Shown one piece after another: positions 1 through 44,636 of a DNA stretch of 44,636 nucleotides. This stretch comes from Ignavibacteriales bacterium. Its GTDB lineage: Bacteria > Bacteroidota > Ignavibacteria > T3Sed10-11. Numbering within the stretch: position 1 is the stretch's first letter; every line of letters starts with the position of its first letter. Position numbers and translations under genes: made by a program. The DNA lies in NCBI GenBank assembly GCA_003567775.1, contig PWYR01000096.1, positions 1 through 44,636 of the forward strand, given 5' to 3'. Below the pieces are notes generated by a model. The model was not told the origin of the DNA. It did not search any database and worked only from the letters and a program-made list of their open reading frames with translations.

Positions 1-1
1 A

Positions 2-25
2 GAATTTCTCGAAGACTTTACATGA
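2..25 (+). CDS. nuoC: Putative 3' end of nuoC (partial)
   Basis: Only the last seven codons would be inside the window. The frame starting at base 2 reads EFLEDFT and then stops at a TGA that overlaps the nuoD start as ATGA. A four-base stop/start overlap is typical of translationally coupled subunits, and nuoC normally precedes nuoD in complex I operons. The call rests on context and the overlap, because too little protein is visible to recognise the family. Confidence 0.4.
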   Translation, partial: EFLEDFT

Positions 26-1278
26 AAATCGATTATACACGCGATGCATCAAAAAGTAAAATACACGAAGCACTCGTAAATCAATATACAAGCATCGAGT
101 CTGACGATCCGCTCGGCAGCGATATGATTCTTAACTTCGGACCGCAGCACCCGGCGACGCACGGTGTGCTCAGGTTGTTGCTGCGTCTCGATGGTGAACG
201 TATAGTAGGATGTGTACCCGAAGTCGGTTATCTCCATCGCGGCTACGAAAAGCTTGCCGAGAACATGACGTACCACGAATATATACCCCACACCGACCGT
301 CTCGATTATCTGGCGCCGTTGTCAAACAACATGGCGTATGCGCTTGCCGTTGAACGGCTTGCGGGTATCGAAGCGCCGCCGCGCGCGCAATATATACGTA
401 CTATATGTTCCGAGCTTGCACGAATTTCTTCTCATCTCATGGCAACCGGATCGATGGCTATGGATGTAGGGGCGTTGACGGTGCTTTTGTGGACCTTCCG
501 CGAACGTGAAAAATTATATGATATTTTCGAAGTGCTGACCGGTGCACGGTTTACAACAAGCTATTCACGCATAGGCGGTGTAGCACAGGATATGACCGAA
601 GATGTCGAAAAGATGATCCGGGAATTTCTCGATTATCTCCCTGAAGCAATTCATGAGTGCGAACGATTATTAAACAGAAACCGTATCTTCGTAGAACGAT
701 GCGACGGCATCGGAATTATAAGCGGCGAGGATGCTATTGCATACGGTTTGACCGGACCCAACTTACGCGGCTCCGGCGTCGAACGCGACCTTCGTCGTGA
801 ACGTCCTTACTTTGTTTATCCAGAGCTTGACTTTGAGATTATAGCATATGAAGGCGGCGATTCGCTTGCGCGTTATTACGTCCGGCTTGATGAAATGTAT
901 GAAAGCGTGAAGATCGTCAGGCAGTGTCTTGAGAAGATTCCGAAAGGCGAGATACACGCGAATAAACCGAAGAAAGTATTGCCGCAAAAAGAACGGGTTT
1001 ATACCCGTATGGAAGAGATGATTCACGATTTTATGATTGTAAACTTCGGCATCAACCCGCCCCCCGGCGAAATTTATAGCGCCGTCGAAAATCCGAAAGG
1101 TGAGTTAGGTTTTTATATTCAAAGTAAAGGAGGGGGTGTGCCATGGCGGCTCAAGATACGCTCTCCATCATTTGTTAATATTCAGTCGCTTCCGCATCTG
1201 CTCAAAGGTGTAATGGTGTCGGATGTCGTTGCCGTTATCGGCAGTCTCGATCCGGTAATGGGCGAAGCGGATAAATGA
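22..1278 (+). CDS. nuoD: NADH-quinone oxidoreductase subunit D
   Basis: This is the 49-kDa subunit of respiratory complex I, in the peripheral arm next to the quinone site. The 418-residue length is normal. The N-terminal third has the family stretch LNFGPQHPATHGVLRLLL, then the region with YLHRGYEKLAE, and the C-terminus ends with DPVMGEADK, close to the usual FGEVDR-type ending. The frame is open to the window's left edge, but the ATG at 22 overlaps the presumed nuoC stop as ATGA, which favours this start. nuoE and nuoF follow on the same strand, so this is the middle of a nuo operon. The family assignment is secure. Confidence 0.96.
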   Translation: MKIDYTRDASKSKIHEALVNQYTSIESDDPLGSDMILNFGPQHPATHGVLRLLLRLDGERIVGCVPEVGYLHRGYEKLAENMTYHEYIPHTDRLDYLAPLSNNMAYALAVERLAGIEAPPRAQYIRTICSELARISSHLMATGSMAMDVGALTVLLWTFREREKLYDIFEVLTGARFTTSYSRIGGVAQDMTEDVEKMIREFLDYLPEAIHECERLLNRNRIFVERCDGIGIISGEDAIAYGLTGPNLRGSGVERDLRRERPYFVYPELDFEIIAYEGGDSLARYYVRLDEMYESVKIVRQCLEKIPKGEIHANKPKKVLPQKERVYTRMEEMIHDFMIVNFGINPPPGEIYSAVENPKGELGFYIQSKGGGVPWRLKIRSPSFVNIQSLPHLLKGVMVSDVVAVIGSLDPVMGEADK

Positions 1279-1317
1279 TTTATCAATCGGTAAAATTATT
1301 TAGGCGAAATTAATTTT

Positions 1318-1782
1318 ATGTTAAGCAAAGAAAGAAAAGAAAAATTAGATAAGATAATTATCAGATATCCGCAAAAACGGGCAGCGTTGCTTCCGGCGCT
1401 GCATCTTATTCAGGAGCAGGAAGGATATATATCGAAAGATGCGATGCAATATATCGTGGATTATCTTGAAATTCCGTTCGGACACGTGCTTGGAGTTGTG
1501 ACATTTTATTCGATGTTTTACGATAAACCGATCGGCAGGCATCATATTCAGGTGTGTACAAACGTAAGTTGTCAGTTGCTCGGCGCCGAAACACTCGTCG
1601 GTCACATCGGTGGTCGATGTGGCATCAAGCCGGGGGAGACCTCCGCTGACGGAAGGTTTACCATCTCCGAAGTTGAGTGTTTAGGATCTTGCGGTACGGC
1701 GCCGATGATGCAGATAAACGACGATTATCATGAAAACCTTACCGCTGAAAAAGTCAACTCAATTTTAGATTCTTTGAAGTGA
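1318..1782 (+). CDS. nuoE: NADH-quinone oxidoreductase subunit E
   Basis: This is the 24-kDa thioredoxin-like [2Fe-2S] subunit of the NADH dehydrogenase module of complex I. The four cluster ligands appear as CTNVSC in the middle and CLGSCG near the C-terminus, matching the C-x4-C...C-x3-C pattern. The N-terminal helical region includes RYPQKRAALLPALHLIQEQ and VTFYSMF, both typical of the family. It lies 39 bases after nuoD and 4 bases before nuoF, so it is almost certainly in the same transcript. The length of 154 residues is normal. Confidence 0.95.
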   Translation: MLSKERKEKLDKIIIRYPQKRAALLPALHLIQEQEGYISKDAMQYIVDYLEIPFGHVLGVVTFYSMFYDKPIGRHHIQVCTNVSCQLLGAETLVGHIGGRCGIKPGETSADGRFTISEVECLGSCGTAPMMQINDDYHENLTAEKVNSILDSLK

Positions 1783-1786
1783 AATC

Positions 1787-3055
1787 ATGAACGAAACAGA
1801 AATTAAATACTTATTGCCGGGGATACCCGGGTTACATGAAATCGACGTATACGAAAAAGAGGGTGGCTACGGAGCGTTGAGGAAAGCACTCGGTATGAAG
1901 GCCGGTGAAGTCATTGAAGAAGTGAAAAAATCGAATCTTCGCGGACGCGGCGGCGCATGTTTTCCAACGGGATTGAAATGGAGCTTTATGCCAAAGAGTT
2001 CCGAAAAACCAAAATATTTATGTGTCAACGCCGATGAAGGTGAACCGGGTACATTTAAGGACCGCGAAATACTCGAACAGAACCCACATTTACTCATCGA
2101 GGGCGTCCTCATCGCATCGTATGCGATGGGTATAAAAACTGCTTATGTTTATATCCGGGGTGAATATGTGAAGTGGATGAATATTCTTGAACGGGCAATT
2201 GCCGAGGCATACGAAAAGGGTTATATCGGCAAAAATGTCGGCGGATCGAAATATTCCGTCGATATCTTTGTACATCGCGGAGCAGGCGCATATATCTGCG
2301 GTGAGGAATCATCATTGATGAACTCACTCGAAGGTGAGCGGGGTTATCCGCGTGTGAGACCGCCGTTCCCGGCGCAATACGGATTGTGGGGATGCCCGAC
2401 GACAATTAACAATGTCGAAACACTCGCCAACGTACCGGTAATTATTAAAAACGGCGCCGATTGGTACTTAAAAATCGGTAACGAGAAACATCCCGGCACG
2501 CTGCTCTATGGAGTGAGCGGTCATGTAAATAACCCCGGTGTATTTGAATTACCGACCGATGTGTTACTAACCGACCTGATTAACAGGTATGCCGGTGGGA
2601 TGCGCGACAATAAAAAGATTAAAGCGGTCATTCCCGGCGGATCGTCGACGCCGATCCTGCGGGGCGACAGCATTGAAGGCGTCAGGATGAATGCCGACTC
2701 CCTTAAAGAAGCAGGTTCATCAATCGGAACCGGCGGTGTTGTTGTTATGGATGAGGATACCGATATCCCTCTTGTACTTGAACGGATTGCCCGGTTTTAT
2801 CATCACGAATCTTGCGGACAATGCACCCCATGCCGTGAGGGAACCGGATGGATGGAAAAAATAATCAAACGTATCAATTGCGGCGGCGGAACAATGAAGG
2901 ATCTTGATATGTTGATGAATGTAGCGAATAACATTGAGGGTAATACGATTTGCGCGCTTGGCGATGCAGCGGCCTGGCCGGTACAGAGTGCATTAAGACA
3001 TTTTCGCGATGAATTTGAAGAAAAAATTAAAAATGCGGAAACCGTTGCTGCATAG
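1787..3055 (+). CDS. nuoF: NADH-quinone oxidoreductase subunit F
   Basis: This is the 51-kDa subunit that oxidises NADH, carrying FMN and the N3 [4Fe-4S] cluster. The glycine-rich NADH/FMN stretch RGRGGACFPTGLKW, the GAGAYICGEESSL motif and the cluster motif ESCGQCTPCREG, with a later Cys in NTICALGD, are all present and in the expected order. It follows nuoE by four bases. At 422 residues it is full length. nuoG is not the next gene: the following ORF is an unrelated plug-domain protein, so the rest of complex I must be encoded elsewhere or the nuo operon is split here. Confidence 0.96.
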   Translation: MNETEIKYLLPGIPGLHEIDVYEKEGGYGALRKALGMKAGEVIEEVKKSNLRGRGGACFPTGLKWSFMPKSSEKPKYLCVNADEGEPGTFKDREILEQNPHLLIEGVLIASYAMGIKTAYVYIRGEYVKWMNILERAIAEAYEKGYIGKNVGGSKYSVDIFVHRGAGAYICGEESSLMNSLEGERGYPRVRPPFPAQYGLWGCPTTINNVETLANVPVIIKNGADWYLKIGNEKHPGTLLYGVSGHVNNPGVFELPTDVLLTDLINRYAGGMRDNKKIKAVIPGGSSTPILRGDSIEGVRMNADSLKEAGSSIGTGGVVVMDEDTDIPLVLERIARFYHHESCGQCTPCREGTGWMEKIIKRINCGGGTMKDLDMLMNVANNIEGNTICALGDAAAWPVQSALRHFRDEFEEKIKNAETVAA

Positions 3056-3142
3056 GGTGGAATTTTTTATGAGGACTGGTTATATTATTTCTTAAGCAAA
3101 GATGGCAACGAAGAATATTCTTTGCAATGAGGAGCCGGCGCT

Positions 3143-4003
3143 GTGCATCATTTAACACACAGAACGAAATGTCAAGAGAAGTCCCATTTTCCCCGAGACT
3201 TTTTTTATCTTCCGCTCGTTGTGTCGATCTTGTTTTGCAAGTTGACTTTTACTCAGGATGATCCTACCGGTACAATAAGCGGTAAAGTTGTGGACAGCAT
3301 ATCGGGCGATCCTATTCCAAATGTTAACATCGTCATTACAGGAACTTCCATCGGGACTGCTACAAATGAAGAGGGAGAGTATTTAATCCGTCAAATACCG
3401 GCGGATATGCAAACCGTCGTTTTCACACATATAGGATATGTAACACACCGTCACACCCGTAACATCTATACCGGATCGGATGTTGTTTATAATGTAACGT
3501 TATATCCCGACCATATACGACTCGAAGAAGTTGAAATAATCGGTGATACAACCGACAGACATATCCGAAGACGCGCTGCAGGAAGTAATTTAATCACCGG
3601 GACACAAATTGAGAGGTCGGGTGTCAATACATTTGGCGATTTGGTCAGACATCTAATTCCTCTGGCTACAGTGCAGGAGGAAGGAGCCAATTTATATATT
3701 TCCCTTCTTCGTGCTACTTCTCTCGTCCGACGGTATCATGGAGATAATAATCCACTCATAATCATTGACGGACTCAGGTACGGCGCCAGCCCGTTCGGTT
3801 TGGCAAATATCGTTTCCGTTGATCGGATAGAAAAATTGGAGGTAATACGAGGCCCGGCTGCGATGAGATATGGTGTCGATGCGCGTCATGGCGTCATAAT
3901 AATCGATACAAAACCCTCGCCGATATCTGCCGAAAGTATTTTTGGTACGTATAAAATAATCATTGCAGTTACGCTCGGTCTGTTGATGTTTTTCCTTTTT
4001 TAA
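3143..4003 (+). CDS. Carboxypeptidase-regulatory plus TonB-plug domain protein without a beta-barrel
   Basis: The 286-residue protein starts at a GTG preceded by GAGGAG. It has an N-terminal hydrophobic segment around residues 20-35 that could be a signal peptide. Next comes a CarboxypepD_reg-like domain (GTISGKVVDSISGDPIPNVN through the ATNEEGEY region). After that comes a plug domain (NTFGDLVRHL, then PLIIIDGLRYG and IEKLEVIRGPAAMRYG). SusC-type TonB receptors continue with a long barrel of about 700 residues. Here the protein instead stops after a hydrophobic C-terminal segment (IIIAVTLGLLMFFLF). No frameshifted barrel follows, so it looks like a stand-alone protein rather than a broken receptor. 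A role in outer-membrane transport or sensing is inference. Confidence 0.75.
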   Translation: MHHLTHRTKCQEKSHFPRDFFYLPLVVSILFCKLTFTQDDPTGTISGKVVDSISGDPIPNVNIVITGTSIGTATNEEGEYLIRQIPADMQTVVFTHIGYVTHRHTRNIYTGSDVVYNVTLYPDHIRLEEVEIIGDTTDRHIRRRAAGSNLITGTQIERSGVNTFGDLVRHLIPLATVQEEGANLYISLLRATSLVRRYHGDNNPLIIIDGLRYGASPFGLANIVSVDRIEKLEVIRGPAAMRYGVDARHGVIIIDTKPSPISAESIFGTYKIIIAVTLGLLMFFLF

Positions 4004-4060
4004 TGTAACATTAAAGCGGCATAATCGTATAAGAAAATAAAAATATGGGATAGTATAATC

Positions 4061-4462
4061 ATGACAGAACATACTCTTCACTGCCCCCGCTGCGGACATC
4101 ATAACTCTACCGACAGCAGATTTTGTAATAAATGCGGCAATGCACTTGTTGCGGACGCTGCTGCAACTGCCGTATCGCCTTCACAAAGCGCCGGCTCAAA
4201 AGCGATTATTTCTCTAATCCTCGGCATTTTATCGATATTTATGCTTGGTTTTCTTGCGGGGATTCCCGCCATGATACTGGCAAAGCACGAGGAAGATGAA
4301 ATCCGGCAAGGAAGATCCCCCGTTGCCGGTGAAATGCTTGCGAAACTCGGTTTCTGGCTCGGCTTAATCGGGACAGTATTGTCCGGATTAACCGTCTTAT
4401 TTATAATATTCATTATATTCTTTGGATTGAGTTTTCCATTAATTTTTAGTTGTGCCCTTTAG
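4061..4462 (+). CDS. Zinc-ribbon and DUF4190-type membrane protein
   Basis: The 133-residue protein begins with a zinc ribbon (CPRCGHHN at residues 8-15, FCNKCGNAL around 24-32). An Ala/Ser-rich linker follows, then two hydrophobic segments separated by KHEEDEIRQGR, the arrangement of DUF4190 proteins. It is probably a small inner-membrane protein with a cytoplasmic zinc ribbon; no biochemical role is known to me. It lies 57 bases after the plug protein and 21 bases before the ECF sigma gene, which may place it in that transcript. The similar double-ribbon design recurs in the TPR protein at 18021. Confidence 0.7.
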   Translation: MTEHTLHCPRCGHHNSTDSRFCNKCGNALVADAAATAVSPSQSAGSKAIISLILGILSIFMLGFLAGIPAMILAKHEEDEIRQGRSPVAGEMLAKLGFWLGLIGTVLSGLTVLFIIFIIFFGLSFPLIFSCAL

Positions 4463-4483
4463 CCGGGAACATATCCACGGGTT

Positions 4484-5137
4484 ATGCGTCTAACAAAACA
4501 TAATAAACAAGCACTGAAATCTGAACAGCCGAAAGAGTACATGTACGCTGTATCGGCACGGGTCATAGAACCGGTATCGGAATTATCCGATGAAGATCTG
4601 GTACGCCAATTTCAAGAGGGAAACAAAGACGCATTTCGATTGTTGGTCGAACGGAATCAGGATAAAGTGCGTTCAATTATTTTGTACACAATGAATCGCG
4701 ACGACCTTGTGGACGATATAGCACAGGATGTTTTTATTAAAGTGTACAAAGCACTCGATCAATTCCGTTTTGAATCAAAATTTTATACGTGGATTTACCG
4801 GATAACCATTAATAAGTGCAGAGATGAGCTTCGAAAGCGAAAGTGGAAAAAGTTTATTTCATTAAATAATTCTCCACCGTACGATTCGCCTAAGAATCTC
4901 AGTGAGTTGACAATCGAACAAAAACATAACGACTTTAAGGATTTCATTCGCCTGGCTTTACAAAAACTTCCCGATCGGCACCGGGAGATTATCGTATTGA
5001 AAGATATCGAAGATTATACATACGAAGAAATTGCCGATATACTACAATGCGAGATGGGAACGGTAAAATCGCGTCTCTCGCGAGCCCGGACAGCATTGCG
5101 CAAGATACTTGAACCATATATAACCGAAGAGGCATGA
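4484..5137 (+). CDS. RNA polymerase sigma factor, ECF subfamily
   Basis: The gene encodes a 217-residue sigma-70 family factor with only regions 2 and 4. Region 2 includes DDIAQDVFIKVYKALDQF and FYTWIYRITINKCRDELRKR. Region 4 includes LPDRHREIIVLKDIEDYTY and GTVKSRLSRARTALRKIL. The first 19 residues are not typical, and an in-frame ATG at 4541 preceded by GAAAGAG is a credible alternative start. The stop overlaps the downstream anti-sigma start as ATGA, so the two are translationally coupled. A regulon cannot be deduced from the sequence. Confidence 0.92.
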   Translation: MRLTKHNKQALKSEQPKEYMYAVSARVIEPVSELSDEDLVRQFQEGNKDAFRLLVERNQDKVRSIILYTMNRDDLVDDIAQDVFIKVYKALDQFRFESKFYTWIYRITINKCRDELRKRKWKKFISLNNSPPYDSPKNLSELTIEQKHNDFKDFIRLALQKLPDRHREIIVLKDIEDYTYEEIADILQCEMGTVKSRLSRARTALRKILEPYITEEA

Positions 5138-6687
5138 ACCGCAAGCGTAAATACGAGGAATTAATTTCAGCATATATCGACGATACGTTGAATGAGAAGG
5201 ATAAACAATTTGTCGAAGAAACGCTTCTGCGTGACCCGGAGTGGAGGAAGCGGTATGACCAGATGTATAGAGTACGGTCGGAAATGCGTTCACTGCTTTC
5301 CTCGGAACAACGCCAGTCGCTGTGGCCTTCATTATCCCGACGTATTAAACAGGAAGAACGAAAATCCGAAAAGATTGAATTTATTCCCGCGAAGTTTGTG
5401 CCTGTTATAACCGTGCTTGCGATGATTGTGGTCGGACTTGGTTCATTTATGATTACACGTAATTGGGATGCCGTAACTGCATACTTTGACGATACACGCG
5501 CGGTTGTTGAAGATATTTACGAACAGGGGATAGTACGGGGTGCGTTGCAACCGCTGTTTCAGGGCATTACCGACGATGATCTAATCCGGTTTGCGTTCAG
5601 CGGTGTGCTCGAGATTCCGGAATCGGACGGCCAGAGTCTTACAGTCGAAAGTGAAACGGGCGACCAATACGAACTCGAGTTTGCAGATGCAAGCATGGCT
5701 AAGGAGGTACCCTCGCTATCGGAACTTTATTCCGATCTTAATGTGACAATCGAGCAAAAACAATCTATAGATTCTGTGTTAACGAACTTTAAAAATGTTG
5801 TCCAATCGTCAGCATTTATTGCCGACGATTTAGAAGTCGTTTTGAGTCCGGAGCTGGCCGGTTTGGATAGGTTTATTATTGCATCGATTGCAGAGCAATT
5901 AGCGCCGGAACAACGAATTATACTTAACAAAGTGCTTAATCGGTTCAATCCCGAAATATCCGTGCCTGCTGTAGGACCATTTCCGCATTTTGTCGCTTAT
6001 ACCGACCACTCCGGTGCACAAATCGAGGTGAAGATTCCGCAATCACCCGACGGTGTGCAGCCGCAAGTCCGGGTAGAAGTACGGGATCGTGAAAGAGAAG
6101 TGAAATATCCTCAAGTTGCAGCGAAAACGAATGTGCGAACCTTTATCGTCGTACGTCCCGATACGGTAATAACGAGAGAATTCGAGATTCCCGATTTCGG
6201 TCAATTAGCTGCACAACGCGTCGATGCGGAAAAAATACGTCGTAAAGTCCGTGAAGAATTTGCTAAATCGCTTCATAATACTCGAATAAATATTAAACCT
6301 CAAATTGATATACACCACGACGGACAAAGTGTTCAGGTTATAACACGTGTCGATCGTCCGGGTGAACCCGGTGAAGTCCATAGACATATGGTAAAGCATG
6401 ATTCCTTAATGCTTAATCAATTTCACGAAGAGCATTTCATCCGTTTGCGTGAACTATCGAAGATAATGATGCAGCGGATTCCCGAATTCGTCGGCCAGGA
6501 TACAATCAGGATACCGCAGGGGTTCAGCCCATTCGATGAATCATTCGAAGAGAGAATGCAGCAACTCGAATACGATTTGAACCAGCTTGGTGAGAGATTG
6601 GAGAAGATGGTTGAAGAGCCGGCGAATTTTATTTTTATGCAGGACTCCATCTTTTTCCATTTATTCCCGGATACACTTTATCGATAA
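5134..6687 (+). CDS. Large membrane-anchored anti-sigma factor
   Basis: The 517-residue product starts with a cytoplasmic helical domain (ISAYIDDTLNEKDKQFVEE, LLRDPEWRKRYDQM) resembling anti-sigma zinc-finger domains, but it has no Cys or His ligands there. A single membrane segment lies near residues 88-107 (FVPVITVLAMIVVGLGSFMI). About 400 residues of predicted periplasmic sequence follow, rich in charged residues and heptad-like stretches at the end (MQQLEYDLNQLGERLEKM). Four-base overlap with the sigma gene strongly supports the partner role. No sensory domain family was recognised in the large ectodomain. Confidence 0.78.
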   Translation: MNRKRKYEELISAYIDDTLNEKDKQFVEETLLRDPEWRKRYDQMYRVRSEMRSLLSSEQRQSLWPSLSRRIKQEERKSEKIEFIPAKFVPVITVLAMIVVGLGSFMITRNWDAVTAYFDDTRAVVEDIYEQGIVRGALQPLFQGITDDDLIRFAFSGVLEIPESDGQSLTVESETGDQYELEFADASMAKEVPSLSELYSDLNVTIEQKQSIDSVLTNFKNVVQSSAFIADDLEVVLSPELAGLDRFIIASIAEQLAPEQRIILNKVLNRFNPEISVPAVGPFPHFVAYTDHSGAQIEVKIPQSPDGVQPQVRVEVRDREREVKYPQVAAKTNVRTFIVVRPDTVITREFEIPDFGQLAAQRVDAEKIRRKVREEFAKSLHNTRINIKPQIDIHHDGQSVQVITRVDRPGEPGEVHRHMVKHDSLMLNQFHEEHFIRLRELSKIMMQRIPEFVGQDTIRIPQGFSPFDESFEERMQQLEYDLNQLGERLEKMVEEPANFIFMQDSIFFHLFPDTLYR

Positions 6688-6814
6688 GTTTATTATCGCG
6701 CTTCCGGGCTATTCATTATAGACCCACTTCATTTGATATGTGCAGTTGATTTTCATTTCTGTTATCACTACATTTTGATATTGTATCGTATTCCCCACAA
6801 ATAAGACCATTCAA

Positions 6815-7264
6815 TTGAAAACAGTGAAGGTAAATATTCAGCGCACCGATAAATCTGATATAGATTTACCCGAATATACAACTGAGGGATCTGCCGGCAT
6901 GGATATCCGCGCAGCCGTCACTTCAGATGTTATCATTCAACCCGGCGATGTAGAGATTATTCCCGCGGGATTTATTATTGAACTGCCGCAGGGATATGAA
7001 GCCCAGATTCGCCCCCGTAGTGGTCTTGCTGCAAAATATGGTATCGGTGTCTTGAATGCCCCCGGTACGATAGATTCGGATTATCGTGGTGAAGTAAAAA
7101 TAATTCTTATGAATTTCGGAAAGAAGCCGTTTACCGTCCGGCGCGGTGACCGTATTGCACAGATGGTTGTTGCTCCATATACCCGCGTTGCATGGAACGA
7201 GGTTGACCGGGTTAACGAGACCGATCGCGGAGCCGGCGGATTCGGACACTCAGGAAGCCAATAA
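6815..7264 (+). CDS. dut: Deoxyuridine 5'-triphosphate nucleotidohydrolase (dUTPase)
   Basis: This enzyme hydrolyses dUTP to dUMP and pyrophosphate, keeping uracil out of DNA and supplying dUMP for dTMP synthesis. All five trimeric dUTPase motifs are visible: AGMDIRAA, PRSGLAAKYGI, GTIDSDYRGEVKIILMN, RGDRIAQMVV and RGAGGFGHSG. The length of 149 residues is typical. The track's TTG start has no strong Shine-Dalgarno sequence. A GTG three codons later is possible and would remove only MKT. The next gene starts 12 bases after the stop, which suggests co-transcription with the permease. Confidence 0.95.
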   Translation: MKTVKVNIQRTDKSDIDLPEYTTEGSAGMDIRAAVTSDVIIQPGDVEIIPAGFIIELPQGYEAQIRPRSGLAAKYGIGVLNAPGTIDSDYRGEVKIILMNFGKKPFTVRRGDRIAQMVVAPYTRVAWNEVDRVNETDRGAGGFGHSGSQ

Positions 7265-7276
7265 AAAAATATCTGA

Positions 7277-8587
7277 ATGGCGAAGAAAAAAAATAATCCG
7301 GGAAAAACAAAAGCCCAAGGAAGTCGGCAACCCGATGCTCAAACCGCATCAAAACCTATTTCGCAATTAGCACAATATCAGGTCGGTATTAGTATTGTCG
7401 CCGCTATTGTGCTGCTTATTATCTTTCTCTATACCATACGAATCGTTATATCTCCCTTTCTTATTCTCGGTGTGATAATATTTATACTCTATCCGGTGCG
7501 ATATAACATCGTCGCACGGCGTCTTCTCTGGACAAGTGTGATATTGTTTATGTTTTGGTTTTTTTATATGATCAGCGGTGTTCTTGTCCCGTTGATTATC
7601 TCATTCGGCATTGCGTATATTGTTAACCCGCTCATCGATCATCTTGAAAAAAAGCGAATTCCACGTTGGGCGACGGCGCTCGGGTTAATTCTCACGATTA
7701 TAACAATCATTGTTCTGGTATTGATAATGTTGATGCCGTTGATCATTCAGCAGTTCAACGATCTGCTTCAAAGTGTATCGAGTGCGGTTGCCGATATCGG
7801 GGAGTGGTTGCGTGAAGGTGAATTATTCGATCGGTTGGAAGGCGCCGGAGTTCCCGCCGATAATATACGCAACTTTGTTAATGTCGAGATCGTGCCGACG
7901 CTTGAAAATTTTTCTCTGCTTCTCCTCCAGGCGATGTTTGATTTCTTCATAGGGTTATCGGGAATAATTACGCACCTGATCAATCTCGTTACCGTTCCGT
8001 TCTTGTCTTTTTTCCTTATGAAAGATTTTCCGGCGGTCAAACGGCGTGTGAAAATAATGGTCCCCGACGAGTTTCAGCCGGGGGTTGTGTATTATTATCG
8101 CAAGATCGACAAGATGCTCGGAAGATATATCCGTGGATATATTGTTCTTGCCAGCATTAACGCATCGCTGGCGGGGTTACTGTTGTGGATATTCGGCGTC
8201 AAGTATGCAGCAGTGATGGCGATTATTACTTTCTTTTTGGATTTTATACCGTATTTTGGACTTGTTCTGACGATGATTCTTGCAGGGATAGTCGGCTTTC
8301 TTTCCGAACCGCCGGTACTGTTGCGTGCTCTCCTTGCAGTATTAAGCATCGGCGCTCTGGCGATACTTGAGAACTACGTTCTTGCGCCTTTTATTCTCGG
8401 CAGACCGATAGGGTTGCATCCGGTTGTATTAATTATGACCTTGTTGATTTTCGGCTTCTTCTTCGGAATCCCCGGATTAATTATCGCGCTTCCCACCACT
8501 GCCATTATTATCCTGTTCGCAAAGGAATGGGATATCCGTCGCCGTGAAAAGCTCGGGTTGCCGCCCATCGATTATAAAAACGTATGA
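7277..8587 (+). CDS. AI-2E / PerM family permease
   Basis: The 436-residue polytopic membrane protein has the AI-2E transporter family architecture. Paired hydrophobic helices at the N-terminus are followed by a soluble amphipathic region (around QQFNDLLQSVSSAVADIGEWL). Clustered membrane helices come next, including the conserved PFLSFFLMKDFP and a GRPIGLHPVVLIM region near the end. The N-terminus is unusually basic and polar (MAKKKNNPGKTKAQ) before the first membrane segment. The transported substrate is unknown; the family name reflects only some members. Its TGA overlaps the rsmI ATG by four bases. Confidence 0.88.
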   Translation: MAKKKNNPGKTKAQGSRQPDAQTASKPISQLAQYQVGISIVAAIVLLIIFLYTIRIVISPFLILGVIIFILYPVRYNIVARRLLWTSVILFMFWFFYMISGVLVPLIISFGIAYIVNPLIDHLEKKRIPRWATALGLILTIITIIVLVLIMLMPLIIQQFNDLLQSVSSAVADIGEWLREGELFDRLEGAGVPADNIRNFVNVEIVPTLENFSLLLLQAMFDFFIGLSGIITHLINLVTVPFLSFFLMKDFPAVKRRVKIMVPDEFQPGVVYYYRKIDKMLGRYIRGYIVLASINASLAGLLLWIFGVKYAAVMAIITFFLDFIPYFGLVLTMILAGIVGFLSEPPVLLRALLAVLSIGALAILENYVLAPFILGRPIGLHPVVLIMTLLIFGFFFGIPGLIIALPTTAIIILFAKEWDIRRREKLGLPPIDYKNV

Positions 8588-9270
8588 AACATTCAAAATC
8601 CGGAATGCTTTATCTCGTCTCTACCCCGATAGGTAACAATAACGACATTACACTCCGCGCGCTCGACATTTTAAAAGCAGCAGATATGGTTGTCTGTGAG
8701 GAAGTGAAAGAAGGTAATAGATTGTTGACTACCTATAATATTGCCCGCGATGTTATTCCTCTCAATGAACATAATGAACAAGAACAGACGGACGAGATAA
8801 TTACTTTCCTGGTTAACGGCAAGACAGTCGCACTCATCTCGGATGCAGGTGCGCCGTTGCTCGCAGATCCGGGAACCCGTTTGGTACAGCGCTGCATCGA
8901 GATGAAGATACACGTTACTTCTCTGCCGGGGGCTAATTCTATCATACCTGCGTTACAACTTTCGGGATTTTCACTCGATACTTTTCTCTATGTCGGCTGG
9001 TTGTCACCCAAAAAGGAAATCCGTCGCAAACAACTCAAAGATTTGAAAAAGGAAACCCGTTTGCTCGTAATTCTCGAAGCGCCGTACCGGATTAAACCGT
9101 TGCTTCGTGATGTATCTCAGATATTCGGAACCGGGCGAAAAGCGGCGATAGCATTTGATCTAACTACAAATAAAGAAACGATTTATCGCGATACGATCGG
9201 CGCTTTGACAACTTATTTTGAACGAAACCCGCGCAAGGGGGAATTTGTTTTAGTTATTGAAGGCGCCTAA
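8584..9270 (+). CDS. rsmI: 16S rRNA 2'-O-ribose C1402 methyltransferase (RsmI family)
   Basis: The tetrapyrrole-methylase fold is recognised from LYLVSTPIGNNNDITLRAL at the start, LISDAGAPLLADPGTRLV in the middle and the SLPGANS loop. RsmI methylates the 2'-OH of C1402 in the ribosomal decoding centre using SAM. The protein is short (228 residues against roughly 280) and lacks the usual C-terminal extension. The segment normally close to AEDTRHTGRLL reads CEEVKEGNRLL, so this is a divergent member and may act on the same or a related site. It is translationally coupled to the upstream permease. Confidence 0.8.
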   Translation: MKHSKSGMLYLVSTPIGNNNDITLRALDILKAADMVVCEEVKEGNRLLTTYNIARDVIPLNEHNEQEQTDEIITFLVNGKTVALISDAGAPLLADPGTRLVQRCIEMKIHVTSLPGANSIIPALQLSGFSLDTFLYVGWLSPKKEIRRKQLKDLKKETRLLVILEAPYRIKPLLRDVSQIFGTGRKAAIAFDLTTNKETIYRDTIGALTTYFERNPRKGEFVLVIEGA

Positions 9271-9274
9271 CCTC

Positions 9275-9307
9275 ATTTGTAATTAACTACTGCTATCGTT
9301 ATATTTA
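9275..9307 (+). promoter_or_regulatory. Bacteroidota-like promoter before the redoxin gene
   Basis: TTTG at 9276-9279 and TATATTTA at 9300-9307 are separated by 20 bases. This resembles the TTTG/TAnnTTTG pair of Bacteroidota housekeeping sigma promoters. The start codon follows at 9315 without a Shine-Dalgarno sequence, so a very short or absent leader would be expected. Assigned by pattern only. Confidence 0.4.
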
Positions 9308-9314
9308 AGATATA

Positions 9315-10331
9315 ATGTTTGATAAGCGAGCACATATTGCCCCGGAGTTACGCGGTGTGCATTGGCTAAACAGCGTACCGCTATCCATACATGCGTTGAG
9401 GGGGAACGTGGTGGTATTGTTTTTCTGGGATCAAACCTGCATCCGCTCTCTCTGCATGCTTGACTACATTAAAGAGTTGCATGCTCGATACGAAGATGCC
9501 GGTCTTATAGTGATTGGAGTTCACTCACCCGCTTTTAAATTTGCCGGAAGATTGGAATCACTTGAACGATTGTTAGCTGAACGTGAAATTACTTTCCCGA
9601 TCATTATGGATAATGATCGGGAAACGCTTGAAGTGTACCGTAATACCGAAACTCCGGCAATAATAATCGTCGATCAGGAGGGAAGTATTCGTGCACACTA
9701 TCACGGGCGTGGTAAGCAGCAATCTGTTGAACGGGACGTTCAGGTTATTTTGAAGGATAGCTGTGTTATAGATACCTTGCCATTGCCGATGGATGCTTTG
9801 CGCCCGGAGGAAATTCCCGGAGTGATTTGTTCGCGGGAAACACCGCAAGTCTATTTTGGATATTTAAAAGGAAATATTGGAAATCAAGAGGGATTTAACC
9901 CTGAGTCTGTGTATGCGTATGAAGACCCGGGTTTTTATCTCCCCGGTCGTTTTTATCTCGCCGGCGTTTGGAAAAGCGGACGCCAAGCAATGATTCTTGA
10001 ACAACTCATCTCTGAAGAAGGGTATATTGTGATCAAGTACGAAGGACGGGAAGTTTATGCAATAATCGGTTACGAGGGTGATACTGCTAACCGGCTTAAT
10101 GTTTTACAAGACGACGAATTCCTGACCGCAGAGAATAAAGGTGATGACGTTCGAATCGATAAAGCCGGGCGAAGCTACATCGATGTACATTCCCCCGGGT
10201 TGGTTCATCTTGTTAAAAATGATGAACATGCCGAATATACTCTAAAAATTACCTCCCAAACCGCCGGTATTGCAATGTATTCACTCACGTTTATACCCGG
10301 CGTCATTCTCGAATTAATCGGGAAAAATTAA
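9315..10331 (+). CDS. Redoxin-domain protein with DipZ-type C-terminal domain
   Basis: Residues about 10-150 form a thioredoxin/TlpA-like domain (VVLFFWDQTC, ETPAIIIVDQEGSI with the cis-Pro region TPAI). Residues about 170-335 resemble the C-terminal domain attached to DipZ-type redoxins (TPQVYFGYLKGN, GFYLPGRFYLAGVW, HSPGLVHLV). The active site reads CIRSLC, so the usual CXXC is CXXS, with another Cys five residues after the first. No signal peptide or membrane helix is visible at the N-terminus. A thiol-disulfide role is plausible, but the lost resolving cysteine argues for altered chemistry. Confidence 0.7.
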   Translation: MFDKRAHIAPELRGVHWLNSVPLSIHALRGNVVVLFFWDQTCIRSLCMLDYIKELHARYEDAGLIVIGVHSPAFKFAGRLESLERLLAEREITFPIIMDNDRETLEVYRNTETPAIIIVDQEGSIRAHYHGRGKQQSVERDVQVILKDSCVIDTLPLPMDALRPEEIPGVICSRETPQVYFGYLKGNIGNQEGFNPESVYAYEDPGFYLPGRFYLAGVWKSGRQAMILEQLISEEGYIVIKYEGREVYAIIGYEGDTANRLNVLQDDEFLTAENKGDDVRIDKAGRSYIDVHSPGLVHLVKNDEHAEYTLKITSQTAGIAMYSLTFIPGVILELIGKN

Positions 10332-10393
10332 TTTTTTTTATTCCCTAAGTTAATTACAATTTCATTTGTTTCATATAGTAAATATAAGGAAGC

Positions 10394-14092
<3,699 letters not shown>

Positions 14093-14224
14093 CGGGTGAG
14101 TGTGAAACAGGGGCAAGTGCGGCTGTTCCCGGCTTTTTAGAGGGGAGTGACTTGCGCATGCATCATGTGGTTTTGATAGACCGCAAAACGAAGGATATAT
14201 TTATATTTCGAAATGATCGCTTGA

Positions 14225-14587
14225 ATGAACAAACAAAAATTCCTCGAGGGCATCCGGCTTTTTAACGAACACAAATTTTTCGAATGCCACGATCTCTTCG
14301 AGGAAATATGGATGAGTGAGGAAGGATCGGATGCGGAGTTCTTCCGGGCATTGATCCATCTTGCGGTCGGCTGCTATCACATGAACAACGGCAACTACCG
14401 CGGCGCGAAGAGTCAGTTGATTAAAGGCACCCAAAAACTCGAGCCGTATAAACCGGAACATCTCGGCATACGGGTTGCACCGCTCGTAGAATCCTTCCGG
14501 GACGTTATTTTGGATGTCGAACGCGTAGTACAGGGACAGCTTCCTCCGGATGATATTCGGGGAAAACCGATTATAGAATATCAATAA
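14225..14587 (+). CDS. DUF309 family protein
   Basis: The 120-residue helical protein carries the DUF309 signature: GIRLFNEHKFFECHDLFEEIW, then FFRALIHLAVGCYHMNNGNYRGA, with conserved His residues in both halves. The family is widespread and its biochemical function is not known to me. The start at ATG 14225 gives the normal family length. The gene sits alone, 132 bases after metH and 77 bases before queG, all in one direction. No clue to its role comes from the neighbours. Confidence 0.82.
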   Translation: MNKQKFLEGIRLFNEHKFFECHDLFEEIWMSEEGSDAEFFRALIHLAVGCYHMNNGNYRGAKSQLIKGTQKLEPYKPEHLGIRVAPLVESFRDVILDVERVVQGQLPPDDIRGKPIIEYQ

Positions 14588-14664
14588 TTTTGACATTAAA
14601 TTATTTTGCAGACAAGAGAATCCTTATCACCATGACAGCATCTAATCTAATTCGGTGACACAGA

Positions 14665-15624
14665 ATGCAATCGCTCACGGCGAAAATAAAACAAAAGGCA
14701 CATGAGCTGGGATTTGAGCACATTGGTGTTTCGCCGGCGGAGAAGTTGACCGTAGAGGCGGAGCGGCTGGCGGAGTGGCTCTCTCGCGGGTATCACGCGA
14801 CTATGTACTGGATGGAGCGAAAGGGTGACCGCCGGACCGATCCGCGGAATATAGTACCCGGGGCGCGATCAGTTATATCTGTTGCAATGAATTATTATAC
14901 ACCGCATGAGATTACCGATCATCCCGAACGGGGGAAGATATCACGGTATGCATGGGGCGACGATTATCATGATATAGTCGGCGGACGGTTGAAATTATTG
15001 TGGGAATATATTAAGGATATCGAGCCCGGTGCGGCGGGAAGGTATTACGTCGATACCGGGCCCGTGATGGATAAAGTGTGGGCGGAGCGTGCGGGAATCG
15101 GCTGGATCGGAAAACATACGAACCTGATTTCGCGCGAATACGGTTCGTGGCTTTTTCTCGGCGAGATCATCACGACGCTTTCGCTTGAATACGATATCCC
15201 GACGCAGGATTATTGCGGAGCGTGCAGGCGCTGTATCGATGCCTGTCCGACCGATGCGATCGTCGATGAGTATATTTTAGATTCTAATAAATGTCTTTCG
15301 TATCTTACTATCGAGCACAGGGACGAGTATCCCGAGGAGTTCAAAATGGATACGGAGCAATGGATCTACGGATGCGATATCTGTCAGGATGTTTGTCCGT
15401 GGAATATCAAATTTTCACGACCTGCGGCGGTCGAAGGATATCAGCCGAGGCCGGAGAATTTGAATCCGCTATTGCTCGACATCGTTAATATGGCGCGGGA
15501 GGATTTCAGCAGACGATTCCGTAAAAGTCCGGTCAAGCGCACAAAACGTAAAGGTTTACAAAGAAATGCACAAGCAGTAATCGATGGAAATTCAAAAAAA
15601 GTTATTTTAAAGAAGGAGATATAA
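14665..15624 (+). CDS. queG: Epoxyqueuosine reductase
   Basis: QueG carries out the last step of queuosine synthesis, reducing epoxyqueuosine in tRNA with cobalamin and two [4Fe-4S] clusters. The cluster motifs CGACRRCIDACPTDAI and CDICQDVCPWN are intact, and the N-terminal domain has GYHATMYWMERKGDRRTDP and GARSVISVAMNYY. The 319-residue length is typical of the form without the C-terminal HEAT extension. The last codons contain the trxB Shine-Dalgarno sequence and the stop abuts the trxB ATG, so the two are tightly coupled. Both QueG and MetH in this window need cobalamin. Confidence 0.95.
   Translation: MQSLTAKIKQKAHELGFEHIGVSPAEKLTVEAERLAEWLSRGYHATMYWMERKGDRRTDPRNIVPGARSVISVAMNYYTPHEITDHPERGKISRYAWGDDYHDIVGGRLKLLWEYIKDIEPGAAGRYYVDTGPVMDKVWAERAGIGWIGKHTNLISREYGSWLFLGEIITTLSLEYDIPTQDYCGACRRCIDACPTDAIVDEYILDSNKCLSYLTIEHRDEYPEEFKMDTEQWIYGCDICQDVCPWNIKFSRPAAVEGYQPRPENLNPLLLDIVNMAREDFSRRFRKSPVKRTKRKGLQRNAQAVIDGNSKKVILKKEI
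15611..15620 (+). promoter_or_regulatory. Ribosome binding site of trxB inside queG
   Basis: AGAAGGAGAT lies within the last codons of queG, ending four bases before the trxB ATG at 15625. It fixes the trxB start and shows that trxB translation is initiated while queG is being terminated. Confidence 0.8.
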
Positions 15625-16572
15625 ATGTCAAATAATATTCATTCGAAAGTTATTATCATAGGATCGGGTCCTGCAGGATTTACTGCTGCAATATATGCAG
15701 CTCGTGCAAATCTCAATCCGATATTATTTGAAGGAACACAGCCGGGAGGGCAGCTAACCATTACAACCGACGTTGAGAACTATCCCGGATTCCCTGACGG
15801 AGTGCTCGGACCCGAAATGATGGACATGTTTAGAAAACAAGCACAGCGATTCGGCGCTACTTGCATTTTTAAAGAAGTGACAAAAGTCGATTTCTCAAAA
15901 CGACCCTTTACACTCGAAGCTGATGACACAACATATACGGCGGATTCGGTAATTATTGCAACGGGCGCCTCGGCTCGTTTACTTGATTTGCCGAACCGTG
16001 ATAAGTATATGGGATACGGGATATCTGCCTGTGCTACGTGTGACGGGTTCTTCTTTAAAGAACAGGAGGTTGCGGTTATCGGAGGCGGCGACAGCGCGAT
16101 GGAAGAGGCGACATTCCTCACAAAATTTGCAAAGAAGGTGACCGTTATCCACCGGCGCGATGAATTGCGTGCATCGAAGATCATGCAGGAGCGGGCATTA
16201 AAAAATCCGAAGATCGATTTTATGTGGAATACCACAGTCATCGATGTTGGTGGAGAACAAAAAAACGGTCACCCCGCATTGACCAGAGTGAAACTAAAAG
16301 ATCTCAAAACAGGTAAAGAATTCGAAAAACCGTTTACCGGTTTGTTTTTTGCAATCGGTCATATACCGAATACAAAGCTTTTCAAAGGGATGCTTGACAT
16401 GGATGAGAACGGATACCTCATCACCCAACCGAAAAGCACAAAGACCAACATCCCCGGTGTATTCGCAAGCGGCGACGCGCAGGATAGTTATTACCGTCAG
16501 GCAGTCACCGCAGCAGGCACCGGCTGTATGGCAGCAATCGACGCAGAGCGTTTCCTCGAATCGCAGGATTAA
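15625..16572 (+). CDS. trxB: Thioredoxin-disulfide reductase
   Basis: The FAD and NADPH binding GxGxxG/A motifs are seen at the N-terminus (IIGSGPAGFTAAIYAARA) and in the middle (VIGGGDSAMEEATFL). The redox-active site is ACATCDG, the CATC form typical of low-molecular-weight TrxB. The C-terminal FAD motif GVFASGDAQDSYYRQAVTAAGTGCMAA is also present. The 315-residue length is normal. The enzyme reduces thioredoxin with NADPH in the cytoplasm. It is coupled to queG upstream; a GC-rich inverted repeat follows the stop. Confidence 0.95.
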   Translation: MSNNIHSKVIIIGSGPAGFTAAIYAARANLNPILFEGTQPGGQLTITTDVENYPGFPDGVLGPEMMDMFRKQAQRFGATCIFKEVTKVDFSKRPFTLEADDTTYTADSVIIATGASARLLDLPNRDKYMGYGISACATCDGFFFKEQEVAVIGGGDSAMEEATFLTKFAKKVTVIHRRDELRASKIMQERALKNPKIDFMWNTTVIDVGGEQKNGHPALTRVKLKDLKTGKEFEKPFTGLFFAIGHIPNTKLFKGMLDMDENGYLITQPKSTKTNIPGVFASGDAQDSYYRQAVTAAGTGCMAAIDAERFLESQD

Positions 16573-16579
16573 TCGCCGC

Positions 16580-16610
16580 GGGGCGGGTATTGAGCATACC
16601 GACCCGCCCT
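16580..16610 (+). terminator. GC-rich hairpin after trxB
   Basis: GGGCGGGT at 16581-16588 pairs perfectly with ACCCGCCC at 16602-16609 around a 13-base loop. There is no T tract directly after it, so intrinsic termination is uncertain, but the position between trxB and the sppA promoter suits an end-of-operon structure. Confidence 0.45.
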
Positions 16611-16676
16611 CATCACATATCACAAATGATGACTTGGCGCCCTGTTATACGAATGAAGAGTACACAACCATAAAAT

Positions 16677-16705
16677 TTGACATTGTACAAAACTTTTCTT
16701 ATAAT
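16677..16705 (+). promoter_or_regulatory. Consensus sigma70-type promoter for sppA
   Basis: TTGACA at 16677-16682 and TATAAT at 16700-16705 are separated by exactly 17 bases, a perfect match to the canonical housekeeping consensus. Transcription would start about 30-35 bases upstream of the sppA ATG at 16745. Confidence 0.75.
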
Positions 16706-16744
16706 TGGTTGTTTATCAATAAGTTACAGGGAGCTTTGTAAAAC

Positions 16745-17656
16745 ATGGCGTTGTCGAGGTCGGGTAAATGGGCGCTCGGTATTCTGGGCGTTTTTTTTAT
16801 ATTCTTTATTTTTTTCTGGGTTGTAATACTTCTTTTCCTGTCAACTCCGGACGATTCGGTGCGGATCGGAAGAGGGAATAATGTCGCAGTGGTAGAGATT
16901 GACGGCGTTATTGTGAGTGCAGAGGATGTTGTACGACAGATAAAAAAATATAGGGATAATCGTAATGTAAATGCGATTTTGCTCAGAGTGGATTCACCGG
17001 GAGGCGGCGTCGCTGCAAGTCAGGAGATATATGAAGAAGTGAAGAAAACGGTCGAGAATGGGAAACCTGTCGTTGTCTCGATGGGCGCCGTAGCTGCAAG
17101 CGGCGGCTATTATGTTTCACTTCCCGCATCATCCATAGTCGCAAATCCCGGCACCATTACCGGAAGTATCGGTGTTATTTCACAGTTTATCCACGTTGAT
17201 GAAATGCTTGACAAGATCGGCGTTGATGTGACTACAATCAAAAGCGGTCGGTTTAAAGACTCCGGATCTATGTATCGTGATATGGAGGAATTTGAAAAAA
17301 CATATTGGCAGGAACTGATGGACGACGTCTATGTGCAATTCGTTTCTGCCGTTGCAGTTGCGCGCAATTTCGAATTGGAGCAAACGTATGATTTAGCCGA
17401 AGGTAAAATTTATACCGGACGGCAGGCATACGAACTTGGTTTGATTGATACCCTCGGAACTTATGAAGATGCAATCCGTATCGCCGCAGACTTGAGTGGA
17501 ATAGAAGGTGATCCCGATATTATCAAGGAGCGGGAGCGCCGTACGTTCTGGGATTCGTTTTTTATGTCGGTGTTTGGTAACTATTCAAACATAAGGGAAA
17601 AGTATTTAAATTTACCTGCGGTGCAATATAGAATGCCCGATCCAATCATTAAGTAA
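16745..17656 (+). CDS. sppA: Signal peptide peptidase SppA, short form
   Basis: The 303-residue S49-family serine peptidase has one N-terminal membrane anchor (residues about 10-35, FFIFFIFFWVVILLFL). The catalytic domain contains RVDSPGGGVAASQEIYEEV, the Ser nucleophile region VVSMGAVAASGGYYVSLP, and NPGTITGSIGVI. The length fits single-domain bacterial SppA, which degrades leftover signal peptides in the membrane. A consensus promoter lies 40 bases upstream, and the HU gene follows by 24 bases. Confidence 0.93.
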   Translation: MALSRSGKWALGILGVFFIFFIFFWVVILLFLSTPDDSVRIGRGNNVAVVEIDGVIVSAEDVVRQIKKYRDNRNVNAILLRVDSPGGGVAASQEIYEEVKKTVENGKPVVVSMGAVAASGGYYVSLPASSIVANPGTITGSIGVISQFIHVDEMLDKIGVDVTTIKSGRFKDSGSMYRDMEEFEKTYWQELMDDVYVQFVSAVAVARNFELEQTYDLAEGKIYTGRQAYELGLIDTLGTYEDAIRIAADLSGIEGDPDIIKERERRTFWDSFFMSVFGNYSNIREKYLNLPAVQYRMPDPIIK

Positions 17657-17666
17657 ATTACGTAAT

Positions 17667-17672
17667 AAGGAG
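17667..17672 (+). promoter_or_regulatory. Shine-Dalgarno sequence of the HU gene
   Basis: AAGGAG lies eight bases before TTG 17681. The spacing supports the TTG as the true start of the HU gene in the absence of an upstream ATG. Confidence 0.7.
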
Positions 17673-17680
17673 TAACAAAA

Positions 17681-17989
17681 TTGACTAAAGCAGATATCGT
17701 TGATCATATAGCATCCGCTACCGGTTTAACGAAAGTTGAAACCGAAGCAGTTGTGGACGGATTTATTTCGACGGTGATCGAAGCATTACGAGAGGGGAAC
17801 AACATCGAAATCCGTGGGTTCGGCAGTTTCAAAGTTAAAAAACGCAAAAGCCGGATTGCCCGCAATCCGCGAACGGGGGAACAGGTTATTGTTGATGAAC
17901 ACTACGTTCCGATCTTTAAAGTTTCGAAGGATCTCAAGAATGCCGTCAATGAGAATATGAAAAGGAAGGAGCATGCAAACGCGTTATGA
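17681..17989 (+). CDS. HU/IHF family DNA-binding protein
   Basis: The 102-residue nucleoid protein begins at TTG. It shows the helical dimerisation part (TKADIVDHIASATGLTKVETEAVVDGF), the GFGSFKVKKRKSR beta region and the DNA-intercalating arm ARNPRTGEQVIV. HU and IHF homologues bend DNA and compact the nucleoid; sequence alone does not separate the two here. It is followed 31 bases later by the zinc-ribbon TPR gene. Confidence 0.94.
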   Translation: MTKADIVDHIASATGLTKVETEAVVDGFISTVIEALREGNNIEIRGFGSFKVKKRKSRIARNPRTGEQVIVDEHYVPIFKVSKDLKNAVNENMKRKEHANAL

Positions 17990-18020
17990 TTGTATATGTT
18001 TTGTGTGACGGAGGGGTGAT

Positions 18021-18905
18021 ATGAAACCGAAATTAGTATGTGCAGCTTGTTCAGCAGAGATTGAGAAAGGCGATAAATTTTGTGCATCTTGCGGCGCCAC
18101 AATCGAGTGGGATGATGAAGTGCGGGAGACTCACGAAAAGAAAGCCCCCGAAAAAAATGTAGAGAAAAAACCTGAGGTGAAAAATATACTATGTGATGTG
18201 TGCGGAAATGAGAATGAATCAACCGCTCAATTCTGTGAAAGTTGCGGTGCACGTCTTGAAGGCGCGCAAAACCCGCCGAAAAAATCTCCCGGCGATAAAC
18301 CCGCCGTCAAACAAAAAGAACAAAAGAAAAAACGTAAACAGCAACCGACGTCTATGACATCCGGGAAAGTGATGTCAATTGCAGCAGCGGTAATTTTGCT
18401 GGGATTTGCGTTTTATATTTTTGTTATAGACCGGGACGCTTCACATACGCACGACCAACCGGCCGGTATGGGAGGCGGTGAGATGGAACGCGCAATTATG
18501 CAGGAAATCGAACGTCTTGAACACGATCTCGATCGTCACGATCCGGAAAACGAACAGACAATGCTCCGGCTTGCAAATTTGTATCATGACATCCGGCAGT
18601 TCGATAATGCGATTGGCTACTACAATCAATACATAGAAAGAAATCCGAATAATTCCGACGTACAGGTCGACCTTGGAATCTGTTACTTCGAAGCAGGTCA
18701 ACCTGAGAGAGCAGTTGAAACCGTTGAAAAAGTTACACGTGACTTCCCGGAACATCAGCTCGCCGCATTTAATCTCGGTATTATATACCTGAATCTCGGA
18801 GAGGTTGAACCGGCAAACCGTTATTTCCAGCGCGCCTATGAACTCAATCCTGACAATGAGACCGGACAGCGCGCCCGACGCATTATTGATGAGCATACAT
18901 TTTGA
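18021..18905 (+). CDS. Double zinc-ribbon, membrane and TPR protein
   Basis: The 294-residue protein carries two zinc ribbons at the N-terminus (CAACSAEIEKGDKFCASCG and CDVCGNENESTAQFCESCG). A Lys-rich linker follows, then one membrane segment around residues 117-137 (SIAAAVILLGFAFYIFVI). A C-terminal set of tetratricopeptide repeats lies outside the membrane (YHDIRQFDNAIGYYNQYIER, CYFEAGQPERAVETVEKV, LGEVEPANRYFQRAYELNPD). The order suggests cytoplasmic ribbons and periplasmic TPRs acting as a scaffold, an inference. It is probably transcribed with HU upstream and the miniprotein downstream. Confidence 0.82.
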   Translation: MKPKLVCAACSAEIEKGDKFCASCGATIEWDDEVRETHEKKAPEKNVEKKPEVKNILCDVCGNENESTAQFCESCGARLEGAQNPPKKSPGDKPAVKQKEQKKKRKQQPTSMTSGKVMSIAAAVILLGFAFYIFVIDRDASHTHDQPAGMGGGEMERAIMQEIERLEHDLDRHDPENEQTMLRLANLYHDIRQFDNAIGYYNQYIERNPNNSDVQVDLGICYFEAGQPERAVETVEKVTRDFPEHQLAAFNLGIIYLNLGEVEPANRYFQRAYELNPDNETGQRARRIIDEHTF

Positions 18906-18952
18906 TAAATACTGTAAAAAATAAATAACAAAAACGAAGGAGAAATTACTCT

Positions 18953-19045
18953 ATGCCCAGTGGTAAAAAGCGATTACGGAAAAAAATGTCCACCCACAAA
19001 CGCAAGAAAAGACGAAAGAGAGATCGTCACAAGAAGAAGAAATAA
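18953..19045 (+). CDS. AURKAIP1/COX24-domain miniprotein, probable small ribosomal protein
   Basis: This 30-residue ORF is below the size limit of the supplied track. It reads MPSGKKRLRKKMSTHKRKKR and then RKRDRHKKKK, is preceded by GAAGGAG and is followed at once by a strong terminator. The pattern MPSGKKR-KxxKMxTHKRKKR-xRxRHKKK matches the short basic proteins annotated in Bacteroidota as AURKAIP1/COX24-domain proteins, related to mycobacterial bS22 and mitochondrial mS38. A ribosome-bound role is therefore likely from family knowledge. More than half the residues are Lys or Arg. Confidence 0.85.
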   Translation: MPSGKKRLRKKMSTHKRKKRRKRDRHKKKK

Positions 19046-19061
19046 TGTTTAGAGCATTCCG

Positions 19062-19103
19062 GAGTTGTCCGTACATCTTAATATTTTTCGGACAACTCTT
19101 TTA
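19062..19103 (+). terminator. Intrinsic terminator after the miniprotein gene
   Basis: GAGTTGTCCG at 19062-19071 and CGGACAACTC at 19089-19098 form a perfect ten-base stem with a 17-base loop, followed by TTTT. It ends the HU, TPR and miniprotein unit. Confidence 0.85.
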
Positions 19104-19160
19104 AATTCCCTCATTGTCTTGATTTTTGTGGTTTTTTTTATTTTTTTATATACATATGCC

Positions 19161-19209
19161 TGTTGCTTTCATAGTTCGTCCCGACTCGTTCCTGCAACAA
19201 ATTGGGACG
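19161..19209 (+). other. Crossing inverted repeats (possible pseudoknot)
   Basis: TGTTGC at 19161-19166 is complementary to GCAACA at 19194-19199, and CGTCCC at 19178-19183 to GGGACG at 19204-19209. The two pairings cross, as in an H-type pseudoknot. The stems are only six bases each, so chance is possible. It lies in the 190-base gap before the YtxH gene. Confidence 0.3.
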
Positions 19210-19295
19210 GTACGAAGGATGGAAGGAAGGGGCAATATTATTAAACGTTATAAATTAATATTTGCCACATAATATATAAGAAAGGATGGTGTACT

Positions 19296-19694
19296 ATGGC
19301 AAACGGAGGAAACACCGTAAAAGGATTCTTATTCGGCTTATTTGCCGGCGGTGCAATTGGTGCTGCTCTTGCACTACTATATGCCCCGAAGAGTGGAACT
19401 GAATTTCGCGGGGATATTAAAAAACGCAAAGATGAATTAGTTGAAGACGCCGAAGAGTATATCTCCTCTGCACGTGAAAAAGCCGTTAGTCTCATTAACG
19501 ACGGTAAAAAACGTGCGGATGCTATGATCAGCGATGCGCGGAAACGAGCGGAAGATTTACTTCAGGATGCCGAGAAAGTACTCGCCGGCGCCAAAGAAAA
19601 AGCCGGCGGTCTGGCAGGAGAGAGCGAAAAAATTCGCGATGCCGTGAAAGCCGGCGTCGATACATTTAAAGACGAGCGAGCAAAAGGTAAATAA
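19296..19694 (+). CDS. YtxH domain protein
   Basis: The 132-residue protein begins with the YtxH signature: a glycine-rich membrane segment (GFLFGLFAGGAIGAALALLYAPKSG) followed by a TEFRGDIKKR-type motif. The rest is a highly charged, coiled-coil-like repeat region with DAxKxAxxLLxDAEK patterns. YtxH proteins are small membrane-anchored proteins often linked to stress. The gene has its own upstream gap and is followed by a clear terminator, so it is probably monocistronic. Confidence 0.85.
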   Translation: MANGGNTVKGFLFGLFAGGAIGAALALLYAPKSGTEFRGDIKKRKDELVEDAEEYISSAREKAVSLINDGKKRADAMISDARKRAEDLLQDAEKVLAGAKEKAGGLAGESEKIRDAVKAGVDTFKDERAKGK

Positions 19695-19727
19695 CACAAT
19701 GCTCGCTTAGTATAGTAATTCATTCAT

Positions 19728-19764
19728 CAGCCCTCTCAGGATTATCCTTTGAGGGCTGTTTTTT
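19728..19764 (+). terminator. Intrinsic terminator after the YtxH gene
   Basis: CAGCCCTC at 19728-19735 pairs with GAGGGCTG at 19751-19758. An inner AGGA/TCCT helix extends the stem, and a run of T follows (GTTTTTTC). A standard rho-independent terminator. Confidence 0.88.
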
Positions 19765-19798
19765 CTAATCCTACTAAATTACTCGCCGGAGAAAAATT

Positions 19799-20191
19799 GT
19801 GGAATTTACGGTTTATGTCAATATAGCAATTACAATAGGATTTCTTGCATTTGCAGCGCTGTGTATCTCTCTGATATTTACCATTTCTAAAATCCGTGTT
19901 TCGTTTACCAAAATTCAGGAAGATGTAAGCGAACTAAACAGGAATGCGATGCCGCTATTCGAAAATTTAAAAATCGTGTCGGATAAGATCAGAAGTATAT
20001 CGGAAAACGTAGACGATCAGATAACCGTTTTACGATCATCGGTCGAGTCGATACGTGAAATGACCGATAATATTGTTTCATTTGAAAAACAAATTCAACA
20101 CGAAGTTGAGGGACCTCTTATGGAAGCGGTGGGGTTTGTTTCAGCGCTTGTCAAAGCAGTGAAAGCATTTGTTACAAAAATGAAAGAATAG
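19799..20191 (+). CDS. DUF948-like membrane-anchored coiled-coil protein
   Basis: Starting at a GTG, the 130-residue protein has one N-terminal membrane helix (YVNIAITIGFLAFAALCISLIFTI). A helical region follows with heptad-like spacing (VSELNRNAMPLFENLKIVSDKIRSISENVDDQI), the arrangement of DUF948/YoxC-like proteins. Function is unknown. It precedes the EF-G2-type gene by 60 bases and follows the YtxH terminator. The call rests on architecture more than on conserved residues. Confidence 0.65.
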   Translation: MEFTVYVNIAITIGFLAFAALCISLIFTISKIRVSFTKIQEDVSELNRNAMPLFENLKIVSDKIRSISENVDDQITVLRSSVESIREMTDNIVSFEKQIQHEVEGPLMEAVGFVSALVKAVKAFVTKMKE

Positions 20192-20239
20192 TGTGCTGTG
20201 ATTGAAAAGAAAAAATAATTAACCATTATAATTTAAATA

Positions 20240-20246
20240 AAGGAGG
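20240..20246 (+). promoter_or_regulatory. Shine-Dalgarno sequence of the EF-G2 gene
   Basis: AAGGAGG lies five bases before TTG 20252 and decides the TTG start, since there is no nearby ATG. Confidence 0.75.
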
Positions 20247-20251
20247 TTCGT

Positions 20252-22351
20252 TTGGCTAAGGGAAAAGTATACGAACCCGCGCATGTCCGGAATGTTGCAC
20301 TGATCGGACATGGCGGGTCTGGAAAAACCAGCTTTGCCGAAGCAGCTCTATATACTTCGGGAGCAACCAACCGATTAGGTAAAATTGAAGACGGCTCAAC
20401 TCTCTCCGATTATCACCCAGACGAAATTGAACGACAGATATCGATAAATACATCGATGTTGTATACCGATTGGAGCAATATAAAAATGAATATACTCGAT
20501 ACTCCGGGGTACCCGGATTTCATCGGCGAAGTGAAATCGGGTTTAAGTGTTGCGGATAACGCTTTGTTGTTTTTGAAAGCAGCCGAAGGTATCGAAGTCG
20601 GGACCGAGATCGATTGGCAGTTTACGGACGAGTATCATACGCCGGCGGCGATAATTATAAATAAAGTAGATAACGAACACGCAAAGGTCGATGATATATT
20701 TCAAGCGGCCCGGGATCGGTTCAGCGTAGATGTAACACGGATGCAGTTCCCGGTAAGCGAAGGGCATACATTCGACTCTGTCGTCGATTTGCTGAAAATG
20801 AAGCTGTTAAAATATACTAAAGACGGCGACGGAAAACCGGCGGAACAGGATATTCCCGGGGAATTACAGGAAAAGGCGAACAAACTTCGCACGGAACTCA
20901 TAGAAAAAATTGCCGAGAGCGATGAAGCATTGCTCGATAAGTTTTTGGATGCGGGAGATCTCAGTGAAGAGGAATTCTTTGCAGGATTGAAGAAGGCGTA
21001 TATCAACCGTAAAATATTTCCGGTGTTTTATGCATCCTCGGTGCATAACGTCGGTGTTTCAGCAGTGCTTGACTTTTTGACGAATGTTGCACCTTCACCG
21101 GTCGATCGTGGGCCGTTGAAAGTGATTCATAACGATAAAAATGAAGAAATAGATCTGCCTCCCGTTGCCTCTAAGGAACCGATCCTATTCATATTTAAGA
21201 CGATATCCGAAGCTCACGTCGGCGAGTTATCTTTCTTCCGGCTATATTCCGGCACAATTCATTCGGGTATAGACCTTGTTAACCAGTCGAACGGAACCTC
21301 GGAACGAATAAGCCAGATTTATATAATGAACGGGAAAAACCGATCAGAGGTAAGTGAATTAAAAGCGGGAGATATTGCCGCCGTAGTAAAGCTAAAAAAT
21401 ACGCATACGAACGATACCCTTGCTCCTAAAAACATGCCGGTCAGTGTCAAGAAAATTAAATTTCCCGAACCGATCATTAGCGTTGCGCTTCAACCGAGAA
21501 ATAAAGGTGAAGAAGAAAAAATTGGATCGGGATTGCAGACGCTGCATGCAGAAGATCCGACATTTGTCGTTAACTTCGATCCGGAATTATCACAAACAAC
21601 GATCAACGGACAGGGTGAACTTCACCTTGATATTATTGTAAAGCGCTTGAAAGAACGATTCGGGGTTGAAGTAGACCTTGAAAAGCCCCGTATTCCTTTC
21701 CGGGAGACTATTAAGAAACAATCTCGTGTTCAAGGAAAATACAAGAAGCAATCAGGAGGTCGCGGTCAATACGGAGACGTTTGGTTGCAGCTTGATCCGA
21801 TGCCGCGCGGCGGTGATTTTGAATTTGTCGATGCCATCGTCGGCGGTGTTGTGCCGGGTAAATACGTGCCCGCAGTGGAGAAAGGGGTGCGTGAAACAAT
21901 GAGGCAGGGGGTGCTTGCCGGTTATCCGGTGGTCGACGTCAAAGCAACGCTCGATGACGGCTCCCACCACCCGGTAGATTCATCGGAAATGGCTTTTAAG
22001 GTAGCCGCCTCTATGGCGTTTAAAAAAGCATTTCTGGGAGCAAATCCCGTACTTCTCGAACCGATCTATAATGTCGAGGTGCGTGTCTCCGAGGAATTTA
22101 TGGGCGATGTAATGGGAGATATCTCCAGCCGACGCGGTAAGATTCAGGGTATGGATTCGGAAGGTTCGTTCCAGATTGTACGGGCGAAGGTACCGCTTGC
22201 CGAACTGCATAAATATTCTACGGCATTACGGTCGATGACAGGCGGGCGCGGAATCCATAAGCAAAGCTTCTCCCATTATGAAGAAGTACCGTACGAGTTT
22301 GCGGAAAAAATAATCGAAGAAGCGAAAAAAGAAAAGGAAGAGGAAGTTTAA
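20252..22351 (+). CDS. Elongation factor G-like GTPase (EF-G2 type)
   Basis: The 699-residue translational GTPase has the full EF-G domain order. It is not the canonical translocase type. The P-loop reads GHGGSGKTS (residues 19-27) instead of AHIDAGKTT. The switch I region lacks the RGITI motif. The DTPGH of G3 is DTPGY, so the catalytic His is Tyr at residue 87. NKVD at 137-140 is intact. These features match the EF-G2/FusA2 group; mycobacterial EF-G2 is reported to lack ribosome-stimulated GTPase activity. A separate canonical fusA should exist elsewhere. It starts with TTG and a strong Shine-Dalgarno sequence. Confidence 0.9.
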   Translation: MAKGKVYEPAHVRNVALIGHGGSGKTSFAEAALYTSGATNRLGKIEDGSTLSDYHPDEIERQISINTSMLYTDWSNIKMNILDTPGYPDFIGEVKSGLSVADNALLFLKAAEGIEVGTEIDWQFTDEYHTPAAIIINKVDNEHAKVDDIFQAARDRFSVDVTRMQFPVSEGHTFDSVVDLLKMKLLKYTKDGDGKPAEQDIPGELQEKANKLRTELIEKIAESDEALLDKFLDAGDLSEEEFFAGLKKAYINRKIFPVFYASSVHNVGVSAVLDFLTNVAPSPVDRGPLKVIHNDKNEEIDLPPVASKEPILFIFKTISEAHVGELSFFRLYSGTIHSGIDLVNQSNGTSERISQIYIMNGKNRSEVSELKAGDIAAVVKLKNTHTNDTLAPKNMPVSVKKIKFPEPIISVALQPRNKGEEEKIGSGLQTLHAEDPTFVVNFDPELSQTTINGQGELHLDIIVKRLKERFGVEVDLEKPRIPFRETIKKQSRVQGKYKKQSGGRGQYGDVWLQLDPMPRGGDFEFVDAIVGGVVPGKYVPAVEKGVRETMRQGVLAGYPVVDVKATLDDGSHHPVDSSEMAFKVAASMAFKKAFLGANPVLLEPIYNVEVRVSEEFMGDVMGDISSRRGKIQGMDSEGSFQIVRAKVPLAELHKYSTALRSMTGGRGIHKQSFSHYEEVPYEFAEKIIEEAKKEKEEEV

Positions 22352-22357
22352 ATCCAG

Positions 22358-22385
22358 TGGACAATAGACAATTGACAGTTGGCAA
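22358..22385. repeat. Short degenerate GACAAT-type intergenic repeat
   Basis: The gap after the EF-G2 gene contains GTGGACAATAGACAATTGAC followed by AGTTGGCAAT: three near-copies of (G)ACAAT(T/A)G in tandem. The string ATAGACAAT recurs in the gap at 36682-36799. No coding potential or promoter is apparent in it. Confidence 0.4.
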
Positions 22386-22427
22386 TGCGTAGATAGAAGT
22401 TAACTGTTTCCGGGGGATGAGGTTACA

Positions 22428-22937
22428 ATGGAACGACTCTGGTCGCCCTGGCGGTCAAAATATATCGAGAGCTTTAACGAAAAAAAAGACGAATCCGATG
22501 ATTACTGTCTTTTTTGCGATGCGCTTAACACGCCGGAAAAAGACGATGAACGGTATGTGCTGTACCGGGGGCAATCGTGTTATGTTATTATGAATCTGTA
22601 CCCATACAATAGCGGGCATCTGATGATAGTTCCTTACCGTCATTTGAGCGCGCTCACCGAAATGAGCGATGAAGAATACCTGGAGATAATGCAACTCTTG
22701 AAACGATGCACCGAAGCGCTTGACCGGACAATGAGTCCGCACGGATTCAATGTCGGCGCAAATATCGGGCGGGTGAGCGGAGCGGGAATAGATCATCATA
22801 TACATTTTCATATTGTTCCCCGTTGGAACGGGGACACAAACTTTTTGCCGGTACTCGGCGATACCAAAGTTATTTCGGAAGAAATGCCGAAAACCTACCG
22901 AAAACTCAAGAAACACCTCATAGACTCGACTGCTTGA
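22428..22937 (+). CDS. HIT family hydrolase (FHIT/AP4A-like branch)
   Basis: The 169-residue protein starts with MERLWSPWRSKYI, typical of the FHIT-like bacterial branch. It has a possible zinc motif CLFC, the NLYPYNSGHLMIVPYRH segment and the histidine triad DHHIHFHIVPRWNGDTNFLP. HIT proteins hydrolyse or transfer nucleoside phosphates, in this branch often diadenosine polyphosphates. The length is normal, and the ATG start is directly preceded by GGGGGATGAGG. No functional link to the flanking genes is clear. Confidence 0.92.
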   Translation: MERLWSPWRSKYIESFNEKKDESDDYCLFCDALNTPEKDDERYVLYRGQSCYVIMNLYPYNSGHLMIVPYRHLSALTEMSDEEYLEIMQLLKRCTEALDRTMSPHGFNVGANIGRVSGAGIDHHIHFHIVPRWNGDTNFLPVLGDTKVISEEMPKTYRKLKKHLIDSTA

Positions 22938-23009
22938 AGTTTACTCGTTAAACCAAAAGTCCTGTACGGGTGTCTAATTCACAAATAAAGATGTGTTCCG
23001 GGATTAATT

Positions 23010-23570
23010 GTGGTATCTGATCACGAAGATAATGAATTAATAGACCGTTTTCTGGATGGAGATGAGCAGGCATTCAATTTGCTTGTCCGGAAACATCAGG
23101 ATTTTGTGTATAATATTACCCGGAAGATAACCGGAAATCATGAAGATGCAATAGAAACAGCACAGCGGGTTTTTGTGAAAATGTATGACCGGCTTGCGTC
23201 ATTTACAAAAGCATCGGCATTTTCAACATGGTTGTACAGGGTTGCAACGAATGAATCGTTAAATGTAATCCGATCGAGGCGTTTTAAAAAATGGTTCAGC
23301 TTCGATGATGCGGAAAAAGAACTCCGCGATACTGCAATAAACCCGTTTGAAGCATTGGTGGAAGAGGAAAAAAAAGAACAACTCGATCGTGTGGTCCGGA
23401 CGTTACCAGACCGGCAGCAAACGGTGTTCATGTTGCGTATGAGTGAAGGATTGTCATACGAGGAAATTGCCGATGTCCTCGGTGTCAGTCAAGGCAGTTT
23501 AAAGGCATCATTTTTTCATGCAGTCAATAAAGTAACAAAAGCACTTGGGAAAATATATGAAAAATCATAA
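23010..23570 (+). CDS. RNA polymerase sigma factor, ECF subfamily
   Basis: The GTG-started 186-residue factor has region 2 (FNLLVRKHQDFVYNITRKITGNHEDA, FSTWLYRVATNESLNVIRSR) and region 4 (LPDRQQTVFMLRMSEGLSYEEIADVLGV, GSLKASFFHAVNKV). The usual region-4 motif VKSRL is GSLKASFFHA, a frequent variant in Bacteroidota ECF factors. It overlaps the next gene, a zinc-finger anti-sigma factor, by 14 bases. It is the first gene of a three-gene sigma/anti-sigma/Spy-like unit distinct from the cluster at 4484. Confidence 0.92.
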   Translation: MVSDHEDNELIDRFLDGDEQAFNLLVRKHQDFVYNITRKITGNHEDAIETAQRVFVKMYDRLASFTKASAFSTWLYRVATNESLNVIRSRRFKKWFSFDDAEKELRDTAINPFEALVEEEKKEQLDRVVRTLPDRQQTVFMLRMSEGLSYEEIADVLGVSQGSLKASFFHAVNKVTKALGKIYEKS

Positions 23571-24147
23571 GGATTGTGAAATAATCCGCCGGAGGATTGA
23601 AGAAGGTATTATAGGAACTGCTGCGATCGACCGTTCGGAACTAAACGACCACATGCAATCGTGCAGCGACTGCCGGACATATGCGGCGCAATTAGAGACG
23701 CTCTCTGCAATTTCAAATGTTCGCTATACGCTGCCTGCACATGAACGCGGAAGCTTTTCAGCAAAAGTGCGCACCCGAATTGAAGATCAAAAAACCTCAC
23801 GACGGAAACCCGCTTTTATAGCACAACCGGCATTTCAGATAGTCGTATTGATTATGATTATTGTATCGGTTGCATTATATCTTATCAATACCGAACCGGC
23901 CCCGGTGTTTGTTGTTGAATGGGACAATATTGAATATTTAAATGAATATACCTTTTATTATGATGATATGATTATTCCCGATAACGGGATAATCATTGAT
24001 TTGTATGCGGAAACTTTGTTCGGCGAGGATTTCTATCACGATGATTTCCGGGACGCCGGTTATTTCGACGATGAATATTATTATACTATAGATCTATTGT
24101 CACCCGAAGAAATTGAAGATATCATCCAACGAATGGAAGGGGCTTAA
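23557..24147 (+). CDS. Zinc-finger anti-sigma factor with acidic ectodomain
   Basis: The ATG at 23557 (MKNHKDCEII) is preferred over the TTG four codons upstream. Residues 1-45 hold the anti-sigma zinc-finger core with HMQSCSDC (H32, C36, C39). One membrane segment lies near residues 93-110. The ectodomain of about 85 residues is packed with Asp, Glu, Tyr and Phe (for example EDFYHDDFRDAGYFDDEYYY) and has no family I recognise. The 14-base overlap with the sigma gene supports the partner assignment. The acidic surface could bind metal ions or the basic Spy-like protein encoded next; that is inference. Confidence 0.82.
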   Translation: MKNHKDCEIIRRRIEEGIIGTAAIDRSELNDHMQSCSDCRTYAAQLETLSAISNVRYTLPAHERGSFSAKVRTRIEDQKTSRRKPAFIAQPAFQIVVLIMIIVSVALYLINTEPAPVFVVEWDNIEYLNEYTFYYDDMIIPDNGIIIDLYAETLFGEDFYHDDFRDAGYFDDEYYYTIDLLSPEEIEDIIQRMEGA

Positions 24148-24151
24148 AAGC

Positions 24152-24628
24152 ATGGTGCGTTTAACGTCATTATTGATATTTCTTTTGTTGTTTGTCCAGG
24201 CGGATGTTTTCACACAGCAGCGTCATCAGCGCATGCAGGAGGGCCGCGATCGTATCGAAACCTTGCGGCAGGTGAAAATGATCGAAGCGTTGAACCTCGA
24301 TGAGGAAACCGCTGCCCGGCTATCCGTATTTTACAAGCGGCATCAGGATAAAATACGGGATTTACATCAGGAAATAGAAAATCTGATCGACGAACTTGAA
24401 TCGGCGATCGATGAGGATAAACCGGACAATGTGCTGCGGCAAATTCGATCCGGCATTAACGAAAAACGAAATACTATACATGAGAACAGAGTCAATTTGT
24501 ACCTGGAGATCGAAGACATACTTACGCCGCGTCAGGTTGCGAAACTTATTGTGTTCGAGAGGAACTTTAATCGGGACTTGCGTCAAATTATGCGTGAAGT
24601 GCAGCGTGACCGGCGGCGCGGCAGGTGA
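24152..24628 (+). CDS. Spy/CpxP-like periplasmic protein
   Basis: The ATG at 24152 is chosen over the track start because it gives a clean signal peptide (MVRLTSLLIFLLLFVQADVF). The mature protein is all-helical and charged, with an LTPRQVAKL motif of the LTxxQ type seen in Spy/CpxP/CnrX proteins. It ends in a strongly basic tail (RDRRRGR). These proteins are periplasmic chaperones or metal/stress sensors. Its position directly after an ECF sigma/anti-sigma pair recalls CnrYXH-type signalling. The family call is by pattern and moderately sure. Confidence 0.7.
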   Translation: MVRLTSLLIFLLLFVQADVFTQQRHQRMQEGRDRIETLRQVKMIEALNLDEETAARLSVFYKRHQDKIRDLHQEIENLIDELESAIDEDKPDNVLRQIRSGINEKRNTIHENRVNLYLEIEDILTPRQVAKLIVFERNFNRDLRQIMREVQRDRRRGR

Positions 24629-24660
24629 ACCGATCCGGTTATTAATCTGTTTTCCATTAC

Positions 24661-25836
24661 ATGAATCGCTCCAACATCTATCTTGATTACAGCGCAACGA
24701 CGCCTGTCGATCCGGCGGTGCTCCTGGCTATGCAGCCGTATTTTACCGATGTATTCGGAAATGCCTCGTCCGTACACGCACACGGTCGAAAGGCAAAAGC
24801 TGCACTCGAACGCAGCAGGGAGATCGTTGCCGCCGAACTCGGTATATATCCCGGTGAATTACTTTATACCTCCGGCGGTACTGAATCCAATAACACCGCG
24901 TTGATCGGCGCCGCGCTTGCATTACGGAAGCACGGCAAATCCCATATCGTTACTTCAAAAGCCGAACATCAAGCTGTCCTTGAAACATGCGAGTTTTTAG
25001 AGTCAATCGGGTTCACCGTTACGTATCCGGACGTCAACCGGTACGGCGCCGTAGAACCGGAGCATCTTACCGGTGTCTTGCGCGATGATACCGGGTTGGT
25101 TTCTTTGATGCATGCCAACAACGAGCTTGGTACGTTGAATGATATCCGGACGCTCGGTGATATCTGCCGTGATCAGGGAATACTGTTTCATTCCGATATA
25201 GTGCAATCATTTGCAAAGATGCCGATCGATTTGAGCGAACTACCGGTTGATCTTGCTTCTATATCGGCGCATAAAATTTACGGGCCGAAAGGAATCGGAG
25301 CATTATATATTCGAAAAGGAGTAGAAATTGAGCGGTTCCAGCATGGTGGTGGTCAGGAACGCGGACGAAGGGGAGGAACGGAAAACGTTCCGCTTTCGGT
25401 TGGATTTGCAAAAGCAGTCGAATGTATGCAACAAATACGTGAAGAAGAACGCGAACGTCTTCGTTCGATGCGGACACAACTTCTCAACGGTCTGACTGAA
25501 AAGATTGAAGGTTTGCACGTTAACACCGATATTAGCAACTCGGTTGATCATATCCTGAATGTATCCTTCGATGCAGCGAAAATATTGATCGATGGAGAAG
25601 CTCTTCTGATGAGTCTCGATACTGCAGGATTATCCGTATCGAACGGCTCTGCCTGTACTTCCGGCTCGCTTGAACCGTCGCATGTCCAGCTCGCAATCGG
25701 TCACGATGCACCGACCGCAAAGTCGGCAATTCGTTTTTCGCTCGGGAAATACACGACGGGGGGTGATATCCGGCATGCCGTCGATATAGTTGCCGGTGTT
25801 ATACAGAAAATCGGTCGACCTGCAGAAACTGTTTGA
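24661..25836 (+). CDS. Cysteine desulfurase (NifS/IscS family)
   Basis: This PLP enzyme frees sulfur from cysteine as a persulfide for Fe-S clusters and tRNA thiolation. Visible motifs are YLDYSATTPVDP at the start, TSGGTESNN, HVTSKAEHQAV-like KAEHQAVLE, the PLP lysine in SAHKIYGPKG and the active-site loop SNGSACTSGS containing the persulfide Cys. The 391-residue length is normal. No iscU/nifU is adjacent in this window. The end overlaps the longest tsaD ORF, but the true tsaD start lies after the stop. Confidence 0.94.
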   Translation: MNRSNIYLDYSATTPVDPAVLLAMQPYFTDVFGNASSVHAHGRKAKAALERSREIVAAELGIYPGELLYTSGGTESNNTALIGAALALRKHGKSHIVTSKAEHQAVLETCEFLESIGFTVTYPDVNRYGAVEPEHLTGVLRDDTGLVSLMHANNELGTLNDIRTLGDICRDQGILFHSDIVQSFAKMPIDLSELPVDLASISAHKIYGPKGIGALYIRKGVEIERFQHGGGQERGRRGGTENVPLSVGFAKAVECMQQIREEERERLRSMRTQLLNGLTEKIEGLHVNTDISNSVDHILNVSFDAAKILIDGEALLMSLDTAGLSVSNGSACTSGSLEPSHVQLAIGHDAPTAKSAIRFSLGKYTTGGDIRHAVDIVAGVIQKIGRPAETV

Positions 25837-25870
25837 AGATAACCTTCCGTTTCAGTATCTTACTATCTTA

Positions 25871-26905
25871 ATGCATCACAATATCAATATAATACTGGGA
25901 ATAGAAACATCGTGCGATGAAACCTCCGTTGCGGTGCTCAATAACGGTACGGTATGCTCGAATATAATCTCCTCGCAGGTTGTTCATAAAGAATACGGCG
26001 GAGTCGTTCCCGAACTTGCATCGCGTGCACACTTAAAAATGATCGTACCGATAATGAACGCCGCTCTTGCTCAAGCGGGTTTCTCCCTTGAGGATATAGA
26101 TGCTGTCGCGGCAGTGTACGGTCCGGGGCTTGTGGGAGCATTGCTGGTCGGGCTGAACTTCGGGAAATCGCTTGCATGGTCCCGGCGAATACCGTTTATC
26201 GGAGTGAATCATATGGAAGGGCATGTGTATTCCATATTTCTTGAAGATGAAAAACCTGAGTATCCGTTTATATGTCTAACGGTATCGGGGGGACATACCG
26301 ATCTCCTCTATATAAAGGAACCGTTGACCTACGAACGATTAGGAAGAACTCGAGATGATGCGGCAGGTGAAGCGTTCGATAAAGTCGCAAAAATGCTCGG
26401 CATCGGCTATCCCGGCGGACCGGTGATCGACAAGCTGGCGAAGGACGGAAATCCGTTTGCGATTAACTTCCCCCGGTCGTATGCCCGGGCAGAGCATTAT
26501 GATTTTAGTTTCAGCGGACTGAAAACCGCGGTGTTATATTATTTACGCGATCGGAATTTACTCGCGGGGAACGGCGCGCCCGTTGCAAAGTCTCCCGAAT
26601 TAAATGATATTTGTGCATCGTTTCAACAAGCTGTCGTCGATACACTGGTCGAGAAAACCCGGCGTGCGGTTGCCGATTATGGTGTGAAACACGTGGGAGT
26701 CGTCGGCGGCGTATCCGCTAATTCCCGGTTGCGTGAAGTGTTCCAAAACATGGCTTCGGGGAATAATAGTAACGTATATTTTCCCCGGCTTGAATATTGC
26801 ACGGATAACGCCGCTATGGCTGCGTATGCAGGATGGTTACGATTAATCGACGGTGAAACATCTCCTGCATCGCTTGCAGCGGTTCCGAACCTCAACATAG
26901 CATAG
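25871..26905 (+). CDS. tsaD: tRNA N6-threonylcarbamoyladenosine synthase subunit TsaD
   Basis: TsaD transfers the threonylcarbamoyl group to A37 of ANN-decoding tRNAs. Motifs are ILGIETSCDETSVAV at the N-terminus, the metal-binding HxxxH-type stretch in GVNHMEGHVYS, VSGGHTDLLY, FDKVAKMLGIGYPGGP and VGGVSANSRLR. The track ORF starts 27 codons upstream inside the cysteine desulfurase gene. The ATG at 25871 gives a 344-residue protein of normal length whose first residues match the family. It is essential in most bacteria. Confidence 0.95.
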   Translation: MHHNINIILGIETSCDETSVAVLNNGTVCSNIISSQVVHKEYGGVVPELASRAHLKMIVPIMNAALAQAGFSLEDIDAVAAVYGPGLVGALLVGLNFGKSLAWSRRIPFIGVNHMEGHVYSIFLEDEKPEYPFICLTVSGGHTDLLYIKEPLTYERLGRTRDDAAGEAFDKVAKMLGIGYPGGPVIDKLAKDGNPFAINFPRSYARAEHYDFSFSGLKTAVLYYLRDRNLLAGNGAPVAKSPELNDICASFQQAVVDTLVEKTRRAVADYGVKHVGVVGGVSANSRLREVFQNMASGNNSNVYFPRLEYCTDNAAMAAYAGWLRLIDGETSPASLAAVPNLNIA

Positions 26906-26918
26906 TGTGTTTAGATAG

Positions 26919-27224
26919 ATGGAATTCGAAAAGAAAATTGATTATCATAGAAAAGAGATCGATAAAATCGACAGGCAGCTTATAGAGCTATTCAATCGGC
27001 GCGCCGAGCATGCGATTGCAATCGGAAAAATGAAAAAGGAACGCAGGTTACCTGTCTATGATCCGGAGCGGGAGAATGAAATTTTTCGCAACTTACGCGA
27101 AGCTAACAACGGACCGCTTACACCGGATGCGATACAACGGTTGTTCGAACGAATTATTGACGAATCAAGAAGAATAGAACGTGATTCTGCCGAATCACGC
27201 GAAGAAAAAACAGGGGAAACATAG
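26919..27224 (+). CDS. Chorismate mutase, AroQ type
   Basis: The 101-residue helical protein shows the AroQ pattern: REIDxIDRQLIELFNRRAEHA with the active-site Arg, IGKMKKERRLPVYDPERE, then a third helix with RLFERIIDESRRIE. It converts chorismate to prephenate on the way to Phe and Tyr. It is free-standing, not fused to prephenate dehydratase or DAHP synthase. The stop is directly followed by the mltG start, so the pair is co-transcribed although the functions are unrelated. Confidence 0.88.
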   Translation: MEFEKKIDYHRKEIDKIDRQLIELFNRRAEHAIAIGKMKKERRLPVYDPERENEIFRNLREANNGPLTPDAIQRLFERIIDESRRIERDSAESREEKTGET

Positions 27225-28337
27225 ATGGTAAAGAAGGAATTCATGAGGAACGGAATTCAGAACAAGATTATCCTGATACCGGTTGGGATAATTGCAGTTT
27301 TGTTAATACTTACTTCTATATATTTTTACCGGGCATTTAATTCACCGAACTATCCGGATGGTGAACGTGTCGTTGTAACCATACCGAAAGGTGTAAGTTT
27401 CGACCGCATCGCCGATCTGTTATATGAGAATAATATTATCGAAAACCGGTTCAGATTTTATGTAACCGGTCGTTTGCTCGGATGGGAGGAGAAAATACAA
27501 AGCGGCATGTTTGAAGTCCCGCCCGGTAAATCGAATTATGATCTGTTAAAGGACTTGCGTTACGGGAGATTACGCAAGGTCTTTGAGATAACTATATTCG
27601 AAGGATTTGGAACGCAGCGGATTGGAGGATTACTGCAAAATCGAATGGGGCTCGATTCGACGCGAGTGGTTGAGCTTGTATACGACAGCTCGTTTGCAGC
27701 TCGTTACGGGGTTGACCACGGATCGTTAAAAGGTTATCTGCTGCCGGATCGGTATCGGTTTTTTGGAGATGATAATGAAGAAGACGTTCTCAATAAGATT
27801 GTCGGTGAATTTTGGACATTTTACAACGATTCACTGCAAAGGCGCACCGAAGAACTCGGTTTAACGATCCACGATGTAATTGTTATGGCATCGATCGTTG
27901 AAGGAGAAACATTGCTTGATTCGGAAAAACCGATCGTCGCGGGTCTATACTATAATCGATTACGACGGCGTATGCCCCTGCAAGCCGATGCCACCGTTCA
28001 GTACGCATTAGTCGATGAACCACCGCGCCGGTTGCTCTACCGTGATTATCGTATTCAATCACCCTATAATACATATTTATTCAGAGGGCTGCCTCCCGGT
28101 CCTATTAACAACCCCGGACGGAGGGCAATACTCGCATCGCTATATCCCGCCGATCATAGTTATTTATATATGGTCACCGACGGTACGGGTGGGCATATAT
28201 TTAGCGAAACATATAGCGAGCATATGCGCGCCGTGCGGCAATTCAGACAGATACGGGCTGAACAGGAACGGCTCCGCCGTCTCGAAGAACAAAATCGGGC
28301 ATCGGGTGAAAACGGAAAGCAAATACTGGCTGACTAA
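27225..28337 (+). CDS. mltG: Endolytic murein transglycosylase MltG
   Basis: MltG cleaves nascent peptidoglycan and is thought to end glycan strand growth. The protein has one N-terminal membrane helix (IILIPVGIIAVLLILTSIYFY). A LysM-like region follows (VTIPKGVSFDRIADLLYENNII). The YceG catalytic domain comes last, with MASIVEGET (catalytic Glu), AGLYYNRLRRRMPLQADATVQYAL and SPYNTYLFRGLPPGPINNPG. The 370-residue length is usual. An internal ATG at 27243 could also be used. It begins immediately after the chorismate mutase stop. Confidence 0.94.
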   Translation: MVKKEFMRNGIQNKIILIPVGIIAVLLILTSIYFYRAFNSPNYPDGERVVVTIPKGVSFDRIADLLYENNIIENRFRFYVTGRLLGWEEKIQSGMFEVPPGKSNYDLLKDLRYGRLRKVFEITIFEGFGTQRIGGLLQNRMGLDSTRVVELVYDSSFAARYGVDHGSLKGYLLPDRYRFFGDDNEEDVLNKIVGEFWTFYNDSLQRRTEELGLTIHDVIVMASIVEGETLLDSEKPIVAGLYYNRLRRRMPLQADATVQYALVDEPPRRLLYRDYRIQSPYNTYLFRGLPPGPINNPGRRAILASLYPADHSYLYMVTDGTGGHIFSETYSEHMRAVRQFRQIRAEQERLRRLEEQNRASGENGKQILAD

Positions 28338-28343
28338 AATCGT

Positions 28344-28568
28344 ATGGTGTTACATTATTTATATATTGTTTTCAGTGTTTGGCTCTTTATCGGTTTATCC
28401 CATAATCTTGCCGGTCTACAAATTCAGCAACCGCAGCGGCATGTAACTTCGGGTGAAGCGCGGCTGTGGATCAATGTGGCAAGCGGATTACCGTTCAGAC
28501 GCGAGGGTACTCTTCGCATTGATGCCGGAGTGGTGAATGTAGTGGAATTTTATGGTTTCAGCAGGTAA
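28344..28568 (+). CDS. Small ORF with a signal-peptide-like start, uncertain
   Basis: The 74-residue ORF starts six bases after mltG. Its first 25 residues are hydrophobic (LYIVFSVWLFIGLSHNLAG), like a signal peptide; the rest has no motif I recognise. There is no clear Shine-Dalgarno sequence. It could be a real small secreted protein, the decayed remnant of a longer gene, or chance. Included because it occupies an otherwise empty gap and runs in the operon direction. Confidence 0.3.
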   Translation: MVLHYLYIVFSVWLFIGLSHNLAGLQIQQPQRHVTSGEARLWINVASGLPFRREGTLRIDAGVVNVVEFYGFSR

Positions 28569-28612
28569 CACTGATCGTAAACATTTCATAATAGAAACCG
28601 GGAGATTCTTCA

Positions 28613-29212
28613 ATGGAACGTTATGCAGTAGATATAGTACTTCTTCCGCCCGACGAAATTATGTCGAAGTCAATAGCGCTTAACCAAAATTTGATCCGGG
28701 ATAACCCGCCGAAAATTGAATTAAATACAGAGAATTGCATCCCTCATATATCTCTCTCGATGGGAGTGCTGAAAGAATCGGACCTTGAAGAATTTGAAAT
28801 TGCATTGGTAACCATCGCCGGAAATTTCAAGCCGTTATCATTGAGAAGTTCCGGAATCCATACGGTCGACGTTCCTAACGGTGAGAAAGTATCGGGGATT
28901 GCGATCGAAAATTCGGACGGATTATACAATCTTCACAAAGAGGTTATGCAATTGAGCGGCAGATACCTGACCGACGATGCAACTATAGATATGTGCTATT
29001 CACCTCCACCGGTTGAGGAGGTAACATTACATTTTATTAAAAATTATCGTGAAAAGTCGGCGTTTGAAAATTTTTCACCGCACATCACGCTGGGGATCGG
29101 GGAGATGATAGATCCGGATTTTACTCATGAGTTCACCGCATCGGTTCTGGCATTATGCCGGCTCGGTAATTACTGTACCTGCAGAAAGAAAATGGCCGAA
29201 ATACGGTTATAA
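28613..29212 (+). CDS. 2H phosphoesterase superfamily protein (2'-5' RNA ligase-like)
   Basis: The 199-residue protein has two HxS/T motifs, IPHISLSMG near residue 45 and FSPHITLGIG near residue 160. This is the hallmark of the 2H phosphoesterase/2'-5' RNA ligase-like superfamily. The spacing of about 113 residues and bilobal layout fit. Members open cyclic phosphates or act on 2'-5' linkages; the substrate here is unknown. GGGAGATTC lies just before the ATG. The next gene is a putative DNA methyltransferase 69 bases downstream. Confidence 0.78.
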   Translation: MERYAVDIVLLPPDEIMSKSIALNQNLIRDNPPKIELNTENCIPHISLSMGVLKESDLEEFEIALVTIAGNFKPLSLRSSGIHTVDVPNGEKVSGIAIENSDGLYNLHKEVMQLSGRYLTDDATIDMCYSPPPVEEVTLHFIKNYREKSAFENFSPHITLGIGEMIDPDFTHEFTASVLALCRLGNYCTCRKKMAEIRL

Positions 29213-29281
29213 GGCCGGGATATTATATGGGTAATAGAGTAATTATTTGAAATGAGCGTCAGCTAATTTTTAAAAAGAAAA

Positions 29282-30403
29282 ATGTCTGAAAAAATCATAT
29301 TAAATAAATCGGTATATATCAAAAAATTGAAAAAACTGATTAATCAATCGGATATACGATTAATCAAAGATAAGATTAATCACATAACTCATAGCATTAA
29401 TAATAATGATCATGTTTCAAATGGTATTGATAACTCCGGTGAACACCCGGATACAATTAATATATCCAAAAATTATATTTTAAATGAACTGACACAAATT
29501 GAAAAAACGAGAACGATAGAGAGAACGAAATATTATATTCAACGATTAATTAAAAGTATTTCGGAAATTAAGACGAATAAAGTCAATGATATAAACTTAA
29601 ACAGGTGGAAAGAGTATGATAATATAATTACCGATAGCTTGTGGCTTTTGCCGAAACGCGATTCGTACGGTGTGCACGCCTCCTGGTATTGGGGGAATTT
29701 TATTCCCCAGATTCCGCATCAATTAATGTTACGGTATACAAAATCCGGTGATCTTGTCGTCGATCCGTTCATCGGGAGCGGCACCACATTGTTGGAATGT
29801 CTGCGGCTTAAACGAAACGGCATCGGTGTGGAGTTAAATAAAGAGATTGCAAAGAAAACTAAACAAATTTTGAAAAAAGGCGAACAGTATATTACAGAGG
29901 ATGAATTATCGGATACAAACAGCGCAATCGATTATACTGTTAAAACTATTGTTGAAATCGGCGACAGTACAGAGTTAGATTTTAAAAAATTATTACGGAA
30001 GCACGGATTTACATCCGCACAATTTTTACTGCTACATCCTCCGTATCACGACATCATAAAATTCAGCGATCATCCGAACGATCTCTCGGCGCAGAAAGAA
30101 ATTGAGGGTTTTATCGCGATGTTCTGCAAAGTTATTGATAATATATCCCCAATACTCGATAAAGGAAGATATATGGCAATTGTAATCGGAGATAAATACT
30201 CAAATGGTGAATGGATACCGCTCGGATTTTATGTAATGAATGAATTATTAAAGCGAAGCTTTAAACTAAAAAGCATTGTTGTAAAGAATTTTGAAGACAC
30301 GCTTGCGAAACGAAATCAAAAGGAATTGTGGCGCTATCGGGCGTTGACTGGCGGTTTTTACATATTTAAACACGAATATATTTTGTTATTTAAAAAGAAA
30401 TAA
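29282..30403 (+). CDS. Orphan DNA methyltransferase-like protein (N4/N6 amino-methylase fold)
   Basis: The 373-residue protein has a helical, Ile/Lys/Asn-rich N-terminus (1-120). A SAM-binding motif follows ([19 protein letters not shown], with NGIGVELN), and the catalytic-loop motif is [14 protein letters not shown] around residue 252. The order FxGxG before PPY is as in gamma/alpha-type methylases. There is no obvious target-recognition domain, and the first catalytic residue is His rather than Asp, Asn or Ser. The gene is much richer in A+T than its neighbours, suggesting horizontal transfer. No restriction gene is adjacent. A tRNA or other RNA substrate is an alternative. Confidence 0.72.
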
Positions 30404-30464
30404 ATATTTTATAGTTATGATTCTATTTCACCCAACGAATGTTTTCAGGTGCAGGGAGCGGCTC

Positions 30465-30944
30465 ATGAACAAACGTATCTTTACAACCGTATTATTAAGC
30501 ATTTTCTTAAGCATGTGTTATTGCAAGGGGCAAGCGAATATGGAAAATAAACCATACAACAAACTCACACCGGAAGAAGAGCGTATCATTATTCAAAAAG
30601 GTACAGAGAGACCGTTCACCGGGAAATATAACGATTTCTACGAAAAAGGTACATACCATTGCAAACGATGCAATGCCCTTCTTTACAGATCAAGCGATAA
30701 ATTTTCCTCGGGCTGCGGATGGCCAAGCTTCGATGATGAAGTGAAAGGAGCGGTTAAACGGGAAATAGATGCAGACGGAATGCGTACGGAGATTTTATGC
30801 GCACATTGTGATGCACATCTCGGACATGTTTTTCAAGGGGAGGGGTTTACCGAAAATAATGTCCGGCATTGCGTTAATTCTATATCGATGGTATTTGTAC
30901 CGGAAGGTGAAGAACTGCCCCCCGTATTGGGAGGAGGAAAGTGA
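30465..30944 (+). CDS. msrB: Peptide-methionine (R)-S-oxide reductase, lipoprotein
   Basis: The ATG at 30465 is preceded by GGGAG and gives a lipoprotein signal peptide ([14 protein letters not shown], lipobox LSMC). The MsrB domain follows. It has [20 protein letters not shown], zinc pairs CKRC and [18 protein letters not shown] and the catalytic RHCVNSISM. The enzyme reduces methionine-R-sulfoxide in proteins. The lipid anchor places it in the periplasm or outer membrane, so it likely repairs envelope proteins. The track ORF begins 16 codons further upstream without a good start. Confidence 0.92.
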
Positions 30945-30976
30945 AATGATCAAGACGTTATTTTTTCCGTCCCTGT

Positions 30977-33685
30977 ATGAAAATTAAAGAAACCCATTCT
31001 TCATTTCCGGGATTAATCACTACCAAGCTGCATCCGCCGCAGGTAAGGTCAGGCATTGTACACCGGCGGCGGTTATTCGATAAAATCAATGCAGCGCCTG
31101 CAAAGCTGATTCTTGTTGCGGCGCCGGCGGGTTTCGGAAAATCTACACTTGTCCTGGACTGGTTGAGGGAGAATAAGAGTACTTTCGCATGGCTGTCACT
31201 CGATGATTCGGATAACGATCCGCGGCGTTTCTATCAATATCTTTTATCGGCGTTGCAGTCCATTTATCCTTCTTTCGGTGAAACACTCGTCACTGCGCTG
31301 AAGGGATCATCGGCGCCCTCATCCGAAATTATTCTCACGCATCTTGTTAATGAATTGCACGGATTTGACGGTGAAATATCGTTGGTTCTTGATGATTATT
31401 ATTTCATTGAAGATCGAGAAATACATCGCGCCGTCAGCTTCTTTTTAGAGCACCTCCCGTCGAATGTCCGGCTGATTATAGCAACCCGTGTGGATCCCTT
31501 GTTGCCCCTGCACCGGATGCGGGTGCGCGGTGAACTGACCGAGATCCGTGAAAGAGATCTTCGCTTTACAACGGAAGAAGCCCGTGAGTTTTTTGAAACG
31601 ATGCACATTCATTTATCGCTTGACGATGTTCAACAACTTGCCGCGAGAACCGAGGGCTGGATAGCGGGATTACAGCTTGCAGCGGTATCGCTGCACGATG
31701 TGCGGGATGTCAGACAGTATATCGATTCGTTTGCCGGTACGAATCGATACGTTCTTGACTATTTGCTTGAGGAGGTTTTACACCGGCAAACAAAAGAAGT
31801 GCAGATGTTCTTGTTACAGACATCGATTCTTACACGCTTCAATGAGGATATTTGCAATACAATAACCGGCGGCATGAACGCACAAAAGATAATTGACTAT
31901 TTGGAGCGTTCCAACCTTTTCCTCATTCCGCTGGACGACAGGAGCGAATGGTTCCGGTACCATCATTTGTTTTCGGAATTGTTACAACACCGCCTTCGTC
32001 AACTCTATCCCGGTCTCATCGAAGAACTGTACTATAATGCCAGTGTATGGTTTGAAGAGCGTGAGAACTTTAGCGAAGCACTCAATTATGCTTTACGTGT
32101 GAAAAATTATCAACGCGCCGCTTATTTGTTGGATCTTTGCGGAATTTACTTCCTTTCAAGAAGCGAATTGTCAACACTCATTAATTATGAGCGGAAAATA
32201 CCGGCTGAGTTCACGTCAAAACATCCCCGGTTATTGATCGTGAAGGCCTGGGCGCTTATGCTGATGCATAAGACAGATGAAATCGATCCTACCATCGAAA
32301 ATGTCGAGAATTTAATACGAAATTCCACCGTCGAGATTTCACCGGACATCATTGAATATACGAAAACACACAACGTCATACTTCGTGCATTTGTACTGCG
32401 ATTGAAGGGAGATCTCAGGAATTCATTGGATGCATCGAGGAAGGTGCTGGATGTCATACCTACCGACCAGTTGCTTTTTCGCGGACTTGTGAGATTTAAC
32501 ATCGGCAGAATATATATGAAGCAAGGATATGCATCGAGAGCTATTGAAGTGTTGGAAAAAGCGTATGATGATAATTTTAAAGCGGGAAATTATTATGTTG
32601 CACTTGCGATACTCGCGCACACCGGTTATCTTTATTCCATAACCGGATCCCTCATTAAAGCCCGTCATAAACTGGAGGAATCTTTGGCATTTGCCGAAAG
32701 TCAGAATTTGGCATCATTGCCCGCCGCCGGTTATATCTTTTACCAATTAGGTCGTGTTCTGTACCATCAAAACGAACTTGACGATGCAATCGGCGTTCTT
32801 GAACGGGCTGTGCAGCTTGGTGAACTGGGAAACGAACCGGATATCGTCTGTAACGCTTTGTTTGCATCTTCATGGATTTATGCTATTCAGGGAAAATCCG
32901 ATAAAGCAACACAAAATTTCTCTCGTGCGGAAGAGATTGAGAAAAAGAGTAATATTCCGGTATATGAAGCCGATATTGCAATCGAGCGTCTTGCGCTTGA
33001 CTTCGTATTACAAAAATATGACCGTATTGCAAAATGGATCTCCGGTGTGGATCGATCTATTCCGGATGAATATACAATTATCGATGAAGCTCGTGTTATG
33101 TTGATGATCCGCTATTTTGTTTACAACAAATGTTTTAAAGATGCACTCTCATTGATCGACGCATTACGGTCCAAAGCCGATGAACGCGGAAGATATCACA
33201 TACTTTTACAATTAGATGTACTGCAAGCCATATCTCTCTGGTCTACGGGCAAAAAGACTTCCGCCCTGAGTCTGCTCAATAACGGGCTACAGAGCTCCTT
33301 GCAAATGGGATACAAACGGGTGCTGTTCAATATTGGAGATCCTTTTTTCGATCTTTTAACAATTGCCCGACAGGATAAAGCTCTCACTACTCCGGTTCGA
33401 CGATACGCCAATGAGTTGCTGAAACCGGGTAAAGATGAGCATTATACCGGTTACCCAACGATTCCAAAATACAAACAGGATCTTTCAGAACCTCTTACCG
33501 GACGTGAACAGGAAGTGCTTTACTACCTATCCCAAAATTACACGAATAAACAGATCGCCTCTAAACTCTTTGTTTCGCTCGATACAATAAAAACACATCT
33601 GAGACATATCTACGGAAAACTCGGTGTAAGCGGTAGAAATGAAGCAGTAGAGAAAGCACGTGAATTGGAGTTGTTGCGGAATTAG
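30977..33685 (+). CDS. MalT-type LuxR family transcriptional regulator (LAL)
   Basis: The 902-residue protein has an N-terminal STAND-type NTPase with Walker A AAPAGFGKST (about residues 48-57) and a Walker B region ISLVLDDYYF. TPR-like repeats fill the middle (for example YMKQGYASRAIEVLEKAYDD, QLGRVLYHQNELDDAIGVLE). The C-terminal LuxR helix-turn-helix reads PLTGREQEVLYYLSQNYTNKQIASKLFVS. MalT-like regulators switch on target genes when an inducer and ATP bind. No sugar operon is adjacent; the small protein and RND efflux operon downstream are possible targets, which is inference. Confidence 0.93.
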   Translation: MKIKETHSSFPGLITTKLHPPQVRSGIVHRRRLFDKINAAPAKLILVAAPAGFGKSTLVLDWLRENKSTFAWLSLDDSDNDPRRFYQYLLSALQSIYPSFGETLVTALKGSSAPSSEIILTHLVNELHGFDGEISLVLDDYYFIEDREIHRAVSFFLEHLPSNVRLIIATRVDPLLPLHRMRVRGELTEIRERDLRFTTEEAREFFETMHIHLSLDDVQQLAARTEGWIAGLQLAAVSLHDVRDVRQYIDSFAGTNRYVLDYLLEEVLHRQTKEVQMFLLQTSILTRFNEDICNTITGGMNAQKIIDYLERSNLFLIPLDDRSEWFRYHHLFSELLQHRLRQLYPGLIEELYYNASVWFEERENFSEALNYALRVKNYQRAAYLLDLCGIYFLSRSELSTLINYERKIPAEFTSKHPRLLIVKAWALMLMHKTDEIDPTIENVENLIRNSTVEISPDIIEYTKTHNVILRAFVLRLKGDLRNSLDASRKVLDVIPTDQLLFRGLVRFNIGRIYMKQGYASRAIEVLEKAYDDNFKAGNYYVALAILAHTGYLYSITGSLIKARHKLEESLAFAESQNLASLPAAGYIFYQLGRVLYHQNELDDAIGVLERAVQLGELGNEPDIVCNALFASSWIYAIQGKSDKATQNFSRAEEIEKKSNIPVYEADIAIERLALDFVLQKYDRIAKWISGVDRSIPDEYTIIDEARVMLMIRYFVYNKCFKDALSLIDALRSKADERGRYHILLQLDVLQAISLWSTGKKTSALSLLNNGLQSSLQMGYKRVLFNIGDPFFDLLTIARQDKALTTPVRRYANELLKPGKDEHYTGYPTIPKYKQDLSEPLTGREQEVLYYLSQNYTNKQIASKLFVSLDTIKTHLRHIYGKLGVSGRNEAVEKARELELLRN

Positions 33686-33696
33686 AAGAGGAAGAA

Positions 33697-33786
33697 GGGG
33701 TTATCTATTAATGCAGCTTCAATTACCCCGCAAAAAAATCACCCCTCCAATAACCCCGTCGGGTGATGAATATCACCCCTCTTTTT
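33697..33786 (+). terminator. Terminator with competing upstream hairpins after the LuxR gene
   Basis: GGGTGAT at 33761-33767 pairs with ATCACCC at 33772-33778 around a GAAT loop and is followed by CTCTTTTTC, a good intrinsic terminator. The same GGGTGAT is also complementary to an upstream ATCACCC at 33738-33744. In addition GGGGTTA at 33697-33703 can pair with TAACCCC at 33751-33757. The alternatives would exclude one another, so the site could act as an attenuator for the small gene at 33844. Confidence 0.6.
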
Positions 33787-33843
33787 CACGAAATTTGTAG
33801 TAAAACAAGCACAATAACGCAACAAAATACTACAAGGTTTCGT

Positions 33844-34083
33844 ATGATATATCAAAACAATCACATCGGATCGGATGAAGGGATCCGCTACCGGGTTACC
33901 ATTAAGGGTGTTGTAGACAACTCAATGATGGATTGGTTCGATGGAATGGAAGTTACAGTGAAGGATGATGCGACTACAACCCTTGAAGGAAGAGTAATCG
34001 ATCAATCGGAGCTGCAAGGGTTGCTCCGAAAGATCCACGACCTTCATCTGACGCTCATTTCGGTTGAAACAATTTCACAATGA
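33844..34083 (+). CDS. Small conserved protein next to LuxR regulators
   Basis: The track ORF starts inside the terminator. The ATG at 33844 gives a 79-residue protein (MIYQNNHIGSDEGIRYRV...). The pattern YRVTIKGVVDNSMMDWFDGMEVTVKDDATTTLEGRVIDQSELQGLLRKIHDLHLTLISVE resembles a widespread family of small proteins with a DWF(E/D)G motif and a VVDQAALHGLL-type C-terminus, often found near MalT-like regulators. I know no biochemical function for it. Context suggests a partner or target of the upstream regulator. Confidence 0.72.
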   Translation: MIYQNNHIGSDEGIRYRVTIKGVVDNSMMDWFDGMEVTVKDDATTTLEGRVIDQSELQGLLRKIHDLHLTLISVETISQ

Positions 34084-34168
34084 CAGAGTAGAAGAAGGAT
34101 TAAAATGAGATGGATCATTATAACCATTTTACCGGATTAAATCCGTCATTCACCGAAATAATAGTTAC

Positions 34169-34197
34169 TTTAGAAATGAACTGCTGTATATTATAAT
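34169..34197 (+). promoter_or_regulatory. Putative promoter of the RND efflux operon
   Basis: TTTAGA at 34169-34174 and TATAAT at 34192-34197 are spaced by 17 bases, 19 bases before the ATG of the TolC-like gene. The -10 is consensus, the -35 weak. Confidence 0.5.
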
Positions 34198-34215
34198 CAA
34201 AAAAGATATGCCAAT

Positions 34216-35619
34216 ATGAAACGTATCACTACTTTAATCATTTTTATCGGTTTAGGGATTTCGTCGCTTGCGTACGGTCAATCTATCGTCGTAACACTGG
34301 ACGAAGCGATCGACATAGCGCTTCAAAATAACCGTGAGATCGGGATTGCCTCGATGGAGGTTCGGAAATCACGCGCCGCGGTTCGTGAAGCATTCGGGCA
34401 TGCGTTACCGACAGTCGATGTAAACGGTAACTTCTCACATTTCGTGGAAAAACCGCGGATGCCGTTTCCCGACTTCGAGGCGCTGCTCGGCAATGCGACC
34501 TATGCTATTCTCTTTGATGAGGGAGTGCTTCCCCGCGATGAGGATAAATTTAAGCCCGTATCAACACAGTTACAGTCGTTTGCACAAACGAATAATTATG
34601 AATCGCAGCTTCAGGTGACGCAGCCGCTATTCAATTCCACGGTATTTCGTGGTATAGGAGCGTCCCGGCGATATCATAATCTTGCCGAGGAAGAATTGCA
34701 GCGTACCATTTCATCGACTATACTCGATGTTAAACGTTCTTTTTATGCTGTATTATTGACTAAAGAGATGTATGATATTGCGCGTGCAAGTTTCGAAAAT
34801 GCAAGCGATAACCTTCGGAATGTGGAAGCAGCGTATGAACAGGGATTGGTTGCGGAGTTCGATCTGCTGCAAGCTGACGTACAGGTAGAGAATTTACGTC
34901 CGATGGTATTACAGAGCGAGAATGCATTAAAGAACGCAATGGACGGATTAAAGATCGTTCTCGGCGTCGATCAGGATGTCGAAATAGACGTGGTGGGGGA
35001 GATGATTTACGACGACGAACCGGTTCCCGATGCTGAACAAACGATCATCGATGCATATCGTGGAAATTATGGAATTAAATCGTTGGAAATTAAAAAAGAC
35101 GTCGATCGGGCATTTATATATTATTATCAATCCGAATACTGGCCGGTGTTGTATGCTTTCGGCAACTACACGTATGCAGGATCCGACGACCGGTATAATT
35201 TCCAGAATTATTCTTCGTCGATTGTCGGGGTTACAATATCGTTCAATTTATTTAACGGCGGCCGGACGCGGCAGCGGGTACAGCAAGCGCGCGTAACTAT
35301 GCATCAAACCGAACAGCAGTTGCATCGGTACCGCGATTACGTGGCGATGCAGGTGAAGAGCAAGGTCAACGACCTGCGGCGGGTGCAAAGCATTCTCGAA
35401 GCGCAGGAAAGAAACGTCGAGCTTGCCGAACGCGCCTATTCGATTGCGGTTGTTCGATATCGCGAAGGAACCGGAAATCAACTCGAAGTTCAAAACGCGG
35501 ATATAGCGCTCCGGCAGGCGCGGACGAACCGGCTCAACTCCGTTTACGATTACATTATCGCGCGGGCAGAGCTTGACCATCTTGCCGGAAGAATTAATGA
35601 AATGTATGCGACACAATGA
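34216..35619 (+). CDS. TolC family outer membrane efflux protein
   Basis: The 467-residue protein has a signal peptide (TTLIIFIGLGISSLAYGQ) and the TolC/OEP repeat layout. Two related halves each have long helices (LDEAIDIALQNNREIGIASMEVRKSRAAV and later AERAYSIAVVRYREGTGNQLEVQNADIALRQAR) and beta segments (YESQLQVTQPLF, GVTISFNLFNGG). It forms the outer-membrane duct of a tripartite pump. The adaptor and permease follow on the same strand, completing the operon. Confidence 0.93.
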   Translation: MKRITTLIIFIGLGISSLAYGQSIVVTLDEAIDIALQNNREIGIASMEVRKSRAAVREAFGHALPTVDVNGNFSHFVEKPRMPFPDFEALLGNATYAILFDEGVLPRDEDKFKPVSTQLQSFAQTNNYESQLQVTQPLFNSTVFRGIGASRRYHNLAEEELQRTISSTILDVKRSFYAVLLTKEMYDIARASFENASDNLRNVEAAYEQGLVAEFDLLQADVQVENLRPMVLQSENALKNAMDGLKIVLGVDQDVEIDVVGEMIYDDEPVPDAEQTIIDAYRGNYGIKSLEIKKDVDRAFIYYYQSEYWPVLYAFGNYTYAGSDDRYNFQNYSSSIVGVTISFNLFNGGRTRQRVQQARVTMHQTEQQLHRYRDYVAMQVKSKVNDLRRVQSILEAQERNVELAERAYSIAVVRYREGTGNQLEVQNADIALRQARTNRLNSVYDYIIARAELDHLAGRINEMYATQ

Positions 35620-35634
35620 TATAAAGAGGATACA

Positions 35635-36681
35635 ATGAATAACACAAAACAACATTACATCGCAATCCTTGGACTTGCTGCTATCCTGCTTCTGGCAACC
35701 TTCGCCGGTTGTTCCAGACAAAAAACGGAAGCGAGAAGTATGGAGCAGATCTATGAAGAAGAAGGCATACCGGTGCGGGTCGATACCATCCGGCATCAAA
35801 CCTTTGAGAAGAATCTTGCTTACTTTGCACGGCTTTCCGGTGTGAAAGAGGCAACCAAAAGCGCCGTTATCGGCGGCAAGATCGAGCGCATCAATGCACG
35901 GGTAGGAGATCGCGTTGTTGCCAAACAGGTCATTGTTGAAATGGATCAATCGGATCCCGGATTTCAATATGAACAGGCAAAAGCATCGTATGACAATGCC
36001 GGGAAGACGTATCGTCGTATGAAGGCGATGCTCGAAGCGGGTGAAACGTCGCAGGCGAATTTCGACAACGCCGAAGCACAATATCTCGTCGCGAAGCGGA
36101 ATTATGAAACGCAGCGAAAAATGCTTTTCATCGATGCACCTTTCGACGGCACGATCGTCGATGTCAAAGTTCGCACCGGTGATAATGTTAACGGAGACGC
36201 ACATCTCTTTACTGTTGCTCAGCTTGACAGAATGCACGCACGTCTTTGGGTGACGGAAAAAGAAGTAGTCCAAATACGTCCCGGAATGACCGCGACAACG
36301 CAGTTTGACGGCACTATCTACCGGGGAAAGATATCGGAGATTTCCCTTGCTGCCGATCCGATTAGACAGGCATTTTACGCCGACGTGGAATTCGACAACC
36401 CCGACCGTGAACTGAGAAGCGGTATTACTATGAATATCGAGATTCGGGTATATGAAAATTCGCGTGCAATCACCGTTCCCCGAAATCTCGTGATGCGAGA
36501 TACAAACGGTGAGTTTGTATACATAATAGAGAACGGCGCCGCCGTCAAACGCTACATCACCAACGGCAACAGCAGCGGCATCGATTTTGAAGTCAATAAC
36601 GGCTTGAATGTCGGAGACGTGATCATCACACACGGTGCATCGATGGTCGATGCGGGACGGCGCGTGCGCGTCGTGGAGTAA
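35635..36681 (+). CDS. RND efflux periplasmic adaptor (membrane fusion lipoprotein)
   Basis: The 348-residue protein starts with a lipoprotein signal (LAAILLLATFAGC, lipobox FAGC at the Cys). It then shows the adaptor order: lipoyl half (GGKIERINARVGDRVVAKQVIVEM), helical hairpin (EQAKASYDNAGKTYRRMKAMLEAG), second lipoyl half (IDAPFDGTIVDVKVRTGDNV) and beta-barrel/proximal domains. Adaptors bridge the inner-membrane permease and TolC. It begins 15 bases after the TolC-like gene. Confidence 0.93.
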   Translation: MNNTKQHYIAILGLAAILLLATFAGCSRQKTEARSMEQIYEEEGIPVRVDTIRHQTFEKNLAYFARLSGVKEATKSAVIGGKIERINARVGDRVVAKQVIVEMDQSDPGFQYEQAKASYDNAGKTYRRMKAMLEAGETSQANFDNAEAQYLVAKRNYETQRKMLFIDAPFDGTIVDVKVRTGDNVNGDAHLFTVAQLDRMHARLWVTEKEVVQIRPGMTATTQFDGTIYRGKISEISLAADPIRQAFYADVEFDNPDRELRSGITMNIEIRVYENSRAITVPRNLVMRDTNGEFVYIIENGAAVKRYITNGNSSGIDFEVNNGLNVGDVIITHGASMVDAGRRVRVVE

Positions 36682-36684
36682 CCC

Positions 36685-36756
36685 GGTTAATGGTTGTTGG
36701 TTAATGGTTAATGGTTCTCGGAAACACGATTAACCGATAACTATTAACAATTAACT
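36685..36756. repeat. GGTTAATGGTT tandem and inverted repeat
   Basis: Three near-copies of GGTTAATGGTT at 36685-36716 face an imperfect inverted copy AACCGATAACTATTAAC at 36732-36748, so the segment can fold into an imperfect hairpin. It separates the adaptor and permease genes. ATAGACAAT a little downstream also occurs in the gap at 22358. It looks like a short dispersed intergenic repeat. Confidence 0.5.
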
Positions 36757-36799
36757 GATTGAAAAATAGACAATAAAAAATAATAAATAATCAACCAAA

Positions 36800-39700
36800 A
36801 TGTTTCTTGCAAAAGTATCGATAAACCGACCCGTGATGACGACGATGGGAATCTTTGTGTTCATCATCTTCGGATTGCTGGCGTATTTTTCATTAAGCTT
36901 AAATCTATCACCCGATGTTGAGATTCCGTGGGTGACCGTTACAACCGTTTATCCCGGTGCGGGTCCGAAAGAGATCGAAACGTTGATCAGCAAACCGATC
37001 GAAGACGCCGTTGCGACGGTCAGTCTTATCGAGCGGGTTGAGTCGTATTCACTCGACGGAGTGTCGATTGTTATCATCGAGTTTAAACTGCGGAAGGATG
37101 TAGACGTCGCAAATCAGGAAGTAAAGGACAAAGTCGATGCGATTCTGAACGTACTTCCTACCGATGCAGAACGTCCGATCGTGCAGAAAGTTGATATAAG
37201 ATCGTTTCCTGTCGTCGATGTTGTGCTCAGCGGCGATCTCGATCCGCGTGAACTATTTGCGATAGCCGACCGTCAGTTAAAAGACCGTTTCTCTCAGATC
37301 GAAGGCGTGGCGCAGGTGAATATTGTGGGCGGGCAGGAACGGGAAATACGCGTGACGCTTGACGACCGCATTGTGTACGAACAAAACATATCCCTGCCGC
37401 AGTTAATGCAAATGCTGCAGGCGAATAATATGGATATACCCGGCGGATATTTTACGCTTCATGATCAGGAATATACGGTGCGACTGAGCGGCGAGTATTC
37501 CGATCTCGAGACGATCGAGGAAATGTCGATCGGCACGCCGTTCGGACCCAGAAAGATACGGCAATTTGCAAAGGTGGAGGATACCGGGAAAGATATTCGA
37601 ATGCGGGCAACTTATTATAACAAGGAAATGAACGTCCGCGATGAAAATGTTGTCCGCCTCGGTATTGTAAAAAGCGCCGAAGGAAATACGGTAGAAGTAG
37701 CAAAAAGCGTCCGCGCGGCGCTTCCCGATATTCTTGCTACGCTGCCCGAAGGGGTTTCGCTTGAAGTGGTGAACGACGAGTCGAATTTCGTACAGAGCAG
37801 TCTCGACGATACGATGAGCAACGTCTTGCTCGGCGTACTCTTCACGTCGCTCGTGCTCCTTATCTTTTTACACGACTTCAGATCGACGCTCATTGTCGCC
37901 ATGTCGATGCCGACGTCGATTATATCGACCTTTTTATTGCTACAGATGTTCGGTTTATCTCTCAATATGATGACCCTGATGGGATTGTCGGTTTCGGTCG
38001 GTGTGCTGGTGGCGAACTCGGTCGTGGTGATCGAGAATATTTTCCGGTATAAGAACCTGGGTAAAAAGAATAAAGAGTCGGCTTATTACGGCACGTCCGA
38101 AGTTACCGTCGCGGTTCTTGCGGCGACATTAACGAATATTGTTGTATTTCTGCCGATCGCCAATATGTCGTCGATGGTCGGCATGTGGCTTCGTGAGCTG
38201 GCGCTTGCGGCAGTGTTTGCCACGGTATTTTCATTGATCATGTCGTTTACCCTGACGCCGATGCTTGCATCGATACTGCTTCCGGAGAAGCCGAAGAAAG
38301 GAAGGATCGGCAGATGGTTTGATAAGTTTGAATCGCGAAATACCGCTATCTATACCCGGTTATTAACACGGGTTTTGAAAAATAAAAAAATCAGCGCCCT
38401 TGTTGTAACCTCTGCATTCGTGTTGTTCATAGCAACGATGGCGGGTGTGGGTCCGCATATCGGCGTCGATTTTTTGCCGGCGCTTGACGATGGTAAAATA
38501 CGAATTGAAGTTGAATTGCCCGAAGGATATAACCTGAATGAATCCGCACGCGTACTTGCTGAGATCGAAGAGCGGGTGAAGGAATATCCCGAAGTTGTAC
38601 ATATACTTACAGATCTCGGAAGATTAAGTTTTCTTGATATCGGTCCGAATATGGGAATGTTGACCGTGCAGCTTGTGGATCGCAGCGAGCGGGCTATCGG
38701 CGTGGAAGAAATGATAAATCATTTTGTTGAGGATTTTGCTGCTGTTCCTAATGCACGCATCAAAGTATTTAATGCAACCGAATCGGGCGGTCCGGGCGCA
38801 CCTGTACAATTCTACTTACTCGGGTATGAATTAGAAACGCTCGAAGAAATAAAAGACGATATCGTTGCACTTATCCAGGATGTCCCGGGTTTGATCAACT
38901 TTGATAATACATCGCGGGCAGGCAAGCCCGAACTGACCGTGTATCCCCGGCGGGAACGATTGACCGAAGCGGGATTGTCCACGATGGATCTTGCTCTGAC
39001 GCTCAGGGCGTCTATTGAAGGGATGGTCTCTTCTCAATACCGTGAACTGGGATATGAGTATGATATCACCGTAACGCTGAGCGATGAATCTGCCAACACC
39101 CCGGAAAAGATCGGCAACATTCCGATCATATCGCCGGTCGCAGGCGCAATGAGAGTATCGCAGGTAGCGGATGTGGAATTTACGACCGGCTTTACAAAGA
39201 TATTGCACCGGGATAAATATGTTACTATCTCCTTTACCGGTTCGCCGGCAGCGGGTGTGCCGTTAGGCGATGTAACCAATGAGATCGACCGGCGGCTGGC
39301 AACGCTGGATTTACCGCCGGGCTACCGTGTGGCATGGGGCGGCAACGTGCAGATGATGAATGAGATGGTGCAGGATATGCTGTTTGCGTTTTTCCTCGCG
39401 TTCCTGTTAACCTATATGCTGCTTGCCGCCATCCTCGAAAGTTTCTGGCAGCCGGTGCTGATCATGATCACCGTTCTGCTGGCAATGATCGGTGTTATAC
39501 TCTCGCTGTACATTACCGATACGACATTCAGCATCACATCGCTTATGGCGATCATCATGCTTATCGGTATTGTAGTGAACAATGCAATCTTGATGCTTGA
39601 TTTCACCAACCAGCTTCGCCGTAATGAGGGCAAACTGCCGAAGGAAGCGTTGTTAACGGCATGCCCGGTAAAATTGAAACCGATACTGATGTCGACAACG

Positions 39701-39892
39701 GCAATCATTCTCGGTATGATGCCGCTTGCATTAGGCATCGGCGACGCCGGCTCTGAGTGGCGAATACCGCTGGGTGTTGTGGCTATCGGCGGTTTAGCGG
39801 TCTCGACGCTGTTAACGCTGTTTGTTATTCCGTCGTTTTATTATCTGACCGCCCGCGAAAAGAGCGTCATAAAAGAAAAATTGACGGTGTAA
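36800..39892 (+). CDS. RND family efflux permease (HAE1/AcrB type)
   Basis: The 1030-residue inner-membrane pump has the twelve-helix RND layout with two large periplasmic loops. The start KVSINRPVMTTMGIFVFIIFGLLAYFSL, the FVQSSLDDTMSNVLLGVLFTSLVLLIFLHD segment, GLSVSVGVLVANSVVVIENIFR in TM4 and GIVVNNAILMLDFTNQLRR in TM10 are typical of AcrB/MexB-like and related FCB permeases. Proton-driven export of drugs, lipids or metabolites is expected; the substrate cannot be read from sequence. It follows the adaptor after a repeat-containing gap of 118 bases. Confidence 0.95.
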   Translation: MFLAKVSINRPVMTTMGIFVFIIFGLLAYFSLSLNLSPDVEIPWVTVTTVYPGAGPKEIETLISKPIEDAVATVSLIERVESYSLDGVSIVIIEFKLRKDVDVANQEVKDKVDAILNVLPTDAERPIVQKVDIRSFPVVDVVLSGDLDPRELFAIADRQLKDRFSQIEGVAQVNIVGGQEREIRVTLDDRIVYEQNISLPQLMQMLQANNMDIPGGYFTLHDQEYTVRLSGEYSDLETIEEMSIGTPFGPRKIRQFAKVEDTGKDIRMRATYYNKEMNVRDENVVRLGIVKSAEGNTVEVAKSVRAALPDILATLPEGVSLEVVNDESNFVQSSLDDTMSNVLLGVLFTSLVLLIFLHDFRSTLIVAMSMPTSIISTFLLLQMFGLSLNMMTLMGLSVSVGVLVANSVVVIENIFRYKNLGKKNKESAYYGTSEVTVAVLAATLTNIVVFLPIANMSSMVGMWLRELALAAVFATVFSLIMSFTLTPMLASILLPEKPKKGRIGRWFDKFESRNTAIYTRLLTRVLKNKKISALVVTSAFVLFIATMAGVGPHIGVDFLPALDDGKIRIEVELPEGYNLNESARVLAEIEERVKEYPEVVHILTDLGRLSFLDIGPNMGMLTVQLVDRSERAIGVEEMINHFVEDFAAVPNARIKVFNATESGGPGAPVQFYLLGYELETLEEIKDDIVALIQDVPGLINFDNTSRAGKPELTVYPRRERLTEAGLSTMDLALTLRASIEGMVSSQYRELGYEYDITVTLSDESANTPEKIGNIPIISPVAGAMRVSQVADVEFTTGFTKILHRDKYVTISFTGSPAAGVPLGDVTNEIDRRLATLDLPPGYRVAWGGNVQMMNEMVQDMLFAFFLAFLLTYMLLAAILESFWQPVLIMITVLLAMIGVILSLYITDTTFSITSLMAIIMLIGIVVNNAILMLDFTNQLRRNEGKLPKEALLTACPVKLKPILMSTTAIILGMMPLALGIGDAGSEWRIPLGVVAIGGLAVSTLLTLFVIPSFYYLTAREKSVIKEKLTV

Positions 39893-39896
39893 CGAT

Positions 39897-39979
39897 CTTG
39901 CCCGGCGCGTACAACATGTAAATCACAATTATGGTTTTAGTCCTGCGATTAAATATCCGGATAAATTGCGCCGGGCAGG
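39897..39979 (+). other. Long-range GC-rich inverted repeat after the RND permease
   Basis: CTTGCCCGGCGC at 39897-39908 pairs with GCGCCGGGCAGG at 39968-39979, twelve pairs with one G-T, enclosing 59 AT-rich bases. No T tract follows, so a standard terminator is not supported. It may be an end-of-operon structure or a short mobile-type repeat. Confidence 0.5.
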
Positions 39980-40001
39980 TTTATGAAGTTTATATAGATT
40001 G

Positions 40002-40032
40002 TTTGTAAATCCGAAAAAATTTTCTATATTAA
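40002..40032 (+). promoter_or_regulatory. Bacteroidota-like promoter before the phzF-like gene
   Basis: TTTG at 40002-40005 and TATATTAA at 40025-40032 are 19 bases apart. This fits the spacing of the other TTTG/TAnnTT-type sites in the window, and the site lies about 65 bases before the ATG at 40096. Confidence 0.45.
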
Positions 40033-40095
40033 ACCTATACATAAATACCTTTCTTTTTTCAAATCCGGAAATAGAAAATAACCCGAAGAATAATT

Positions 40096-40875
40096 ATGAA
40101 AATTTACCAGATAGACGCGTTTACCGAAAAACCATTCACGGGAAATCCCGCAGCGGTCTGTTTCCTCGAATCCCCAAAAAGTAATGCATGGATGCAAAAT
40201 GTCGCTACGGAGATGAATCTCTCCGAAACCGCTTTTTTTTGGCCGGTTGATACGGGGTATGAACTGAGGTGGTTTACTCCCACAATGGAAGTAGACCTGT
40301 GCGGTCATGCAACGCTCGCAACCGCTCATGCAATTTGGGAAGATGGATTACAATCAACGGATAATCCGATTGAGTTTCATACGAAAAGCGGTTTGCTCAA
40401 AACTAAAAAAAACGATGGATGGATTGATATGGATTTCCCTGCTCTGCCTGCCGGTGAAACGTCGCCCCCGGAGGGTTTGCTTGAAGCGCTCCATGTAAAA
40501 GCGTCCTATGTCGGTAAAAACCAGTATGATTATCTTGTCGAGGTTACCTCGGAAATCGTATTGCGAAAACTCCGCCCGGATTTTCTGAAACTTGCGCGGC
40601 TCGATATACGCGGGGTTATTGTAACTGCGCGTTCGTCGGAGTACGATTTTGTATCGAGGTTCTTCGCGCCGGGGGTGGGCATTTCCGAAGACCCGGTTAC
40701 CGGTTCCGCCCATTGTTGTCTCGCTCCGTACTGGAAAAGCAAACTTAAAAAAGATGTAATGGTCGGCTATCAGGCGTCGCAAAGAGGCGGCGTCGTAAGG
40801 GTTCGGGTTATGGACGATCGTGTGATGCTTGGCGGAAAAGCCGTAACAATCCTGAGGGGTGAATTGCTGCAATGA
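40096..40875 (+). CDS. PhzF family isomerase-like protein
   Basis: The 259-residue protein has the PhzF two-domain pattern. It reads YQIDAFTEKPFTGNPAAVCFL, then MNLSETAFFWP with the conserved acidic residue, WFTPTMEVDLCGHATLATAHA and the second-half motif SEDPVTGSAHCCLAPYW. PhzF isomerises an intermediate in phenazine synthesis, but most family members in other bacteria have other, unknown substrates. No phenazine genes are nearby, so only the family is called. It has its own upstream promoter-like site. Confidence 0.9.
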   Translation: MKIYQIDAFTEKPFTGNPAAVCFLESPKSNAWMQNVATEMNLSETAFFWPVDTGYELRWFTPTMEVDLCGHATLATAHAIWEDGLQSTDNPIEFHTKSGLLKTKKNDGWIDMDFPALPAGETSPPEGLLEALHVKASYVGKNQYDYLVEVTSEIVLRKLRPDFLKLARLDIRGVIVTARSSEYDFVSRFFAPGVGISEDPVTGSAHCCLAPYWKSKLKKDVMVGYQASQRGGVVRVRVMDDRVMLGGKAVTILRGELLQ

Positions 40876-40986
40876 CGGCAATCTTCTAACCGGCAGTTTG
40901 AATATAACACGAAATTATTTAAATTTATTTTATGTTTTTACTATTGAAGATTTATAAAATAGTGGAATAATGCAGAAGTATGTCTT

Positions 40987-41970
40987 ATGCAATACAAAGA
41001 TTATTATAAAATACTCGGCGTCGGTAGAAACGCTTCACAGGATGAGATAAAAAAAGCATACAGAAAACTTGCAGTTAAGTATCACCCGGATAAAACGGAA
41101 GGCGATAAAAAGGCAGAAAACAAATTCAAAGAAATATCCGAAGCGTATGAAGTTTTAAAAGATCCCGCAAAACGAAAAAAATACGATCGCTTCGGTCAGA
41201 ACTGGAAACAGTACCAGGAAGCGGGCGCGGGCGCCGGCGGGTTTGACTTCTCAGATTTCATGAAACAGGGTGGATCCGGCCGGGGCAGAGGACGGGATCG
41301 GCAGGAACAATCCTCCTCGTATGGAGATACATTCAGCTTTGAAGAGGTTTTCACCGGCGGAAGGGGACGAAGCGGTTTCAGCGATTTCTTCGAGACATTA
41401 TTCGGCGAGGAATTTCGCAGCGCACGGGCGCGGCCGCGCGGCGGAAGCACGGCGTCGATGCGAGGGCAGGATGTGACTGCGGAGACAACGCTTACACTCG
41501 AAGAAGCATATTACGGAACGGCGCGTATTATTCAGATGGACGGAAAAAAAGTCCGGGTGAATATTAAACCGGGTATCCGGGATAACCAAACGCTTCGCCT
41601 TCCCGGGAAAGGAGTGCCCGGCGCCGGCGGCGGGCAGGCAGGCGACCTTTACCTTAAAATTAACATTACCCAACACCCTGTATATAAACGCGACGGGGAC
41701 AATCTTTATATGGATGTCAAGGTCGATCTTTATACCGCGGTAACAGGCGGGAAAACCGAAGTCGAAACGCTGAAGGGAAAAGTGAAAGTCGATATACCCA
41801 AAAAGACACAGTCGGGTAAAGTTTTACGTTTACCGAAACTCGGTATGCCGGTTCATAACAAGCCGGGTGAGTACGGCGATCTGTATGTAAAAGTTCATAT
41901 TCAAATCCCGGATGATTTGACCGAAGAAGATGTAAAGAAATTCGAGCATTTGAAGAAATCGAAAACATAG
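40987..41970 (+). CDS. DnaJ/CbpA-type co-chaperone
   Basis: The 327-residue protein begins with a J domain ([45 protein letters not shown]) holding the HPD motif that stimulates DnaK. A Gly/Phe-rich linker follows ([20 protein letters not shown]), then the C-terminal substrate-binding domains ([42 protein letters not shown]). The Cys-rich zinc domain of DnaJ is absent, which places it in the CbpA/DjlA-like type II class. It is alone, without dnaK or grpE nearby. Confidence 0.93.
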
Positions 41971-41972
41971 CC

Positions 41973-41988
41973 GGGGATTTCGATCCCT
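41973..41988 (+). terminator. TTCG-loop hairpin after the dnaJ-like gene
   Basis: GGGGAT at 41973-41978 and ATCCCT at 41983-41988 close a TTCG tetraloop three bases after the stop codon. No T tract follows directly, so it is a weak terminator or an mRNA-end stabiliser. Confidence 0.4.
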
Positions 41989-42066
41989 GAATATCTCCGC
42001 GTACATTTTTTCGCTTCTTTTATTTCCGTTTTGTTCGTAGAAACCGTTGTATCCTCATTTTGTAAC

Positions 42067-42083
42067 GCCGCTTGTTAAGCGGC
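42067..42083 (+). other. Perfect short hairpin
   Basis: GCCGCTT-GTT-AAGCGGC forms a seven-base perfect stem. It lies upstream of the promoter-like sites for the structured region and could be a terminator remnant or an operator; no further evidence. Confidence 0.35.
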
Positions 42084-42132
42084 ATACACGGCCCGGCGAG
42101 TCGTGTTACAATCATTCAATTCTGCCTCCGGG

Positions 42133-42165
42133 TTGACTATTTTAAAAATAATTTACATAAATTTG
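42133..42165 (+). promoter_or_regulatory. Upstream promoter-like site of the exporter leader
   Basis: TTGACT at 42133-42138 and TAAATTTG at 42158-42165 are 19 bases apart. The -7 element matches TAnnTTTG exactly. It would start transcription about 40 bases before the second site. Confidence 0.45.
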
Positions 42166-42176
42166 AGTGAAAACCC

Positions 42177-42206
42177 TTGCATTATTAATAAAATTTCTTA
42201 TATTTG
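42177..42206 (+). promoter_or_regulatory. Main promoter-like site of the exporter leader
   Basis: TTGCAT at 42177-42182 and TATATTTG at 42199-42206 match the Bacteroidota TTG...TAnnTTTG arrangement with 19 bases between TTG and TATATTTG. The predicted start near 42212 leaves a leader of about 730 bases before the exporter ATG at 42946. Confidence 0.55.
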
Positions 42207-42211
42207 ATTAT

Positions 42212-42900
42212 TCGTTATTTTATTTGTTTTTTTAAAAATTACGTAAGTAGAGCGTTACGTTACACACAGTCATTTCAAATTGTCTCAAGAGCGGTATATG
42301 GTTTTTTATTAAGAATATCACTTGACCTTCCCATGCCGGATGCACCTGTTGATAAATGGGTAAGAAGGAACCGGGTTTGCCCCCTGAGCGGGCAAGCTGT
42401 CTGATCAAGCGAGACAAGAGGTTGGTAGCCGGAGAACGGTCTCGCAAGTACTATTTGTATTACATGTAGCAGCTTTTCAGTCCCTCCAATTGAAATGCTG
42501 CTAATCCTAATCCGCCCGTTGGTTCCTGTGACTAACGAGGCGGAGCTGTGCCCTACGAAGTCGGTTTTGCCGTAGTAGGGCTGTGCAACGAGGGAGCAAT
42601 TGGCATTTATTGAAATTGTAAGCGCCTGTCAACACTCATCACATTTCTATCCCCGATATGATGTCATGTGGGTTGGTCCCGACGTTGAGAAAATTTCTCA
42701 TTGGACGACCCCGGGCGATCATTATTAGCTCGTATACTCTTCCTCGATGCATACCCGTTGTATTTCAAAAAAAGAATTTTTATTAAAACTTCATACATTG
42801 AATCTATTCACAATTCCTCCGTCCGCTGTACAAGCGGCTCATATAATCCCTTACGCTGACAGGCGCTGATATGTGTGTCGTCGGGACGGAGGATTTGTTT
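42212..42900 (+). ncRNA. Candidate large structured RNA or leader, unidentified
   Basis: This non-coding interval contains many strong helices. TTGCCC pairs with GGGCAA (42377-42395). The TAGCAGCTTTTCA hairpin (42467-42503) has 13 positions with one mismatch. CCGCCCGTTGGT pairs with ACTAACG-a-GGCGG (42512-42543), 12 pairs with a bulged A. GCCCTAC pairs with GTAGGGC (42550-42581), and GGGTTG-g-TCC with GGACGACCC (42670-42711). Long-range pairs AGCGCCTGTCA/TGACAGGCGCT (42621/42857) and CCTCCGTCC/GGACGGAGG (42826/42884) cross each other. The loop TCCCTC at 42481 is complementary to GAGGGA at 42590. No tmRNA, RNase P, SRP or known riboswitch motif was seen. It is either the 5' leader of the exporter or a separate RNA. 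Confidence 0.55.
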
Positions 42901-42945
42901 AACTAAAATTATCTTTTGTTGTTGGAATTATTGAAGGGATTAGTC

Positions 42946-44636
42946 ATGAAGCGAACAGTAATTTTTATTGTTATCTCCCTCATTTTCGGTATGGCTGCTC
43001 TTTCGTCCCAATCTACAAGTGAAAGTGATCGCCGCAGGGCAGAGGAGCAGGCGCGGCGCATGTCGCCCGATCAGATACAGGAGCGGCTTCGCCAGGCGGG
43101 AATATCCCGTGAAGAAGCCGTTGAACGCGCCCGCAGAGAGGGGGTAAGTCTTGAAGCAATCCTCTTCCCCGACAGAGATGAGAGAGTAGATGATACCGAC
43201 CGGTTGAGATTAGAACAACGCTTGCCGGTCACATCGCGAACCCGCCTCGATAGCATTCAAGCCGAACGCCTGCGGCAGATCGGCATCACCCGTGAACTCG
43301 CACTACGAAGAGCACAAAGCGAAGGTGAGACGCTTACTGAATTTCTTTTCCCCGAGGAGCCGGATGAGGATGTTGAGGAGGAGATGAATTACCGGATTCA
43401 ACTGTATGGACTTACCCGCGAAGAAGCCCAGATGAATGCCCACATGCTTGGTATGACCCTCGAGGAATTTGTATTCCCGGATCTCCCCGATGTCAGCTTA
43501 CTGCGCGAGGATGAGTTGGTGGATATAACAATCCCCGAACGGGATTTCAGACCTGAGGAATTTGCCGACCGTGAAAATGCAATGGATCTCGATGCATTCG
43601 GCTATAACATATTCGATTTTCCCGCCACGACGTTTGAACCGGTTCTCAGCATATCACCTCCGGCGAATTACCGGGTCGGTCCCGGCGATGAACTGGTTAT
43701 CTCCGTCTGGGGGCAGGTGCAGCTCTATCACTCATTGACCGTAAACAGGGAGGGATTCATTATCATTCCCGACCTCGGGCAGGTGATGGTAAACGGATTG
43801 ACGCTCGAGCAGATACGCGAGCGATTGTTACAGCGAATGTCGCAGGTATATTCCAGTCTCGGCGGCGGCGCAAGCGCCAATTCATTTCTCGACGTCTCGG
43901 TCGGGAAACTCCGCACTATACAGGTGTTTGTGCTCGGCGATGTCAGGCGTCCCGGAGGGTATACGCTCTCGTCCATGAGCACCGCATTTAAAGCCCTCTA
44001 TTACTCAGGCGGACCGACGTTAAAAGGATCGTTGCGGGACATTCGTGTTATGCGCGGAAACAGGGAAGCTGCCCGGTTGGATTTTTACAGCTATGCGCTC
44101 AAAGGCGATCAATCGGGCGACGTCCGGCTCGAGGACGGCGACATAGTATTCGTGCCGCCTGCCGGGAAACGCGCTGCCCTGGCGGGACGCGTTGTCCGGC
44201 CTGCGGTTTATGAATTGAAAGAAGACGAGCGGCTCGGTGAGTTAATTAGCATGGCGGGAGGACTGCGCTTCGATGCACGATTCGACCGCATTCACATCGA
44301 GCGTATCGTCCCGTTCTCCATGCATCGGGAATTCAAACACAATATTCTCGATATCGATGTGATGTTCGAAAACGACTACGACCTGCTCGATAGCGATCAT
44401 CCCGTCGAAGCAGGCGATGTCGTTATGGTATCGCCGCGTCCGCAGCGCCTTGAAAACAGAGTTCGTGTTGTGGGAAACGTTAATAACCCGGGAATTTATG
44501 AACTGTCGCCCGGTATGACCGTACGGGATCTTGTCCTTCGAGCAGACGGACTGCTTGACGATACTTACATTAACAGAGCTACTATTGTCCGCACGCAGGA
44601 AGAATCCATGAAAAAAGAAGTGGTCCCGGTAGACCT
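42946..44636 (+). CDS. Polysaccharide export protein with SLBB domains (partial, runs off the window)
   Basis: This reading frame is open to the right edge and missing from the ORF track. It has a signal peptide (RTVIFIVISLIFGMAALSSQ). Three related helical repeats of about 32 residues follow, each ending in FP. Next comes the Poly_export domain (YRVGPGDELVISVWGQVQ, VNREGFIIIPDLGQVMV), then successive SLBB domains (TIQVFVLGDVRRPGGYTLS, RAALAGRVVRPAVYELK, RVVGNVNNPGIYELSPG). Wza/OtnA-like proteins form the outer-membrane exit for capsule or exopolysaccharide, so an export operon probably continues to the right. GAAGGGATTAG precedes the ATG. Confidence 0.93.
   Translation, partial: MKRTVIFIVISLIFGMAALSSQSTSESDRRRAEEQARRMSPDQIQERLRQAGISREEAVERARREGVSLEAILFPDRDERVDDTDRLRLEQRLPVTSRTRLDSIQAERLRQIGITRELALRRAQSEGETLTEFLFPEEPDEDVEEEMNYRIQLYGLTREEAQMNAHMLGMTLEEFVFPDLPDVSLLREDELVDITIPERDFRPEEFADRENAMDLDAFGYNIFDFPATTFEPVLSISPPANYRVGPGDELVISVWGQVQLYHSLTVNREGFIIIPDLGQVMVNGLTLEQIRERLLQRMSQVYSSLGGGASANSFLDVSVGKLRTIQVFVLGDVRRPGGYTLSSMSTAFKALYYSGGPTLKGSLRDIRVMRGNREAARLDFYSYALKGDQSGDVRLEDGDIVFVPPAGKRAALAGRVVRPAVYELKEDERLGELISMAGGLRFDARFDRIHIERIVPFSMHREFKHNILDIDVMFENDYDLLDSDHPVEAGDVVMVSPRPQRLENRVRVVGNVNNPGIYELSPGMTVRDLVLRADGLLDDTYINRATIVRTQEESMKKEVVPVD

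Follow-up and report, generated by a model that had tools for sequence, protein, structure and literature searches.

Barrel-less plug proteins with a predicted C-terminal membrane anchor form a small family, very probably derived from SusC-type TonB-dependent receptors, in a genus of Ignavibacteriales

The plug gene occupies positions 3143-4003 (plus strand, as for all features of this gene and of the operon behind it) of the 44,636-nt stretch of DNA that was analysed here, referred to as the window. It encodes a barrel-less plug protein of 286 amino acids and starts with a GTG codon, which is used by all four orthologues. In front of the gene we detected a promoter-like element (GGAATTTTTTATGAGGACTGGTTATAT, 3059-3085), which is a pattern match only. 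The underlying pattern GGAA[AT]-N-[CG]TTATA has a single match in the window when both strands are scanned, and its end lies exactly 58 nt 5' of the GTG in 4 of 4 orthologues. A promoter motif common to the paralogues of the gene was looked for and not found. Directly behind the plug gene follow genes for a zinc-ribbon/DUF4190 membrane protein (4061-4462; PF13828 and PF13240), an ECF sigma factor (4484-5137; Sigma70_r2 and r4_2) and an RseA-like anti-sigma factor (5134-6687; weak RseA_N and zf-HC2 matches). This confirms the gene order given in an earlier reading of the DNA that used its letters alone (the sequence-only reading).

Residues 1-38 of the protein (3143-3256), ending in TFTQ, make up the signal peptide region. 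A hydrophobic segment is found here in all 14 near-complete members of the family described below; the predicted cleavage site reads FAQ, VAQ or EAQ in the orthologues, and the signal peptide is probably cleaved. It is followed by an N-terminal extension (NTE) with a carboxypeptidase-regulatory-like fold (residues 44-125, 3272-3517), assigned by Pfam as CarbopepD_reg_2 (PF13715, residues 45-130, 6e-20) and by Foldseek, which matched it to the SusC NTE domain 9hfj with a TM score of 0.78 by target. A TonB-box-like linker, EEVEIIG (residues 128-134, 3524-3544), aligns with the DEVVVTG/A of full-length receptors and leads to the plug domain (residues 149-257, 3587-3913), which is detected by Pfam (PF07715, residues 149-251, 2e-10) and in Foldseek matches the plugs of FepA, PfeA and Cir. 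The protein ends with a predicted transmembrane helix (residues 263-286, 3929-4000). Neither a barrel (PF00593) nor an STN domain (PF07660) was found in the Pfam search of the window protein. Thus, the carboxypeptidase-regulatory-like domain, the plug and the hydrophobic tail in place of a barrel, all described in the sequence-only reading, were borne out. The best NCBIfam match is TIGR04056 (SusC/RagA; residues 44-258 of the protein), the alignment covering only the first 205 of the 981 model positions, and the nearest solved structures in the PDB are SusC homologues and RagA. An AlphaFold2 model, built like our other structure predictions on 14 sequences only and with a pTM of about 0.41, gave pLDDT values of mostly 80-93 for NTE and plug, while residues 126-142 appeared disordered.

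AlphaFold2 predicts a helix for the final ~20 residues (GTYKIIIAVTLGLLMFFLF; 263-285, pLDDT about 86), and the model of one paralogue looks alike, with its terminal helix at 268-288. A transmembrane-like segment stopping 0-3 residues before the stop codon is present in all 13 members with a complete C-terminus, answering the question of tail conservation raised by the sequence-only reading. The best 17-residue Kyte-Doolittle mean of this tail ranges from 1.8 to 2.9 in the 13 complete plug-only proteins, compared to -0.7 to 0.8 at the corresponding place in full-length receptors. From member to member the tail differs in sequence and stays constantly hydrophobic, in keeping with a membrane anchor. 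Since all 13 complete members combine a signal peptide with a single transmembrane helix at the very C-terminus, the simplest topology suggested by sequence and model is a periplasmic NTE-plug held at the inner membrane by its tail. Basic residues are found just ahead of the tail helix. According to the positive-inside rule, a basic flank is expected on the cytoplasmic side, and the basic residues therefore do not appear to fit this topology well.

The protein is not a single case. Besides the orthologues, the genomes of the genus contain 10 further near-complete barrel-less paralogues and at least two fragments. Searching for plug-only proteins of similar length, as the sequence-only reading had proposed, yielded 14 near-complete members of 267-296 amino acids. 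Against the family profile they reach 333-404 bits, and no full-length receptor of the genus exceeds 129 bits. In 14 of 14 members the NTE (PF13715) is followed by the plug (PF07715), and barrel (PF00593) and STN domain were absent from all 14 in the Pfam search. In a tree of NTE and plug, built without the tail, all 14 plug-only proteins form one clade (100/100) against 21 receptors, showing that the family has a single origin. We are highly confident that these proteins represent a small, selectively maintained family of barrel-less plugs derived from SusC-type TonB-dependent receptors.

Searched with a profile including the tail, 143 genomes from the rest of the class yielded no member; the best match outside the genus reached 46 bits, compared to 120-149 bits inside, and none extended to the end of the model. 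Two short-frame matches were rejected as members, one being a receptor cut by the contig end (G033:C19) and the other an NTE-containing protein without a plug (G017:C36). In 297 genomes of the phylum only receptor-type matches occurred among the best 8 candidates per genome. The best matches on plasmids were full-length-type receptors or unannotated places (two, H6 and H19), and no relative was found in viral contigs. The named records are uncultured Ignavibacteriales MAGs; from their CSSed/T3Sed isolate names they are read as assemblies from soda-lake sediment. In one genome of the genus (G002) we noticed a further fragment of a plug-only gene at a contig end (C273, 18264-18404), lying tail-to-tail with the copy on the same contig, and another N-terminal fragment on C409. 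No description of barrel-less, membrane-anchored plug proteins was found in open-licence PubMed Central texts; short plug-domain proteins may be annotated elsewhere and unstudied.

Compared to SusC/RagA receptors (TIGR04056; PF13715, PF07715 and PF00593), the family preserves the order of signal peptide, NTE, TonB-box position and plug, but it lacks the C-terminal 22-strand barrel, carries the terminal transmembrane helix instead and branches as a separate clade. Further differences are found within the shared part. The Gly of the IRG motif is present in 21 of 21 receptors and in none of the 14 plug-only members, its Arg in 18 of 21 and 1 of 14, respectively. In FhuA, the plug arginines R93 and R133 lock onto the barrel (PMC11658791). 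All 14 members retain the second arginine (R236 in the window protein, assigned by motif). The apical loop comprises exactly 18 residues in every member, compared to 14-33 in receptors. At the TonB-box position a segment is present and predicted to be disordered, with the consensus changed from VVVT to VEVV. Instead of the receptor DEVVVTG/A, almost all members show the family signature E-x-[VIM]-E-[VI]-[VI], with E131 in 13 of 14 and V/I133 in 14 of 14. The loss of the Arg-Gly pair, the invariant R236, the fixed apical loop and the altered TonB box indicate, as judged from the alignment, that the plug core is kept and the barrel-related features are lost. Colicin M loses its activity when its TonB box carries a Glu (V6E; PMC11658791). 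By analogy, the altered consensus indicates that TonB binding may be lost in the plug-only family. The isolated plug of FepA (Usher et al. 2001, PMC11658791) is likewise a plug without a barrel, but it is a laboratory construct and behaves as a largely unfolded protein (PMC11658791), whereas the plug-only proteins are natural, conserved and predicted to be membrane-anchored. Given the behaviour of the FepA plug, the folding of a free plug would not be assured.

The descent of NTE and plug from a SusC-type receptor is what would be expected of a decayed or truncated receptor, i.e. a pseudogene that has lost its barrel and ends in a hydrophobic stretch by chance. Several observations argue against it. 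When 21 different full-length receptors were searched against the window, their alignments were confined to about 3134-3967, with none farther downstream near the gene, and the reading frames are intact; the absence of a barrel remnant and of a frameshift truncation, already noted from the sequence alone, thus held. Orthologues with the same architecture are located at the same chromosomal site with 69% (G002), 56% (G005) and 53-54% (G003) identity; of the G004 orthologue, which is cut by a contig end, the tail alone is visible (GTYRILAAVILGIFMFFIF and stop). Counting this tail, an orthologue is found at this site in 5 of 6 genomes of the genus. The sequence-only reading had held that close relatives with a barrel at this locus would mark the gene as a decayed receptor. 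None carries one: four relatives have the barrel-less gene (one seen as tail only) and in one the site is empty. Between the window and G002, dN is 0.19 and dS 1.31 (Nei-Gojobori), and the resulting dN/dS of about 0.15 shows purifying selection at the level of the sequence. In G003, where the nuo operon is seemingly deleted to remnants, the plug gene has stayed intact, and so have those following it. With 14 near-complete proteins of one clade sharing the architecture, and with the tail, start codon, promoter-like element and its 58-nt spacing all conserved, we rejected decay as an explanation; it is hardly tenable.

An ECF-type promoter (TGTAAC-N16-CGTA, 4004-4029) starts immediately 3' of the plug stop codon. 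Its motif is perfectly spaced, and with spacers of 16-17 nothing else in the window matches on either strand. The promoter is found in all six congeners, also in the one where the plug gene is missing, with one base changed in G002 (CGTAAC). It lies ahead of the zinc-ribbon/sigma/anti-sigma operon, which is probably autoregulated, and it may be used for finding the regulon. The order nuoF, plug, zinc-ribbon, sigma, anti-sigma is found in G000, G002 and G005 (in the last of these, the contig breaks off within the zinc-ribbon gene). G001 has no plug gene at this site, and its zinc-ribbon, sigma and anti-sigma genes stand directly behind nuoF. In G007 and G035, which belong to a different family, sigma and anti-sigma genes come after nuoF without plug and zinc-ribbon. 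Because the pair stands behind nuoF without a plug in these three genomes, gene order indicates that it is older at this site than the plug gene. The plug gene adjoins the zinc-ribbon/sigma operon in 5 of 6 congeners, including G003 after the loss of nuo. In the corresponding region of G003 (L035, C536, 1195-1929) the complex I operon is seemingly deleted, with putative remnants of the nuoA start and the nuoF end; an assembly error is possible. The zinc-ribbon/DUF4190 protein is regarded as a neighbour of the plug system. A second ECF sigma/anti-sigma pair, followed by a Spy/CpxP-like periplasmic protein recognized by eye, is located at 23010-24628 of the window.

The paralogues are found in a different context. 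SusC and/or SusD genes are present on 6 of the 8 contigs carrying a paralogue. As the genomes of the genus contain one receptor per roughly 120 kb, a chance co-occurrence is unlikely (rough estimate below 1e-4). Among the paralogues, several form divergent pairs with a SusC gene or face a SusCD-lipoprotein operon in convergent orientation. The window copy lies outside SusCD loci and is the one copy at a conserved chromosomal site.

Our overall best reading, with a probability of about 0.4, is an inner-membrane, tail-anchored periplasmic plug that modulates TonB-dependent uptake by SusCD systems. The protein would be secreted by the Sec pathway by means of its signal peptide and anchored in the inner membrane by the helix at its extreme C-terminus. 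The plug would then be located on the periplasmic face, presumably beside ExbB/ExbD/TonB, where NTE, linker and plug might act in trans by contacting TonB or the N-terminal region of a cognate SusC. In this way the protein could modulate SusCD uptake, e.g. as a decoy, competitor or parking site for TonB. Action on the Ton/SusCD system in trans is suggested by the NTE and the TonB-box-like segment, the putative tether to the inner membrane and the position of the genes beside SusCD loci. TonB_C proteins are present in 6 of 6 genomes of the genus, with 3-8 matches each. In Bacteroides thetaiotaomicron, both the NTE and the TonB box of SusC are required for function, and the NTE has been implicated in the interaction with TonB (PMC7782687, PMC12204202). 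The altered TonB box is the weak point of such a mechanism, and the location of the window copy away from SusCD loci counts against it as well. We infer the inner-membrane location, the contact with TonB and the direction of the effect, and regard the modulation of TonB/SusCD, taken on its own, as possible and somewhat doubtful. More specifically, barrel-less plugs might be natural brakes on TonB, i.e. inner-membrane regulators capturing TonB or the N-terminus of a cognate SusC, with separate paralogues for individual SusCD loci allowing locus-specific control of the energy supply to the outer membrane; this is an unlikely, more speculative version.

Three other functions have to be weighed against modulation of SusCD uptake. 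The gene order had led the sequence-only reading to imply a functional pairing with the sigma/anti-sigma genes, and FecA/FecR/FecI signalling as well as the SusCs of ECF-controlled PULs likewise have a plug-bearing gene adjoining those of an ECF sigma and an anti-sigma factor. An anchored plug could respond to changes in the envelope or in TonB and control the anti-sigma factor, and direct adjacency in 5 of 6 congeners, kept in G003 after nuo loss, is in line with such a sensor or co-regulator. This pairing did not stand up to synteny, promoter conservation and domain content, and we consider it quite unlikely. An obligate linkage is not seen, as G001, G007 and G035 have the pair without a plug gene; the sigma operon has a promoter of its own behind the plug stop codon; and most paralogues lie at SusC/SusD loci away from sigma genes. 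Furthermore, the Pfam search found no FecR domain in the anti-sigma factor, and the plug protein has neither STN domain nor barrel, unlike STN/FecR-type systems. The occurrence of the pair without a plug, the separate promoters and the absence of STN and FecR argue against classical cell-surface signalling, as far as can be read from gene content. A weaker regulatory link may still exist, as the adjacency is kept in five congeners. An even less probable role is that of a trans-acting plug supplied to outer-membrane barrels or assisting the assembly of SusC. The compact plug core and the SusC genes next to paralogues speak for it, but the terminal helix would hold the protein in the inner membrane, and the Arg-Gly motif contributing to barrel locking is lost in 14 of 14 members. 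Equally improbable is an inner-membrane-anchored protein for ligand binding or scavenging, whose plug would hold SusCD-delivered substrate in the periplasm. Weak binding of its siderophore has been reported for the isolated FepA plug (Usher et al. 2001, in PMC11658791), and several paralogues per genome stand beside different SusCD loci. However, a diversified binding site would not be expected to look like the substrate-facing apical loop, which is short and conserved and has the same length throughout the family.

The plugs of TonB-dependent transporters have so far been studied as parts of a barrel. Natural free plugs tethered to a membrane offer a route to asking what NTE, TonB box and plug do alone, and the plug-only family a route to asking whether barrel-less competitors beside SusCD genes control TonB-powered uptake. 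From the comparison across genus and class it is also clear that a position next to an ECF sigma/anti-sigma pair can be a misleading clue.

Two further kinds of genes were observed around the paralogues. Small putative lipoproteins of 180-206 amino acids, two of them with weak DUF6252 matches, are encoded convergent with or adjoining plug-only genes (L036, 7047-7601; L037, 2425-2967; L038, 3724-4320; L040, 439-1059). IS1595-type zinc-ribbon proteins of ~285 amino acids adjoin SusCD and plug-only genes at L040 (2047-2907) and L049 (5990-6841). A weak DDE domain was recognized in the L040 copy, and both proteins are possibly domesticated transposase-like regulators.
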